The notes below the pieces were generated by a model, which had not been told where the DNA came from, ran no database searches, and saw nothing but the letters and a program-made list of their open reading frames with translations. Below, piece by piece: positions 1 to 61,787 of a DNA stretch of 61,787 nucleotides. Source of the DNA: Bacilli bacterium (GTDB lineage: Bacteria; Bacillota_I; Bacilli_A; RFN20; CAG-826); contig JAKSVG010000005.1 in NCBI GenBank assembly GCA_024408105.1, positions 1-61,787 of the forward strand, written 5' to 3'. Positions within the stretch are counted from its first letter, which is position 1. Each line of letters starts with the position of its first letter. Both the position numbers and the translations under genes were made by a program.

Positions 1-94
1 CAGCTGTAAACCAAGCAACTGTGCCTGTGGCTGAGCCAGCAACGCCTAAAGCTAGTAGTGCGATAGCTGGGACTAAGATTTTTGATTTTTTCAT
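1..94 (-). CDS. SipW-type secreted protein, N-terminus only (cut by window edge)
   Basis: Only 31 codons are visible; the gene runs off the left edge. The start is ATG at 94-92, with AAAGGA about 10 bases upstream. The product begins MKKSK, then has a hydrophobic stretch rich in Ala, Leu and Gly, followed by TGTVAWFTA. A hydrophobic core closed by a small-residue stretch and an AWF or AYF motif is typical of SipW-dependent signal peptides, found on TasA/camelysin-like secreted fibre proteins of Bacillota. That assignment is inference from the signal peptide alone; nothing of the mature protein is visible. The gene has its own promoter and a folded leader (next entry). Confidence 0.6.
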   Translation of the reverse strand, partial: MKKSKILVPAIALLALGVAGSATGTVAWFTA

Positions 95-229
95 TTTTTT
101 GTATTCCTTTCGTAAATGACTAAAATCACTCAACGTTTATGTTATATTGAGTGGACGATAGGGATACCAGATTTGCCTAAACCATTTGGGACGATAGTTA
201 TAGACATTTCTTTCGGCAAATTTATTATA
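95..229 (-). promoter_or_regulatory. Promoter and structured 5' leader of the SipW-type gene
   Basis: A TATAAT box lies at 229-224 (minus strand), predicting transcription from about 218. The RNA would begin almost exactly at UUUGCC, which pairs with GGCAAAU (RNA strand; plus coordinates 215-221 and 171-177) to close a loop of about 37 nt. A second hairpin pairs CACTCAA and TTGAGTG (127-133 with 147-153). The nonamer GGACGATAG occurs twice on the plus strand, at 153-161 and 189-197. I could not match this to a known riboswitch class. Confidence 0.4.
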
Positions 230-265
230 TCTTTATATTTATTATGTGCGCAAGAGAAAATTTGA

Positions 266-282
266 TATTAACTAAGTTAATA
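266..282 (-). terminator. Weak AT-rich hairpin after the DUF308-like gene
   Basis: TATTAAC and GTTAATA pair around a 3-nt loop just downstream of the stop at 291. On the minus strand it is followed by TCAAATTTTCTCTT, which is T-rich but interrupted. It is a possible weak terminator; the stem has almost no GC. Confidence 0.25.
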
Positions 283-290
283 AAGTGAAC

Positions 291-833
291 TCATTGTTGC
301 TTACTATGTTTAATTTCGATAATGCACTCAAGAAAATATGTAACTGCTTTAATTATAAAAATAACACCTGCAATGATTAAGTGATGATCCACCGCTTCAT
401 CTTTGTTAATAATTAGCAATATAGAAAAGACTATTTCAACAATAGAAGCAATTATTTCAACTATTTCTAGTTTAGAAACTTTTAAATATCTAAATGAATC
501 AAATATTGAGTAAAAGGCATAGATAGATGAATAAATACCCCACATGACACACATAGTGCCAACTTTTGCTTGGTTTGAGCAAAGAAGGGTAGCCCCCATT
601 GCAATAGAACCAAGTAACAAAACAAAAAATGGAATCTTAAATGGCTCTTTAAAATCGCGTTTCGCTAATAACCATATAATAGGTGGGATAGCAGTCCCTA
701 TTAAAATAGATCCAAAGAAATAATTTGTTCTTTCGAATTCAGCTTTAGAAAACGCAATCATCAAAATGCCTACTGCTAGAAAAGCAAGTATGCTAATGAA
801 TAAGAATATACGTGATAGTTTATTTTTATTCAT
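291..833 (-). CDS. HdeD/DUF308-like membrane protein, 180 aa
   Basis: About six hydrophobic segments fill the protein, with a short charged N-terminus and a basic tail (EIKHSKQQ). Length and the even spacing of paired helices resemble the HdeD/DUF308 family, whose molecular role in Bacillota is unknown. I place the start at ATG 833, two bases after the stop (TGA 838-836) of the upstream small gene, because re-initiation is likely and there is no Shine-Dalgarno site. A TTG at 839 would add two residues and overlap that stop. It is the third gene of the unit EamA - small gene - this gene. Confidence 0.6.
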   Translation of the reverse strand: MNKNKLSRIFLFISILAFLAVGILMIAFSKAEFERTNYFFGSILIGTAIPPIIWLLAKRDFKEPFKIPFFVLLLGSIAMGATLLCSNQAKVGTMCVMWGIYSSIYAFYSIFDSFRYLKVSKLEIVEIIASIVEIVFSILLIINKDEAVDHHLIIAGVIFIIKAVTYFLECIIEIKHSKQQ

Positions 834-835
834 TT

Positions 836-991
836 TCAAATTGTTTGTAACTCAATGATAGATTTAATTGACGCTCCATCATCAGGATGTTTTAAAGAAA
901 ATGTTCTAGACGCATCTTCTTTTGAATAAGCGATGATGTGCTCAGCGTATGTTTGACCATTTAAGGTATATTCGATTTGAAATGTCTTCAT
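836..991 (-). CDS. Small unknown protein, 51 aa
   Basis: This ORF begins MKTFQIEYTLNGQTYAEHI and ends SIIELQTI. A strong AAAGGAGT site (998-1005) lies 6 bases before the ATG. It starts 12 bases after the EamA gene stop and its own stop sits 2 bases before the next start, so it is packed into an operon. The sequence reads like one small alpha/beta fold: a beta strand, an acidic AYSKEDA segment, then a second strand (IKSIIELQ). It is soluble with no membrane segment. I do not recognise the family. The ribosome binding site and tight packing are the evidence that it is real. Confidence 0.65.
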   Translation of the reverse strand: MKTFQIEYTLNGQTYAEHIIAYSKEDASRTFSLKHPDDGASIKSIIELQTI

Positions 992-1003
992 ATATTGACT
1001 CCT

Positions 1004-1909
1004 TTACAGTATGCCAGAAAGCATGTTAAGAATCATTCCCACGGATACAAGAATGATTACAATGAATGTAATTATTTTATCATCTTTCTTTTTGAAGAAT
1101 ATAGTTGTAAGTGCGACAAGAACAAATTCTAAGCAAACGATAACATTGATAATTGATGGAACTGCATTTGAATAAGATAATGCCTGATAACGGAATATCA
1201 TAAGCATTGTATTGAAAATAGCAGCGATAAAATAAACAACATACCCCTTAAAGTTAACTTCCTTAAATGAGCCCCATTCTCTTTTAATAAGCATAGCTAT
1301 GGCAGAAATTCCAAAAACAATTGTCATTTGGTGAAATGAAATCACATCACTAGAAACATCATTTAATTTAAGTTTCATTACCAATGATGTAGCCGCGTAA
1401 CTAAGCGCTGCTAATATAGCAAATATGATCCATTTTTTATTAACCTGAGGATTAAGTTTCTTAGAAAAGATAATTGCTATCAATGCAATTAATAAAAAGG
1501 CTAATCCTCCACAATATAATGTAATTGTTAAAGGACTATTCCCATTGGTAACAGTAGAAAACATGAAAATAAGAAACAAAATATTACCAAAAAATAATTG
1601 TGCAGTTTCATTGAATGGAGTAAAAGCTTCTAAATTGCTTCTTTTCATCGCAGCGAAATAAAAAATCCAATCAACAGAAGTTAATAAACCATTAATGGCT
1701 ATAAATAGCCACTGCTCTTTAGTTAATGAAGAATATAAACCTTGAACATGGCCCAAAACACACACAACAACAAAACAGGCAATCACCATAAATGATGACT
1801 TAATTAATGCAGATACACTAGAGGTAGTTTTTACACTGGCAAATTTATTAAAAATCGCATTTGCTCCAGCAGAGAACATAGCCAAAAAAGCAAACAGAAT
1901 ATATTCCAT
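1004..1909 (-). CDS. EamA/DMT-family transporter, 301 aa
   Basis: Ten hydrophobic segments in two five-helix repeats and a length of about 300 aa are standard for the drug/metabolite transporter (EamA) superfamily, which exports or takes up small metabolites; the substrate cannot be told. The N-terminal helix begins MEYILFAFLAMFSAGANAIF. The open frame extends 32 codons upstream, but those codons run through the previous gene's terminator and are unlike a transporter, so I use ATG 1909. Its upstream TATTAT lies 7 bases away, which would make the mRNA leaderless. An AAGGAG is also present but 13 bases from the ATG, farther than normal. Confidence 0.8.
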   Translation of the reverse strand: MEYILFAFLAMFSAGANAIFNKFASVKTTSSVSALIKSSFMVIACFVVVCVLGHVQGLYSSLTKEQWLFIAINGLLTSVDWIFYFAAMKRSNLEAFTPFNETAQLFFGNILFLIFMFSTVTNGNSPLTITLYCGGLAFLLIALIAIIFSKKLNPQVNKKWIIFAILAALSYAATSLVMKLKLNDVSSDVISFHQMTIVFGISAIAMLIKREWGSFKEVNFKGYVVYFIAAIFNTMLMIFRYQALSYSNAVPSIINVIVCLEFVLVALTTIFFKKKDDKIITFIVIILVSVGMILNMLSGIL

Positions 1910-1916
1910 GCAGTTA

Positions 1917-1947
1917 ATAATACTCCTTTGAAGAGAGAATGGTTCAA
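1917..1947 (-). promoter_or_regulatory. Probable promoter of the EamA unit
   Basis: TATTAT (1922-1917) with a TTGAAC-like -35 (1947-1942) spaced 19 bases. It lies between the terminator of the upstream flavin reductase gene and the EamA start. The -10 ends 7 bases before ATG 1909. Confidence 0.4.
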
Positions 1948-1970
1948 AAAAGGCACACTTTCGTATGCCT
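1945..1970 (-). terminator. Rho-independent terminator after the flavin reductase-like gene
   Basis: On the minus strand AGGCATAC and GTGTGCCT pair (one G-U) around a GAAA tetraloop, followed by TTTTTT. It begins 7 bases after the stop at 1977, separating the glyA unit from the EamA unit. Confidence 0.85.
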
Positions 1971-1976
1971 GTAGTT

Positions 1977-2912
1977 TTATTTATTTTTTTTAGCGGCCTT
2001 CTCACTAGCTCGCTTATCGCTAATGATTTTCATTTCTTTTTCAGTAATGACTTTAACATTATTTTCATCAGCCCATTTAACGCATCCACCTAGAACAAGT
2101 TTTAAGAATGGACGAGGTACTTGAACAAGAGTCTTTAATGCTTCGTCCGTAAAGGTTACATCTGTGTTTAGTCTACTAGCGGCATATTTAAGAGATGATA
2201 GATCGATTTCTCTATTTGGGATGCCAATAGGATCAGGCTTTTTAAAACCAGAACACCAGAAATATTTGCTGTCTCTATATCCCCAGTTTGTTGGAAGCGG
2301 GCAATAGTTCCTTTTAGTCGCACCATCAACAATTGAGTTATAGTATTTTTCTTTAACAAGAATATGATCGATTTTTAAGATAAAGTGTGCACCATATTTT
2401 GATGTAACACCATTAAAATCATGATATGGTGGTTCGTATTCTTCTTGAACTTTATCATTTTGAGCGTTATCAAGTTCTTTAACCCAGCTACACTCAAACA
2501 CTTGAAGCGCTTCATCTAGAATCTTTGGATATTTTTCGTTAGGGTGTTCTTCTTGTGAAAGGCCATCAACGGGAGTAAACATGAAGTCCTTCATTTTTTC
2601 TTCTGGGGTATCTCCAGGAAAACCACAGTCGACATGTTGCTTGAAATTTTTCTTTGAATAAGGAAGAAAATTAATTGTACATTTGCCGTGTCTTAATAAA
2701 CCTTTTGCAGTATTAGATGTATTTCTACATTCAAGCACCATTGCATAAAAACCTTTTCCTGCAATGTAATAAGGGAAAATAAGAGAATATGCTCCGTAAC
2801 TTGTCATACTACCATCTTCATTAAGTGTGCCAATTAATGTTAATGGCATAGGAAAGAATGATGACGATTGATAGAAATTATCTTTAATAACAATATTTTT
2901 AAAATCTTTCAT
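1977..2912 (-). CDS. Flavin reductase-like protein with C-terminal PCP_red-like segment, 311 aa
   Basis: The N-terminal about 200 residues look like the FMN-binding split-barrel of flavin reductases: an early strand pair with PMPLTLIGT and SMTSYGAYSL, then CRNTSNTAKGL and INFLP, a region that contacts FMN in the family. The last about 50 residues (TDEALKTLVQVPRPFLK, then GCVKWADENNVKVITEKEM) resemble the small helical PCP_red domain otherwise found at the end of light-independent protochlorophyllide reductase subunits. The partner substrate is unknown. The start follows AAGAGG, 8 bases upstream, and lies 11 bases after the glyA stop, so the two genes are co-transcribed. Confidence 0.65.
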   Translation of the reverse strand: MKDFKNIVIKDNFYQSSSFFPMPLTLIGTLNEDGSMTSYGAYSLIFPYYIAGKGFYAMVLECRNTSNTAKGLLRHGKCTINFLPYSKKNFKQHVDCGFPGDTPEEKMKDFMFTPVDGLSQEEHPNEKYPKILDEALQVFECSWVKELDNAQNDKVQEEYEPPYHDFNGVTSKYGAHFILKIDHILVKEKYYNSIVDGATKRNYCPLPTNWGYRDSKYFWCSGFKKPDPIGIPNREIDLSSLKYAASRLNTDVTFTDEALKTLVQVPRPFLKLVLGGCVKWADENNVKVITEKEMKIISDKRASEKAAKKNK

Positions 2913-2923
2913 TTTTTAACCTC

Positions 2924-4135
2924 TTAAATATCTTGTATCAATTTCCATGAAGAAACAATCCTTTTAACTTCTTCTTTTGCTTTTTTATCATCTATCTTGT
3001 TTGAAAGATAATCAAATATTAATTTAGCAATTGCTCTAGCATCCTTAGCATCACATCCACGTGTTGTAATTGCGGCAAAACCAATTCTAAGTCCAGATGT
3101 CTTATTTGGCTTAAGTTTATCTCCAGGAATCATGTTCTTGTTTGTTGTGATATTGATTGCCTCAAGTTTCTTTTGAGCATCTAGACCAGTTAAACCAAAT
3201 GAATCTAAAACATTAAGAAGAAATAAATGGTTATCTGTATCAGAAACAATTGCGCCTAAACGCTTAAATTCATCACGACATGCTTTAGTGTTTTCAACAA
3301 CGCTTCTCACGTATTTCTTAAATGGAGGTTGAAGAGCTTCATTGAAACATATAGCCTTCGCAGCAATAATATGTTCAAGAGGACCACCTTGATAAAATGG
3401 GAAGACAGCAGAATTAATTCTTTTTGCTATTTCCTCATCATTTGTGAGAATAATTCCACCCCTAGGGCCACGAAGTGTTTTATGTGTTGTTGATGTAACA
3501 ACATGAGCATACGGAACAGGATTCATATGCACTCCACCAGCAATAAGACCTGCAATGTGAGCCATATCAACCATAAATAACGCGCCAACTTTATCAGCGA
3601 TTTCTCTAAGTTTTTTAAAATCTATTGCGTATGGATAGGCACTATAACCGGCAAGAATTAAATTTGGTTTTTCAATCTGAGCCACCTTTAGTATGCCGTC
3701 ATAATCAAGATGACCATCTTTATTTAATGGATAGAATACAAAATCATACATAAATGATGAAAAAGAAACAGGACTACCATGAGTTAGGTGCCCACCATCA
3801 TTTAAAACTAATGAAAGAATTTTTCCACCATTAGGAAGAAGGGCTCTATAAGCTTCTGCATTTGCTTGTGATCCGCTATGAGGTTGAACATTTGCGAATT
3901 TTGAACCAAAAAGTTCCTTTACTCTTTCAATAGCGAGTTCCTCAACTTGATCGACGAATTCACAACCACCATAATAACGTTTATGTGGATATCCCTCAGC
4001 ATACTTGTTTGTTAAGATTGATTCACAAGCATGTCTAACATCTTTACTTGCATAGTTTTCGCTTGCAATAAGTTCAATTCCTTTATTTTGTCGAATCGTT
4101 TCTTTTCGAATTAATGATTGAATTTCTTTATCCAT
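2924..4135 (-). CDS. glyA: Serine hydroxymethyltransferase, 403 aa
   Basis: Converts serine and tetrahydrofolate to glycine and 5,10-methylene-tetrahydrofolate, the main one-carbon source; folD at 38.9 kb uses that product. Fold type I PLP enzyme features are clear: IELIASENY near the N-terminus, YAEGYPHKRYYGG, QPHSGSQANAEAY, the DMAHIAGLIAGG cofactor-aspartate region, and TSTTHKTLRGPRGG with the PLP lysine. Length is near the bacterial norm of about 410-420. AAGGAG lies 8 bases upstream of ATG 4135. The promoter is probably TATATT within 4170-4190, giving a leader of about 40 nt. First gene of a two-gene unit. Confidence 0.97.
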   Translation of the reverse strand: MDKEIQSLIRKETIRQNKGIELIASENYASKDVRHACESILTNKYAEGYPHKRYYGGCEFVDQVEELAIERVKELFGSKFANVQPHSGSQANAEAYRALLPNGGKILSLVLNDGGHLTHGSPVSFSSFMYDFVFYPLNKDGHLDYDGILKVAQIEKPNLILAGYSAYPYAIDFKKLREIADKVGALFMVDMAHIAGLIAGGVHMNPVPYAHVVTSTTHKTLRGPRGGIILTNDEEIAKRINSAVFPFYQGGPLEHIIAAKAICFNEALQPPFKKYVRSVVENTKACRDEFKRLGAIVSDTDNHLFLLNVLDSFGLTGLDAQKKLEAINITTNKNMIPGDKLKPNKTSGLRIGFAAITTRGCDAKDARAIAKLIFDYLSNKIDDKKAKEEVKRIVSSWKLIQDI

Positions 4136-4206
4136 ATGTTTACTCCTTAATGACCTAAATATTATTCATAATATAACACACATTAAATACTTTGTATATA
4201 TAAAAT

Positions 4207-5433
4207 CTATTTTCCACAAACACATTCGTTCTCTTCTTTTTTTGTTAGTTTCTTATATGTTGCATCCATTAATATCGCACCTAATGGAGCAGTAATCAAA
4301 ATCGAAACTACAGCAACAGACAAAACAACAATACCAGCATCTATAATTGGTTGTTTTCCCAATTCGTTTCCTAAATCTAATAATCCTCCACCAATTGCAG
4401 CTTGAACAGTTGCCTTTGGTAAGTATGATATTGAAACAAAAGATCTTTCCTTAAATGATAGACTTGTCTTAATCGTAGCAATATAGGCAGCGAGAAAGCG
4501 AACAATTAAACCAATGAAAATAACTGCAACTGCTAATCCAAAAACGTTTAACGCATATTTAATTTGAATAGAAGCGCCAACTAAAACAAATAGAAAAATC
4601 TCTGCAATTTGCCATATTTTCTCGCATTTTGCTGCCATTCTTGTCGCTTGTTCTTTTCTTCTTAAGAGCAATACAATTCCAATAGTTATCGCGCTTAACA
4701 ATGAAGAATATGAGAACCATTTCACTAAAAATGTTTCCAAGAAAACAAGGCCAAATATTACTCCTAGGGTAAGAATTAGTTTTAACGAATCTCGCATATG
4801 AAGATGTTTAAAGATAAATGAAAGTAAAAAGCCTAGTCCTATTCCAACTGCAATTCCACTAACTATTGATATAGGAACATTCAATATGGTCATCGGAGTA
4901 ATGCTTCCACCACCCTCTATTGTCATAAACGATGTGAAAAAGACAATCATTACAATATCATCTAACGCTGCACCAGCAATCACCATTTGTGGGACACCTT
5001 CTTTTGTTCCTTGCTTTTCATCAAGCATTTTAGCCATTCTAGGAACAACGACAGCAGGAGAAACAGCTCCTAATACAGAGCCTAAAATAAATGATTCAAT
5101 AAAAGATAAACCTAATAGATAGTGAGCAACAATTCCAACTGTTGCCATTTCTAAGCAACATGGTAATATTGATAATAAAATCGCAGGTCTTCCTACCTTT
5201 TTTAAATCTTTAAGATTTAATGATAGTCCTGCTTTCAATAATATTATGACTAAAGCAATTTTTCTAAGTTCACTTGAAAGTGCGGCAATTTGTTCATTCA
5301 TTAATCCAAAATAGCCCATCACTATGCCAAGAGCTAAATATCCAATCAAAGATGGGAGTTTAATAAGTTTTAAAACATAGCCTAAAACTCCACCACCAAG
5401 CATTATAATTCCTAAACATAAGAAGAAATTCAT
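4207..5433 (-). CDS. Monovalent cation:proton antiporter (CPA family, KefB/NhaP-like), 408 aa
   Basis: About 12 to 13 hydrophobic segments. Diagnostic motifs are LPSLIGYLALGIVMG in the first helices, ILLKAGLSLNLKDL, SVLGAVSPAVVVPRM, and GAALDDIV with the paired acidic residues that carry cation and proton. It should exchange Na+ or K+ for H+ across the membrane. There is no TrkA-N nucleotide-binding domain; the tail is short and ends NECVCGK, with two cysteines that might bind a metal. Strong AAAGGAGG precedes ATG 5433. It has its own promoter and a long folded leader, so it is probably regulated on its own rather than with the heptose unit upstream. Confidence 0.85.
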   Translation of the reverse strand: MNFFLCLGIIMLGGGVLGYVLKLIKLPSLIGYLALGIVMGYFGLMNEQIAALSSELRKIALVIILLKAGLSLNLKDLKKVGRPAILLSILPCCLEMATVGIVAHYLLGLSFIESFILGSVLGAVSPAVVVPRMAKMLDEKQGTKEGVPQMVIAGAALDDIVMIVFFTSFMTIEGGGSITPMTILNVPISIVSGIAVGIGLGFLLSFIFKHLHMRDSLKLILTLGVIFGLVFLETFLVKWFSYSSLLSAITIGIVLLLRRKEQATRMAAKCEKIWQIAEIFLFVLVGASIQIKYALNVFGLAVAVIFIGLIVRFLAAYIATIKTSLSFKERSFVSISYLPKATVQAAIGGGLLDLGNELGKQPIIDAGIVVLSVAVVSILITAPLGAILMDATYKKLTKKEENECVCGK

Positions 5434-5552
5434 ATAAAAAGCCTCCTTTGCTTCTATCTACAAATTTAAAAAACATTGTAGACGTCATCAGCCATAGAGG
5501 CGGTTCGATCAATTGATCAGGAAGACAATCATTTCCTGTGATTATTATAGCA
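5434..5552 (-). promoter_or_regulatory. Promoter and folded 104-nt leader of the antiporter; candidate cation riboswitch
   Basis: An extended -10, TGC-TATAAT (5552-5544), predicts a start near 5537 and a leader of about 104 nt. In order the leader has CAGGAA/TTCCTG (stem 6, loop 9), the perfect palindrome GATCAATTGATC (5507-5518), a GCC-TCTAT-GGC hairpin, the single-strand motif CTGATGA, and TCTACAA/TTGTAGA enclosing a T-rich loop, then the ribosome binding site. Na+-sensing riboswitches (DUF1646/Na+-I) are known upstream of kefB-type antiporters. I cannot confirm the class from memory of its consensus. Confidence 0.4.
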
Positions 5553-5556
5553 AACA

Positions 5557-6681
5557 CTATTCGTCGTGTTTGTTATTTTTAAATAATTTGAAAAATTTTC
5601 TGATGTATTTTGAGAAAAATGGGATAACAACATTTATAAATGCTGCAACTATACCCATGATTATTAAAGGACTGGACCATTCTTCTTTTTTAATCGCAAT
5701 ATTGTTTTCTTTAAATAGATAGAACAAACCGAATGCCAAACCTATGCCTAATAAAGCAAAAATAAATTCCCACGCTCTAACAACTAAATATTTTGTTTCG
5801 TTATCAGGATGTGGTTTATCAAAAAATGGGGTGGAATATGAAATAAAGAATAATTCAATAAATAAACAGGCAACAAATAAAATCACCATTATAATTGCCC
5901 AAACAGAATTATTTGAACTAAAGAAATATGGGATTAGCAATCCAAGGAATGTTGATAAGCATATCTCTAATCCAATTAATGCATATAAAATCCAATCTTT
6001 TTTAAAGAATAATAGAAATAAATTAGGTGTTTTTTTCTTATTTGTAACCACATTTGTATTTTTATTTTTTTCTGTAACATATGAATCGGTGTTCATATCG
6101 TTGTAAGGCATATCTTCTAAAGAAACTGGTTTATCATCTATAGTAGATTCTTCTTCGACAAATTCTTTTTCTAAAACAACAAAAGTTATTTGATCTTTAT
6201 ATTGATCAACCACTTCATTAATAAGAGATGCATTTTCAGAGTTTATTGGGTTATTTTTATTATATAAAACATATCCAATATCAAACTTAGAAATATTTGA
6301 AAGAATTGACTGAATTTTTTCTTTCTTTTGTTCATCGTTTTCTAAAGGCATATCTTTTAATTGATTCAAAGAAGATGTGACATCGTTAACAAATGACTGT
6401 TTCTCATCATTTTTAACTACAAAACATGCTACTAGACAAAAAACTTGAGACTTAATTGCAAAGACGTTTAGTGATTCATTTCTTTCTTCATTAATTGGAA
6501 AAAACTCAATCCCATTAACAATGAATTGCCCACTGTCAGCGTTTTGGTCTTTTAATTTAAGAAAATCATAAATATAGCGTTTAGAATATTCAATCGAGTT
6601 AATTCCATTTTCAAACACTAAATTAACACCCTCTTTTGAAGCGCGTTTAGAATGGATGATTAACTCTTTTAATTCAATCAT
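5557..6681 (-). CDS. Membrane protein with a degenerate ABC ATPase-like domain, 374 aa
   Basis: Residues 1-180 follow the outline of an ABC ATPase but without its catalytic motifs. MIELKELI and LVFENGINSIEYSKR sit where the strand leading to Walker A should be, with no GxxGxGKS/T. DSGQFIVNGIEF matches the usual 'SGxIxxxG' strand. IGYVLYNKNNPINSENASLI aligns with the Walker B and D-loop region but lacks the DE pair. TFVVLEKE replaces the switch-histidine strand. A charged linker (about 180-235) leads to four transmembrane segments. It overlaps gmhA by one base (TAATG), so it belongs to the heptose/glycosyltransferase unit. Function unknown; a structural or scaffolding pseudo-ATPase is my inference. 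Confidence 0.5.
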   Translation of the reverse strand: MIELKELIIHSKRASKEGVNLVFENGINSIEYSKRYIYDFLKLKDQNADSGQFIVNGIEFFPINEERNESLNVFAIKSQVFCLVACFVVKNDEKQSFVNDVTSSLNQLKDMPLENDEQKKEKIQSILSNISKFDIGYVLYNKNNPINSENASLINEVVDQYKDQITFVVLEKEFVEEESTIDDKPVSLEDMPYNDMNTDSYVTEKNKNTNVVTNKKKTPNLFLLFFKKDWILYALIGLEICLSTFLGLLIPYFFSSNNSVWAIIMVILFVACLFIELFFISYSTPFFDKPHPDNETKYLVVRAWEFIFALLGIGLAFGLFYLFKENNIAIKKEEWSSPLIIMGIVAAFINVVIPFFSKYIRKFFKLFKNNKHDE

Positions 6682-7268
6682 TATTTGTTAACCTTGATAT
6701 CATCAAGCACATGAAGCAAAATAGTTGCCATCATATGATCAAAACTCATATGAATGTCTTCTGCTTTCATCATATCATTTATTGGTGCGTGTAAATGATA
6801 ATCAGCCATTTTATATAGTTGACCACCATCATAACCTGTCATTCCAATAACCTTAACTCCAGCATCTTTTGCAACCTTAATTGCTTTAATAATATTCTTA
6901 GAGTTGCCAGAACCAGATATTGCTAAAATCAAATCGTTTTTATTAAGTATTCTTTCAATTTGGTACGCAAAAACATCTTCATAAGAAACATCATTTGCTA
7001 ATGCGGTGAGAATTGGTGTGTTATCACTAAGGCAAACAAAGTTAAATTTTTTGCTCTTTTTCATCGAAACACCTTTGTTAAAATCGCACACCATGTGAGA
7101 TGCAGTTGATGAGGAACCACCATTGCCAAACACATATACTGTGCCACCGTTTTCATAGCAATTTACTAACGCATTCATTGCTAAAGATATTTCTTTATAA
7201 TCAAGCTTTTCGAATGTGTTTGCTAAACCTTGATAGTATTCTTTAATTTCTTTTTCATAATTCTTCAT
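6681..7268 (-). CDS. gmhA: SIS-domain phosphoheptose isomerase, 195 aa
   Basis: Isomerises sedoheptulose 7-phosphate to D-glycero-D-manno-heptose 7-phosphate, the first step of ADP- or GDP-heptose synthesis. The SIS fold is marked by VFGNGGSSSTASHMVCDF, LAISGSGNSKNIIKAIKVAK and the C-terminal DHMMATILLHVLDD. Length fits GmhA (about 190-200). Two ATGs are possible. The one at 7277 touches the AGGAG site; the second, at 7268, is 9 bases from it and is preferred. The hddA stop lies inside this ribosome binding region. The adjacent hddA kinase supports the heptose assignment over other SIS isomerases. Confidence 0.85.
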   Translation of the reverse strand: MKNYEKEIKEYYQGLANTFEKLDYKEISLAMNALVNCYENGGTVYVFGNGGSSSTASHMVCDFNKGVSMKKSKKFNFVCLSDNTPILTALANDVSYEDVFAYQIERILNKNDLILAISGSGNSKNIIKAIKVAKDAGVKVIGMTGYDGGQLYKMADYHLHAPINDMMKAEDIHMSFDHMMATILLHVLDDIKVNK

Positions 7269-7280
7269 AAAATTCATCTC

Positions 7281-8261
7281 CTAGTCGCAATAAATAATTG
7301 AAGCACCTGAATTATCTAATTCAAAAGGCAATTCCTTATAGTCTTTGAAAGCTTTTCTAACAGACTCTTTTGCTTTATCTGTCGGAACATAGAAAAGAAG
7401 GAATCCTCCGCCACCGGCACCTAAAAGTTTTCCGCCTGTCGCTCCGGCTTTAATTCCCATCTCATATAGTTCATCAATTTTTCCATGGCTTACTTGGCTG
7501 GCCATTTGTTTTTTAAGCGCCCATCCTTTCGCTAAACATTCTCCTAAGAAATCAACATCATTTTTTTGGAAATGTTCTTTAAGTTCACGTGCTAATTCAC
7601 ACATTTTTAAAAGAGTTTCTTCTTTTTTATCGCTTGTCTCAATGTTCTTCTTTTGTTCGGAAAGAATTTTGTTTGCGTCGTGTGTCAAACCTGTATAGAA
7701 CATGAGGCAATTATTTTCTAGTTTTTTATATGATTCTGGTTTCATAACAATCGGCTCAATTTTAACATAGCCGTTTGGTAAGAATTCGTAAAATTTCAAT
7801 CCACCAAAAGCAGATGCAAATTGATCTTGTTTACCAATTGGATTTCCTAAATCATTAATTTCAATTTCGCATGCTTCTTTTGCGATGTGATATGTTGAAA
7901 CATATTGATGCTCATAAGTATAAAGAAGTTTTAACAATGCAACAGTAAAGGTTGAGGAACTACCTAATCCAGTTCCTGCAGTGACATCTGCCATCGATGC
8001 AATTTCAACACCTGAGATATTGAATCTTCTAAAAGCTTCATGAAATATTCTATGTTCAATTTCCTTATAACTATGAACATTTTCTGTTTTGGAATATTTC
8101 AAAGAAATATCATCTCTATTGAATGCTGGGTGAATAGTGAGATAAACATATTTTTTAATCGTTGTAGACAAAACACAACCACCATGCTTTTCATAAAATG
8201 ATGGCATGTCTGAACCACCACCTGCAAAAGACACTCTAAATGGAGCACGAGACATTATCAT
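7281..8261 (-). CDS. hddA: GHMP-family heptose 7-phosphate kinase, 326 aa
   Basis: Phosphorylates C1 of D-glycero-alpha-D-manno-heptose 7-phosphate in the GDP-heptose route. GHMP kinase motifs are present: RAPFRVSFAGGGSDMPSFY at the N-terminus, the ATP loop VTAGTGLGSSSTFTVAL (about residues 95-110), GKQDQFASAFGG, and the C-terminal GATGGKLLGAGGGGFLL. HddA and L-fucokinase-like sugar kinases share these; pairing with gmhA favours HddA. A gene for the phosphatase (gmhB) or guanylyltransferase (hddC) is not in this window. AAGGA lies 7 bases before ATG 8261. It follows the glycosyltransferase gene after 2 bases. Confidence 0.8.
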   Translation of the reverse strand: MIMSRAPFRVSFAGGGSDMPSFYEKHGGCVLSTTIKKYVYLTIHPAFNRDDISLKYSKTENVHSYKEIEHRIFHEAFRRFNISGVEIASMADVTAGTGLGSSSTFTVALLKLLYTYEHQYVSTYHIAKEACEIEINDLGNPIGKQDQFASAFGGLKFYEFLPNGYVKIEPIVMKPESYKKLENNCLMFYTGLTHDANKILSEQKKNIETSDKKEETLLKMCELARELKEHFQKNDVDFLGECLAKGWALKKQMASQVSHGKIDELYEMGIKAGATGGKLLGAGGGGFLLFYVPTDKAKESVRKAFKDYKELPFELDNSGASIIYCD

Positions 8262-8263
8262 AT

Positions 8264-9238
8264 TTATTCCTTCTTTCCATCAGCATATTTAACTGACTCA
8301 ATTATATAAACCGGACGATTGCTAGCTTCTACATAAGCTCTATTAGCGTATCCGCCAATAATGAATAACGAAAATTCGATAAATGAAAATAACAAGACAA
8401 CAACCCCCGAAATTAGCCATGCCACATAACCAGCAGCAGAGATATGGAAGTCGACCGTATTAGTTTTTTGTAAAATATAGAACACCAACAAAATTAGCAA
8501 AGCGAATATAGATAGAACAAAACTTACTAATGCTATCTTAAAAACAACAGTTAATAACTTGTCTGAAATTACAGTGAAATAATCAAATGCGTTTTTAAAT
8601 AAAGCTGATTTCTTATAATGTGATTTTCCACCAACTCTATTCTTTCTTTCATAGGTAACTTCAGTTGTTTTATAACCAACATAAGGAACTTCTATTTTTA
8701 ATACTCTAAATTTTTCGCCTAAAGAGTTGATTTGATCAACAACAATTCTATCCAAAAGTCTAAAGTCACCAACATTCATTGGAACATTAATCTTTTTGCT
8801 CCATTTGTGAAATAGTTTATAAAAGGTTTTAACAAATAATTTAGATAACCCTTTTTCTTCTCTAGAAGAACGCTTGCCATTTACAACTTGGTAACCTTCT
8901 TCCCACTTTTCAATCATTTGAGTAATAACATTCGGATCATCTTGAAGATCGCCATCTAATGGTATGACAGCGTCACCTTTTGCGACCTTAAGACCTGCAG
9001 CCACAGCTTCTTCATGTCCAAAACTTCGTGACAAACGCACAACAACAATATTGCTTTGATGTTTTTGCTTTTCAATTAATAGGTCATATGTACCATGGTC
9101 AGGCATATCGGTAACAAACACCAATTCAAAATCATATTTTTTTGATAGTGATTCAATAACGGGGTTAACCACTTCAAAGAAAATAGGAAGTGATTCTTCT
9201 TCATGATAAACAGGGATAACAAGTGATATTTTTTTCAT
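8264..9238 (-). CDS. Family 2 glycosyltransferase, DPM1/GtrB-like, 324 aa
   Basis: Likely transfers a sugar from its nucleotide donor to a polyprenyl phosphate lipid at the inner membrane face. The GT-A domain fills residues 1-220: SLVIPVYHEEESL, LSRSFGHEEAVAAGL, and the metal motif PLDGDLQDDP. Two transmembrane helices follow (about 230-255 and 270-300), as in GtrB/ArnC-type enzymes. Donor unknown; a heptose or hexose is possible because hddA and gmhA are directly downstream. No Shine-Dalgarno site; an extended -10 ends 9 bases before the ATG, so the message is probably leaderless. Confidence 0.85.
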   Translation of the reverse strand: MKKISLVIPVYHEEESLPIFFEVVNPVIESLSKKYDFELVFVTDMPDHGTYDLLIEKQKHQSNIVVVRLSRSFGHEEAVAAGLKVAKGDAVIPLDGDLQDDPNVITQMIEKWEEGYQVVNGKRSSREEKGLSKLFVKTFYKLFHKWSKKINVPMNVGDFRLLDRIVVDQINSLGEKFRVLKIEVPYVGYKTTEVTYERKNRVGGKSHYKKSALFKNAFDYFTVISDKLLTVVFKIALVSFVLSIFALLILLVFYILQKTNTVDFHISAAGYVAWLISGVVVLLFSFIEFSLFIIGGYANRAYVEASNRPVYIIESVKYADGKKE

Positions 9239-9247
9239 AGTGAAATT

Positions 9248-9256
9248 ATTATACCA
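9248..9256 (-). promoter_or_regulatory. Extended -10 promoter (TGG-TATAAT) of the glycosyltransferase/heptose unit
   Basis: Nine bases separate TATAAT from ATG 9238, leaving no room for a leader or ribosome binding site. Confidence 0.6.
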
Positions 9257-9388
9257 GTTTTTAGAAAATATTATATTATTTTCAAAATTTCGTCATAAAT
9301 ATCTTCTATTGTAAAATGAGCCAATGCTTTCAAGTAAACTACATTTTTTCTATTAACATGTTAGAATAAAATTAGTAGGAGTTTTAAT

Positions 9389-11080
9389 ATGGATAAAAAT
9401 ATTTTAGAGAAATATAACGAATGGCTTAATTCAAACGAACTTTCTTTAGAAGAAAAAGAAGAATTATCGGCCTTAAGTGGAAACAAAAAAGAAATTGCTG
9501 AACGTTTTTCAACAGATCTTGAATTTGGAACAGGTGGTTTAAGAGGAATAATGGCCCTAGGAACAAATAGAATGAACAAATATGTCATTCGACATGCTAC
9601 TCAAGGTTTGGCTAATTATTTGCTTAATCAAAAGAATCAACCTAGCGTTGCTATTGGTCATGATTCAAGAAATCATTCAAGAGAATACGCAATAGAAGCA
9701 GCAATTGTATTAGCAAGCAATGGCATCAAGGCTTATATATATAAGGAGTTAATGCCTACACCAGCACTATCTTTCGCTGTGAGATATTTAAAATGCGATG
9801 CAGGTATTGTTGTAACAGCATCGCACAACCCGAAGATGTATAACGGATATAAATGTTATGGAAGTGATGGCTGCCAAATGACAGATACATCAGCCAATGC
9901 TGTTTTTGCTGAAATTCAAAAAATTGGCATGTTTGATGTAAAGCATGATTCTGAGCAATCACTTAGAGACAAAGGACTAATTGAAACAATTTCAGATGAA
10001 GTTTTTGAAGCCTATATTACATCCGATTTAAAACAATCTGCAATAAGTGAAAAAGCTTCAAGTCGCATCTTAAATTTAGCATACACACCACTAAATGGTG
10101 CAGGCTATAAATGCGTGACAACAATTTTAAATAAAGATGGGTTTAAACATATCGATGTTGTCCCTGAGCAAAAAGATCCAGATGGTAATTTCCCTACTGC
10201 TCCATATCCAAATCCTGAAATGAAAGAAGCATTAACATTAGGAATTAAATTACTCATTGAGAAAAATGATGACATATTGATTGCAACCGATCCTGATAGT
10301 GATCGAATTGGTGTTGTTGTAAATCAAAATGGCCAACCTATAATTCTCACCGGTAACGAAGTAGGTATATTATTATTTGACTTTATTTACAAAGTTAGGA
10401 AAGAACAAAAAACATTACCTGCAAACCCATTTGCAGTTAAAACAATAGTCAGTTCTGACATGGTTAATGTAATGGCAAAAGAATACAATGTCGAAATAGC
10501 TGAAGTATTAACTGGTTTCAAATATATCGGGGAACAAATTCTTTGGCTAGAACAAAAAGGTGACGAAGATAGATATATATTTGGATTTGAAGAATCTTGT
10601 GGATATCTAACAAATAAAGATGTTAGAGATAAAGACGCTGTTAATGCCACATTGCTTGTCGCAGAAATGGCAAACTACTATAAGCACGAAAGCAAAACTT
10701 TATACGATAAATTACAAGAACTCTATAAAAAATTCGGAGATTATAAAACAGCAACAGTTTCATATGAATTCCAAGGCCTTGAAGGTAAGGAACATATCAA
10801 ACAATTAATGATCGATTTTAGAGGACAAAAAATTAAAGAAGTACTTGGCAATGTCGATCACGTAGGAGACTACCTTGAACAAAAAATATATTTCAACGAT
10901 CATGAAGAACCAACAAATCTTCCAAAAAGTAACGTTGTTAAATTCTTCCTCAAAGGTGGCGAAACAATTACCATTAGACCAAGTGGAACAGAGCCAAAAC
11001 TAAAAGCGTATGTGTTTGCGTTAGGTCAAGATAATCTAGAAAAATATAAGAAATTAATAGATGAATTTATTGGAAAATAA
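9389..11080 (+). CDS. Phosphoglucomutase/phosphomannomutase, 563 aa
   Basis: Interconverts hexose 1- and 6-phosphates, feeding UDP-glucose, UDP-galactose (galE, 14 kb) and other sugar nucleotides. Four-domain alpha-D-phosphohexomutase signatures occur in order: GTGGLRGIM; the phosphoserine loop VVTASHNPKMYNGYK (about 145-160); the Mg2+ loop ATDPDSDRIGVV (about 300); the sugar loop GFEESCGYL (about 405); and the phosphate loop IRPSGTEPKLK at the end. Length near 560-580 matches the PgcA-type enzymes of Bacillota. AGGAG (9377-9381) lies 7 bases before the ATG. A TAGAAT at 9362-9367 may be its -10. Single-gene unit ending at a clear terminator. Confidence 0.93.
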   Translation: MDKNILEKYNEWLNSNELSLEEKEELSALSGNKKEIAERFSTDLEFGTGGLRGIMALGTNRMNKYVIRHATQGLANYLLNQKNQPSVAIGHDSRNHSREYAIEAAIVLASNGIKAYIYKELMPTPALSFAVRYLKCDAGIVVTASHNPKMYNGYKCYGSDGCQMTDTSANAVFAEIQKIGMFDVKHDSEQSLRDKGLIETISDEVFEAYITSDLKQSAISEKASSRILNLAYTPLNGAGYKCVTTILNKDGFKHIDVVPEQKDPDGNFPTAPYPNPEMKEALTLGIKLLIEKNDDILIATDPDSDRIGVVVNQNGQPIILTGNEVGILLFDFIYKVRKEQKTLPANPFAVKTIVSSDMVNVMAKEYNVEIAEVLTGFKYIGEQILWLEQKGDEDRYIFGFEESCGYLTNKDVRDKDAVNATLLVAEMANYYKHESKTLYDKLQELYKKFGDYKTATVSYEFQGLEGKEHIKQLMIDFRGQKIKEVLGNVDHVGDYLEQKIYFNDHEEPTNLPKSNVVKFFLKGGETITIRPSGTEPKLKAYVFALGQDNLEKYKKLIDEFIGK

Positions 11081-11090
11081 CAAACCACGT

Positions 11091-11116
11091 AAAAAGGGAA
11101 CAAAGTTCCCTTTTTA
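11091..11116. terminator. Bidirectional terminator between pgm and patB
   Basis: AAAAAGGGAAC and GTTCCCTTTTT pair around AAA, giving U-runs on both strands. It serves the phosphohexomutase gene (+) and the convergent patB-like gene (-), whose stop codon lies in its tail. Confidence 0.92.
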
Positions 11117-12265
11117 TTTCAAATAGTTTTTTAAACGTTGGCAACACTCTTTAACATTTTGAAGGCTGGTTGCAATATTGATTCTAACAAATGTTTTACC
11201 ACCCCTACCATAAGCAAGCCCATCAGCTAAATATAAACCTGTTTTATTCCTTAATTTTTTAACAAAAGAAACGCTATCAGAAGAATAATACGAGATATCA
11301 ACCCATAAAAGGTATGTTGCTTGGCCTTCTATAACATGCAGATTAGGCAATTCCTTGTTGATAAAATCTATAAAATATCGTTTATTTTTGAATAAATATT
11401 CTCTAAGTTGCTTATTCCACTGTTCACCATGCATAAATGCTGCAATAGCGGCATCAACAGCAAAATAGTTTGGTTCGCCAACATCATCTTTATATAATCC
11501 ATCTTGAACTTTTTCTCTAATTTCTTTATTTGGAATAATTAATGCAGATGATTGCAAGCCAGCAAGATTAAAAGCTTTCGTTGGTGAAACAAGAGTAATA
11601 ATTGAATCAATATAAATAGGACAAGCTGATAATGCGGGATTATAAGAAATACCTGGGTCAGTTATATCGCAATGAATCTCATCAGAAATAATTAAAACAT
11701 TGTGCCTTTTTGCAATAGAAAAAATTTTTCTAATTTCTTCACAAGAATATATTTTGCCAATAGGATTATGAGGATTGCAAAAGAGCAAGAAAGAAGCTTT
11801 GCTTCTTGATAGTAATTTTTCCAAGTTATTATAATCTATAGAATAATGGAAATTTTCATATTGTAACTCACATTCCGAGACGATTAATCCATTATTTCTT
11901 ATGCAATTATAAAAGATATTATATGTTGGTGTAAGCATAACAACTTCATCACCAGCTTTTCCTAAATGTTTAAATATCGAATCAATTGATGCAACAACAG
12001 ATTCAGAATATAGTAGCCATTCTCTCTTTAATGATAAATTATGTCTCAACTTGGCCCAATAAACATACGAATCAAAATATTTTTCAGGAACATATGTATA
12101 ACCGTATGCATCGACATTGGCTCTATTTAAAATTGCTTCTTTAATTTCAGGGAGCACATGAAAATCCATATCAGCAATCCACATAGGTAGTTCATTGCTT
12201 TTTACGTCCCATTTAACAGAAGCGTGTTTTCTTCGATCAACAATATTATCAAAATCGTACATCAT
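11114..12265 (-). CDS. patB: PatB/MalY-type PLP aminotransferase or cystathionine beta-lyase, 383 aa
   Basis: Fold type I PLP enzyme of the MalY/PatB group: MWIADMDFHVLPEIKEAI, DAYGYTYVP, LLFCNPHNPIGKIYS, ISDEIHCDI, and the cofactor lysine in SPTKAFNLAGLQ. Members cleave cystathionine or cysteine (C-S lyase) or act as aminotransferases; which one cannot be told here. Length is normal (about 385-390). It is the last gene of the long pcrA-led unit. Two ATGs are adjacent (12265, 12262); neither has a ribosome binding site, and the start lies 1 base after the DUF3737 stop, so translation is probably coupled. Confidence 0.85.
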   Translation of the reverse strand: MMYDFDNIVDRRKHASVKWDVKSNELPMWIADMDFHVLPEIKEAILNRANVDAYGYTYVPEKYFDSYVYWAKLRHNLSLKREWLLYSESVVASIDSIFKHLGKAGDEVVMLTPTYNIFYNCIRNNGLIVSECELQYENFHYSIDYNNLEKLLSRSKASFLLFCNPHNPIGKIYSCEEIRKIFSIAKRHNVLIISDEIHCDITDPGISYNPALSACPIYIDSIITLVSPTKAFNLAGLQSSALIIPNKEIREKVQDGLYKDDVGEPNYFAVDAAIAAFMHGEQWNKQLREYLFKNKRYFIDFINKELPNLHVIEGQATYLLWVDISYYSSDSVSFVKKLRNKTGLYLADGLAYGRGGKTFVRINIATSLQNVKECCQRLKNYLK

Positions 12266-12266
12266 A

Positions 12267-13109
12267 TTATTTAATTTTTAAAATTTGAGTTTTTTTAGGA
12301 TCAATAATTTTTGGGTCTAGTATTAAACTATCAACAGATTTCACTTTAATAATTCCTGAAATCGGATTTTTAATAGACAAAACATTTGTAGTAATTTCAG
12401 CATTAATATTTTTACAAAATTCAAAACATAAATCAGTGTTAATTAACTTACAGTTAATAAGTGTAATATTATTCATATAGCATAATCCTTGGTGAGATTC
12501 AATTTCGCAATCTATAAAAGTTATATTACTGCTATTCCAAGATAAATATTCACCAACGATTTTAGAATTTTCTACGACAACATTTTTGCAGTTCCAAAAG
12601 GAATCCTTGCTATTGAGAATCGAATTTTTGATGTGAATGTTTTCACCGCCATCAAAAGCATAGTTTCCGTTTAGAACCATATTATCAATTTGGACATTTT
12701 TAGCGTTAAACCCAAGATAATCACCGCAAAATTCGCAGTTTTTTATTTCAATATCCTTGCAATTCCAAAGTGTTTCGCTTGCATTTTTAAATTTTGAGTC
12801 TATCAATAGGATGCTTCTTGAACGCCTAAATGTTTTAGGAGAATCAACAATTGAATTTGCAATTTTAATATTTGATGTATACCATATGCCGCTTCGGGCA
12901 GTATCCAAAAATAATGTGGAATTAATATCTATATTTTTGCAATACCACAAAGGATATTTCCATTTAAACGTGCATTCAGAAATTTGTAAATTTGAACTTT
13001 CTTTTAAAGGAGATTCGCCATCATAAAAAACGGATTTATTAATGCAGGCATTCTTTGTTTTAAACAAAGCGCGCTCTCCAGAAAATAATCCGTTCTCTAT
13101 TTTTTTCAT
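12267..13109 (-). CDS. DUF3737 right-handed beta-helix protein, 280 aa
   Basis: The start GLFSGERALF, then GESPLKESSN, KYPLWYCKN, SGIWYTSN, ETLWNC, GDYLGFNAKN, KDSFWNCKN, GEYLSWNSS, ESHQGLCYMNN and IKNPISG follow the known DUF3737 pattern end to end. These repeats of about 20 residues form a right-handed beta helix. No signal peptide is seen, so it is probably cytoplasmic. Family function is unknown. I choose ATG 13109, which overlaps the upstream stop (ATGA) and has GGAG 11 bases upstream, over an extension of nine codons. It sits between a lysophospholipase-like gene and patB in one unit. Confidence 0.85.
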   Translation of the reverse strand: MKKIENGLFSGERALFKTKNACINKSVFYDGESPLKESSNLQISECTFKWKYPLWYCKNIDINSTLFLDTARSGIWYTSNIKIANSIVDSPKTFRRSRSILLIDSKFKNASETLWNCKDIEIKNCEFCGDYLGFNAKNVQIDNMVLNGNYAFDGGENIHIKNSILNSKDSFWNCKNVVVENSKIVGEYLSWNSSNITFIDCEIESHQGLCYMNNITLINCKLINTDLCFEFCKNINAEITTNVLSIKNPISGIIKVKSVDSLILDPKIIDPKKTQILKIK

Positions 13110-14044
13110 TTTATAAATGACTCCGCTGGCGAACATGGCTCATCTAAGAATTTCAAGATATCAGCATAAACCATGTCACGTTCAGTTTCATTTAGAATCT
13201 CGTGCCTTAGTCCAGGGTATAACTTTAATTGAACATTTTCTATTCCAAGTTTTGAATATAGTTTAGCAAGTTTTGTTGGTCCTTTGCCTTTCGCACCCAC
13301 AGGGTCAGCATCACCAGCTACCAACAAGATGTTCATATCCTTACGAATTTTCTTAAGAAATTTGTGCTTATAAAGCCTTGAATTTCCCTTCATAAATTCA
13401 TAGAAGAATCCTTTACTAGAGCCGTATCCACAGTAAGGATCGGCAATATATTTTTGAACATTTTCTTCATTAACACTTAACCAATCAAATGATGTTTGAG
13501 CATTTTTAATGCTCTTTGCATATGAACCAAATGCTAATTTTGCCATTAATTTAGCTTTAGTGTTTCTATTTTTCTTAGTGGTTGTTAATTTTGTAAGAAT
13601 TTTTCCAAATATGTATGTCATTTTCGCATTTGGACCATTCGTTCCGCATATGACAACTTTGTTGACATGGCTCGTAAATCTTTGAATATAATCTTGAAGC
13701 ATAAAACTACCCATGGAATGGCCAAAAATATAAGTTGGCAAAAGAGAAACACGACAACTTGTTACCACATGATCGATATTATTTACTGCTTTTGTGAATG
13801 CATTTGATGGAGCAATCCCAAGATCATCTAATGTAGGTGCATTTAAACCTTGGCCATATTGGTCCATACAGTAAACATCATAACCATTTTTATTCAAAAA
13901 TTTAGCAAAGTCATCGTATCGAAAAGCATACTCTTCCATACCTGTCACTATAACAACATTTGCTTTTGGCTTATCAATTGTCCAGGCGTAACCTTTAATG
14001 GTATCGCCATACTTATTAACGAAGCTAATTTGTTCAGCAGACAT
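13106..14044 (-). CDS. Alpha/beta hydrolase, monoacylglycerol lipase/lysophospholipase type, 312 aa
   Basis: Serine hydrolase of the Hydrolase_4 group. The nucleophile elbow is FGHSMGSF (Ser about 110), the acid LLVAGDADPVG (about 263), and the histidine YPGLRHEILNE (about 287). The early VTGMEEYAFRYDDFA and MDQYGQG are the usual oxyanion and strand-4 regions. No signal peptide or lipobox, so it is cytoplasmic, probably acting on lysophospholipids or monoglycerides. AAGGAGG lies 7 bases before ATG 14044. It follows galE after 12 bases in the collinear unit. Confidence 0.85.
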   Translation of the reverse strand: MSAEQISFVNKYGDTIKGYAWTIDKPKANVVIVTGMEEYAFRYDDFAKFLNKNGYDVYCMDQYGQGLNAPTLDDLGIAPSNAFTKAVNNIDHVVTSCRVSLLPTYIFGHSMGSFMLQDYIQRFTSHVNKVVICGTNGPNAKMTYIFGKILTKLTTTKKNRNTKAKLMAKLAFGSYAKSIKNAQTSFDWLSVNEENVQKYIADPYCGYGSSKGFFYEFMKGNSRLYKHKFLKKIRKDMNILLVAGDADPVGAKGKGPTKLAKLYSKLGIENVQLKLYPGLRHEILNETERDMVYADILKFLDEPCSPAESFIK

Positions 14045-14056
14045 AAATAATCCTCC

Positions 14057-15082
14057 TTAATTGAATCCATTAGGATTCTTTTTTTGCCAATTCCATGAAT
14101 CTCTACAACAGTCAACAATATTAAATTCGGTTTTAAAACCAATTTCTTTATATGCTTTATCACAATTTGCATAGCACTCAGCAATATCGCCGGCACGTCT
14201 AGGAGCAAATTCTTTCTTTATAATTATATTATTTGCTTTTTCGAAAGCATTTACCAACTCTAAAACTGTTGTTCCAATACTTGTCCCGAGATTATAAATA
14301 ACAAGTCCTGAATTTTGGTGAAGCTTATTTAACGTTAAAACGTGTCCTCTAGCCAAATCACAGACATGAATATAATCACGAATACATGTCCCGTCTCTTG
14401 TGTCATAATCATTTCCAAACACATTTAAGTGGTCTCTTAGGCCGATTGCAACTTGTGTTACATAAGGCATAAGATTATTAGGTATACCCTTCGGATTTTC
14501 ACCCATAAGTCCGGATTTATGCGCGCCAATCGGATTGAAATATCTTAATATGCCAATATTCATCGTTTTATCATGATTAGCAAGATCTTGTAATAAAAAT
14601 TCAATTTTTACTTTTGTTTCTGCGTAAGGATTTGTCACTTCACCAATAGGATCGTTTTCATAAATTGGTACGCGTTTTGGATTGCCGTATACAGTGGCAC
14701 TTGAAGAAAAAATTATATTCTTAACATTATGTTTTTTCATAACTTTAAGAAGAGTATTTGTCGAACCAATATTATTATTATAATATAAATCTGGTTTTTC
14801 AACCGACTCACCAACTGCTTTTAAGCCAGCAAAATGAATTACTGACTTTATATCATGTGTACAAAAAACTTCATCCAAAGCATTTTCATCACGAACATCT
14901 AATTCGTAAAATATCGGTTTATATCCGACAATAGATTTTATACGATTAAGAACTTCAGTATTTGAGTTACAAAGATTATCCACAATAATTGGCTCATAAC
15001 CATTTTCAATCAAATACAAACATGTATGGCTACCAATATAGCCACAACCTCCAGTAACTAACACTTTTTCTTTAAAAATCAC
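14057..15082 (-). CDS. galE: UDP-glucose 4-epimerase, 341 aa, GTG start
   Basis: Interconverts UDP-glucose and UDP-galactose. Short-chain dehydrogenase fold: VTGGCGYIGSHTCLYL (NAD+ site), DNLCNSNTEVLNRI, HFAGLKAVGESV, the catalytic SSSATVYG, and YAETK with the Tyr and Lys. YFNPIGAHKSG and RDYIHVCDLARGHV are GalE-type substrate motifs. The start is GTG at 15082, with GAGGTAA about 9 bases upstream. The frame opens only here and the NAD+ motif begins at residue 8, so the GTG is well supported. It lies 6 bases after the gatB stop. Confidence 0.94.
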   Translation of the reverse strand: MIFKEKVLVTGGCGYIGSHTCLYLIENGYEPIIVDNLCNSNTEVLNRIKSIVGYKPIFYELDVRDENALDEVFCTHDIKSVIHFAGLKAVGESVEKPDLYYNNNIGSTNTLLKVMKKHNVKNIIFSSSATVYGNPKRVPIYENDPIGEVTNPYAETKVKIEFLLQDLANHDKTMNIGILRYFNPIGAHKSGLMGENPKGIPNNLMPYVTQVAIGLRDHLNVFGNDYDTRDGTCIRDYIHVCDLARGHVLTLNKLHQNSGLVIYNLGTSIGTTVLELVNAFEKANNIIIKKEFAPRRAGDIAECYANCDKAYKEIGFKTEFNIVDCCRDSWNWQKKNPNGFN

Positions 15083-15088
15083 TGCAAA

Positions 15089-16519
15089 TTACCTCTTTTT
15101 TAGTTCTTCAAGCAGTAAATCATTAGTTAATTTTGGATTAACTTTTCCTTGTGATTTTTTCATAACCTGCCCTATAAGAAAACCTAGAGCTCTTCCTTTG
15201 CCCTCTTTGAAGTCGACAATAGCTTGAGGATTTTCTTTAAGCACTTCATTAATAATATTCATAACAAAATCAGAGTCAGAAATTTGAGATGATATACCTA
15301 ATTTTTCTTTTGCTTCTATTGCAGAAATATTATCTTTTATCATTGAAGCAAATACTTCTCTTGCTTGATTTGAATTAATATCATTTTTAGCAACTAACTC
15401 AATAAGTTCTGATAGTGATTTCGGACAAACCGGAAATGCATTAATAGTAATAAAGTTTTTATTGCAATAAGAAGCTACATCTACATTTAGCCAGTTTGCA
15501 GCTAATTTATAGTGTTTAGTGAATTTGGTTAATTCGTCAAAGTATGTTGAAACATCTTTGTCGGAAATAAGAAGCGAAGCATCATAATTATTTAAGCCAA
15601 ATTGATTAATATAACGATATTTCTTGCTTTCAGCAAGTTCTGGACATGAATTTATCGCAGCTTCAACAAATTCATCTGATAAAACAATAGGAGTAATATT
15701 ATCTTCAGGGAAATATTTATAATCTACCGCATCCGTCTTTACACGCATTAAAATTGTTTCGTTTTTATTAGAATCATAACGTCTTGTTTCTTGAACAATT
15801 TTTTCACCTGCGAGAAGTAATTTTGTTTGTCTTTCAATTTCGAAATCAACTGCCTTTTGTATATATGAAATCGAGTTAATATTTTTAATTTCAACCTTTG
15901 TACCAAATTCTTTTTGTCCAACAGGTTTTAAAGAAATATTAACATCACAACGAAGACTTCCTTCTTCCATTTTTCCATCACTAACATCTGAATAAACAAC
16001 AATGGAGCGAATCATTTCGACGTATTTCATTGCTTCTTCACCATTTCTAAGTTCTGGTCGGGAAACAATTTCAATTAAAGGCGTTCCTGCACGATTATAG
16101 TTAAGCAATGTAAAGTCATTAAAGTGAATTTGCTTGCATGTATCTTCTTCCATATGGAGTCTTTCGATTCCAATCTTTTTAGTTTTTCCATCAATTTCAA
16201 TCTCTAAATATCCATTCGATCCTATTGGTCTAAGATTCTGTGTTATTTGATAGCCTTTAGGAAGATCGCTGTAAAAATAATTTTTTCTATCAAAATGGAT
16301 TTCTTTATCGATGTTCATATGCAAAGCATTGCATACACGAATTGCAAAAATAACAGCATTTTTATTGACAGTTGGCATTGTTCCAGGGAACGCCATATCT
16401 AAAGGGGCTATTTGTGTATTTGGCTCTTTGCCATAGCAAACAGGAGCATTAGAAAACATTTTACTATTAGTTTTTAGCTCAACGTGGATTTCTAATCCAA
16501 TAACTGGTTCAAATTCCAT
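15089..16519 (-). CDS. gatB: Asp-tRNA(Asn)/Glu-tRNA(Gln) amidotransferase subunit B, 476 aa
   Basis: tRNA-binding and kinase subunit of GatCAB, which amidates Glu on misacylated tRNA(Gln). The start EPVIGLEIHVELKTNSKMFSNAP, the HFDRKNYFYSDLPKGYQITQ region and HMEEDTCK are GatB hallmarks; the C-terminal helical YqeY-like tail (about 400-476) is complete. Length is typical. AAAGGAG lies 8 bases upstream of ATG 16519. Because asnS is present in the window (26.7 kb), the complex is more likely needed for Gln-tRNA than Asn-tRNA. Confidence 0.97.
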   Translation of the reverse strand: MEFEPVIGLEIHVELKTNSKMFSNAPVCYGKEPNTQIAPLDMAFPGTMPTVNKNAVIFAIRVCNALHMNIDKEIHFDRKNYFYSDLPKGYQITQNLRPIGSNGYLEIEIDGKTKKIGIERLHMEEDTCKQIHFNDFTLLNYNRAGTPLIEIVSRPELRNGEEAMKYVEMIRSIVVYSDVSDGKMEEGSLRCDVNISLKPVGQKEFGTKVEIKNINSISYIQKAVDFEIERQTKLLLAGEKIVQETRRYDSNKNETILMRVKTDAVDYKYFPEDNITPIVLSDEFVEAAINSCPELAESKKYRYINQFGLNNYDASLLISDKDVSTYFDELTKFTKHYKLAANWLNVDVASYCNKNFITINAFPVCPKSLSELIELVAKNDINSNQAREVFASMIKDNISAIEAKEKLGISSQISDSDFVMNIINEVLKENPQAIVDFKEGKGRALGFLIGQVMKKSQGKVNPKLTNDLLLEELKKR

Positions 16520-16522
16520 TTT

Positions 16523-17983
16523 CTATTCTCCTTTCGCATATAAACCTTTTAGGCCTGTTGTTTCTTCTATAGCAGAGCAAATTTGCATGACTTTGCCTTC
16601 TTCAAATGCTCTACCGGTAATGTTTGCTCCAAAAGGCATTCCATCTTTTTTACCAATAGGTAAGGTTAATGATGGCAAGCCAGTAAAATTGCCAATACAC
16701 AGATGATTATCTGCAATCAAGTATTCATCAGAAAGAGCATCGCTCTTATCAGTGAATTTTGGAGCAATTGAAGGTGCTGCTGGAAGATAAATAAAATCGT
16801 AGTTTTCAAGAATTTTATTGACTGCCTCAACGATTCTTCTTCTATTTTTTTGAGCACGTATAAATAAATCATTTTGGTTTTCACTCATTAAAGCAAAAGA
16901 TCCAAACACAAATCTACGTTTAATAAATTTACTAAAACCTTTCGTTCTGGCGTTCATCATAACTTCTTCGTATGACTTAGCATCATAATAAGGACCGAAC
17001 TTTATACCATCTAGATTAGCGTTATTGCTAGTGGCTTCAGCACAAGAAATAACAAAATATGTTGGATATAATGAAGATAGAATACTCATATCCATATCGA
17101 CATAGTCGACAACAACACCTTTTTGTCTTAAATCTTCAATTGTTTTAGTAAAAGAATTTTTAATATCTTGATCTTTTATAACTTGCAAAATTTGATTTAT
17201 AACAGCAACTTTAAATCCTTTAACAGGTTTATTGATTTGATCGTGATAATTATCAACAAGTCTACTTGATGATGTTGAATCATTGTCATCTCTACCAGCC
17301 GTAGCTTCTAATAAATAACTTAAATCAGCAACGTTTCTAGTGAAGAATCCAACTGTATCTAATGAAGGTGCGAATGGGAAAAGACCAAAGCGAGAAATAC
17401 GCGACCATGTTGGTTTAAAACCAACAAGGCCAGCATAACTTGCAGGTTTTCTAACAGAATCTCCTGTATCGCTTCCAAGTGCAAAAGGAACAACGCCAGC
17501 AGCAGTTAGCGCAGCACTACCGCAACTTGACCCACCAACTAAGCGTGAATGTGTTTTATCATGTGGATTAAACGTTACTCCAAGGTGTCCAGTTATACCT
17601 GTTCCGCCCATAGCAAGTTCATCTAATGTTGTTTTACAAATAGCAACCGCTTTTTTCTCTTTGAGTTTTCTTATGACAGTTGCATCATACACAGGAACAT
17701 AACCTGATAGCACATTACTACTAGCACATGTAGGAACATTTTTTGTCGAAAAATTATCTTTGATAATAAATGGAATTCCCCAAAGCATATTATCGACTTC
17801 AGGCTCCGATAATGTTTTTGCAAATTCTAATGCTTCTTTTTCCATTAAATATTCAATAGCATTACTTTTATCAAGTTTAGCTAAAGCTATAGCTTGTTGA
17901 GCCAACATTAAAGGTGTAACTTCTTTTTTTACTAATAAATCATGAAGTTGCTCAATTGATAATTCGCAGTAATTTTTAATCAT
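16523..17983 (-). CDS. gatA: Asp/Glu-tRNA amidotransferase subunit A, 486 aa
   Basis: Amidase subunit that frees ammonia from glutamine and passes it to GatB. The amidase-signature Ser-cisSer-Lys triad is visible: Lys in IPFIIKDNFS (about 74), cis-Ser in LVGGSSCGSAA, and Ser in GSDTGDSVRKPAS. The last motif reads GDSVR where GGSIR is usual, a mild variant that keeps the serine. Length is standard. The start overlaps the gatC stop by 4 bases (ATGA). Confidence 0.96.
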   Translation of the reverse strand: MIKNYCELSIEQLHDLLVKKEVTPLMLAQQAIALAKLDKSNAIEYLMEKEALEFAKTLSEPEVDNMLWGIPFIIKDNFSTKNVPTCASSNVLSGYVPVYDATVIRKLKEKKAVAICKTTLDELAMGGTGITGHLGVTFNPHDKTHSRLVGGSSCGSAALTAAGVVPFALGSDTGDSVRKPASYAGLVGFKPTWSRISRFGLFPFAPSLDTVGFFTRNVADLSYLLEATAGRDDNDSTSSSRLVDNYHDQINKPVKGFKVAVINQILQVIKDQDIKNSFTKTIEDLRQKGVVVDYVDMDMSILSSLYPTYFVISCAEATSNNANLDGIKFGPYYDAKSYEEVMMNARTKGFSKFIKRRFVFGSFALMSENQNDLFIRAQKNRRRIVEAVNKILENYDFIYLPAAPSIAPKFTDKSDALSDEYLIADNHLCIGNFTGLPSLTLPIGKKDGMPFGANITGRAFEEGKVMQICSAIEETTGLKGLYAKGE

Positions 17984-18276
17984 TGAACTACCTTCGGCAA
18001 TTTAATTTGCCCGCCAGCCTTATGGTTAGCGTTTCTTAGCGCTTCTTCACGAGTAAGAGGTTCAGCAGCTATATCTTCTCTTAAAAATGTTGTATTGCAT
18101 TCAAACGGAAAAATCATAGGTTCGTAATTATCAATAGATGAATTAGAACCAATAACATTCATTTGTTTAATAATGATGTCAAATTCATTCACTAAAGTGT
18201 CGTATTCATCATTTGACATATCGAACAACAATCTATGTGCTGCATCTTGTAATATTTCTTTGTTATATGCTTTCAT
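17980..18276 (-). CDS. gatC: Asp/Glu-tRNA amidotransferase subunit C, 98 aa
   Basis: Small subunit wrapping GatA and GatB. The LLFDMSNDEYDTLVNEFDIIIKQMNVI helix and the later PLTREEALRN motif are typical; length fits (about 95-100). GAGGG lies 6 bases before ATG 18276. It begins 23 bases after ligA ends, in the same unit. Confidence 0.93.
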   Translation of the reverse strand: MKAYNKEILQDAAHRLLFDMSNDEYDTLVNEFDIIIKQMNVIGSNSSIDNYEPMIFPFECNTTFLREDIAAEPLTREEALRNANHKAGGQIKLPKVVQ

Positions 18277-18299
18277 AATCGACCCTCATATTATCACAG

Positions 18300-22507
<4,208 letters not shown>

Positions 22508-22536
22508 TGAACTTAGGCACCTTATTACAAAGTAAT

Positions 22537-22545
22537 ATTTTACCA
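22537..22545 (-). promoter_or_regulatory. Extended -10 promoter (TGG-TAAAAT) of the pcrA unit
   Basis: It predicts a start near 22530 and a leader of about 22 nt that contains the AAGGTG site. This is the only clear promoter I see for the 11 kb unit. Confidence 0.5.
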
Positions 22546-22561
22546 TAAGTATAATCATTAC

Positions 22562-23014
22562 TCAAAGACTAAGTTGAATTAATATATCGCCTATGCCTGC
22601 AACATTTAAAATACATTTTTGATCTGCTACTTTAATTAAAGATGGGAAACCTAAAATGCCAAAAGTTTCAATAGAATTAATTCCGATAGTCAAACTTACG
22701 TCACTTAATAAAACAGTATTTTTGCTATCTTCAACAAAATAAATATCATCATGTGTTAATGAATATTCAATAATTCTATTTTTTAGCTGTTCACAATGAC
22801 TGCATGTTTTAGAGTAAAAATAAACAAAATATGTGGGTTTTGCAATGGAAAATATCGAATTCCACTCAATTTTCTTATCAAAAACTTCAGTGTATGAATG
22901 CTCTATTTCATATGTTGAAGATGTCATGATTAAACTCGTTGATAGTGTGTCTTTTTTCAAATTACATGAAGTCAGAAATGGGATTAAAAATATAGAAAAA
23001 ATTTTTATATTCAT
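22562..23014 (-). CDS. Thioredoxin-fold lipoprotein, 150 aa
   Basis: A lipoprotein signal peptide (MNIKIFSIFLIPFLTSC, lipobox LTSC) predicts anchoring to the outer face of the membrane through Cys17. A thioredoxin-like domain follows, with YFVYFYSKTCSHCEQLKN carrying a CxxC active site (CSHC) and LGFPSLIKVADQ the cis-Pro loop. The likely role is extracytoplasmic thiol-disulphide exchange or peroxide protection; the partner is unknown. No strong ribosome binding site is visible. Transcribed divergently from the membrane gene at 23105. Confidence 0.75.
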   Translation of the reverse strand: MNIKIFSIFLIPFLTSCNLKKDTLSTSLIMTSSTYEIEHSYTEVFDKKIEWNSIFSIAKPTYFVYFYSKTCSHCEQLKNRIIEYSLTHDDIYFVEDSKNTVLLSDVSLTIGINSIETFGILGFPSLIKVADQKCILNVAGIGDILIQLSL

Positions 23015-23089
23015 GCCATTATTTTTCCAAAAAATATTATTAAATTAAGTGTTTCGGCATAATTATGAGACAACATTTATGCTTTTTCA

Positions 23090-23098
23090 TGATACAAT
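23090..23098 (+). promoter_or_regulatory. Extended -10 (TGA-TACAAT) 6 bases before ATG 23105
   Basis: Predicts a leaderless transcript for the membrane-protein trio. Confidence 0.5.
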
Positions 23099-23104
23099 TT
23101 GTTC

Positions 23105-24010
23105 ATGAAAATCTTTTCTAAAAGAGAGACTCTAGCTCAAAATATGGCTTTGATGGGCATTATGTCTGCGATAAACATTATAATCGCAGTAGTGTGTTCG
23201 CTTGTTCCTTGGATTGCTATATTTTTGATTTTGATTCTTCCTTTAACAAGCGTTTTAGTTGAAATCTTTTGTAAAGATAAGTATTACCCCATATATGCCT
23301 TAGCAACTTTCGGCTTGGCACTAGTTGCAACGTTATGGAATATGGAAACGACAATCTTCTATGTACTTCCAAGTTTACTTACAGGATATGTATTCGGGCT
23401 ATTAGCCAAAAAGAAAATTCCATCAATATATTCAATATTAGGATCGTCACTAATTCAAATGGGGTTGACATTAGCTTTTATTCCACTAATAAATTTTATT
23501 TTTGGTGTAGATGTGGTTCTTACTTTTAAAACATTCTTTAATTTAGCAGATTCTAAAAATATAGATGTGATAGTACCTGCCTTTATCTTTGTTATATCAC
23601 TAATTCAAATGGCTCTATCATACATTATCATTTCGGAAGAAATCAAAAAAATTGGTGTATATCCAATAGCGCAAGAAAGGTTTCAATGGATATATCAACT
23701 TGTTTTAGGAATCATATCTTTGTCTATAATCGGCGTTGCATTTTTGTCTCTCGAAGTAGCATATGTTTTACTCATGATTTCAATATATCTTTCAGTTTTT
23801 ATAATCATAGATTATATTTCTTCAAAATATTGGCATATTCTAATAATATTCGGTGCAGGAATAATATTAAACGTCATTATATTTGCTTTGTATTTTACAA
23901 AAATTAAAGAACCTGCAGGAATGCTATTAATAGGTGTATTTCCTTTGTGGATTGCATTTATTTCTACTCTTGTTTCGTTCTTGAAAAGAAAGCCGAAAGA
24001 GATACAATAA
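23105..24010 (+). CDS. Multi-pass membrane protein, DUF2232/ECF-S-like, 301 aa
   Basis: Eight to nine hydrophobic segments with short loops. The opening pattern (a basic N-terminus, AQNMALMGIMSAINIIIAV, then FLILILPLTSVLVEIFCKDKYYPIYA) resembles YybS/DUF2232 proteins and ECF-type substrate-binding components, whose first helix carries a small-residue interface. The match is to general architecture only; function and substrate are unknown. I use ATG 23105; an upstream in-frame TTG (23099) overlaps the -10 region and cannot be used if transcription starts at the predicted site. First of three co-directional membrane genes. Confidence 0.5.
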   Translation: MKIFSKRETLAQNMALMGIMSAINIIIAVVCSLVPWIAIFLILILPLTSVLVEIFCKDKYYPIYALATFGLALVATLWNMETTIFYVLPSLLTGYVFGLLAKKKIPSIYSILGSSLIQMGLTLAFIPLINFIFGVDVVLTFKTFFNLADSKNIDVIVPAFIFVISLIQMALSYIIISEEIKKIGVYPIAQERFQWIYQLVLGIISLSIIGVAFLSLEVAYVLLMISIYLSVFIIIDYISSKYWHILIIFGAGIILNVIIFALYFTKIKEPAGMLLIGVFPLWIAFISTLVSFLKRKPKEIQ

Positions 24011-24016
24011 ACACAT

Positions 24017-24412
24017 ATGGCATCGTTTTTTAAAACATTTTTCAAAGGAATCCTCTACATTGTGCTTTTGCCTTTTATTGCGCTTCTTTTAGCCATATAT
24101 TTTGTCTACTGTCTAGTCGTTTTTCTATATATGGGAGTTAGATGCATTATTGTATTTTTTGCTGGTGGATCTCCTCTAGGCGATTTGCCTGAAGATGTTA
24201 AAGCTAAAGAAATTCTTGCGGCTCAAGCGCAGAATCTTGTTCTACAGCAACAAACTTATCAACAATACCCTTCTCTTAATCAAACTCAACAGCCATATAA
24301 TCAAGGCCCTTATATTGAGCCAACTAATGTAGCAGTAGATAATCAAATAAATGAATTTGATGAAAGCAAAAATTCCGACAGCATAAATGAGGAGGAACCA
24401 TTCAATGATTAG
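24017..24412 (+). CDS. Unknown membrane protein with Gln-rich tail, 131 aa
   Basis: Two closely spaced hydrophobic helices (residues about 8-48) are followed by a cytoplasm-type tail: a short helix DVKAKEILAAQAQN, then a low-complexity segment rich in Gln, Asn, Pro and Tyr, and an acidic end (SINEEEPFND). I do not recognise a family. It begins 6 bases after the previous stop. TACAAT at 24003-24008 ends 8 bases before the ATG, so it could also have its own leaderless start. It overlaps the next gene by 8 bases. Confidence 0.6.
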   Translation: MASFFKTFFKGILYIVLLPFIALLLAIYFVYCLVVFLYMGVRCIIVFFAGGSPLGDLPEDVKAKEILAAQAQNLVLQQQTYQQYPSLNQTQQPYNQGPYIEPTNVAVDNQINEFDESKNSDSINEEEPFND

Positions 24413-25055
24413 TTTTTTAAAACTAACTGAGAACGATAAAAGATTAATCATTGTAATATTGCTTTTAGTAATTCTTCTTTTTGTTATTTCAGGCTATGTT
24501 GGCTTACTTGTTAAGAAAATAATGACTCATCAAGCTAATAAGATGGAAGATATGGTGCATGATGTTGTTAAAACTGGAGTAATCAATGATTCTAAACATT
24601 TAAGGAAATACGGAACAAAAAAGAATCATAGGCAATTATTTAAAGAAGCAAGAATACCAGTAATAATTATGCTTGCTGCTTCACTTTCATTATTGCTTTA
24701 CTGTCTTATTAACCAAAATTTTGCTGTTAATGTTTTCGATATCGATAAATATGGAATTGGAACATTGTTCTTCCACTTTGATTGGGACAATGCACCAAAA
24801 GCAAAATTCTTTGGGTTGGAATTAATATCGGATTGGCCACCGCTATATTCTGCACCTCATTGGTCATGGGATGCTTGGGGAGCATATTTATTTGTTCCAG
24901 GAATGTTTGTTGGTGGAATATGGTTCTTAGTTAATGTTCAAGCTTATATCGCAAGATCGTATAGATTATTTAAATTAAGTAAAACAGTTTTCAATAAATC
25001 TTTAGACAATTTTAATCCGGATCAAGCGCCACGAAACCCAATAAATCCAGAATAG
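24405..25055 (+). CDS. Unknown membrane protein, 216 aa
   Basis: An N-terminal helix (VILLLVILLFVISGYVGLLV), a basic cytoplasmic stretch (KHLRKYGTKKNHRQLFKEAR), a second helix, a Trp-rich loop (DWPPLYSAPHWSWDAWGAY) probably outside the cell, and a third helix followed by a tail. No family recognised. ATG 24405 is chosen because GAGGAGG lies 9 bases upstream; the frame's earlier start has no such site. The trio from 23105 to here shares strand and terminator and may form one membrane complex, which is inference from packing. Confidence 0.6.
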   Translation: MISFLKLTENDKRLIIVILLLVILLFVISGYVGLLVKKIMTHQANKMEDMVHDVVKTGVINDSKHLRKYGTKKNHRQLFKEARIPVIIMLAASLSLLLYCLINQNFAVNVFDIDKYGIGTLFFHFDWDNAPKAKFFGLELISDWPPLYSAPHWSWDAWGAYLFVPGMFVGGIWFLVNVQAYIARSYRLFKLSKTVFNKSLDNFNPDQAPRNPINPE

Positions 25056-25056
25056 A

Positions 25057-25086
25057 AAAAAACCTAGCAAAGCTAGGCTTTTTCAT
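25057..25086. terminator. Bidirectional terminator
   Basis: CCTAGC and GCTAGG pair around AAA, flanked by A- and T-runs. It separates the membrane trio (+) from the convergent clostripain-like gene (-). Confidence 0.88.
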
Positions 25087-25095
25087 AATTAATTC

Positions 25096-26505
25096 TTAAT
25101 AAGAATATGTGGAATTAACATTTCCACCAGCAGCTAACGCAAACGATCTCCAATTCGAGAGATTTGTGTCATCAGTTGTGTATACACTTTTTTGATAAGA
25201 TAGATAAGAACTACTACTAGGGAAAAATAACGATAAGCCATTTGCGTCATGCGCGGCTTCCTTTTGAGCAAGATTATATGCAACTAAATTACTGAACGCA
25301 GTTCTAACATCACTAATATATGTGCCTCCTGGATTAAATGACGATGAAGATAGCTTATCCAAGAAATGAGAAACATCATATTCAGAGAAATAATCATAAT
25401 CGGTTCCAGCAAAATATTTAACTTTAGCCATAACATTGCTTCTGAATGTAGAATAACTCGAACCAACTTTTGTTTTTAAAGCAGTCGCAAGATTTTCCCA
25501 TGCCGTTTTATAAGAAGACATTTTTGTTAAATCTAGATAAGAAAGAGTTTGATCAGCTGGATAATACTCACCTTCGTAATATTCACCAGATGCATTTACG
25601 CCACCCATCGATGCAATAAATCCATCAACAATTGCTTTTAAAATGTTAGGTGTCGTCTTTTTCGCATACAAATCATCAATCCATGTGTCATAATCCCAAC
25701 CATATCCTGATTCTGATTCTTGAGAACAAACCATGTAATTAAAATATTTGCTATTAGTTTCAGCGACATCTTGAATAGCCATTAAACATGCATCATATCC
25801 AACAAATTCAAGTTTTTTGCTTCCTAAAACGTTTTTAAATGCACCTTGAACTTCGTCATTATATAAAGCGTCATTATCGTAGTTTTCATCATTACAAACG
25901 CCAAACATACCACCGCCGTGATCCCAGAAAATAACGCCCGTTTTCTCAGCTGGATAATTTGTTAATCCATATGAAAGAAAACCTTCTAGTGTTGATTGAT
26001 CAGCCATTGATGCTTGAGATAATTCTGCGTCTTTTATAAGTTGCCTATTCCTGATATGGTAACGGCCAATTTTTGAATTACTTATTCCATAACCACCAGA
26101 TGATGTTGGTTTCCATCTTTTTGAACCACCTGTTTGAATGACTATATTAACATCACTTGGTTGGCTATTAACAGAAAGCATTTCGGCAATATCCCCAGAG
26201 GCAAGAAACTCATTATGCTCGTATTCATGGTAATCCTCGCTCCAACCACTTTCTAGATTTGAGCCACACATGTAAACAAGAATTGTCCATGCAGCTTTAT
26301 CTCCTATTGGAGTCGAAGAAGATGAAGAGGTTGTAGAAGTCCCTGTTGAATGAGACGATGAACTACCTGAGGATGATGTTGTCGAAGTAGTTGTAGATGA
26401 AGAAGAACCACTTGACGAAGATGTAGTTGGTGATAATGGATTAAAATTACATGATGCTAAAAGCATCGTTGAAGCAATCACAGGAATAAATTTGTTAAAT
26501 TTCAT
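25096..26505 (-). CDS. Clostripain-related (C11) cysteine peptidase lipoprotein, 469 aa
   Basis: A lipoprotein signal (MLLASC, Cys19) is followed by a linker of about 45 residues made almost only of Ser and Thr, a likely cell-surface spacer or O-glycosylation stretch. The peptidase begins at AAWTILVYMCGSNLES. The catalytic His lies in VIFWDHGGGMFG and the Cys in FVGYDACLM, the order of the C11 (clostripain/gingipain-like) clan; these enzymes cut after basic residues. CSQESESGYGWDYDTW is a further family motif. AAGGAG lies 7 bases before the ATG and overlaps the stop of a 45-aa gene. Confidence 0.9.
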   Translation of the reverse strand: MKFNKFIPVIASTMLLASCNFNPLSPTTSSSSGSSSSTTTSTTSSSGSSSSHSTGTSTTSSSSSTPIGDKAAWTILVYMCGSNLESGWSEDYHEYEHNEFLASGDIAEMLSVNSQPSDVNIVIQTGGSKRWKPTSSGGYGISNSKIGRYHIRNRQLIKDAELSQASMADQSTLEGFLSYGLTNYPAEKTGVIFWDHGGGMFGVCNDENYDNDALYNDEVQGAFKNVLGSKKLEFVGYDACLMAIQDVAETNSKYFNYMVCSQESESGYGWDYDTWIDDLYAKKTTPNILKAIVDGFIASMGGVNASGEYYEGEYYPADQTLSYLDLTKMSSYKTAWENLATALKTKVGSSYSTFRSNVMAKVKYFAGTDYDYFSEYDVSHFLDKLSSSSFNPGGTYISDVRTAFSNLVAYNLAQKEAAHDANGLSLFFPSSSSYLSYQKSVYTTDDTNLSNWRSFALAAGGNVNSTYSY

Positions 26506-26516
26506 ATAAATCTCCT

Positions 26517-26654
26517 TTAATGTATCAATGTGGTTAGTTCATATATAAATGCCGCTAACAAAAGAGCGCAAATAACAACAACCAAAACAAAGATTCTGTT
26601 ACGTGATCTTTGTTCTTTTTCTAATTTAGCTGTATTTTTTTCTACTTCGTTCAT
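26517..26654 (-). CDS. Tiny single-pass membrane protein, 45 aa
   Basis: It starts MNEVEKNTAKLEKEQRSRNR, a charged helix, then one transmembrane helix (IFVLVVVICALLLAAFIYEL) and a short tail. The start is 5 bases after the asnS stop and the stop merges with the ribosome binding site of the clostripain-like gene (TAAAGGAG), so it is wedged tightly between two real genes. No strong Shine-Dalgarno of its own; translation is probably coupled to asnS. Topology (basic residues before the helix) suggests an N-in orientation. Function unknown. Confidence 0.6.
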   Translation of the reverse strand: MNEVEKNTAKLEKEQRSRNRIFVLVVVICALLLAAFIYELTTLIH

Positions 26655-26659
26655 TTCTT

Positions 26660-28051
26660 TTAGTATTTAATTGGTTCATGTGTTCTTGGATATGGTTGAA
26701 CATCGCGGATATTTGAAATACCAGTTACATACATTAACAATCTATCAAAGCCTATTCCAAATCCTGCGTGTTTGCATCCGCCATATTTTCTTAAATCAAG
26801 ATACCACTCAAGGCCTTTCATGCAGCCTTCTTCTTCCATGCGTTTCTTTAATAAGTCATATCGTTCTTCTCTTTGAGAACCTCCGACAAGTTCACCGACA
26901 TATGGAACAAGCAAGTCACAAGCAGCGACAGTTTTTCCGTCATCGTTTAACCTCATATAAAACGCCTTGAGGTCTTTAGGGTAATCAATAACAAAGACTG
27001 GACCTTTTATCACTTGTTCAGTGATGTAACGTTCATGCTCACTTTGCAAATCCATACCCCATTCAATTTTTGAATTTTCAAATTTATGACCGTTCTTTAC
27101 TGCTTTTTGAAGTTCTTCAATTGCTTCTGTATATGTCATACGTTTGAATTCGCTGTGAAGAACAGCGTGTAATCTATCTTTCAAACCTTTATCAATAAAA
27201 TTGTTAAAGAATTCTATTTCATCTTTTGTCTCATGAAGAGCTACATCAATACAATGCTTTATGCATCCTTCAATGCATTCCATGTCGTCATTTAAATCAG
27301 CGAAAGCGAGTTCTGGTTCAATCATCCAAAATTCAGAGGCATGTCTTGTTGTGTTAGAGTGTTCTGCTCTAAATGTTGGGCCAAATGTATAAACATCTCT
27401 AAATGCTAATGCAAAAGATTCAACATGAAGTTGACCAGAAACTGTTAACGATGTTGGTTTACCAAAGAATGGTTCCTTGTCGTCAGTAGTAACATTAAAT
27501 GTTGATCCTGCTCCTTCAGCATCATTTCCTGTAATAATAGGTGTGTGCACATACATGAATCCGTTTTGTTGGAAATATTCGTGAATAGCCATCGACATAG
27601 CATTTCTCATTCTAAAAACAGCATTGAATGTATTTGCTCTTGGTCTAAGATGTGCAATATCACGTAAAAATTCTAATGAATGAGCTTTCTTTTGAAGCGG
27701 ATAATCTAGTGCAACATCGCCTTCTAGCGAAAATTCTTTTACATGAATTTCAAATGGCTGTTTCGCTTCCGGAGTGAGAACTAACTCACCAACTACTGCA
27801 ATGGCAGCTCCTGTATTTATATGAGATAATTCTTTATAATTTGGAACTTTATCATCGTAAACAAGTTGAACATTTTTAAAACATGTTCCATCGTTTAAAG
27901 CAATAAAACCTATTGATCCGTTATCACGATTGGTTCTAACCCAACCTTCAACAAATACAAGTTTCAATGTGTCTAATAGTTTTTTACTTTCTTCATCGTT
28001 TGAACTTACTAATGAATATAAGTCAACGACCATAACGCCTTTTGGTTCCAT
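26660..28051 (-). CDS. asnS: Asparaginyl-tRNA synthetase, 463 aa
   Basis: Charges tRNA(Asn) directly. Class IIb architecture: an N-terminal OB-fold anticodon domain (EGWVRTNRDNGSIGFIALNDGT), motif 1 around RDIAHLRPR, motif 2 FRAEHSNTTRHASEFWMIEPELAF, and motif 3 GFGIGFDRLLMYV. Length matches AsnRS (about 460). AGGAGG lies 7 bases before the ATG, behind an extended -10 and a short leader. It heads the unit asnS - tiny membrane gene - clostripain-like gene. Confidence 0.97.
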   Translation of the reverse strand: MEPKGVMVVDLYSLVSSNDEESKKLLDTLKLVFVEGWVRTNRDNGSIGFIALNDGTCFKNVQLVYDDKVPNYKELSHINTGAAIAVVGELVLTPEAKQPFEIHVKEFSLEGDVALDYPLQKKAHSLEFLRDIAHLRPRANTFNAVFRMRNAMSMAIHEYFQQNGFMYVHTPIITGNDAEGAGSTFNVTTDDKEPFFGKPTSLTVSGQLHVESFALAFRDVYTFGPTFRAEHSNTTRHASEFWMIEPELAFADLNDDMECIEGCIKHCIDVALHETKDEIEFFNNFIDKGLKDRLHAVLHSEFKRMTYTEAIEELQKAVKNGHKFENSKIEWGMDLQSEHERYITEQVIKGPVFVIDYPKDLKAFYMRLNDDGKTVAACDLLVPYVGELVGGSQREERYDLLKKRMEEEGCMKGLEWYLDLRKYGGCKHAGFGIGFDRLLMYVTGISNIRDVQPYPRTHEPIKY

Positions 28052-28074
28052 AAACTACCTCCTAAAGCAACTAC

Positions 28075-28100
28075 ATTATACCAAACTAGTTTAAACTAGT
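28075..28100 (-). promoter_or_regulatory. asnS promoter with perfect 16-bp palindrome at the -35 position
   Basis: The extended -10 TGG-TATAAT (28083-28075) is directly preceded by the perfect palindrome ACTAGTTTAAACTAGT (28085-28100), which ends 2 bases from the tsaD stop. There is no U-run after the palindrome, so an operator is at least as likely as a terminator. Confidence 0.5.
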
Positions 28101-28102
28101 AA

Positions 28103-29113
28103 TTAGAATGTTTTATATTTATCTATTCTCCAATTAGGATCGCAAGATATTTTTGAGTCTGCAAATATCTTCATTTCATATAAATGTGAAGCTAATCGAG
28201 CAATCATTGCAGCATTATCTGTCGTGCACCAGATTGGAGGAACAATTAAATCTATGTTTGTATTATCAAGTCGAAGATGCATTTGCTCACGAAGATATGA
28301 GTTTGCACTCACCCCTCCAGCAAGAACGACTTGTTTTATCTCATAACGGTTAATAGCTTTATCGAGACGATCCATTATCATCATAACGGCAACATCTTGG
28401 AAAGATTTACACAAATCTGGAACATTAATCTCGTTTCCTTTTTGCTTTTCATTATTAACAAGATTAATAACCGCAGTTTTTAAACCTGAATACGAAAAGT
28501 CAAGGCTGTCATCGTGAAGAGGGAAAGGCAACTTATATGTGTGTTTACCTTCTTTGGATAATTTATCGATAGGAATACCACCAGGATATGGGAGTCCAAC
28601 GGTTCTAGCAACTTTATCAAAGCATTCACCAATTGCATCGTCTTTTGTTTCTCCAATAATCTCAAAATCCATTGATTCTTTCATGTAAACAAATTCAGTG
28701 TTACCACCACTCACGACAATAGAAAGAAGTGGGAATTGCAAGGGTTTTACATATTCATTTGCATAAATGTGAGCCGCTAAATGATGCACTGGAATGAGTG
28801 GTTTATCATAAAGCATAGCAAGTGTTTTAGCGACTTGCATGCCAATATGAAGGGCCCCGATTAAACCAGGTCCACGCGTAAAAGCAAATGCATCAATCTC
28901 TTCCAATTTAACATTCGCCTTAGTTAGGGCTTCATCAAGAACATATAATACATTTTCACAATGGAGCCTACTTGCAAGTTCTGGCATCACTCCGCCAAAT
29001 TGTTGATGCATCGAAATTTGAGTTGCGACAACATTAGAAAGAAGCTCGCCATCTTTACTGATTGCGATTGATGTTTCGTCACAACTTGATTCAATTGCTA
29101 ATATTGTCGCCAT
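28103..29113 (-). CDS. tsaD: tRNA N6-adenosine threonylcarbamoyltransferase, 336 aa
   Basis: Transfers threonylcarbamoyl to A37 of ANN-decoding tRNAs. ASKHA-fold signature: AIESSCDETSIAI at the N-terminus; the metal-binding histidines in PVHHLAAHIYAN; VSGGNTEFVYM; GECFDKVAR; VVLAGGVSANSYLR; and CTTDNAAMIA near the end. Length is standard. The ATG shares one base with the rimI stop. Last gene of the tsaE-tsaB-rimI-tsaD unit. Confidence 0.98.
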   Translation of the reverse strand: MATILAIESSCDETSIAISKDGELLSNVVATQISMHQQFGGVMPELASRLHCENVLYVLDEALTKANVKLEEIDAFAFTRGPGLIGALHIGMQVAKTLAMLYDKPLIPVHHLAAHIYANEYVKPLQFPLLSIVVSGGNTEFVYMKESMDFEIIGETKDDAIGECFDKVARTVGLPYPGGIPIDKLSKEGKHTYKLPFPLHDDSLDFSYSGLKTAVINLVNNEKQKGNEINVPDLCKSFQDVAVMMIMDRLDKAINRYEIKQVVLAGGVSANSYLREQMHLRLDNTNIDLIVPPIWCTTDNAAMIARLASHLYEMKIFADSKISCDPNWRIDKYKTF

Positions 29114-29562
29114 TAATTCATCCTCTTTACCATATATATTGCATTTTCGCCGTTTGAATAATAACTTCGTTTAGTTGTAATTATTTCAAATCCATTTTTT
29201 AAATATAATTTTTTAGCAGCTTCATTACTTTCTCTTACTTCTAATGTAACAAACTCAACTACTTCATCACTCTCGTTTGGAAGGGATTCAAACATTTTTC
29301 TTAGCAGCATTGTTGCAATACCCTGCTTGCGATAATTACTCGTAACTGCTATTTGAGAAATAGTCGAAGAATTAAATGTCACCATATAATCGATAAATCC
29401 AACAATGATTTCGTTATCTAGTGCAACATACATTTTATTGATTGGATTTTCATTTATTTCGTAAATCAAATCACTCTTTTTCCAAGGCGCAATAAAACAT
29501 TCGAGTTCGAGCTCATAAACTCTATCAAGATCATTAATACTCATCTCTCGAATTGTAATCAT
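29113..29562 (-). CDS. rimI: Ribosomal-protein-alanine N-acetyltransferase-like GNAT, 149 aa
   Basis: GNAT fold: ISQIAVTSNYRKQGIATMLLRKM holds the acetyl-CoA loop (RKQGIA), then FVTLEVRESNEAAKKLYLKNGFEII is the RimI-type beta-bulge motif. It sits between tsaB and tsaD, the usual rimI location, and overlaps tsaB by 4 bases (ATGA). Role: N-terminal acetylation of a ribosomal protein, inferred from family and place. Confidence 0.93.
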   Translation of the reverse strand: MITIREMSINDLDRVYELELECFIAPWKKSDLIYEINENPINKMYVALDNEIIVGFIDYMVTFNSSTISQIAVTSNYRKQGIATMLLRKMFESLPNESDEVVEFVTLEVRESNEAAKKLYLKNGFEIITTKRSYYSNGENAIYMVKRMN

Positions 29563-30155
29563 TTTGTTAAATCCTTAAGATAGGTCGGATTAAGCATAAA
29601 AATATTGCTAACCAAATTCTTATCATTAACGCCTAAGGCAAGATTTTTGATAATATCAAATTTTTCACTTGTTAGGCCAATGTTTGCTAAATCACCAGAC
29701 AACTTATAGTCTTTATGTTCAGATATGTATTTGAGTAGAACTTCATTGGCTTCTACTGAATCTTCCTTAATAACCTCGTTTCCTTTATACACCCCAAAAT
29801 AACTTCGCCCACTTCTTGCATTAAAAACACAAATTGTTGGCGCATCATCAATTCTTAGAAGTGAAAGAGAACTAACCTTATATACTTTTATTTTTAAAGC
29901 ATAAGCAATTGTTTTTGCAATTGTGATTGCTATTCTAACACCGGTATATGAACCCGGACCTATGCCAACAACAATAGCTTCTATTTCGCTCTTAGATATG
30001 TTGTTTCTTTTGAGAATGTTTTCGATTTCACTAACCATTACTTCGCTTTGTCTTTGCCATGCTTCATAAAAAATAGAATCAAAAGCCTTTCCATCTTTAC
30101 TTAAACCAACAGATAAGTACTTGTTAGAACTATCAAGTAATAAACAATACATCAT
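29559..30155 (-). CDS. tsaB: tRNA threonylcarbamoyladenosine synthesis protein TsaB, 198 aa
   Basis: Inactive TsaD homologue that forms the TsaB-TsaD-TsaE complex. Seen: LLLDSSNKYLSVGL at the N-terminus, VVGIGPGSYTGVRIAITIAKTIAYAL, and VFNARSGRSYFGVYKG. TsaB proteins of Bacillota are often somewhat longer (about 220-230), so this is a short form. The start overlaps the tsaE stop by 4 bases. Confidence 0.94.
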   Translation of the reverse strand: MMYCLLLDSSNKYLSVGLSKDGKAFDSIFYEAWQRQSEVMVSEIENILKRNNISKSEIEAIVVGIGPGSYTGVRIAITIAKTIAYALKIKVYKVSSLSLLRIDDAPTICVFNARSGRSYFGVYKGNEVIKEDSVEANEVLLKYISEHKDYKLSGDLANIGLTSEKFDIIKNLALGVNDKNLVSNIFMLNPTYLKDLTK

Positions 30156-30613
30156 CTTTCCTCCAAAGCTCTGAATAAGTCTTTATTAATATCGGTTTCG
30201 TCACTAATAACGATGCTACGTTTATTATCATCGATTCTAGTTATTTCGATATTTATGTGTTCGGTCGGAATTAACTCTTTAATAAATGCTGGCCATTCAA
30301 TAAATGTAATGCCGTTACCTTCAATAAATTCCTCTAAACCTATCTCATGGTTTTGATCTTCAAGACGATAGGCATCAATGTGAAATACATTCGGTGTAAC
30401 TTCAAAATAACATTTTAAAATGTTAAATGTTGGAGAAACAACATGATCATTGTAGCCTAATTTACGAAGCGCTCCTGAAACAAATGTTGTTTTTCCTGCG
30501 CCTAAATCACCTGTAAGCAAAACAACTGATGATGGCTTTAAATATGAAATTACAAGAGCCGCTAACTCTTGAGTTTCTTTTTCGTTTTTTGAAATAAAAA
30601 AGTATTTCAACAT
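30152..30613 (-). CDS. tsaE: tRNA threonylcarbamoyladenosine ATPase TsaE, 153 aa
   Basis: P-loop ATPase that drives the t6A complex: LLTGDLGAGKTTFVSGAL (Walker A, about 34-42), SPTFNILKCYF, and HIDAYRLED with the Walker B-like acidic residues, then FIEWPAF. I choose ATG 30613; a TTG at 30625 would add 4 residues but falls beside the -10. TATAAT (30634-30629) is 15 bases upstream of this ATG, leaving a leader of about 9 nt with GGGGA as a weak ribosome binding site. First gene of the t6A unit. Confidence 0.95.
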   Translation of the reverse strand: MLKYFFISKNEKETQELAALVISYLKPSSVVLLTGDLGAGKTTFVSGALRKLGYNDHVVSPTFNILKCYFEVTPNVFHIDAYRLEDQNHEIGLEEFIEGNGITFIEWPAFIKELIPTEHINIEITRIDDNKRSIVISDETDINKDLFRALEER

Positions 30614-30640
30614 AATTTTCCCCAAATCATTATATATCTT

Positions 30641-30649
30641 TGATATAAT
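30641..30649 (+). promoter_or_regulatory. Extended -10 (TGA-TATAAT) 9 bases before ATG 30659
   Basis: Divergent from the tsaE promoter (30634-30629). The short distance to the ATG and absence of a ribosome binding site predict a leaderless message. Confidence 0.55.
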
Positions 30650-30658
30650 TTTTGTAAC

Positions 30659-31540
30659 ATGAAAACAAAAGTTCTTATTATTGGAGGTGGACCAATTGGT
30701 CTATATTTTGCTTCGAGATGCAATGACTATCTATTAATTGAATCAAATAACTTTTTAGGTGGTCAATTGATAAGTTTGTATCCAGAAAAAGAAATAGTAG
30801 ACATTCCAGGTATTAAATCAATTAAAGCGAAAGATTATATCAAACTTCTAACCAATAAAATTGATATGAATAAAGTTCATTTAAATGAACAGGTTATTAA
30901 TATTATTAATAATGGCGAGATAAAAATTATAACAAATAAGAACGAATATACTGCAGAAAATGTAATCATTGCAACAGGATTAGGATTTTCCTCACCTAGG
31001 CCTTTAGGAATTGATGGGGAGCAAGGATGTGACAACATTCTTTATCATTTAAGTGACTTCTCATTTTTAAAAGGGAAAAAGGTTGCTATTTTTGGTGGAG
31101 GAGACTCTGCTTTAGATTGGGCAAAATCAATTTCAAAAATCTCTAATCATGTTTCACTTATTCATAGACGATTAGAATTTAGAGGAAATCCTGAAACAAT
31201 TAAAGATTGCAATAATCTACATTTATATCTTCCATATATTCCCTACTCCTTGGAAAAAAGCGGGAATACGTGTAAAAGGATTAAAATCAAATTAGTGAGT
31301 GAAACGAAAGAAGAGTACGTCACACTAGATGTTGACTATATTCTTGTTAATTATGGGAATATAGCAAAAATCCCTGATTTTAATTTTGAAAAAGATGGTT
31401 CATTTTTTAAAGTAAATTCAAACTATGAGGTTGCGTCACATATTTTTGCGATAGGCGATACATGCTCATATGTCGATAAAAAAAGGCGCATAGCGCCAGG
31501 AATAGATGAAGCTAATAAAGTGCTTAAGTTAATTAGTTAA
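30659..31540 (+). CDS. Ferredoxin/flavodoxin-NADP+ reductase-like flavoenzyme, 293 aa
   Basis: Two Rossmann folds: FAD site VLIIGGGPIGLYFASRC at the N-terminus and NADPH site VAIFGGGDSALDWAKS, followed by LIHRRLEFRGN (2'-phosphate-binding arginines kept). The C-terminal FAD loop is FAIGDTCSY. There is no CxxC redox pair, so it is not a thioredoxin reductase but resembles the YumC/FNR type-2 group, at about 40 residues shorter than usual. It may be the cell's NADPH-ferredoxin link, relevant to the unusual TrxB at 40.4 kb. Convergent with the DUF402 gene (8-base overlap of ends). Confidence 0.8.
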   Translation: MKTKVLIIGGGPIGLYFASRCNDYLLIESNNFLGGQLISLYPEKEIVDIPGIKSIKAKDYIKLLTNKIDMNKVHLNEQVINIINNGEIKIITNKNEYTAENVIIATGLGFSSPRPLGIDGEQGCDNILYHLSDFSFLKGKKVAIFGGGDSALDWAKSISKISNHVSLIHRRLEFRGNPETIKDCNNLHLYLPYIPYSLEKSGNTCKRIKIKLVSETKEEYVTLDVDYILVNYGNIAKIPDFNFEKDGSFFKVNSNYEVASHIFAIGDTCSYVDKKRRIAPGIDEANKVLKLIS

Positions 31541-32066
31541 CTCTCTTTTTAAAATCACGATAGAATTTCTCGATATCTCCACTGATAAAAGGAAATTCTT
31601 TTTCTTTAATTCTTACATAGATTTTATCTACACTTTGCGAAAGAATTTGTTTAATTTCATCTGGGTAATTTTGTTCTTTTGCGTGTTTATGATATTCGCT
31701 CACATCAAGGAGTTTTGTCGAACCATCAACATAAAGTTTGACATCAAGATCATAATCAATATATTTTATATATCCTTTGTCGAAAATTGATGGAGATGCT
31801 ATATTGACGTAAAAGCAAACACCGTCTTCTTTAATCATTGCGATAACATTAAACCATTCTTTCTTAGAAAAGATGAACATAGCTGGTTCTTTTGTGTGCC
31901 ATTTTCTACCGTCACTTTCTGTTACCGAAGCACGAATAGAAGAAACAATAAAATAATTATCATTATCTTCTAAAACATAGCCGTGACTCCATTGACGATG
32001 AAGTTCGCCATTATGCTTATAAGCTTGAATCATTATCCATTTGTCTTTTATGGATTCATTCATCAT
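31533..32066 (-). CDS. DUF402-family protein (nucleoside phosphatase-like), 177 aa
   Basis: The core WFNVIAMIKEDGVCFYVNIASPS, then IKYIDYDLDVKLYVDGS and LDVSEYHKHAKEQNYP, is the DUF402/FomD pattern of conserved acidic residues that bind divalent metal; characterised members are nucleoside tri- and diphosphatases. The N-terminal HRQWSHGYVLEDNDNYF is also typical. Length fits. The start overlaps the upstream gene by 4 bases (ATGATG), so the two form a unit. Confidence 0.82.
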   Translation of the reverse strand: MMNESIKDKWIMIQAYKHNGELHRQWSHGYVLEDNDNYFIVSSIRASVTESDGRKWHTKEPAMFIFSKKEWFNVIAMIKEDGVCFYVNIASPSIFDKGYIKYIDYDLDVKLYVDGSTKLLDVSEYHKHAKEQNYPDEIKQILSQSVDKIYVRIKEKEFPFISGDIEKFYRDFKKRVN

Positions 32067-33100
32067 TTCGATAACTCCTCTGCAAGTTTAACGAATAATG
32101 GGATTTCTTTTCTAACTTCCATCAATGGATTTGGATCAAATGCGTGTTCTAACGGAAGAACCATAACTGGATCATCATATCCTAAGCACATATACACTTT
32201 TCCGTCATGAATTGATATTGCAATATCAATAAGTTGTTTATCTGGCTTAATCATTGATAAGGCTTTTTTAACCTTTCCGTTGATTGTTTTTGCCCAGTTT
32301 TTATTATTTGAATAAATGATCATGTCTTTGTCATCAAAAACTGCTTTTACACCTTCCAGGTTGGTTGGAGGTAATGATCTATGGTCGCCTTTAATGTAAA
32401 TAAATATTGGATCATTAGAATCATATGATGCTGGAGCAACAAGATATTTTCCAACAAATACAGGCATGATTCTTTTTTCTGCTTTAACCTGAGCTGCGCA
32501 ATCACAAATCATCATTAAATCGCCGTGATATGTGAATTCTGTTAATCCTCTTGAACCAATTTCAGCAACGTTGCAATAAAGAAGATTTTCATCAAATTGA
32601 ACTCTTTCGATTTTATCTGGAATTTGTATTGTCGCATTTTCAAATCCTTCTTGAGAGAACACATAATTTTTGCATTGCTCATAGTAATTGAAGAAATAAG
32701 ATTTCATTCGCTTTTTTATGAATCTTTTCACAAGGAATGTATATGTGAACACCAATACTAATGTAACTGCCACGACAACAATCATTGCCGGCATGACCCA
32801 ACTTGCTTGCGTTCCATCTTCAAGTTTTCCAAAGTTAGGGAAACCAATCCAAGCGAAAATAACGAGTGCCAAACCAATCATTCCAACAAGCCATTTAACA
32901 ATGTTTTGGGTTTTATAATATTTCAAAAATTCAACTCTTTTATCTTCGATATCTTTTAGATACTCGCTGTCATATTCAAAATGCTCAACAACCTTATTGT
33001 TAAGTGGTTCTTCTTTGATTGGATTTTCAACAGGAGGTTTTTCTTGAGATTGTTCAATAACTTCTTCTTGTTTTGTTTCTAATTCTTTTTGTTTTTTCAT
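32063..33100 (-). CDS. DUF3137-like membrane protein, 345 aa
   Basis: An N-terminal charged, Glu- and Pro-rich segment (1-65), two transmembrane helices (about 68-90 and 102-125), then a long soluble domain: KRMKSYFFNYYEQCKNYVF, a strand series ending PVFVGKYLVAP, a middle VKAVFDDKDMIIYSNNKNW, and KVYMCLGYDD near the end. The layout (two helices, then a domain asking for 'FxGkyl...vf...D...i.s') matches DUF3137, of unknown function. AAGGA lies 9 bases before the ATG; an extended -10 (TGG-TATATT) sits about 25 bases upstream. Confidence 0.55.
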   Translation of the reverse strand: MKKQKELETKQEEVIEQSQEKPPVENPIKEEPLNNKVVEHFEYDSEYLKDIEDKRVEFLKYYKTQNIVKWLVGMIGLALVIFAWIGFPNFGKLEDGTQASWVMPAMIVVVAVTLVLVFTYTFLVKRFIKKRMKSYFFNYYEQCKNYVFSQEGFENATIQIPDKIERVQFDENLLYCNVAEIGSRGLTEFTYHGDLMMICDCAAQVKAEKRIMPVFVGKYLVAPASYDSNDPIFIYIKGDHRSLPPTNLEGVKAVFDDKDMIIYSNNKNWAKTINGKVKKALSMIKPDKQLIDIAISIHDGKVYMCLGYDDPVMVLPLEHAFDPNPLMEVRKEIPLFVKLAEELSK

Positions 33101-33154
33101 ACGTTAACGTCCTTATGTGAAATATACCACAAGATTAATCATTAATCTAATGAA

Positions 33155-34132
33155 TTAATTTGCTGGATATCTTTTGTTTAAAACTTTAATCAACGGTAAT
33201 AGAAGCATTACTGCAATTGTTGCAATTAGTCCAGATATAGGAATATATGTTGCATTATAAATTAATGCATTAACAAAACTATAACCATAAACAACCATAG
33301 AGCTTGTTGTGCCACCGATATATCTGACCAATGTTGCTAACAAGCAACCAATAAATAAGAATAATTCGCCCTTAATCAAATTGCTCTTATTGATAGGTTT
33401 ATTGAATAAACCAAGAATAGCGACTGAGCCAAAGCCTATCAAATAATCAAACGGATAAGTGGCAAAACCATACCCATCACATAAACATGTCATAACTCCA
33501 AATACTAATCCACCTGATATGAACGCGTGAATCGGACCTCTTCTTATTGCAATTATAAATAAAGGAAGCATTTGAAAATTTATTGATCCGGCTGGCCCAA
33601 GGGGGATTTTAACAAAGTTAAGAACAAACGCTAATGCAATAAAAATGCCATCCTCGCTTAAAGATTTAACATTATCGCCAAACTTAATATTTGATGATGA
33701 TAAAGAACAAATAGATACTATGGCAAAAAGAAATATAGAAATTCCACTTCCATATCCAAAAGATGCACCAGCAAAATTAGGTATATTTTTAGAGGCATAT
33801 AAACTAAAAATTTCTTTATAAATAATTAAAAAACATATCAATAGCAACAATAAAATTGTTGATATAATGCAAAATGATTCATTGCATTTTTTAAATTTGA
33901 GTCCTAACAAAGGTAATATTTGAGATAAAACGGTAATTGAAAGTATTAAAATAGGACACCACAATGCATCCTTTATTAAATTGAACATGTCATAAAAATG
34001 AAGAGTATTAACAGTAGTTATTTGGCCTTCTGTGGTTTTATAAGTTAAGACATTTAGAAATAAAATACCTATTGCAAAAAGAGATAAAACCAATCCCAAT
34101 ATTGGAGCAATAATACTTTTGTCTTTTTCCAT
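33155..34132 (-). CDS. thiT: ThiT-type thiamine transporter with extra N-terminal membrane domain, 325 aa
   Basis: The C-terminal about 180 residues are a ThiT-like ECF substrate-binding component: GIFIALAFVLNFVKIPLGPAG, then INFQMLPLFIIAIRRGPIHAF and GGLVFGVMTCLCDGYGFATYP. A preceding TPP riboswitch confirms the thiamine link. The N-terminal about 145 residues carry four further helices not found in standard ThiT (about 190 aa). The true start is ATG 34132, with GAGGAGGT 8 bases upstream; the longer frame reads through the riboswitch. The general ECF ATPase genes are not in the window. Confidence 0.82.
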   Translation of the reverse strand: MEKDKSIIAPILGLVLSLFAIGILFLNVLTYKTTEGQITTVNTLHFYDMFNLIKDALWCPILILSITVLSQILPLLGLKFKKCNESFCIISTILLLLLICFLIIYKEIFSLYASKNIPNFAGASFGYGSGISIFLFAIVSICSLSSSNIKFGDNVKSLSEDGIFIALAFVLNFVKIPLGPAGSINFQMLPLFIIAIRRGPIHAFISGGLVFGVMTCLCDGYGFATYPFDYLIGFGSVAILGLFNKPINKSNLIKGELFLFIGCLLATLVRYIGGTTSSMVVYGYSFVNALIYNATYIPISGLIATIAVMLLLPLIKVLNKRYPAN

Positions 34133-34139
34133 AAAAAAT

Positions 34140-34250
34140 ACCTCCTCTTGGAGGTTAAAACACTTACCTCCGCCAGCATTACCTGGATCAGGTCCCGTCG
34201 AATCCTCAATTAGATTCCTCTCAGCCATTAAGAAACAGCTCCGGTTAATC
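34140..34250 (-). promoter_or_regulatory. TPP riboswitch with Shine-Dalgarno switch
   Basis: On the minus strand the aptamer contains CTGAGAGG, then GACCTGATCC, AGGTAATGCTGG and CGGAGGTAAG, the conserved THI-box core (about 34163-34245). Downstream, AACCTCC (34156-34150) can pair either with the aptamer's 3' strand GGAGGT (34171-34166) or with the ribosome binding site GGAGGT (34145-34140). This fits translational control, with TPP freeing the anti-Shine-Dalgarno strand. The promoter is TGG-TATAAT at 34261-34253. Confidence 0.93.
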
Positions 34251-34261
34251 AAATTATACCA

Positions 34262-34924
34262 CTAGTTTTTCCAAATTATAGGGGCGACATTATTTTTTGC
34301 TAAAAACTCGTTGCATCTAGAAAATTGATGCAGCCCAAACCAACCTCCGTGATTTGCTCCTAAAGGCGATGGGTGGACACTTTCAAGCACAATATGTTTT
34401 GGGTTAACAATCATCTTTTTATATTGCTTAGCAAAATTACCCCAAAGCATATAAACAATTGGCTGATTAAGTGATTCTAAATAAGTCACTAAATCATGCA
34501 TAAATAAGTCGTATTCTTTTATGTGGTGAGAAAGAGGTTCGTTTTCTCTAACACTAAGATATGCATTAATTAAAAGAGCGCCTTGTTTACCTAAATAGGT
34601 AAGATCACCAGAGTCATAATTCATTTTAACTCCTAAGTCATTCTCAATTTCTTTATAAATATTAATTAATGATGGAGGCAATTTAATTCCCAAAGGGACA
34701 GAGAAAGATAATCCCATAGCTTGATTAGGGTTGTGATATGGGTCTTGGCCTATAATTACAACTTTAACATCTAAAGGATCTATTAAATTAAAAGCATTAA
34801 ACATTAAATTTCTTGGAGGATATATTGTGTGATTTTTATATTCATAATCTAAAAATTTATTTAACGAACTAGAATATGATTTTTCCTTCACTTCATTAAA
34901 AAATATTGACCAGTTTTTTAGCAT
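34262..34924 (-). CDS. ung: Uracil-DNA glycosylase (family 1), 220 aa
   Basis: Removes uracil from DNA. Motif A VVIIGQDPYHNPNQAMGLSFSV carries the catalytic Asp61; GALLINAYLSVRENEP and the C-terminal ESVHPSPLGANHGG (His184, minor-groove loop) complete the set. Length is normal. I use ATG 34924: the frame extends six codons, but those codons overlap the TATAAT at 34936-34931, which ends 6 bases before this ATG. No ribosome binding site, so the message is probably leaderless. Divergent from the glycosyltransferase at 34974. Confidence 0.97.
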   Translation of the reverse strand: MLKNWSIFFNEVKEKSYSSSLNKFLDYEYKNHTIYPPRNLMFNAFNLIDPLDVKVVIIGQDPYHNPNQAMGLSFSVPLGIKLPPSLINIYKEIENDLGVKMNYDSGDLTYLGKQGALLINAYLSVRENEPLSHHIKEYDLFMHDLVTYLESLNQPIVYMLWGNFAKQYKKMIVNPKHIVLESVHPSPLGANHGGWFGLHQFSRCNEFLAKNNVAPIIWKN

Positions 34925-34930
34925 ATTAAC

Positions 34931-34966
34931 ATTATATTTCAAAGAAATATTATTTTGAAGTATAAT
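34931..34966. promoter_or_regulatory. Back-to-back promoters for ung (-) and the glycosyltransferase (+)
   Basis: TATAAT at 34936-34931 (minus) is 6 bases from the ung ATG, and TATAAT at 34961-34966 (plus) is 7 bases from ATG 34974. Both transcripts would be leaderless; only 49 bases separate the two start codons. Confidence 0.6.
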
Positions 34967-34973
34967 TGTGTTA

Positions 34974-36053
34974 ATGAAAAAAGTCTTGTTTGTCTTTAAT
35001 CACCCAGCTCCTTACAAAGTAAGGCTTTTAAATAAACTTGCAGATTTTCTCGATTTAACTGTCATCTTTGAAAGAGATATCAACAAAGATAGACAAAAAG
35101 ATTTTTATTTCGAAAATAAGCATAACTTTAAACAAGTTTTCATAAAAGGCAGAAAATTAGGAAACGAGAATTTTATTTCAAATGGTTTGGTCAAACATTT
35201 AAAAAAGAACAAATATAACTTAGTAATAATGAACGGCTATTCAACATTTGCTGAAATGAAAGCAATTAAATATTTAAAGAAACACAAAATAAACTATTGT
35301 TTATACATTAATGGCGGGATCATTAAAAAGAACGAATCAAAGTTTAAAAAGAAATTAAAAACAAAATATATATCTGGAGCGAATATGTATATGTCTCCTG
35401 ATAGTAATTCAAATGAATATCTCAATTACTATGGAGCTAATAAAGATTTAATCTTTAATTACACATATTCAACTATATATGAAAGCGAAATATTAAAGTC
35501 GCTTCCATCGAAGGAAGAGATGAAAAAAACGAGAGATGAAAAGGGCATCACCGCAGAATATGTTTATGTTTCGTGCGGGCAATTAATTCCGCGAAAAAAC
35601 TACTTCTCATTAGTAGAAAATTGGCCTTCTGATGAAAATAAACAGTTATTAATCATTGGAGAAGGACCTCAAATAACCCAAATAGAAAATTATCTTAAAA
35701 ACAATCCATCGAAAAATGTAAAACTGCTCGGATTTTTGAAAAGGGAAGAAATTTTTAGTTATTATAGACTAAGCGATGCATTTATTTTTCCAAGTTTAGA
35801 AGATATATATGGGCACGTTATAAATGAAGCCTTATCACAAGGACTACCAATCATATCATCTACAAACATTAACTCTTCAAGAAAACTCATCAAAGAAAAT
35901 ATAAATGGATTATTCTTAAATTGTTTTAATCAAGACAATATAAATTTTGCCTTAGACGCTATCAAAAAATTAGATAAGACAAATTCACTAAAAACAGCAA
36001 AAGAAAATACGATTGAAATAATGGTTAACGACCATAAAAAAATACTCTTATGA
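34974..36053 (+). CDS. Family 4 glycosyltransferase, 359 aa
   Basis: GT-B fold. The N-terminal NHPAPYKVRLLNKLADFLDLTVIFE is an acceptor-domain start; VSCGQLIPRKNYFSLVE begins the donor domain, then LLIIGEGPQ, VKLLGFLKREEIFSYY, and SDAFIFPSLEDIYGHVINEALSQGLPIISS with the family's ExE-type acidic pair shifted (EDIYGHVINEAL). It would add a sugar to a surface glycan on the inner face of the membrane. I use ATG 34974; a GTG at 34968 lies too close to TATAAT. Neighbours are a second glycosyltransferase and a flippase. Confidence 0.88.
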   Translation: MKKVLFVFNHPAPYKVRLLNKLADFLDLTVIFERDINKDRQKDFYFENKHNFKQVFIKGRKLGNENFISNGLVKHLKKNKYNLVIMNGYSTFAEMKAIKYLKKHKINYCLYINGGIIKKNESKFKKKLKTKYISGANMYMSPDSNSNEYLNYYGANKDLIFNYTYSTIYESEILKSLPSKEEMKKTRDEKGITAEYVYVSCGQLIPRKNYFSLVENWPSDENKQLLIIGEGPQITQIENYLKNNPSKNVKLLGFLKREEIFSYYRLSDAFIFPSLEDIYGHVINEALSQGLPIISSTNINSSRKLIKENINGLFLNCFNQDNINFALDAIKKLDKTNSLKTAKENTIEIMVNDHKKILL

Positions 36054-36067
36054 GTATTTTATTTTTT
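36037..36067. terminator. Bidirectional terminator between the two glycosyltransferase genes
   Basis: AAAATACTC and GAGTATTTT pair around TTAT, with T-runs on either strand. The plus-strand gene's stop (36051-36053) lies in the loop. Confidence 0.85.
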
Positions 36068-37252
36068 AGCAATATCAACAAGTTTTTGTTCTAATTGGAG
36101 AATTATTTTTTTGATTGATAAATAGTTATCGAAATATGATTTATTGTTTTTGCCAAGTGCTTCTTTTTCTTTTTCGCTAAGCTTGCATATTTTCATGAAT
36201 GCACTTGCAATTTCTTCAGGATCTTCATTTGAGAATACTGAGCCATTTGCGGCTTCTAATAATTTTTTGCCATCACCTGAGATAACTCCAATAATTGGTT
36301 TTCCATATTTTAAATATTGAATGGCTTTATTTGGAATTGTTTTTCCAACATATCCTTCATTTTTTAATGAAACAATGAGTGCATCTGCGTTGAAGTAATA
36401 TGACTCAGCTTGTTCAATTGGTAAAGCTCCATGATAAAAAACTTTGTCGCTCAATCCTTCTTGAATTATTTGTTTTTTAATAGAGTCAAGTTCTCCGCCC
36501 ATTCCCATTAAATGGAGTTTTATATCATCATTTTTAAGATATTTCATAGCTTCAATGAGTTTGTCAACCATCTGAATTGAACCAATATTGCCTGCATAGA
36601 CAACATTATATTTTGCCTCATATTTGATTGGTTCGATTTTGTTAGACTTACTAACAATAATAGGTTGATTGATATAATCAAACGATTTGTCTTTGATATT
36701 TAAAACATTAAAGAAATAATCTTTAAATGACGGGGACGAAACAACTATATCATCACATTTTTTATATAAAGATACGCTCCACTTATAAAGCAATTTATAA
36801 ATAAGAGAATCCTTCTTAACTGCATGTGTAATTATGGTTGATTCAGGCCATAAGTCCTCACAAAAAAGAAGGTGTGGAACATTGTTTTTCTTAGAATAAA
36901 CAATAGCAGGTGCAATAGAGATAACAGGTGATAATGAAATTGATAAAACAACATCAAATTTTTGTTTTAAGTTAGAAGCAAATCTTTTCGCATTTCTATG
37001 AAATGATAAATAATTTAGAGATACTGATATTCGCCCTTTTTTTCTTGGCCTAAGATTCAATCTATGAATTTCAACTCCATTAAGGATTTCGAATTTTACT
37101 TTTTTGTATTCAGGTAAAATTTTGTTAAAACCATAATTTGGCTTTCCGGTAATAACAGTAACATTATGACCAAGTTTTACTAAACCTTCTGCTATATCGC
37201 TAACAGAATTCCTTTCAGGAAAGTAATACTGACTTACAAGCAAAATTCTCAT
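36059..37252 (-). CDS. Family 4 glycosyltransferase, WbuB-like, 397 aa
   Basis: GT-B enzyme with a start typical of WbuB-type transferases: LLVSQYYFPERNSVSDIAEGLVKLGHNVTVITG with the GKPNYG motif. The donor half has YAGNIGSIQMVDKLIEAM, LHLMGMGGELDSIK, VFYHGALPIEQAESYY, and GKTIPNKAIQYLKYGKPIIG. WbuB relatives transfer deoxy-amino sugars, but the donor here is unknown. TATAAT at 37269-37264 ends 11 bases before the ATG and there is no ribosome binding site, so the leader would be 4-5 nt at most. Confidence 0.88.
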   Translation of the reverse strand: MRILLVSQYYFPERNSVSDIAEGLVKLGHNVTVITGKPNYGFNKILPEYKKVKFEILNGVEIHRLNLRPRKKGRISVSLNYLSFHRNAKRFASNLKQKFDVVLSISLSPVISIAPAIVYSKKNNVPHLLFCEDLWPESTIITHAVKKDSLIYKLLYKWSVSLYKKCDDIVVSSPSFKDYFFNVLNIKDKSFDYINQPIIVSKSNKIEPIKYEAKYNVVYAGNIGSIQMVDKLIEAMKYLKNDDIKLHLMGMGGELDSIKKQIIQEGLSDKVFYHGALPIEQAESYYFNADALIVSLKNEGYVGKTIPNKAIQYLKYGKPIIGVISGDGKKLLEAANGSVFSNEDPEEIASAFMKICKLSEKEKEALGKNNKSYFDNYLSIKKIILQLEQKLVDIAKK

Positions 37253-37263
37253 AACTTTCTACT

Positions 37264-37269
37264 ATTATA
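37264..37269 (-). promoter_or_regulatory. TATAAT of the WbuB-like gene
   Basis: The -10 box lies 11 bases upstream of ATG 37252, with no Shine-Dalgarno site in between. Confidence 0.45.
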
Positions 37270-37296
37270 TAGTATTCAAAATCGTTTGCGTGATTA

Positions 37297-37330
37297 TATT
37301 AAAAAAAGACGAATGTTTTTTTCGTCTTTC
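37297..37330 (-). terminator. Strong minus-strand terminator in the intergenic space before the flippase
   Basis: AAAGACGAA and TTCGTCTTT form a perfect 9-bp stem (37305-37313 with 37321-37329). Read on the minus strand it is followed by seven or more T; on the plus strand the tail is weak. No minus-strand gene ends here. It would stop antisense transcripts arriving from folD across the flippase gene. Confidence 0.7.
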
Positions 37331-37335
37331 TTGTT

Positions 37336-37341
37336 TATACT
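37336..37341 (+). promoter_or_regulatory. TATACT box 7 bases before flippase ATG 37349
   Basis: No ribosome binding site between the box and the start; predicts a leaderless message. Confidence 0.45.
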
Positions 37342-37348
37342 ATTTTGT

Positions 37349-38842
37349 ATGAAGTCAAACATTCACTCAAATGTTGTTATCAATCTAATTAGAACAATTG
37401 CGATGACTCTCCTTTCATTCATCACATTTCCTTTTGTTTGTAGAATATTGGGCGACTCTGCATTAGGTACATTTACCTGGGTTAGCTCATTTATATATTA
37501 CTTCATAATTCTTTCAAAAATATCGATTCCCAATATAGCAGTAAGAGAATGTGCAAAAGTAAAAGATGACCCAGAAAAGCTATCGATGAAAATTCAGGAA
37601 TTTTTCATTTTGCAGGCAATTATGACAATCATTTCATTTGGATTAATGTGCGCTATCGTTTTTTCAGTTCCGTCATTAAAAGATGGAAATATTCAAAATT
37701 TAATATTTATTCTTTCTATCAATTTTCTTGCTAGTGTTTTTGCCTTTGAATGGGTGTTCACTGCTCTAGAAAAACAGACATACCTTGCAATTAGATCAAT
37801 TATTATCTTGGCCTTTGTCGATATTTTAATTTTTACGATGGTTAAATATAAAGAACGTCTTGCTCTTTATACATTTTTAACAACGCTTGTGACTCTATTA
37901 ACCGTTGTTTCTAACTTAATATATCTTCCCCGATTAATTAAATTCAAAAAAGTTGGTCGATATAATTTTAAGCAATATATTCCGGAATTATTAATGCTAT
38001 TTGTAATATCCTTTGCTTTAGCAATATACGCAAAAACGGATTCGTTTATCTTAGGTATAATAGATTCATCAAAAGCGTCTGTTGGTAGTTATTCTGTTGG
38101 TATGAAAGGTGTTGATATAATCATTGGAATAATTATTGCATTAGGCAGTGTTTTTATGCCCAGAGCAAGTTATTATTTCACAAAAAATGACGAGAAAAAC
38201 TATTCAAATCTTAACAAATATTCAACAAATATATGCTTCATAATTGTTATTCCAGCAATTGCTTTAATGGCAACCCTTGCAACTCCAATAACATCTTTGA
38301 TTTCTGGTTCGTATTCTGCTGATTCATATAAAGATGCTTCATTGGTGTTAATTTCACTATGTTCGTTAATGCTTACATATTCATTAACTAACATTATTTA
38401 TACCCAAATATTAATTCCTCAAAAACGAGAAAAAATTTATTTAATTGTTATGCTTTTAGGTGCAGCATTGAATATTGGATTATCTATCTTGTTTGGAACA
38501 GTTATTATGAAAGAAAATCCTGCTATAGGAATTGCCATTGCGACATCATTAACAGACTTATTAATTTTAATTGCCTTGCTTGCTCCAACATGGAAAGACT
38601 CTAAAAATATGATATTCAATCTTAATAACCTAAAAATTATTATTCTAGGAATCGCTATTGGGACATTTAGTTTCTTTGTAGGACCTCTTATATATAATTC
38701 CTTCGTAAATAATCTTTCACTTTCAATGGAAATGGCGAGCTTGTGTGAAATAGGAATCATTCTTGTTGGATCCATTGCCATATATTTAATTGGCTTAATA
38801 CTTTCAAAAGAAAAACTTACTCGCTCAATATTAAGAAAGTAA
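37349..38842 (+). CDS. Polysaccharide flippase (MOP superfamily, Wzx/RfbX type), 497 aa
   Basis: About 14 hydrophobic segments. The N-terminal VINLIRTIAMTLLSFITFPFVCRILGDSALGTFTWVSSFIYYF and the following SIPNIAVRECAKVK are typical of Wzx-like lipid-linked oligosaccharide flippases. It would turn over undecaprenyl-linked repeat units made by the adjacent glycosyltransferases. The open frame extends 21 codons upstream through a terminator hairpin; ATG 37349 is preferred because the product then begins at the usual MKSNIHSN-type head and the TATACT is 7 bases away. Confidence 0.9.
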   Translation: MKSNIHSNVVINLIRTIAMTLLSFITFPFVCRILGDSALGTFTWVSSFIYYFIILSKISIPNIAVRECAKVKDDPEKLSMKIQEFFILQAIMTIISFGLMCAIVFSVPSLKDGNIQNLIFILSINFLASVFAFEWVFTALEKQTYLAIRSIIILAFVDILIFTMVKYKERLALYTFLTTLVTLLTVVSNLIYLPRLIKFKKVGRYNFKQYIPELLMLFVISFALAIYAKTDSFILGIIDSSKASVGSYSVGMKGVDIIIGIIIALGSVFMPRASYYFTKNDEKNYSNLNKYSTNICFIIVIPAIALMATLATPITSLISGSYSADSYKDASLVLISLCSLMLTYSLTNIIYTQILIPQKREKIYLIVMLLGAALNIGLSILFGTVIMKENPAIGIAIATSLTDLLILIALLAPTWKDSKNMIFNLNNLKIIILGIAIGTFSFFVGPLIYNSFVNNLSLSMEMASLCEIGIILVGSIAIYLIGLILSKEKLTRSILRK

Positions 38843-38871
38843 GTTAAGAATATTGTTTCAAAGCTATATCT

Positions 38872-39666
38872 CTAATTTTCGCCTTTACATATTTTTAGAA
38901 GATTTTCATATAAGGCTAATCTAGTTAACAGTCCAACTCCTCCTGGAACAGGGGTTTGAAGTTTAACAGGAAGATTATTAATACAATCTCCTTTTAATCC
39001 GTCCTCATCTCTATTTATTCCAACATCAATAATAACGGCGTCTTTTTTAAATTTAAATTTATCGTCAATAAGATGCTTTTTACCAACTGCAACAACAATA
39101 ATATCTGCATTTTCAAGATATCTATGCATATCAGCAAAAGAGGTTTTTGAATGAAGCACAGTGACATTTGCGCTTCTAGAAAGAAGAAGTTTTGCCATTG
39201 GTTTGCCAACTATGTTACTTCTTCCTATTACCACCGCATTTTTACCTAGCAAATCAATATGCTCATGATCAAGGTAATTCATAATGCCTTGTGGAGTACA
39301 TGGATTGAGTTTTGATAATGGATGAAAACCATCAACATCTTTCTTTGGAGAAATCGCAAGTTTAACTGATTCTTCATCAATTTGTTTAGGTAACGGCATC
39401 TGAACAATAAAACCAGTAACACTGTCATCTTTGTTTAATTTATCGATTTCATTTAATAAATTTTCATGACTAAAATCTAAAGGAAATTTTCTTAATTCCA
39501 CATTAACACCTAATTCAGATCCGTCTTTAAGTTTGCCTCTAATATATGCTTCACTTGCAGGGTCTTCGTTCATTTGAACGATAACAAATTTTGAGACAGA
39601 TTTAAATTTAGCAAATTCTACCTTAAGTTCTTCTTTTCTTGTTTTTACAAAATCTTTAATAGTCAT
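38872..39666 (-). CDS. folD: Methylenetetrahydrofolate dehydrogenase/cyclohydrolase, 264 aa
   Basis: Bifunctional enzyme turning methylene-THF into formyl-THF. Seen: EDPASEAYIRGKLKDG with the catalytic Tyr and Lys, GFIVQMPLPKQI, KDVDGFHPLS, CTPQGIMNYL, the NADP loop VIGRSNIVGKPMAKLLL, and PVPGGVGLLTRLAL. At 264 aa it is about 20 residues shorter than most. An extended -10, TGG-TAAAAT (39681-39673), ends 6 bases before the ATG with no ribosome binding site. No terminator is visible after its stop. Confidence 0.95.
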   Translation of the reverse strand: MTIKDFVKTRKEELKVEFAKFKSVSKFVIVQMNEDPASEAYIRGKLKDGSELGVNVELRKFPLDFSHENLLNEIDKLNKDDSVTGFIVQMPLPKQIDEESVKLAISPKKDVDGFHPLSKLNPCTPQGIMNYLDHEHIDLLGKNAVVIGRSNIVGKPMAKLLLSRSANVTVLHSKTSFADMHRYLENADIIVVAVGKKHLIDDKFKFKKDAVIIDVGINRDEDGLKGDCINNLPVKLQTPVPGGVGLLTRLALYENLLKICKGEN

Positions 39667-39672
39667 GATACT

Positions 39673-39696
39673 ATTTTACCAAATATTATTTATAAT
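39673..39696. promoter_or_regulatory. Back-to-back promoters for folD (-) and nrdG (+)
   Basis: Minus: TGG-TAAAAT, 39681-39673. Plus: TATAAT, 39691-39696, which is 6 bases before ATG 39703. The two ATGs are only 36 bases apart, so there is no room for leaders. Confidence 0.6.
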
Positions 39697-39702
39697 AGAA
39701 TC

Positions 39703-40386
39703 ATGGATTTTGTGGGTCTAGACAAATTTTCACTTCTTGACTATGACGAAATGGTCTCGGTGGTTCTTTTTGCACCTAATTGTAACTTTAGATGCCCTTT
39801 TTGCCATAATATTGAAACTGTTGTTGACGCAAAGGAAAGAATACCTTTTGAAGAAATAATTGATTATCTTAAATCTCGTTCTAATTTAATTGACGCTGTT
39901 GTCATATCTGGAGGCGAACCTACATTAATGAATGATCTAAAAGATAAGATAATAAAAATTAGAGAATTGGGATACAAAATAAAATTAGATACAAATGGTT
40001 CGAATCCTTTATTACTTAAAGATTTGATAGAATCTAAACTCGTTGATTATGTAGCGATGGATATTAAAAATTCATTGAGCAAATACGATATTACATCTGG
40101 GGTAAAGGGTAATTTTAATTTAGTTAAAGAATCAGTTGAAATTCTTAAAAATAATAAAGTTGATTATGAGTTTAGAACAACTTTAGTAGAAGAATTCCAC
40201 AACGATGAATCTATAAAAGAAATGGCAAAGATGCTTAAAGGTGCAAAGAAATTATTTTTGCAAAAATATGTTTATCGTGAGGGAGTCATAAATAAAAGCC
40301 TTCACCCAGTTGATGAGGCAAAGGCTAATTCATTTAAAAAGATTCTTTTATCTTCGATTGACGCTGTTGAACTACGTGGTTATTAA
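39703..40386 (+). CDS. nrdG: Anaerobic ribonucleotide reductase activating enzyme (radical SAM), 227 aa
   Basis: Makes the glycyl radical on NrdD using S-adenosylmethionine. The [4Fe-4S] motif is CNFRCPFCHN (CxxxCxxC, about residues 25-34), then VVISGGEPTLM (SAM-binding GGE) and LDTNGSNP. Length and sequence style fit the longer NrdG2-like activators (about 190-230 aa) better than classic NrdG (about 155 aa). It lies next to, but on the opposite strand from, trxB-nrdD; its stop overlaps the trxB stop by 3 bases. Probably leaderless. Confidence 0.88.
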   Translation: MDFVGLDKFSLLDYDEMVSVVLFAPNCNFRCPFCHNIETVVDAKERIPFEEIIDYLKSRSNLIDAVVISGGEPTLMNDLKDKIIKIRELGYKIKLDTNGSNPLLLKDLIESKLVDYVAMDIKNSLSKYDITSGVKGNFNLVKESVEILKNNKVDYEFRTTLVEEFHNDESIKEMAKMLKGAKKLFLQKYVYREGVINKSLHPVDEAKANSFKKILLSSIDAVELRGY

Positions 40387-41288
40387 GAAAGATATTTAAT
40401 TATAGATAAGGCGGCAATCGCTCCATCATTACAAGCTGTAACGAGTTGGCGAACGCCTTTTTTTCTTGTGTCGCCAACAGCGTATAATCCTGGCGTTTTT
40501 GTTTCCATGTCTTCATTTGTAATTACATATCCCTTGTCTAAGACAAGAAGATCAGCAAATCTATCATTTTGAGGTATTTGCCCTATACAAATAAAGACAT
40601 TGTCGGTTTGATATTCTCTTTTATTTTTGTCAATTGTATTTTCAAATACTAGACCAGTTAATTTATCTTCGCCTTTGTATTCCAATAAATTCATATTATG
40701 TGTTACAAAAATCTTAGAATTTGCTTTTACTTTATCTATTAGAATTTGATCGCCGAAGAAATGGTCAAATAATGTAAACATATGAACTTTTGTGCAATAG
40801 TCGGTAAGAAGAATTGCATACTGCATAGCAGTGTTTGCATCGCCAATTAAATATGCTTCTTTTCCTTTTAGCATTGGCCCATCACAAACTGCACAAAAAG
40901 AAATTCCGTTGCCTATAAAATCATCTTCCCTAGGAAGATTCATTAATCGGTGTTTAACACCGTTAGCAAGAACAACCGTCTTTGATTGATACTCATTATA
41001 GTTGGTTGTAACAAGAAATATACCGTTTTCATCTTTTTTGATAGATTCAACATCTTCTAATTCAAAAGATGCACCTAAATCAACGATTTGTTGAAACAAA
41101 TGATCAGAAAAATCTAACCCAGAAATTTCTTTAATGGAAGGGAAATTTTCCACCTTAGGTGAATTAGCAATTTGACCACCAAAGTTTTCTTTTTCTAAAA
41201 CAAGAACACTTTTATTATTTCTAAGAAGGTACAAGGCAGCGCTCATACCTGAAGCGCCACCGCCAACTATAATTGAATCATAAATCAT
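40383..41288 (-). CDS. trxB: Thioredoxin reductase-like protein lacking NADPH motifs, 301 aa
   Basis: The FAD fold is intact: SIIVGGGASGMSAALYLL, GGQIANSPKVENFP, and the C-terminal AVGDTRKKGVRQLVTACNDGAIAA. The redox pair is CAVCDG (Cys132 and Cys135). The second Rossmann motif, normally GGGxSA, reads LIGDANTAMQ (147-156), and the 2'-phosphate motif HRRxxFRA reads TLFDHFFGD (172-180). Both NADPH-binding signatures are therefore lost. Ferredoxin-dependent flavin thioredoxin reductases of clostridia show the same kind of loss. Its start is 1 base after the nrdD stop, so it should serve the redoxin domain fused to NrdD. Confidence 0.85.
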   Translation of the reverse strand: MIYDSIIVGGGASGMSAALYLLRNNKSVLVLEKENFGGQIANSPKVENFPSIKEISGLDFSDHLFQQIVDLGASFELEDVESIKKDENGIFLVTTNYNEYQSKTVVLANGVKHRLMNLPREDDFIGNGISFCAVCDGPMLKGKEAYLIGDANTAMQYAILLTDYCTKVHMFTLFDHFFGDQILIDKVKANSKIFVTHNMNLLEYKGEDKLTGLVFENTIDKNKREYQTDNVFICIGQIPQNDRFADLLVLDKGYVITNEDMETKTPGLYAVGDTRKKGVRQLVTACNDGAIAALSIIKYLS

Positions 41289-41289
41289 A

Positions 41290-43662
41290 TTAATTTAAAC
41301 TTTCGATATATCCCTTGATATTAGATGCATTCTCAAATAATTTAATGCCTTCATTAGAAGGAACTACCAACGTAGGGGCCTTTTTAATGTTGTATTTTTT
41401 AGTCATTTCAATTTGATCTTCTGCATCAACAAATGTGTATTTAATTCCTGCTTTTTCCAAAAGCATTTTTGCCATCTTACAATTTGGGCATGTTTTGGTT
41501 CCAAAGAGTAAAACTTCGTTTAATGACTCATCAGAATTTTCTTTTTCTAAACATGTGCATTCTTGTGAATGAACTTCATGTGTTAGATGAGAATTTTTAA
41601 TGTCGTACTCTTTACGATTGTTATATTCTTCAGTTTTGCCATCGTTCCAGTTTTGAATTGGACGGTAATAACCAGTAATACGACTATATACTTCTGTTTT
41701 TGAACCACATTTTGGACAAACAAATTGTTCACCATCAAGATAACCATGCTCTTTACATACGGAATAAGTAGGTGACATTGTATAGTATGGAATATGATAA
41801 TTCTCAGCAATCTTTCTAACTAGATTCATACATGATTTGTATGATGGAAGTTTTTGGCCTAAGAAAGCATGGAAAACAGTACCTGATGTATAAAGAGTTT
41901 GCAATCCATCTTGGATATCAAGTGCTTTAAAGATATCATCAGTAAAGCTAACTGGAAGATGAGATGAATTTGTGTAATATGGCGTATGTCCTTGCTCACT
42001 TGCTGTAATAATATCTGGATATTTAGCCTTATCGTGTTTTGCTAAACGATATGATGTTGATTCGGCAGGTGTAGCTTCAAGGTTATATAAATCGCCATAA
42101 AGTTCTTGGTAATCTGATAATCTTTCACGCATATGATTCAAGACAGCTTTTGTAAATTCAATAGCTTCTGGATTTGTTAAATCTTTTTTAATCCAGCGAG
42201 CATTTAAGCATGCTTCATTCATACCAACTAATCCAATCGTGGAGAAGTGATTATTAAATGTTCCTAAATAACGTTTTGTATATGGATATAATCCTGCTTC
42301 AAGCAAAGCAGTAATTGTATTTCTTTTAACTTTTAATGAGCGGGCAGATATATCCATGATTTTATCAAGTCTAGAATAGAAATCAGCTTCATCGGTTGCT
42401 AAATATGCGATACGTGGCATGTTAATAGTAACAACACCAACAGAGCCTGTAGATTCACCAGAGCCAAAGAAACCACCCGATTTCTTTCTTAATTCACGTA
42501 AGTCAAGACGAAGTCTGCAACACATACTTCTAACATCACTTGGCTCCATATCTGAGTTAATATAGTTTGAGAAATATGGAGTTCCATATTTAGCTGTCAT
42601 TGTGAACAACAATTTATTATTTTCAGATTCAGACCAATCAAATGTTTTGGTGATTGAATAGGTTGGAATAGGATATTGGAATCCGCGTCCATTTGCGTCA
42701 CCTTCAATCATAACCTCAATAAAGGCTTTATTAACCATAGCCATTTCTTTAGTACAATCCTTGTACTTAAAGTTCATTTCTTTTCCACCAACAATACAAT
42801 TGAGCTCAGCCATATCATTAGGTACGGTCCAATCTAATGTGATGTTTGTAAATGGAGCTTGTGTTCCCCATCTTGATGGAGTGTTAACACCATAGATAAA
42901 TGATTGAATGCATTGTTTAACTTCTTTATAAGTGAGATTATCAACTCTAACAAATGGAGCAAGATATGTATCAAAAGATGAAAATGCCTGTGCACCAGCC
43001 CATTCATTTTGCATAATGCCAAGAAAGTTCACCATTTGATTGCACAAAGTTGAAAGGTGGTTTGCTGGTGATGATGTTATCTTTCCGGGAACACCACCCA
43101 ACCCTTCTTGAATGAGTTGCTTTAATGACCAACCAGCACAATAGCCTGTAAGCATTGATAAATCATGAATATGAATATCAGCATTTCTATGAGCGTTTGA
43201 AATTTCTTGATCATAGATTTCGCTTAACCAATAGTTAGCAGTAACTGCACCACTATTAGAAAGGATTAAACCACCAACAGAGTATGTAACAGTTGAATTT
43301 TCTTTAACTCTCCAGTCATTTATTTTCAAATAATTATCAATAACATTTTTATAGTCAATATTTGTTTCCTTAAGTTGTCGTAGATTTTCGTGTTGTTTAC
43401 GATAAATCATATAACTACGAGCAACATCAATGTATCCTGCTTGAATTAAAACAACTTCAACAGCATCTTGGATATCTTCAATTTCAATTGAATCTTGCTT
43501 AATTTTGCTGTTAAATTCAGCAGTAGTTCTTAAAGCAAGCATTTGTATAATGTCAGTATTATAAAATTTGTGTTCCGCCATAAAGGCTCTTTCAATTGCA
43601 CTTTCAATTTTTGCAATATTGAATTCTTCAAGGGAACCATCACGTTTTTTTACTGTTAGCAT
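41290..43662 (-). CDS. nrdD: Anaerobic ribonucleoside-triphosphate reductase with fused glutaredoxin domain, 790 aa
   Basis: Class III RNR. Order: ATP-cone (1-90, VKKRDGSLEEFNIAKIESAI); the ten-stranded barrel with DIHIHDLSMLTGYCAGWSL, NITLDWTVP, SMCCRLRLDLRELRKKSGGFFGSGESTGSVGVV; a zinc site (VCKEHGYL then VCPKCG); and the glycyl radical motif SRITGYYRP. Beyond the usual end (about 700) lies a complete redoxin domain, EVLLFGTKTCPNCKMAK with CPNC, a VDAEDQIEM strand and APTLVVPSNEG with the cis-Pro. AGGAG lies 7 bases before the ATG. Confidence 0.95.
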   Translation of the reverse strand: MLTVKKRDGSLEEFNIAKIESAIERAFMAEHKFYNTDIIQMLALRTTAEFNSKIKQDSIEIEDIQDAVEVVLIQAGYIDVARSYMIYRKQHENLRQLKETNIDYKNVIDNYLKINDWRVKENSTVTYSVGGLILSNSGAVTANYWLSEIYDQEISNAHRNADIHIHDLSMLTGYCAGWSLKQLIQEGLGGVPGKITSSPANHLSTLCNQMVNFLGIMQNEWAGAQAFSSFDTYLAPFVRVDNLTYKEVKQCIQSFIYGVNTPSRWGTQAPFTNITLDWTVPNDMAELNCIVGGKEMNFKYKDCTKEMAMVNKAFIEVMIEGDANGRGFQYPIPTYSITKTFDWSESENNKLLFTMTAKYGTPYFSNYINSDMEPSDVRSMCCRLRLDLRELRKKSGGFFGSGESTGSVGVVTINMPRIAYLATDEADFYSRLDKIMDISARSLKVKRNTITALLEAGLYPYTKRYLGTFNNHFSTIGLVGMNEACLNARWIKKDLTNPEAIEFTKAVLNHMRERLSDYQELYGDLYNLEATPAESTSYRLAKHDKAKYPDIITASEQGHTPYYTNSSHLPVSFTDDIFKALDIQDGLQTLYTSGTVFHAFLGQKLPSYKSCMNLVRKIAENYHIPYYTMSPTYSVCKEHGYLDGEQFVCPKCGSKTEVYSRITGYYRPIQNWNDGKTEEYNNRKEYDIKNSHLTHEVHSQECTCLEKENSDESLNEVLLFGTKTCPNCKMAKMLLEKAGIKYTFVDAEDQIEMTKKYNIKKAPTLVVPSNEGIKLFENASNIKGYIESLN

Positions 43663-43809
43663 AATTATTACTCCTAAAAATTAGTTAAACTTTATCCTAA
43701 AGTTTACTATACTCAATTTTATTAATGATTTGAGTGTGCATTTATTATACATAAAATTATTATCATATAATATATGAATATTCGAAAAGTTGTACACTGT
43801 ATATATTTT
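43663..43809 (-). promoter_or_regulatory. nrdD promoter, leader hairpins and NrdR-like boxes
   Basis: TATAAT at 43749-43744 predicts a leader of about 75 nt holding CTCAA/TTGAG and AAACTTTA/TAAAGTTT hairpins. Upstream, the perfect inverted repeat TCATAT-AAT-ATATGA (43763-43777) overlaps the -35 region, and ACACTGTATATATTTT (43794-43809) matches 13 of 16 positions of the NrdR box as I remember it. Their centres are about 31.5 bases apart, the usual NrdR box spacing. Confidence 0.4.
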
Positions 43810-43865
43810 TGTAAGTTTTAATTGATAAATTCGAGACGAGAATGGGTTCACTCATAATAAAATAA

Positions 43866-43891
43866 AGAAAGCATAAGTTTCTTGCTTTTTT
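43866..43891 (-). terminator. Possible terminator after the thioesterase gene
   Basis: AAGC-AT-AAG and CTT-GCTT form a bulged hairpin with T-rich flanks on both strands. The rest of 43810-43933 shows no gene-like signal beyond a 9-codon ORF. Confidence 0.35.
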
Positions 43892-43933
43892 GCACGTAAT
43901 AATAAAAGGAATATGCAAGATGGCTAAAAGAAA

Positions 43934-44659
43934 TTATTGCTTTCTTTGAATATAAATAATTTTTGCGTTAAAAATTTGACGATCTTTTGTCTTTCCTGAA
44001 ACATATTCAACGTCATTTTGAATATTGTTTGAAAGAATAAGTTCTTCGCCACTTAATAATTCATGTTCATAATTAATGTCAAAATGTTTAATTTGTTTAT
44101 CCTTAAAAAAGGCAAAATCATGGCAATCAATGACATAATTAATATAACTTGTGTTATTAATATGACCATTTAAATCAGTATCAGAATATGTTGAGACACG
44201 CTTATTGCACTCAAATAGTTCTATTGGGGGATTAATTTTTTGAGGAAGCTTTTCTTCATCATCTATATGTTCATGAGGAAGCACATCTCCTCCAAATGGA
44301 TTCATATTTATATTGTGGTTATCCATGTTTAGAACAACCCATGTCGAGCTTGCTTTAATAACAATTTCGCCAGAGAGTGTTTCAATTTGAAAAAATCTTG
44401 GAAAAATAAATTTCATATCTTTTCCTGGATATGTTTTCACTACAAGAGTTTCCAAGAATTTGGGCATTCTAATAATATCGACAGAATATCTTGTAATAAC
44501 CCAAAACATTCCTTTATCTATAGTCTTTTCTCTTCCAATGCCAAGTTTTTCGGCGTGCTCTGTGGCAATGTCTTGCATAAACTTGAACAAACTTGAAAGA
44601 CGTAAATCCAAAAATGGATCTACGTCACTTGGTCCTACAAAATATTGCTTTTCAAGCAT
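43934..44659 (-). CDS. Acyl-ACP thioesterase (FatA/FatB type), 241 aa
   Basis: Hydrolyses acyl-ACP to release fatty acids. Two hot-dog domains: the first begins EKQYFVGPSDVDPFLDLRLSSLFKFMQDIATEHAEKLGIG, with MFWVITRYSVDIIRMP and SSTWVVLNMD; the second begins STYSDTDLNGHINNTSYINYV, which holds the Asn and His of the catalytic set. Length matches bacterial members (about 240-250). It overlaps the BspA-like gene by 8 bases and is last in the seven-gene oppA-led run, so it is translationally coupled to a surface protein gene. Confidence 0.9.
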   Translation of the reverse strand: MLEKQYFVGPSDVDPFLDLRLSSLFKFMQDIATEHAEKLGIGREKTIDKGMFWVITRYSVDIIRMPKFLETLVVKTYPGKDMKFIFPRFFQIETLSGEIVIKASSTWVVLNMDNHNINMNPFGGDVLPHEHIDDEEKLPQKINPPIELFECNKRVSTYSDTDLNGHINNTSYINYVIDCHDFAFFKDKQIKHFDINYEHELLSGEELILSNNIQNDVEYVSGKTKDRQIFNAKIIYIQRKQ

Positions 44660-46943
44660 TAACTATTGCCTCGATAATTGATGAATAGTCCGACCATTCG
44701 GAATTAGTTTTATAAGATTCAACTAAATCGCTTGGAACATAAATGTGTTCAATGTTTGAACCCTCGAATGCGCCGGGATATAAAGAAACAACACTAGGGC
44801 TTTCAAGGGTGATTGAAGAAAGTTTACTATCAACAAATGCACCAACCTCAATAAATTTAATATTGCTTGGTAGCACAATCGATGTAATTCCACTATGAGC
44901 AAACATAAGTGATTTAATAGATGTTAAAATCGGATTAGAACTTATGGTCACACTTGTCAATGACTCACATTCAAAGAAAATGTTTGCTGCTAAAGCATCG
45001 CAAGTGTTAGGAATAACAAATGAAGCAAGTTTAACGCAACCGCTAAATGCTCCCATTCCTATATTTGTTAATGATGGATTAGCGCCAAGATTTACATTTA
45101 CAAGTTTAGTACAATAAGCAAAGGCTTCTTGACCTATTGTTTTATAATTTTCAGGAACGTTAATTTCTTCGAGTGATTCGCAACCATAAAAACAATTTGT
45201 TGTTATAGCGTCACAAGAAGTTGGCAATGTAACATTCTTAAGTGAAACACAACCTTGGAAAACATTTGTCTCAATTGTTTTAACATCATTATCAATTACA
45301 ATTGATTCTAGACTAACGCAATCTTTAAAAGCGGAACGATTTATAACTGTGACATCTGATGATCCGTTTGTTCCAAAATCGACAACTTTAAGGTACTCTG
45401 CGCCTTCGCAAAGAGATGGCGGTAAGGTTGTAATATTTCTTCCTTTAACAATTTCAAGGTATGAAAGGTCAGTAATTGCACTGTAATCTTTTGCAAGTCT
45501 AAGTGTTTTAACATTTGTTCCGCTAAAGAAGAACGAATCACTATTCGTACCACCCAAACTTGATAATGTAACTGGAACATTCACTTCATCTCTAGGAGTA
45601 AGTTCGTTGCCTAATTCGTCAACAAGAACAAGTCCTTCAAACAATGGGGAGTTATTAAACATACCAGATTCAAATTTCAAAATTCCTTGGTATGATACAT
45701 CACTAGCAGTCCAGACATATTCGCCTTTTTCTTCATCAAGTACACGAACAATTTCAGGTGTACCTAAAACATTATTATAGGCGGTAATATACTTAAGTTC
45801 TGAACATTCTGCAAAGGCATTTTTCTTAACAGAATTTACATTAAATGGAACATCAAATGATGTAAGAGCTGTGCCTTTAAATGCATTTTCTCCAATATAA
45901 GAAATTGTAGATAAAATAGATAAATCCTCATCAGAGAAATCAACTTCAGCGAGTTTTGAGCAATCTTCAAACAATGAATCAGAAATACTTTCAAATCCAT
46001 ATGGGATATTAACTTTTGTAATTTCATTACAACCTTTGAATGCTCCATAACCTAAATATTCAAGATTTTTATTTAAGTGAATTTCACCTGTCAATTTCGA
46101 ATAACTAAATGCAGAACTTCCAATGTATGTGACAGATTCAGGAATGTTAATTTTAGATAAAGAAGAACAATAAGAAAACGCTAAATCGTTAATTGTTGTT
46201 AATTTATCATGTAGAACAACTTCCTCTAAAGCATCACATCCATCAAATGTTGATTCATAGATTGTTGTGAAATGTTCAGGAATTTCTGCATAGACAAGAG
46301 ATGTTTGATCTTTGAAAACGCCAGAAGACATATTCTTGTATGCTCCTAGATTAACAACAGTGCCGCTCGCATGAGCGTATGGAGAGTTTTCGTTTTTAAC
46401 TATATAAGCAGGATAATCCATTTTGCCTTTATAGACATAAAGCATATCTCCAATTGTAACTTCACCATCTTCTTGATCGGCCAACCATTTTGTGTTGGAG
46501 AATGCATCAGTCCCAATAGAAGCAAGATTCTTTGGAACATTGAATTTTTCAAGATTTTCGCAATAACTAAAACAATTGTTACCAATTATTTTAAGTGAAT
46601 CTGGAAAAATAACTTCTTTAATATCTTCATTTGTTGCAAAAACTTCAGGAGCTATTTCCACAACTGGGCGTCCGCCTAATTGATTTGGAATTCTAAATTT
46701 AGAAGGAAGAGTAGCTTCTTCTTTGATTGCGTCAATTCTTACTCCACTTCCATCAACATCATAACGGTAAGAATAAGTAAATAATCCTACATTTTCATAC
46801 TCAATAAATACTTTTGAAATAACAAAATAATAAGTTAATGAAATTGCAGCAACTAATGCAGCGCAAACACTAGAGATAATAATAATTTTGTTTCTTTTAG
46901 CGTGAGGCTTAACTTCTTTTGGTTTTGGTTCAATATATTCCAT
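44652..46943 (-). CDS. BspA-like leucine-rich repeat membrane protein, 763 aa
   Basis: A short cytoplasmic lysine-rich head (1-18) precedes one transmembrane helix (about 19-41, IIIISSVCAALVAAISLTYYF), giving an outside-facing protein without signal cleavage. The rest is about 20 LRR_5 repeats of roughly 23 residues with the pattern 'aFxgCxxLxxvxiPxxvxxIg': GNNCFSYCENLEKFNVP, SDSLFEDCSKLAEVDF, NRSAFKDCVSLESIVI and similar. BspA relatives bind host or matrix proteins. GGAGG lies 7 bases before the ATG, right after oppF. Co-transcription with peptide uptake genes is unusual. Confidence 0.88.
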   Translation of the reverse strand: MEYIEPKPKEVKPHAKRNKIIIISSVCAALVAAISLTYYFVISKVFIEYENVGLFTYSYRYDVDGSGVRIDAIKEEATLPSKFRIPNQLGGRPVVEIAPEVFATNEDIKEVIFPDSLKIIGNNCFSYCENLEKFNVPKNLASIGTDAFSNTKWLADQEDGEVTIGDMLYVYKGKMDYPAYIVKNENSPYAHASGTVVNLGAYKNMSSGVFKDQTSLVYAEIPEHFTTIYESTFDGCDALEEVVLHDKLTTINDLAFSYCSSLSKINIPESVTYIGSSAFSYSKLTGEIHLNKNLEYLGYGAFKGCNEITKVNIPYGFESISDSLFEDCSKLAEVDFSDEDLSILSTISYIGENAFKGTALTSFDVPFNVNSVKKNAFAECSELKYITAYNNVLGTPEIVRVLDEEKGEYVWTASDVSYQGILKFESGMFNNSPLFEGLVLVDELGNELTPRDEVNVPVTLSSLGGTNSDSFFFSGTNVKTLRLAKDYSAITDLSYLEIVKGRNITTLPPSLCEGAEYLKVVDFGTNGSSDVTVINRSAFKDCVSLESIVIDNDVKTIETNVFQGCVSLKNVTLPTSCDAITTNCFYGCESLEEINVPENYKTIGQEAFAYCTKLVNVNLGANPSLTNIGMGAFSGCVKLASFVIPNTCDALAANIFFECESLTSVTISSNPILTSIKSLMFAHSGITSIVLPSNIKFIEVGAFVDSKLSSITLESPSVVSLYPGAFEGSNIEHIYVPSDLVESYKTNSEWSDYSSIIEAIVNA

Positions 46944-48013
46944 TATTTGTTACCTCCTTTATTCGCTAAAAATTCTTTGTATTCTTTTAATTCTTTTAGA
47001 TTACATCTAACATAATGATCTTTCTCAACCTCATAAAGTTGTGGAATGTCTTCATATGTGTAATGATGTTCAAAAGGATTATAATTTATAATTTTCTTTT
47101 CTTTTTCAACCTTTGGATCAGGCAAAGGAATTGCGCTTAACAAAGATTTTGTGTATGGGTGAAGAGGAACTTCGAATAATCTATTTGCATCAGCGAGTTC
47201 TACAAGTCTTCCGCCATAAATAACACCAATTCGATCAGAAATGTATTTAACAACACTTAGGTCATGGGCAATAAACAAAACTGTCATATTGCTTTCTTTT
47301 TGGAATTCTTTAATTAAGTTAAGCACTTGTGCTCTGATAGAAACATCAAGAGCAGAAATTGGTTCATCAGCAACAATAACTTCTGGCTTCATAAGCATTG
47401 CTCTAGCGATACCAACACGTTGACGTTGCCCACCACTAAATTCGTGTGGGTAACGTTTTAAATGTTCTGGACGAAGTCCAACCTTGCGCATCATGTCTTC
47501 AACTTTTTCGAGTCTATCAGCTTCATTTTCAAATAAATGGAATGCACGAATACCTTCGCTAACGATATAGTCAATATTAGCGCGATCATTTAATGATGCA
47601 CTAGGATCTTGGAAAATCATCTGAATCTTAGTTTTTAGTTCTCTTTCTCTACTACGAGAAATTTTTCCACTAATTAAATGGCCATTATAACGAATTTGTC
47701 CTTTTAAAATAGGGATGATTCTCATCATTGATCGGCCAACAGTAGTTTTGCCAGAACCTGATTCACCAACAAGACCAAATATTTCACCGCGCTTAATTGC
47801 GAGATTAAAATCTTCAACTACAACACGTAAATCGGTTCCACGTTTAAAACCAATATCAACGTGACTCATTGTGATGACATCATCTTTATTTCCGCGAACA
47901 ACATCTAGACTTTCAGAATCAAATTCTTTGTATTTTGAACCGTCTTTTTTGTTATGTGGAATATCTGTAGGAGTGTAGATATTTGCAATATCAATATATT
48001 TCTTATTTTCCAT
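46943..48013 (-). CDS. oppF: Oligopeptide ABC transporter ATP-binding protein OppF, 356 aa
   Basis: ATPase subunit: Walker A GLVGESGSGKTTVGRSMM, Q-loop MIFQDPSASL, signature EFSGGQRQRVGIARAM, Walker B VIVADEPISALD, switch His FIAHDLSVV. The C-terminal oligopeptide/dipeptide domain (LFEVPLHPYTKSLLSAIPLPDP) is present. The first 60 residues (YIDIANIYTPTDIPHNKKDG and on) are an extra charged segment before the ABC core. Ends 1 base into the BspA-like start and overlaps oppD by 11 bases. Confidence 0.95.
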   Translation of the reverse strand: MENKKYIDIANIYTPTDIPHNKKDGSKYKEFDSESLDVVRGNKDDVITMSHVDIGFKRGTDLRVVVEDFNLAIKRGEIFGLVGESGSGKTTVGRSMMRIIPILKGQIRYNGHLISGKISRSRERELKTKIQMIFQDPSASLNDRANIDYIVSEGIRAFHLFENEADRLEKVEDMMRKVGLRPEHLKRYPHEFSGGQRQRVGIARAMLMKPEVIVADEPISALDVSIRAQVLNLIKEFQKESNMTVLFIAHDLSVVKYISDRIGVIYGGRLVELADANRLFEVPLHPYTKSLLSAIPLPDPKVEKEKKIINYNPFEHHYTYEDIPQLYEVEKDHYVRCNLKELKEYKEFLANKGGNK

Positions 48014-49082
48014 TGTCTTTACCTACCTCTCTTTGAAGTTCTTTAGCTGCAACAGCCATGCGTTCGCGTATGTTTTGTATGATTTTAGGTTTTTCAACCT
48101 TAGGTGCACGTGGATCAAGTAACCATGTTTTAGCATAGTGAGTATCACTAATCTTAAACATAGGTGGTTCACTAACATAATCGATTTTCATCGCATATTC
48201 ATTTCTAATTGCAAAAGCATCACCAATAATTTCGCTTGTAAATGCTGGTGGATTACCTTTAATGTAAACCAAAGGTTCTTCCTTTGTTCCTAATTGAGGA
48301 AGTGAAGAAAGAAGAGCCCAAGTATATGGATGTGCCGGTTCATAGAAAATATCTTCTGCTGTACCATATTCAACAATTTGACCACCATACATAACAGCAA
48401 TTCTATCTGCAACGTTTGCAACAACACCAAGGTCGTGAGTAATAAAAATTGTTGTCCAATGATATTCTTTTTGAAGTTCACGAATAAGTTCGAGAATTTG
48501 AGCTTGAACAGTGACATCTAAAGCAGTTGTAGGTTCATCGCAAATAAGAATTTCTGGACGGCACGCTAAAGCGATTGCAATAACAACACGCTGTCTCATA
48601 CCACCACTATATTGGAATGGATAATCTTTCATTCTCTTTTCAGGTTCAGGGATTCTGACCTTTGTTAGCAATTTTATAGCTTCTTCTTTGGCTTCTTTTT
48701 TTGTTAAACCATGATGAAGCATTAGAACTTCTTCAATTTGATAACCGATTGAAAGTAAAGGATTTAATGAAGTCATTGGGTCTTGGAAAATCGTCGCAAT
48801 TCTTTTACCACGAATTCCTTTCCAATGCTTCGTTGTTTTTAATTTTGTTAAATCGATGCCATCAAACATAATGGTGCCGTTAGAAATGAAACCATTACTT
48901 TCAAGCATGCCTGTGAATGTCTTTGTAAAAACGGATTTGCCAGAACCTGACTCACCAACAATCGCAAGTGTTTCTCCTTTTATAACATCAAGAGAAATAT
49001 CACGAATAACATTCATCTTTTTTCCGTGAGAAAGGAATCCTACGGATAAGTTTTTAACACTTAATACTATTTCTTTTTCCAT
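48003..49082 (-). CDS. oppD: Oligopeptide ABC transporter ATP-binding protein OppD, 359 aa
   Basis: Walker A AIVGESGSGKSVFTKTF, Q-loop TIFQDPMTSLNPLL, signature QYSGGMRQRVVIAIAL, Walker B ILICDEPTTALD, switch His FITHDLGVV, and the C-terminal PAHPYTWALLSSLPQ segment. Partner of OppF in driving peptide import. In some Opp systems the C-terminal domain carries a four-cysteine cluster; none is visible here. GGAG lies 8 bases before the ATG. Confidence 0.95.
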   Translation of the reverse strand: MEKEIVLSVKNLSVGFLSHGKKMNVIRDISLDVIKGETLAIVGESGSGKSVFTKTFTGMLESNGFISNGTIMFDGIDLTKLKTTKHWKGIRGKRIATIFQDPMTSLNPLLSIGYQIEEVLMLHHGLTKKEAKEEAIKLLTKVRIPEPEKRMKDYPFQYSGGMRQRVVIAIALACRPEILICDEPTTALDVTVQAQILELIRELQKEYHWTTIFITHDLGVVANVADRIAVMYGGQIVEYGTAEDIFYEPAHPYTWALLSSLPQLGTKEEPLVYIKGNPPAFTSEIIGDAFAIRNEYAMKIDYVSEPPMFKISDTHYAKTWLLDPRAPKVEKPKIIQNIRERMAVAAKELQREVGKDNGK

Positions 49083-49094
49083 AGTTTCTCCTTT

Positions 49095-50081
49095 CTAACG
49101 ATGGTTCTTCGGATCTGTCGCGTCGGCTAAAACAAGACCTAAATAGAAGAAGGTCACTGTCAATGGGACAAGAACAATCAAAGGAACAATCAACAAGTTA
49201 GGATGATCAAGCCATTCACCAGTGTTGGTAACATCTGTCAATAACTGTCCTAACGTAATATCTCCATTCGCATAAGTGAATGAAAGTCCAAAGAAGGCTA
49301 AGCCAACTTCAGATGAAATTGCACCTGGAATAGCAGTTGAAACAACAGTGACAATAACAGAAACCAAATATGGAAGTAAGTTATGTGTAATCATTGCTTT
49401 AGGACTGCTACCTAATGTTTGAGATGCAATGTTGTAATCACGATTACGGATGATAATAATTTGGTTACGAATAAATCCTGCAAGACCCATCCATCCAAAC
49501 ATACAAAGAAGGAAAACAATAACCCAGAAGCTAGGCTTTAAGAATTGCATCAGCAAGAAATAAAGTAGTAAGTCTGGAATGTTACTAACAAAGTTACGTA
49601 ATTCAATCATAATTGGGTCAAGTTTTCTAAAATAACCCCACAACGATCCAATTAAAATACCAAAGAACGTGTCAATTAATGCAACAACAGTCGCAAGTAA
49701 AAGAGATAGTCTTGTGCCAACCCAAACACACGTCCATAGGTCAAGCTTTGCAAATTCCTTTAAAGTTGAACCGCCTGTGCCAAACCAGTTAACTGAGTTC
49801 CAACCAAGGTTTGGTTCAAATCGTTCAATATTGACTCCATAGTATTCGTGATAACTCATCATTGGGCCAAATATTGTGAAGAACACAATAATGAGTAAAA
49901 CCAAAATGCATACGATAGCTAATGGTTTTTTAAATATTTGTTTAATTGTCTCTCTCCAATATGAATATGGAGCAGAGGATAGTTTTTCAATATTTTCTTC
50001 GCTTGGTCCAATAACAGTGAAAAGGTCTTCCACGTTATGGTAAACAACTGAATCGATATCTCTAATATTATTATGTACCAT
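49095..50081 (-). CDS. oppC: Oligopeptide ABC transporter permease OppC, 328 aa
   Basis: Six transmembrane helices. The N-terminal SYWRETIKQIFKKPLAIVCILVLLII precedes a long outside loop (MMSYHEYYG to GTGGSTLKE), which is typical of OppC. The ABC-contacting EAA-like loop is SQTLGSSPKAMITHNLLPYL. Length is near normal (about 300-340). GGAGG lies 8 bases before ATG 50081. Confidence 0.94.
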   Translation of the reverse strand: MVHNNIRDIDSVVYHNVEDLFTVIGPSEENIEKLSSAPYSYWRETIKQIFKKPLAIVCILVLLIIVFFTIFGPMMSYHEYYGVNIERFEPNLGWNSVNWFGTGGSTLKEFAKLDLWTCVWVGTRLSLLLATVVALIDTFFGILIGSLWGYFRKLDPIMIELRNFVSNIPDLLLYFLLMQFLKPSFWVIVFLLCMFGWMGLAGFIRNQIIIIRNRDYNIASQTLGSSPKAMITHNLLPYLVSVIVTVVSTAIPGAISSEVGLAFFGLSFTYANGDITLGQLLTDVTNTGEWLDHPNLLIVPLIVLVPLTVTFFYLGLVLADATDPKNHR

Positions 50082-50096
50082 ATTTCCTCCCTCCTA

Positions 50097-51293
50097 TCAT
50101 TCATCTGAGAAGCTAACTCGTGGGTCAACAATCGCCGTAACGATATCGCCTAGAAGATAGCTAACAATTGAAATTAATGCGGAAATAATGATGATGCCTT
50201 GTAATGCATAGAAGTCACTCTTTCCGTGAGCGACGACTAAAAGGCCACCAATACCATTGATTCCGTAGATTTTTTCTAAATAGAATGTTCCAAGAAGAGC
50301 CCCAAGAACAGCTGCTGGAATGGAACGAACAAGTGGAACAATCGCATTTCTTAAAACATGTGTATAGAGAATACGATTTTCCGACAAGCCTTTAGAACGG
50401 GCAAACTTAACATAGTCAGAATTAAATTCATCTAACATGAATCTTCTAACCCAAAGTGAAATACCAGCCATGCCGGTAAAGCCCATTGTTAAAGCGGGAG
50501 CAAGTAAAGATAAGAAATTACCATCTTCATATGTTCGAGGTAATCCTATAAGCGTGCATAAAATTACCATCCATATGTAATAATATGCGACACCCGGTAT
50601 AGCATCGATGGATATGATATAGGTTTTACCTATTTTATCGAAAATTCCATCTTTGTGTTTAGCCATCAAAATACCTGCTGGATAACCTAACACAACCTCG
50701 ACAGCACAAGCGATAATGCCAACCTGGAAAGACACTCCCATTCTTTCAAAGATAACATCCGTAACGTACTTGCCAACATCACCTTCGATAAAGAAAATTC
50801 TTCCGAGGTTCATGACTGTAGTACGACAATTACTTGTGGTAATAATGTAATTAATTGTTCCATCAACAATTTCTGTTCCGTATTCTGTAAGACAAACTGT
50901 CTTAGGGAACGGTAGAATATTAAAGAAATATGTAAACAAATCAGCAAACCAGTTTGTGGTGATACCTAAATCTGCCTTGATAGATACACATTGCGCTTGG
51001 CGAATTGCATCATTCATTTTTGACCAGTTTTTAATAACTTGTTGACAGAACTCTTGTCCATTTCCGGCTTCAACTTTAAAACGAATTAAAAAGAACGTAG
51101 CGGTAATAGCAAGCAATATAGATATAATTGCGCTACCGATACGTTTTAATGAATACATTAATAATGGATGACCGAAAATGTTTTGTATTCTTGGTGAATT
51201 TCTGCAGATAAGTTTGTGGCCAACAAGTTCAACAAATACAACAAAAATCACAACGAGTGCGATAATGGTGTATCCAATAATATATGTGGCCAT
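50097..51293 (-). CDS. oppB: Oligopeptide ABC transporter permease OppB, enlarged, 398 aa
   Basis: Contains the OppB core: SLKRIGSAIISILLAITATFFLIRF as the classic first helix, GVSFQVGIIACAVEVVLGYPAGILMA, and the EAA-like loop ARSKGLSENRILYTHVLRNAIVPL. Compared with about 306-320 aa in most OppB it has an extra N-terminal helix (residues 3-25, IIGYTIIALVVIFVVFVELVG) and an insertion of about 60 residues in the first outside loop with several cysteines (EFCQQ, AQCVS, TVCLT, SNCRT). AAAGGA lies 7 bases before the ATG. Confidence 0.93.
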   Translation of the reverse strand: MATYIIGYTIIALVVIFVVFVELVGHKLICRNSPRIQNIFGHPLLMYSLKRIGSAIISILLAITATFFLIRFKVEAGNGQEFCQQVIKNWSKMNDAIRQAQCVSIKADLGITTNWFADLFTYFFNILPFPKTVCLTEYGTEIVDGTINYIITTSNCRTTVMNLGRIFFIEGDVGKYVTDVIFERMGVSFQVGIIACAVEVVLGYPAGILMAKHKDGIFDKIGKTYIISIDAIPGVAYYYIWMVILCTLIGLPRTYEDGNFLSLLAPALTMGFTGMAGISLWVRRFMLDEFNSDYVKFARSKGLSENRILYTHVLRNAIVPLVRSIPAAVLGALLGTFYLEKIYGINGIGGLLVVAHGKSDFYALQGIIIISALISIVSYLLGDIVTAIVDPRVSFSDE

Positions 51294-51319
51294 ATTTATC
51301 CTTTCATTTAGCCATCAAA

Positions 51320-51338
51320 GGACCGGATAACCCGGTCC
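51320..51338 (-). ncRNA. Stable hairpin between oppA and oppB
   Basis: GGACCGG and CCGGTCC pair perfectly around a 5-nt loop, one of the most GC-rich elements in the window. The tail on the minus strand is only TTTG, so it is a weak terminator or, as in other binding-protein operons, an mRNA-stabilising structure that keeps oppA message above oppB-F. Confidence 0.6.
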
Positions 51339-51360
51339 GATGATTAGCATTAATTAATAA

Positions 51361-53799
51361 TTAATCTTCGTAAATTGCAATAATTGTATTGCCGCCGTAT
51401 TTTAAAAGTTCTTCAGCTTTCTTAGTGTTTTGTAAATCACGGCAATCTTTACGTTCTTTACCTGTTGGGACATCTTCAAGAACCCAAATTCCAAGTAATG
51501 AGTGATCAGCAAGACCGTAGTGAGCACTTGGGTTTTCGTAACCACATGCGCGTGAAACGCTTGCTGTCCATCCTTGAGTTGTCATGTAAGAAGGTTTAAT
51601 GAGATATAAGTCATTTAACAACATATATTCTGCTTCAGCGAACTTAGCATATCTTTCGTGGTTAGATGTAGTAATAAGTGAAGCTTCTTCAACTATTGCA
51701 TTGTAATCTGCAAGCATGTGTTTGCTTGATTTTGTGAGTACTCCATCAACCAAACTATAGCTTTCAAATTCTGCAGTGTTGCCACTCATCTTACTCATTT
51801 CACCATTAGTGACATAACAGTGAACATATGTAAGTGGGTCAGCATAGTCACCCATCCATCCCCATGATCCAACAGTATAGTAGCCATTATTAGATGCGGA
51901 TTCCCATGTTGATGAATTGGAAATCTTATCATGTACCATTTCAAAGTATGGATAGTGTCCATCACCTAATGGTGATCCACTACAAAGTGGTAATTTATCA
52001 CTTACGTGGTTAGGGTTAATTGTGCAGCAGTTTGCTCTTTCATTCCATGATTGGATGAGCTGTTGTTCATTAGCAAGGTTATCAGTTGCAATACCGCCTG
52101 AACCCATATAGTCAACAATGATTGGGAATGATAGAGGATTACCACTAGCATCTTTATATTGTTGAGCGGCTGAAATTGCATTTTCTCTAAGTGTTTTAAG
52201 TGAGAGCCATGGATATTTTGCTAATGTTGCAGCAGTTTCATCACTTGGCTCAAGGAATTCAACACCTGAGATTTGCTGAGGACCAACTAAGGCTTTTGCT
52301 TCAGCAGCACCACCAGCTAAGCCCTTCTTGCTTGCATATGTTTCGTAATAATAGTCGATGTAATCTTTTCCGTATTCATCATAGACATATCCACGAGGAG
52401 TGAATGTGTTCATTTGATATTGGTTCTTGTCATCAACATAGAATTGTTCGTTATAAATGTTGAAACTTAATGCATCAAGGATAAGTTTACGAACTTCTTT
52501 GATTTTCAAAGCTTTGTTTGTGTTATTGACAACTCCAGCTTTTGCTTCATCTGTTGTGAATTTTCCTTTAAGTTCGTCGTCCCAATATGTTGCATTTGTC
52601 CAGGAAACTTTTTCTTCTGAACGATTAATATTTAGGTTGAAGTGATATGTATAGTCAATATCATCAAGTTCACGAGAGTTGACTTTGTCACTTGCTGGAT
52701 TTTGGATAGTTCCCTTTCCATCTTCGCCTGTGATGTACATCTTCCAACCAGTTTCATCTTTTTGGTTGAGTGAGAAGCCGTCTACTTCCTTACGATCGAA
52801 GGCTTCACGCATTTCTTTGTAACTTGTTGATGCATCAACAACTGTGTAATTGACTACATCAATATGTACGCTGTCTGCTTTGTAATATTTGTCATTCTTT
52901 GCATATTTGACAGAATTTGATTTAAATTCTTGTAAACGGAATGGCCCACAATAGAGCATCTTGTCCATTGTTGTTCCGTAACCATTCGCGCCACCTGCTT
53001 GTGAATAGAAGTGAGCATTTGTAGGCATGAATGGTGTATATGTGAGCATTGTTGGGAAGAATTGTGCACTTGTTCTTAACGTGTAAACGAGTTCACCTTG
53101 TTCGTTAACCTTAACACCAACACGTTCAAAATTTGCAATTTTCGTAATATCACTTGCAGTGATATCTTCATCTGGTTCGTGTCCTGAATACTCTTTGATA
53201 AGTTCAATAAGCTTTGCAGCCATCTTAGCCTTATCATTTCTAAGATCTGTGTAACCAGGTTTTTGTTCTTGGATGAATTTTTCCATCATCTTGTAACAAT
53301 AATATTCCCATGCATTGTTAACGAATAACGTATACATGTAATAAATTTCTGATTGGTTAGAGTAGTTCAATACTTCCTTAGCAGTTGTGACAAAGTCTTC
53401 TGCTGAAACATATTGTTCTTTGTCTTTGTATTTATAAATACTTCCATCAGCTTTTACCCAAGGTACATTTTCACGAATCTTGAATGTGAATACTTTGTTA
53501 TCACTTGAATGTGTTGCTTTTGTTGCAAGCTCTTTACGAAGGATTCCGTAGCTATCATTCATAACAAGGGTGCCAACAAGATTAGCTAAGTGAGAAACAT
53601 TTTCGGCATTTTGTGACAATGTTGGGTTTAATGTGCTTGGCGCACTTCCAAGATAGGCATTATAAACGTTTTTCGCTGTTTTACCTGTCATATAAGGGCC
53701 AGTCACAGGGTAGGTTCTAAGTCCGCTTCCGCCGCAGCTTGTAAGGACTAATGCTCCGAGCATAAGAAGAGGGAAACCAATGTGTTTTTTATTTGCCAT
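51361..53799 (-). CDS. oppA: Oligopeptide-binding lipoprotein OppA, large form, 812 aa
   Basis: A lipoprotein signal ends LTSCGGSG, anchoring the protein outside the membrane. The SBP_bac_5 family features follow: NVYNAYLGSAPSTLNPTLSQNAENVSHLANLVGTLVM, KFIRENVPWVKADG-like, SAEDFVTTAKEVLNY, and a late SWGWMGDYADPLTYVHCY. At 812 aa it is far longer than the usual 540-600, with extended loops in both lobes. Two ATGs are possible; the one at 53799 is 10 bases from AAAGGA, the earlier (53808) is too close. First gene of the opp run. Confidence 0.92.
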   Translation of the reverse strand: MANKKHIGFPLLMLGALVLTSCGGSGLRTYPVTGPYMTGKTAKNVYNAYLGSAPSTLNPTLSQNAENVSHLANLVGTLVMNDSYGILRKELATKATHSSDNKVFTFKIRENVPWVKADGSIYKYKDKEQYVSAEDFVTTAKEVLNYSNQSEIYYMYTLFVNNAWEYYCYKMMEKFIQEQKPGYTDLRNDKAKMAAKLIELIKEYSGHEPDEDITASDITKIANFERVGVKVNEQGELVYTLRTSAQFFPTMLTYTPFMPTNAHFYSQAGGANGYGTTMDKMLYCGPFRLQEFKSNSVKYAKNDKYYKADSVHIDVVNYTVVDASTSYKEMREAFDRKEVDGFSLNQKDETGWKMYITGEDGKGTIQNPASDKVNSRELDDIDYTYHFNLNINRSEEKVSWTNATYWDDELKGKFTTDEAKAGVVNNTNKALKIKEVRKLILDALSFNIYNEQFYVDDKNQYQMNTFTPRGYVYDEYGKDYIDYYYETYASKKGLAGGAAEAKALVGPQQISGVEFLEPSDETAATLAKYPWLSLKTLRENAISAAQQYKDASGNPLSFPIIVDYMGSGGIATDNLANEQQLIQSWNERANCCTINPNHVSDKLPLCSGSPLGDGHYPYFEMVHDKISNSSTWESASNNGYYTVGSWGWMGDYADPLTYVHCYVTNGEMSKMSGNTAEFESYSLVDGVLTKSSKHMLADYNAIVEEASLITTSNHERYAKFAEAEYMLLNDLYLIKPSYMTTQGWTASVSRACGYENPSAHYGLADHSLLGIWVLEDVPTGKERKDCRDLQNTKKAEELLKYGGNTIIAIYED

Positions 53800-53815
53800 A
53801 AATAACATTTCCTTT

Positions 53816-53864
53816 CAATCTTAAAGATTGTTAGTAATATATCATTATCATATTGCTATAGCAA
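53816..53864 (-). promoter_or_regulatory. oppA promoter with two operator-like dyads
   Basis: TTGCTA and TATATT (minus strand, spacing 17) form a good promoter. The -35 lies in the perfect palindrome TTGCTATAGCAA (53853-53864), and the dyad CAATCTT-A-AAGATTG (53816-53830) lies just upstream of the ribosome binding site. Both are candidate repressor sites. Confidence 0.45.
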
Positions 53865-53902
53865 ATAAAAATTAAAAAAATCGCAACCAGTACGACTTAC
53901 TT

Positions 53903-54259
53903 TTATACTGTTGGAGTGTGCAAAAATATCGAACAAACTGCCCCAATTAAAAGGCACAATAATCCACCAACAAACATCGGACAAAAGATAGCCCAGGCGG
54001 TGTTAATATTCGCTTGTTCTAACGGGTTATTCCAGTTTTTGGTTTTGTGACGAATTCTTGCTCTATATACATCTTGGATTATGAATCCAACTCCAAATAT
54101 AACTACACCAGAAAATAAGAAAACATAGCTAATATATTCAATTGGCCATTTGCTAGAATCGTTGTTCACAAAATAAGGAATAATACCTATTGCACCGGCG
54201 ACACCAGCGAGCAACAATGCGATTAAATAATTGTACCAACGTGTGAATGCTTTTTTCAT
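53903..54259 (-). CDS. Unknown three-helix membrane protein, 118 aa
   Basis: Three transmembrane helices: YLIALLLAGVAGAIGIIPYFV, YVFLFSGVVIFGVGFIIQ and the C-terminal PMFVGGLLCLLIGAVCSIFL. Between helices 2 and 3 lies a basic segment (YRARIRHKTKNW) that should be cytoplasmic. No family recognised. TATTAT at 54272-54267 ends 7 bases before the ATG and no ribosome binding site is seen, so the message is probably leaderless. Divergent from the TupA-like gene. Confidence 0.6.
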   Translation of the reverse strand: MKKAFTRWYNYLIALLLAGVAGAIGIIPYFVNNDSSKWPIEYISYVFLFSGVVIFGVGFIIQDVYRARIRHKTKNWNNPLEQANINTAWAIFCPMFVGGLLCLLIGAVCSIFLHTPTV

Positions 54260-54266
54260 AAGTTAA

Positions 54267-54314
54267 ATAATACATTAATCAACGTTTGAATTAAATAGAA
54301 ACCTAACATATACT
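54267..54314. promoter_or_regulatory. Divergent promoters for the 118-aa gene (-) and the TupA-like gene (+)
   Basis: Minus: TATTAT at 54272-54267. Plus: TATACT at 54309-54314. Each lies 7 bases from its ATG (54259 and 54322). Confidence 0.45.
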
Positions 54315-54321
54315 TATGTTT

Positions 54322-55233
54322 ATGGCAAACAAAAATCTAAAAGAAAACAAATTTAAACGAGCTCTTGTTGTCCCGTTTAGAAATATTGTTAAAAAGTTAT
54401 GCCCTGTTGGCTATGTTAAGTATCAATACAGGTACATAACACATCACAAATTAAATCTTAAGAATCCGACTAGATACACAGAAAAACTTCAATATCTTAG
54501 ATTGTTTGTTTATCCAAAGGATAATCTAGTAAGTAAATGTGCATCTAGAGACGGGGTTAGAGAATACATCAAAGACCTTGGATACGAACAATATCTTATC
54601 CCTACTTTTGGCGTATACGATTCATTTGATCAAATAGATTTTGACAAACTTCCAAATCAATTTGTTCTAAAATGCACACACGCCTGCGCATTTAATCAAA
54701 TAGTAATAGACAAAGATAATTTCGACAAAGAGAAATCAAGAAAGCAATTCAACAAATGGCTTAAAACTAATTACGGCAAGAAAACAATGGAGATGCATTA
54801 TTCTCCAATTAAACCAAAAATTATAATTGAAAAATATATTGGAGAACTTGAAAATCTACCACTTGAATATAAAATTCATGTTTTTAATGGAAAAGCAAAG
54901 TCCCTATATGTCGTAAGCGGAAGAAAAAAAGATATTCGTTATAACAATTACTACATAGATTGGACACCATTTGATGGCTCTCAATTTAATGGCTGGATGA
55001 AAACGGATTACGAATTAACTAAACCAAATAATTTTAATGAGATGGTTCGTTTAGCCGAAACTCTTGCAGAAAAATTTCCATTCGTAAGAGTGGATTTATA
55101 CAACGTAAACGGAAAAATATATTTTTCCGAGATGACATTTACTCCAGCAAAAGGAACACTTATTTTAGATGATGATAAGTGTGATTTTGAAATGGGAGAA
55201 TGGCTTGATATTAGCAAATATATAAAAAATTAA
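54322..55233 (+). CDS. TupA-type ATP-grasp protein, 303 aa
   Basis: Matches the ATPgrasp_TupA pattern: YITHHKLNLKNPTRYTEKLQYLRLF, then CASRDGVREYIKDLG, PNQFVLKCTHACAFNQIVIDK, IIEKYIGELENLPLEYKIHVFNGKAK, and VRVDLYNVNGKIYFSEMTFTPAKG with the metal-binding Asp and Glu. Relatives sit in surface polysaccharide loci and are thought to ligate an amino acid or polyglutamate to glycan. I use ATG 54322; an in-frame ATG at 54316 touches the TATACT. Its stop overlaps the convergent lipoprotein stop by 3 bases. Confidence 0.87.
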   Translation: MANKNLKENKFKRALVVPFRNIVKKLCPVGYVKYQYRYITHHKLNLKNPTRYTEKLQYLRLFVYPKDNLVSKCASRDGVREYIKDLGYEQYLIPTFGVYDSFDQIDFDKLPNQFVLKCTHACAFNQIVIDKDNFDKEKSRKQFNKWLKTNYGKKTMEMHYSPIKPKIIIEKYIGELENLPLEYKIHVFNGKAKSLYVVSGRKKDIRYNNYYIDWTPFDGSQFNGWMKTDYELTKPNNFNEMVRLAETLAEKFPFVRVDLYNVNGKIYFSEMTFTPAKGTLILDDDKCDFEMGEWLDISKYIKN

Positions 55234-56129
55234 CGCCACGATGATCTTGGAATCATAATTTCATAAAGCATTATGCAGAAATGCGGATGTTTTTCATCGT
55301 CTTTATCATCGACAGGTATGCCGTATTTTTCGTAATCACCACTATCGGATGAAATAAGTTGGTCTAAACTAAATGTTAATGTCATTGCGACCACACCATT
55401 TAACATAGTTTGATAATTTAATCCAAACACATCTACAAAGTAGAAGCACATAAGTGATGATATTCCATGAGTGTTGCTTGGAACTAAAATATCATTCATG
55501 GAAACAACATATGCTTCATAGTCATTAGAATTTGAAATGTGCTTATACAATGTGAGTTTGAAATCAGTAATTGCTGTCGAATATTCATATCCCTCACATG
55601 ATGTTTGACCTCTTAACGCCATAGCAAAATACCTAGAGTCAACTAATTGTTTAGGGAAAAATGATGAGTAGCCTGTTTTATTTAATTGAACACGGCTCTT
55701 TGCATAATATCCATCGCATCTCACTCTTCCATCATATAGTCTAGATAAAAATCCATTTTTAAATGAATCATCAATAGATGATAGATTTTCTGTTGGGCCA
55801 TAACCTGTACCATAATCTTCTATTGGGGTGTCAATATTCCATTCCAAGAATTTCTTCTCACCAGATGGCGATGTATATGTTTGATCATTTTCTGTTAGGC
55901 CAGTTATTTTCTTTCCGAATGTTGGATTAGAAATATAAGTATATTTACTTGCATCAAATTCGGTTGTTTTCGAAACATTTATTTGATCAACATTATTATG
56001 TTCAAGGTAATAATTTGTTTCAAATTTACCTGTATCATATGCATAACCAGGATAAAGTTCGTTAGTCTTATTACACGACATAAGCATAAATGATGTAATA
56101 GATAAAATTAAAATAGACTTTATTTTCAT
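55230..56129 (-). CDS. Unknown lipoprotein, 299 aa
   Basis: A lipoprotein signal (MKIKSILILSITSFMLMSC, Cys19) predicts outer-face anchoring. The remainder is a soluble beta-rich domain with many Tyr and Asn and no recognised motif; RGQTSCEGYEYSTAITDFKL followed by SSLMCFYFVDVFGLNY looks like a paired-strand sandwich. No family assigned. The ATG overlaps the polymerase-like gene's stop by 4 bases (ATGA) and GGAG lies 10 bases upstream, so the two are co-translated; a role in surface glycan export or display is inferred from that. Confidence 0.65.
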   Translation of the reverse strand: MKIKSILILSITSFMLMSCNKTNELYPGYAYDTGKFETNYYLEHNNVDQINVSKTTEFDASKYTYISNPTFGKKITGLTENDQTYTSPSGEKKFLEWNIDTPIEDYGTGYGPTENLSSIDDSFKNGFLSRLYDGRVRCDGYYAKSRVQLNKTGYSSFFPKQLVDSRYFAMALRGQTSCEGYEYSTAITDFKLTLYKHISNSNDYEAYVVSMNDILVPSNTHGISSLMCFYFVDVFGLNYQTMLNGVVAMTLTFSLDQLISSDSGDYEKYGIPVDDKDDEKHPHFCIMLYEIMIPRSSWR

Positions 56130-57553
56130 AAATCATCATCTCCAAAATCGTAATCGTGCACAGGTGTCTTTTTCGTAACTTCTTCTTTTTTCAAAGAAGG
56201 CTCTTTGCCATATTCTTCACCATCTTTTAGGAGGATAGGTGTGTAGACATATCCTAAAAGAGCAAGCATAACCAATGTTAAAGGGCTTCTAAAAAACGAA
56301 ATATAATTTCCTGAATCGTGAATCAAAGGGAATGAATCATAATTAAATGTAGAATAGACAAAAAACGAAACAAGAATTCCTAAAACAATTATCTTTGTTG
56401 AGTCACTATCATTAGATCTTTTTAGATATGAGCGAATAATAAATACACAGGTAACAATAAAAGCGATGATGAAAATAAAGGCAAGAAGACCACCTTCCTT
56501 AATCGCTTCTATTTCAAACATCTTTGTATTAGTCTTAATAATTTCTTCATTTGCGTAGCTATTGTCTAAACCAAAAAATAGTTGGCCGGCCGACTTAGAA
56601 ATGCCTCCTAAAACAGGATTAACATTGTGCATCCAACCATTTGCATTAAAAATGCGATTTAAAATTCGATTCGAAGCCACAAAAGACGAAAACGCATTTC
56701 CGCCTTTTGCATTAATAAACGCAAATATGAAGAAAATAAAACATAAAACGGCAATGCCTAAGATTCCATAAAAAACAATTCTTCCAGTGTATTTTTTACC
56801 TTTTAAAAAACGATAAATAACTCCAACAAAAGCTACCGGAATAAGGAAAGCAAGAGCGATTAGATTGGGGATTGTAATCAAATAGATTAATCCAATTAAT
56901 CCAATAACTAGAAATAATGAAAATTTAATTTTGTCCCTTTTAGGACTTACATAAAATAATCCAAGCAAAAAACAAGATTCTAAAACGCCAAATACGCCAG
57001 TAGAGGCAATTGACGTTTCTTTGAAAGCAAAGCCTTGAAGCCAAAACCCTTCTTTAGTGATATTAAATAATTCTGCATTGTAAAAATATATTGGAGTGTC
57101 CTTATATTGTAATGCATAAAAGAATCCATATTGTGTCCATGAATAAATCATTGATACAAGAGTTAACAAAGCAAGCGCCGAGCCAATTGTTAATAGTATT
57201 GTTTCAGGAGCAAAACTTTTGAATCTTCTTAAAGCGATGCCCATGAACAAAAAAGCATTAATTGCTAAAAGAACCAAAACATTTGTTGCTCCATATGCAT
57301 TTCTAAGCAAGTTGCCAAACGAAATAAATATAGAAATAAGAAGCATTAATCCCATAAATAAAAGGAGGGATTTTGCTTCATTTTTTGAAAAGCGATTATA
57401 CACTAAAAAGACAGTAAAAATACTTAAAAGTATTCCTATAACATAAAAGACTGTGTTAATGCCACCAAGAGCAAAACCAGTAATTGCCAAACATTCTAAA
57501 ATAAGAAACGCTACAAGCGAGTCTGCGTTAGATAACTTTTTTAGAAAATTCAT
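56126..57553 (-). CDS. O-antigen polymerase/ligase-like membrane protein, 475 aa
   Basis: Eleven or twelve hydrophobic segments and one long outside loop (about 290-340, SNRILNRIFNANGWMHNVNPVLGG and FFGLDNSYANEEI), the topology of Wzy/O-antigen ligase proteins. NSYANE and the later FPLIHDSGNYISFFRSPL are polar patches of the kind used in sugar transfer. The tail is highly acidic (DYDFGDDDL). Assignment rests on topology, not a diagnostic motif. TATAAT lies 6 bases before the ATG; the gene starts 15 bases after the rlmH stop. Probably leaderless. Confidence 0.65.
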   Translation of the reverse strand: MNFLKKLSNADSLVAFLILECLAITGFALGGINTVFYVIGILLSIFTVFLVYNRFSKNEAKSLLLFMGLMLLISIFISFGNLLRNAYGATNVLVLLAINAFLFMGIALRRFKSFAPETILLTIGSALALLTLVSMIYSWTQYGFFYALQYKDTPIYFYNAELFNITKEGFWLQGFAFKETSIASTGVFGVLESCFLLGLFYVSPKRDKIKFSLFLVIGLIGLIYLITIPNLIALAFLIPVAFVGVIYRFLKGKKYTGRIVFYGILGIAVLCFIFFIFAFINAKGGNAFSSFVASNRILNRIFNANGWMHNVNPVLGGISKSAGQLFFGLDNSYANEEIIKTNTKMFEIEAIKEGGLLAFIFIIAFIVTCVFIIRSYLKRSNDSDSTKIIVLGILVSFFVYSTFNYDSFPLIHDSGNYISFFRSPLTLVMLALLGYVYTPILLKDGEEYGKEPSLKKEEVTKKTPVHDYDFGDDDL

Positions 57554-57559
57554 AACAAG

Positions 57560-57565
57560 ATTATA
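57560..57565 (-). promoter_or_regulatory. TATAAT 6 bases before ATG 57553
   Basis: Lies inside the 14-base gap after rlmH, so the polymerase-like gene can be transcribed separately as a leaderless message. Confidence 0.5.
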
Positions 57566-57567
57566 TC

Positions 57568-58047
57568 TTACTTATGATATGTTTCGTTATGGAAAATTTT
57601 AAAAGCACGATAAATTTGTTCTAAAAGAACTAATCTAGTCATCTGATGAAGGAAGGTCATTTTTGACAATGAAATTGAGTCATTCGCTCTTTCTTTTATC
57701 TCATCTGACAAACCATATGAACCGCCTATTACAAAATTAATTTGGCTCCCTCCTATTTCAAGTTTCTTCATCAAGAATGATGAAAATTCAAGAGAATCCA
57801 TTTCTTTTTTGTTTAAATCAAGCGTGATTAAATAGTCACTTGGTTTAAGCAAGTTTAAAACTTTTTTGCATTCCAAATTCTTAACTTGTTCTATATCTTT
57901 TTTTGAAGGATTATCTTTAACAGGTTGATCTGGTAATTCCACTATTTCAATATTCGCATATGGTTTTATACGAATAAGGTATTCATTTATTCCTTCTTTA
58001 AGATAGTTTTCTTTAATTTTTCCAATTGCGTATATTTTAATTTTCAT
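57568..58047 (-). CDS. rlmH: 23S rRNA (pseudouridine1915-N3)-methyltransferase, 159 aa
   Basis: SPOUT methyltransferase that modifies helix 69 of 23S rRNA. Seen: KIYAIGKIKENYLKEGINEYLIRI at the N-terminus, NFVIGGSYGLSDEI with the SAM knot, and the C-terminal TRLVLLEQIYRAFKIFHNETYHK. Length is exactly that of the family (about 159). The start lies inside the DUF2130 gene's last codons (11-base overlap), so translation is coupled. Confidence 0.97.
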   Translation of the reverse strand: MKIKIYAIGKIKENYLKEGINEYLIRIKPYANIEIVELPDQPVKDNPSKKDIEQVKNLECKKVLNLLKPSDYLITLDLNKKEMDSLEFSSFLMKKLEIGGSQINFVIGGSYGLSDEIKERANDSISLSKMTFLHQMTRLVLLEQIYRAFKIFHNETYHK

Positions 58048-59227
58048 CTTTATTTAATTCATCAAACGCACTTTGTATTGAAGGTGCATCTTTTGTTAAC
58101 TTCTTAATTGTAATTCCTTGAACTTTTTTATCAGCAATACTCAATTGGTGAGCACTCTTCAAAAGATTTTCTTTTGTTTTTTCTAATTCTTTAATTGATT
58201 TGTCAATTTCATTAATTGCATCGGTAAAGTTTTTACCTGCACGCATTACATTGCTACTAAAATCTTCTTTATATTCGCGGAGATTTCTTTCGAAATTAAC
58301 TAAATCATAGTTTTGTTGTTGATAAACAGTAAGTTCTCTTCTTGCATCGATATTTTTAATTGCTGCATTTCTTAAAAGAGTAATCATAGGAATAAAGAAT
58401 TGTGGTCTAATGACATACATATTTTTATATTTGTATGAAACATCAACGATTCCTTGATTATATAATTCACTTTCAGGTTCTAATAAAGAAACTAATACAG
58501 CATATTCGCATCCTTTTTTCTGTCTATCTTCTTCAAGCTTCTTGAAAAAATCTTCATTTTTATGCTTTTTATCGCCATCATCATTTTGGTTTTTCATTTC
58601 AAACATAATTGAAATAAATTCAATGCCATCGCTTGTTTTATCTCTAAAAACAAAGTCGCCTTTTCCGTGTTCGATAACTTCGTTATCTTTTTCAAAATAT
58701 GCATTTGGAAATGCTGTTGCACGAATTTTATTAAATTCTGTTAAACAATGCTGTTCTAAAGACTCGCCAATCATTTTTGTTGAAAGCTTAGCTTTCATGT
58801 CGCGATAAAATTCTATTTGTTCATCTTTTTGCTTCAATGCAACTTGATGCTCTTTGTTAATGTTATCAATTTCTAATTGAGCTTCTTTTTTATTGAGTTC
58901 AATTTGACTTTTTAGTTCAAGAATTTTTTTATCTTTTTCACTTACTGCTTTAGAAATTTCTAAATCTTTTTCATTTTTTAATGATTTATTATCTGATTTA
59001 ACCTTTTCTAATTCTGTCTTTAAATCAAATAGAGCTTTCTCTTTTTCGGAGTTTGATTTCTCTTGTTGAAGTTTAAGCATTGCATCATTTTCTTTTCTTA
59101 ATGATTCTTCTCTTCTTTTAAGTTCTTTTTCGAATTCTTCGTTGCGAACTTGTTCAGCAATTCCTCTATATTCATTTTCATCGACAGTAAACACTGTTCC
59201 ACATCTTGGGCATTTAATTTCTGGCAT
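58037..59227 (-). CDS. DUF2130 protein: zinc ribbon, coiled coil, nuclease-like core, 396 aa
   Basis: Residues 1-12 hold a half zinc ribbon (IKCPRCGTVF). A long charged coiled coil follows (about 25-145). The core then has FPNAYFEKDNEVIEHGKGDFVFRD and ISIMFEMKNQNDD, an arrangement of Glu, Asp and ExK that resembles the PD-(D/E)xK nuclease fold. The C-terminal helices (FERNLREYKEDFSSNVMRAGKNF) are another coiled coil. Matches DUF2130, whose function is unknown. AAGGAG lies 7 bases before the ATG. Confidence 0.82.
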   Translation of the reverse strand: MPEIKCPRCGTVFTVDENEYRGIAEQVRNEEFEKELKRREESLRKENDAMLKLQQEKSNSEKEKALFDLKTELEKVKSDNKSLKNEKDLEISKAVSEKDKKILELKSQIELNKKEAQLEIDNINKEHQVALKQKDEQIEFYRDMKAKLSTKMIGESLEQHCLTEFNKIRATAFPNAYFEKDNEVIEHGKGDFVFRDKTSDGIEFISIMFEMKNQNDDGDKKHKNEDFFKKLEEDRQKKGCEYAVLVSLLEPESELYNQGIVDVSYKYKNMYVIRPQFFIPMITLLRNAAIKNIDARRELTVYQQQNYDLVNFERNLREYKEDFSSNVMRAGKNFTDAINEIDKSIKELEKTKENLLKSAHQLSIADKKVQGITIKKLTKDAPSIQSAFDELNKDEN

Positions 59228-59304
59228 AAGTTTTCTCCTTGCTTATATTTTAAACATACATTAAAAACATTTCTATTAAAATGTAAAAATAATTTTTATT
59301 TTTA

Positions 59305-59313
59305 TGATATAAT
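59305..59313 (+). promoter_or_regulatory. Extended -10 (TGA-TATAAT) 7 bases before ATG 59321
   Basis: The clearest leaderless promoter in the window: the predicted transcription start coincides with the A of the ATG. Confidence 0.65.
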
Positions 59314-59320
59314 TTTTTAC

Positions 59321-59986
59321 ATGAAAAAATCGTTATTAATATTTGATATGGACGGAACTATTTTAAACACATTAGATGATTTAAGAAATTCTGTTAATTT
59401 TTCACTGGCAAAACATGGCTTTCCATTAAGATCATTAGAACAAATAAGACTTGCGATTGGTAATGGCATAGCAATGCTTGTTAAGCGTTCCTTGCCGATA
59501 AATGTAGACAATGAAACATACAAAAATGTTCTTTATGATTTTGAAAAACATTATGCTTTGCATAATTCAGATTTAACAAAAGCATATGATGGCATGCTTG
59601 AAACCCTAATAGAATTGAAAAATAAAGGTTATAAACTTGCTGTCTCTACAAATAAAATCGAAAATGTTGCTCAAGAATTAGTTAATAAAATTTACCCAAA
59701 TATCTTCGAAATGGTTGCAGGTGATAATAATAAAAGAAAAAAGAAACCTGCGCCAGATAGCATTTTTGATATCATACAAAATCTCAACATATCAAATAAG
59801 CGTGAAGTTATTTATATAGGCGATACCGAGGTTGATTATCAAACAGCTAAAAATGCCGGAATTGAGTGCATTTTAGTCAGTTACGGTTATAGAACAGTTA
59901 ACGAATTAACAGAAATGAATTTAGATATTAAAAAAATTATTCATTCACCCAAATATTTAGCAAAAATAATGCTTGCCAACAATTAA
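59321..59986 (+). CDS. HAD-superfamily phosphatase, Gph-like, 221 aa
   Basis: Motif I IFDMDGTILNT (nucleophile Asp), motif II VSTNK, the KKKPAPDSI lysine, and motif IV YIGDTEVDYQTAKNAG. The alpha-helical cap between motifs I and II (about 20-85) is the phosphoglycolate phosphatase type; substrate is unproven. I use ATG 59321; the frame extends 57 codons upstream, but that part runs across the divergent DUF2130 promoter and has no gene-like sequence. Its stop overlaps the end of a decayed gene on the other strand. Confidence 0.88.
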   Translation: MKKSLLIFDMDGTILNTLDDLRNSVNFSLAKHGFPLRSLEQIRLAIGNGIAMLVKRSLPINVDNETYKNVLYDFEKHYALHNSDLTKAYDGMLETLIELKNKGYKLAVSTNKIENVAQELVNKIYPNIFEMVAGDNNKRKKKPAPDSIFDIIQNLNISNKREVIYIGDTEVDYQTAKNAGIECILVSYGYRTVNELTEMNLDIKKIIHSPKYLAKIMLANN

Positions 59987-60405
59987 TATATTTTCACAAT
60001 TGCAGCATAAAAATCTCGAACATTCCGAATCCTACCATTTGTTTTATTTTGCTGTCGAGATTTGGCAGGAACAAGTTCATCTATATGTTCTTGTAAAAAA
60101 CTTAATCTATATTTTGCGTTCTTAGCAAAGCTAATGAATTACATTTAATATGGTTATCGTAATAACTAGAATGGTGCAATTTCGGAGCTAAATAATTTAA
60201 TAATCTTTTAGCGTGTGAGAAATCGCTCCCTTTTCCTGCTATTATTTCTAAATTTTATTTTTCTTTTAATTCTATGAATTCAGGACAATCAAAGGAATAC
60301 TTTATATTTTTTTATGCCTTCTATCGATAATGGATTATTTGCTATTATCCCATTATAAATTTGTAATTTTTCTTCATTTACTACAGTTTTTTCTTTTTTA
60401 CTCAT
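59983..60405 (-). pseudogene. Decayed gene(s): transglutaminase-like N-part plus an unrelated C-terminal scrap
   Basis: Reading on the minus strand from ATG 60405: 38 codons (MSKKEKTVVNEEKLQIYNG...) end at TGA (60291-60289). A +1 shift resumes as FDCPEFIELKEK, meets TAA (60257-60255), and continues AKRLLNYLAPKLHHSSYYDNHI and CNSLALL to TAA at 60104-60102. That last stretch resembles the start of transglutaminase-like domain proteins. A third frame then reads RLSFLQEHIDELVPAKSRQQN and NVRDFYAAIVKIY to 59983 and looks like the end of a different gene. The ATG still overlaps the upstream gene's stop by 4 bases. Confidence 0.7.
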
Positions 60406-61748
60406 ATAACAAAATATCCTCCTATTTTTGGAGATCCTCTAAATTCTACATACTGAACCAATTTTCTTTTTAATGAATTCTTAACCATGTCTAGAGTAAT
60501 ATTGGAATATTGAAGAAACAATTTCTCTGTTATTTGCTTTGCGTTTAGGCCAGGATTAAGTTGAATTGTTCTTAATACACTCAAATCCACATCGTTTAAG
60601 GCTTTGTTGATTATTATTTTTGTTGGGTCATTTACTGGGTCATTTACTGGGTCATTTACTGGGTCACCATAATTCATATTAGGAAGTTTAATGATAAAAA
60701 AGTTCTCACTAACTGAAAAATCTACTTTTTTTGTTGAGTTTTCATATGCTTCTAATATTCTAGGAATACCAGTTCCAAAATTTTCAATATAATGTAGCTT
60801 GCTCAAAATATTAACTAATCCAGGATTTCTATATGTTTGAACCCCATCAAAAATTTGTTCCAACGTTGCTTGATAGATTCCGCCAGGGTTTGTAATCTTA
60901 ACTTTATCATCATAGAATTCGACTTTTATATTTGATCTTATAAAATAATTGCTATGACAAAAGGCATTTAAAATTGACTCACGTAATGATGCGCCGGGAT
61001 ATGAAGTCGTCTCTTTTCTTTGCCATGAAGTACCATCAATAACCGCTGATATATCATTATAATTAGCAGCATTTTCTAGGACATTATTCATGACTTTTAA
61101 TAAAGAACCTTTATATTCTTTCTTAACTTTAAAGTTCAATTGGCTATCGTATTTTGCAAATTTTACTACAATTGGTGATTGATCTGACATTAATAAAGCT
61201 AAATTTGTATATAAGCCATCTTTATTAATCATTCTAAGTGTTTTCATATTCCTATCTTCGTGAAGCAAATTATTATCTTCACAAATTTCATTAAAATATT
61301 TAAAAGTTAATTCTTGTTCATCAGATACATCTTCTTCATAACTATATTTTTTGGAATCAAGAAGCATTAATAGTATTTCGCTATCACTTACCATGCGAAT
61401 AGTAGATCCAACCCTTTTATAAACGCCTGATGGCTTAGGCCCTTTTTCTTTTAAATAATAAGGTCTTTCATCGCCTTTCAAAACTTCAATAACAAGAACA
61501 TTATCATTATTAAAATAATGCTTTATTAAATTTGAAGGAATTGGGAAGAAAGCATCTGAAATCCAATTTGCAATCTTGCAATCTAAAGAGTCTTTTTCTT
61601 TTTGATTTGTAAATGGAACCACAGTACCATCATCTTTCACGCCGACATAAATGGTTCCACCATCAGTATTCAAAAATGCGACGATTTCTTTTTTAACATC
61701 ATCAACTAATTGCTCTTTAAGTTCAATTACATTAGATTCGAAATACAT
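60402..61748 (-). CDS. AlbA_2 domain / GHKL-ATPase transcriptional regulator-like protein, 448 aa
   Basis: N-terminal AlbA_2 (schlafen-like) domain: VIELKEQLVDDVKKEIVAFLNTDGGTIYVGVKDDGTV (5-45). The middle ASLRESILNAFCHSNYF and ITNPGGIYQATLEQIFDG form a GHKL-type ATPase_4 fold, with IENFGTGIPRILEAYE as its glycine box. A DPVN repeat (about 362-375) links to a winged-helix end (AKQITEKLFLQYSNITLDMVKNSLKRKL). Such proteins are putative regulators, often near toxin-antitoxin or mobile genes. GGAGG lies 7 bases before the ATG. Confidence 0.85.
   Translation of the reverse strand: MYFESNVIELKEQLVDDVKKEIVAFLNTDGGTIYVGVKDDGTVVPFTNQKEKDSLDCKIANWISDAFFPIPSNLIKHYFNNDNVLVIEVLKGDERPYYLKEKGPKPSGVYKRVGSTIRMVSDSEILLMLLDSKKYSYEEDVSDEQELTFKYFNEICEDNNLLHEDRNMKTLRMINKDGLYTNLALLMSDQSPIVVKFAKYDSQLNFKVKKEYKGSLLKVMNNVLENAANYNDISAVIDGTSWQRKETTSYPGASLRESILNAFCHSNYFIRSNIKVEFYDDKVKITNPGGIYQATLEQIFDGVQTYRNPGLVNILSKLHYIENFGTGIPRILEAYENSTKKVDFSVSENFFIIKLPNMNYGDPVNDPVNDPVNDPTKIIINKALNDVDLSVLRTIQLNPGLNAKQITEKLFLQYSNITLDMVKNSLKRKLVQYVEFRGSPKIGGYFVI
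60625..60666. repeat. 12-bp in-frame tandem repeat inside the AlbA_2 gene
   Basis: GGGTCA is followed by three copies of TTTACTGGGTCA, coding for DPVN repeats. The 12-base unit keeps the frame, so copy-number change would alter linker length, not switch the gene off. Confidence 0.9.
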
Positions 61749-61787
61749 AGTTCAATCCTCCTGGGTCATCTTGTAATTATATTATAT
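61749..61787 (-). promoter_or_regulatory. Promoter and ribosome binding site of the AlbA_2 gene
   Basis: Overlapping TATAAT-like boxes lie at the window edge. The AGGAGG is 7 bases from ATG 61748, so unlike many first genes here this one has a normal short leader. Confidence 0.5.

Follow-up and report, generated by a model that had tools for sequence, protein, structure and literature searches.

A conserved replacement of the NADPH site in a thioredoxin reductase-like flavoprotein encoded beside a glutaredoxin-fused class III ribonucleotide reductase, and its possible supply by ferredoxin

The window analysed here is a 61,787-nucleotide stretch of DNA (contig JAKSVG010000005.1 of assembly GCA_024408105.1) from a Bacilli bacterium of the GTDB lineage Bacillota_I; Bacilli_A; RFN20; CAG-826. 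Its reverse strand carries a class III ribonucleotide reductase (RNR) gene with a fused glutaredoxin (Grx) domain and, after a gap of one base between the nrdD-Grx end (41290) and the trxB start (41288), a gene for a thioredoxin reductase (TrxB)-like flavoprotein (Table 1). We refer to nrdD-linked TrxB-like proteins with the signatures GDAN[TS]A and LFDxxF as type A, and to the second TrxB of the source genus as type B. The activase gene nrdG is followed in turn by folD. Upstream of nrdD and on the same strand, positions 44652-46943 encode a 763-aa protein with what appear by eye to be repeated leucine-rich (BspA-like) units. The nrdD-Grx/trxB operon has no ferredoxin gene linked to it.

Table 1. 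Features of the window discussed in the text
Feature	Position	Strand	Description
Type-A TrxB-like flavoprotein	40383..41288	-	301 aa; retains FAD domain and CxxC disulfide; GDANTA/TLFDHFF signature at the pseudo-NADPH site
Redox-active CAVC of type-A TrxB	40884..40895 (codons 132-135)	-	Computed from ORF start at 41288
IGDANTA replacing (I/V)GGGxSA in type-A TrxB	40827..40847 (codons 148-154)	-	Computed from ORF start at 41288
TLFDHFF replacing HRRxxFR in type-A TrxB	40755..40775 (codons 172-178)	-	Computed from ORF start at 41288
nrdD-Grx	41290..43662	-	Class III RNR; ATP-cone, finger-loop motif SMCCRLRL and C-terminal Grx domain (residues ~717-767, CPNC)
nrdG (NrdG2-type radical SAM activase)	39703..40386	+	Convergent with trxB
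TrxR-like ferredoxin-NADP+ reductase (FNR)	30659..31540	+	GGGDSA and HRRLEFR intact; candidate NADPH-to-ferredoxin transfer; 9 kb away, outside conserved module

A first, sequence-only reading of this DNA described the flavoprotein as a TrxB relative that keeps its FAD motifs and its CAVCDG pair and has lost both NADPH-binding motifs, and direct inspection of the ORF bears out both statements. The FAD motif GGGASG (residues 9-14), the GGQ motif (37-39), the disulfide motif C132-A-V-C135-D-G and the C-terminal VGDTRKK (271) are all intact. Where NADPH-dependent thioredoxin reductases (NTRs) carry the pyrophosphate-site motif GxGxxA, this protein has I148-G-D-A-N-T-A154, and the 2'-phosphate site HRRxxFR (HRRxxxR in the NTR definition) is T172-L-F-D-H-F-F178 (in TLFDHFFGD), with Leu, Phe and Phe in place of its three arginines. 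The NTR equivalog model TIGR01292 covers the whole length of the ORF, yet the score of 290.9 bits falls below the curated cut-off of 343.45. What is left is an NTR-like two-domain flavoprotein with a CxxC disulfide and neither GxGxxA nor HRRxxxR, a combination shared with the ferredoxin-dependent flavin thioredoxin reductases (FFTRs). Judged from its sequence, type A probably does not bind NAD(P)H.

The replacement is not a chance event: it is kept in more than 20 other genomes of the source genus and family, and a search of 59 relatives recovered orthologs at 45-84% identity that share it. Within 27 aligned family members G149, D150, N152, A154, Q156, L173 and F178 are invariant, as are C132, C135 and the glycines of the FAD motif. 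GDAN[TS]A and LFDxxF are nearly invariant across 44 divergent type-A representatives, with D150, N152 and F178 present in all 44 and F174 in 43. A scan of 84,980 species genomes, which favoured motif-bearing matches by using IGDAN as one of its two patterns, yielded 585 stretches encoding relatives; the best 80 of these carry the record labels Bacilli, Erysipelotrichaceae, Clostridia, Christensenella and Candidatus Borkfalkia. With relatives and scan pooled, the motif occurs in at least 111 rows, representing at least 91 distinct sequences from uncultured Bacilli and Clostridia. Because the four residues counted above are near-invariant whereas the HRR site varies among the motif-less type-B TrxBs of the source genus, the old NADPH site of type A is preserved in a new form and not decaying. 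Two members inside the type-A clade carry altered signatures (L141, IGNGNTALQ/TRKDRFSGD; L154, IGGGNSGMQ/VSGNKFSGE) and are possible reversions or cases of further change. In another genome (G047) a type-A trxB that adjoins nrdD (L259:2312-2572) runs into a stretch of Ns and is only partly readable.

The one-base spacing between nrdD-Grx and trxB was also part of the sequence-only reading, and the pairing proves to be conserved in relatives. Upstream DNA was available for 109 type-A rows, among which some genomes are represented more than once. All 109 have nrdD or its Grx domain upstream in the same orientation, and in 107 it is the immediate neighbour. Canonical TrxBs show the same linkage in 1 of 24 cases, and this sole case (L151) involves a weak Grx-like ORF. 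Of 126 NrdD ORFs, 119 have CPNC or CPKC in the fused Grx domain, and SMCCRLRL occurs in all 111 in which the finger loop was recognised. This motif holds an extra cysteine (MCCR instead of GCR), as in redoxin-dependent class III RNRs of the NrdD2/3-like kind, and probably corresponds to the third cysteine by which Wei et al. define the subtype. The related SCCR is found in T. maritima NrdD, which showed activity when supplied with a protein reductant but none with formate (PMC4493059). In genome G038, which lacks type A, nrdG-nrdD-Grx stands without an adjoining trxB. The strong linkage, together with the Grx fusion, points to the Grx domain as the likely acceptor of electrons from type A.

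No class I or II RNR large subunit (PF02867) and no pyruvate formate-lyase was found in 24 genomes of the genus, and redoxin-driven NrdD therefore looks essential there. Pyruvate:ferredoxin oxidoreductase (PFOR) gives a strong match in 21 of these 24, of which 20 pass the cut-off and one is divided between two contigs; it was not found in the source genome, a metagenome-assembled genome (MAG) that is 73% complete. The source genome encodes a HydABC-type bifurcating [FeFe] hydrogenase, TrxA and a 56-aa acidic ferredoxin with a single [4Fe-4S] cluster (MPKVKVNPEACGSCGLCVG...), for which 15 of the 16 genus genomes searched have a match. A query of the C. pasteurianum type for a clostridial 2[4Fe-4S] ferredoxin mainly matched HydB in the genus, which leaves the small Fer4_13/Fer4_15 protein as the candidate. 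It had been suggested that the FNR-type enzyme at 30659 could charge the ferredoxin. Its intact NADPH motifs stand, and in the PDB it is matched best by ferredoxin-NADP reductases of the TrxR-like type, but homologs were seen in only some genus genomes, so that PFOR, with its wider distribution, would supply reduced ferredoxin more generally.

The sequence-only reading went too far in calling the loss of NADPH motifs the hallmark of FFTRs, since the same loss is seen in DvTRi, the atypical TrxR of D. vulgaris (5nii; PMC5627308), as well as in MjTR, which depends on F420, and the T. acidophilum TR, which uses NADH (PMC6262447). Alignment with the clostridial FFTRs, which it had proposed, did not bring type A close to them: identity is 29% to the C. 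acetobutylicum FFTR (CaFFTR) as against 36% to B. cereus TrxB, and the shortened disulfide domain, a trait of the clostridial subgroup that does not define all FFTRs, is absent from type A. Alignment columns 176-184, which are gapped in the FFTRs 6gna, 6gnc and L163, are filled with conserved sequence in type A. In a quick tree of 116 TrxBs, computed after both motif regions had been cut out, type A is recovered as a separate clade (SH-aLRT 99) with two motif variants inside it and, together with an nrdD-linked set carrying GGGNSA/VQNL, joins clostridial NTRs with intact motifs (SH-aLRT 98). The FFTRs 6gna, 6gnc and L163 form a separate clade (SH-aLRT 100) on long branches in this tree, for which the CaFFTR sequence was taken from PDB alignments and from which GvFFTR (5j60) was omitted. 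DvTRi-like proteins form another clade (SH-aLRT 99), and type A falls outside it and lacks the TQ/NGK motif. Simple membership of type A among the FFTRs is not borne out by sequence ranking, tree or domain length, yet AU tests do not reject a single clade of type A and FFTRs (p 0.462 when the VQNL set is included and 0.445 when it is not). We consider that type A probably works as FFTRs do, with FFTR membership not established.

An AF2 monomer of type A (pLDDT 87.4, pTM 0.69) retains a full-length second domain, and the closest folds are canonical Gram-positive NTRs, led by that of B. cereus (7aaw; TM 0.92, Z 37). FFTRs do not appear among the best 50 matches, which has no bearing on relatedness. 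An open resting conformation resembling the flavin-reducing (FR) state is one of the traits of FFTRs. NTRs in the closed (FO) state match the model at a TM of about 0.9 and those in the FR state at about 0.67, although a monomer prediction is silent on the resting state of the enzyme.

Altogether these results lead us to propose that type A is a dedicated reductase of class III RNR that is fed by ferredoxin and reduces the Grx domain fused to NrdD, a reading to which we assign a probability of roughly 0.57. We envision a scenario in which ferredoxin, reduced by PFOR or in some strains by the TrxR-like FNR, would pass electrons singly to the FAD of type A; the flavin would reduce the CAVC disulfide, and the resulting dithiol would in turn reduce CPNC of the Grx domain, which would re-reduce the NrdD cysteines oxidised during dNTP formation. 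The former NADPH site would bind no NADPH, and GDANTA/LFDxxF would more likely serve a protein partner as a docking or gating surface. This is the best-supported chain. Its acceptor side rests on the gene linkage and the fusion, and ferredoxin is the presumed donor because the motifs exclude NADPH and metabolism in the genus is ferredoxin-based. Several observations weigh against the proposal: motif loss also fits TrxRs with other donors, type A stands apart from the FFTRs in the tree and keeps conserved sequence at the place of the clostridial deletion, its model resembles closed-form NTRs, the operon lacks a linked ferredoxin gene, and PFOR was not found in the 73%-complete source genome.

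The alternative that survives best keeps the role in reducing NrdD-Grx and assigns the donor step to another protein, such as flavodoxin, an NADH-dependent flavoprotein, a hydrogenase subunit or an unknown carrier. The conserved LFDxxF patch would fit protein docking of any kind, and DvTRi, with equivalent motif loss, is not reduced by NAD(P)H and has a donor still to be identified (PMC5627308). We nonetheless regard this alternative as unlikely, since no stand-alone flavodoxin was found in the source genome and 15 other genus genomes, whereas the small ferredoxin is present and PFOR is nearly universal in the genus. Less likely again is that type A uses NADH through its remodelled site, in the manner of the T. 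acidophilum TR, which lacks HRRxxxR and works with NADH (PMC6262447). The sister nrdD-linked set, in which only the HRR motif is lost, could represent such an NADH-using stage, but type A has substitutions in the pyrophosphate loop itself (second Gly to Asp in 44/44 representatives, Gly to Ala in 41/44), which would be expected to clash with and repel the pyrophosphate of a dinucleotide. Conservation of the pseudo-site as strong as that of the catalytic residues, against the drifted HRR site of type B, could also be read as the mark of a mainly regulatory or oxygen/thiol-sensing NrdD partner, or of a site that binds another nucleotide as a signal, but this is very improbable given CxxC and FAD motifs that are intact and nearly invariant, as expected of an active disulfide reductase, and a neighbouring dithiol Grx that is a natural type of substrate.

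Ferredoxin-driven reduction of NrdD-Grx by type A could be part of a wider arrangement. Both NADPH motifs are lost from the type-B TrxB throughout the genus (L040-L042, L046-L062; for example L178:3466-4368). None of the genus genomes examined showed a canonical HRR TrxB, which does occur in other genera of the family (L039, L043-L045). A second, canonical NADPH-type trxB, whose presence in the source genome had been raised as a check, was likewise not found in this 73%-complete MAG. As rapZ, a neighbour of the classical trxB, is missing from it too (in a search without a positive control), the classical trxB region may simply be absent from the assembly. The type-B gene lies in the order uvrA-lgt-HAD-trxB-rapZ-whiA beside PFOR. 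We take this to be the classical Firmicutes trxB neighbourhood, and some genomes with canonical TrxB also have PFOR nearby on the contig; we therefore do not count the proximity as functional evidence. In the 116-TrxB tree type-B proteins are interspersed with canonical TrxBs from their own order, and their motif loss appears to be independent of that in type A. These observations raise a bolder possibility, which we hold tentatively and think somewhat more likely to be wrong than right: that type A is a large family of TrxB-derived flavoenzymes, so far undescribed, that is hard-wired to NrdD-Grx and driven by ferredoxin through a conserved docking surface newly evolved where the NADPH site had been, and that with independent loss of NADPH use by its house-keeping trxB the genus runs its cytosolic thiol economy on ferredoxin, without an NADPH-thioredoxin reductase.

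Several other TrxBs have changed at the same sites. Six from other families of the order (L072, L075/L167/L168 and L077/L078) lack the NADPH motifs and carry other sequences in their place; in the tree they look like further independent losses, so that loss seems to have arisen several times among TrxBs. Ten others, nearly all nrdD-linked, keep GGGNSA and have VQNLxxLTGE or a similar sequence in place of HRRxxFR (L036, L037, L147-L150, L153, L155, L157, L158); they are perhaps an intermediate or NADH-using stage. A clostridial-type FFTR homolog (L163, in genome G028 of the same family; VIGYSKKEEDEA, CDAPLYK) and DvTRi-like reductases in uncultured Bacilli and Clostridia (L160, L161, L242, L243; top PDB match 5nii for the two compared, L160 and L243) were also found.

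If the proposal is correct, DNA precursor synthesis in many uncultured anaerobes, most of them associated with the gut, draws directly on low-potential electrons from ferredoxin and is uncoupled from NADPH. A low-potential electron is also required by the radical SAM activase NrdG, and one carrier could thus both activate NrdD, through NrdG, and re-reduce it. The type-A step appears essential in the genus, as NrdD is the only RNR detected. The repeated loss of NADPH sites in related TrxBs would provide a natural experiment in the conversion of a dinucleotide-dependent enzyme into a protein-fed one.

We have met no description of an nrdD-linked TrxB family lacking the NADPH site in the open-access literature, and type A differs from each known system. 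Canonical NTRs are its nearest relatives in sequence and fold, but type A lacks both their NADPH motifs and scores below the TIGR01292 cut-off. FFTRs, known from C. acetobutylicum (6gna/6gnc) and Gloeobacter, receive electrons from ferredoxin (PMC12796991) and share with type A the low-Mr TrxR fold, FAD, CxxC, the absence of GxGxxA and HRRxxxR, and an occurrence in ferredoxin-using organisms. They differ in clade and in the GDANTA/LFDxxF signature, which is type A's own; CaFFTR has SKKL and a deletion where type A keeps GGQ and a full-length disulfide domain; and the presumed partner of type A, for which ferredoxin use is a proposal, is a Grx fused to NrdD and not free Trx. DvTRi likewise comes from an anaerobe and has lost the NADPH motifs; unlike type A it has GEGxxAxN and TQGK and serves Trx1, and the DvTRi-like genes found here have no nrdD linkage. 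A fused Grx acts as RNR reductant in Facklamia NrdB-Grx, but that enzyme is class I and works with glutathione. A RefSeq survey of 2018 contained a single Grx-NrdD fusion (PMC6187632), whereas here nrdD-Grx genes adjoin type A in dozens of cases. The nearest functional precedent for the proposed chain comes from M. barkeri, in which a ferredoxin:disulfide reductase reportedly feeds the class III RNR (Wei et al. 2015, cited in PMC6262447). That reductase is an FTR-type Fe-S enzyme without relationship to TrxB, and the system presumably uses a separate redoxin and not an NrdD-Grx fusion.
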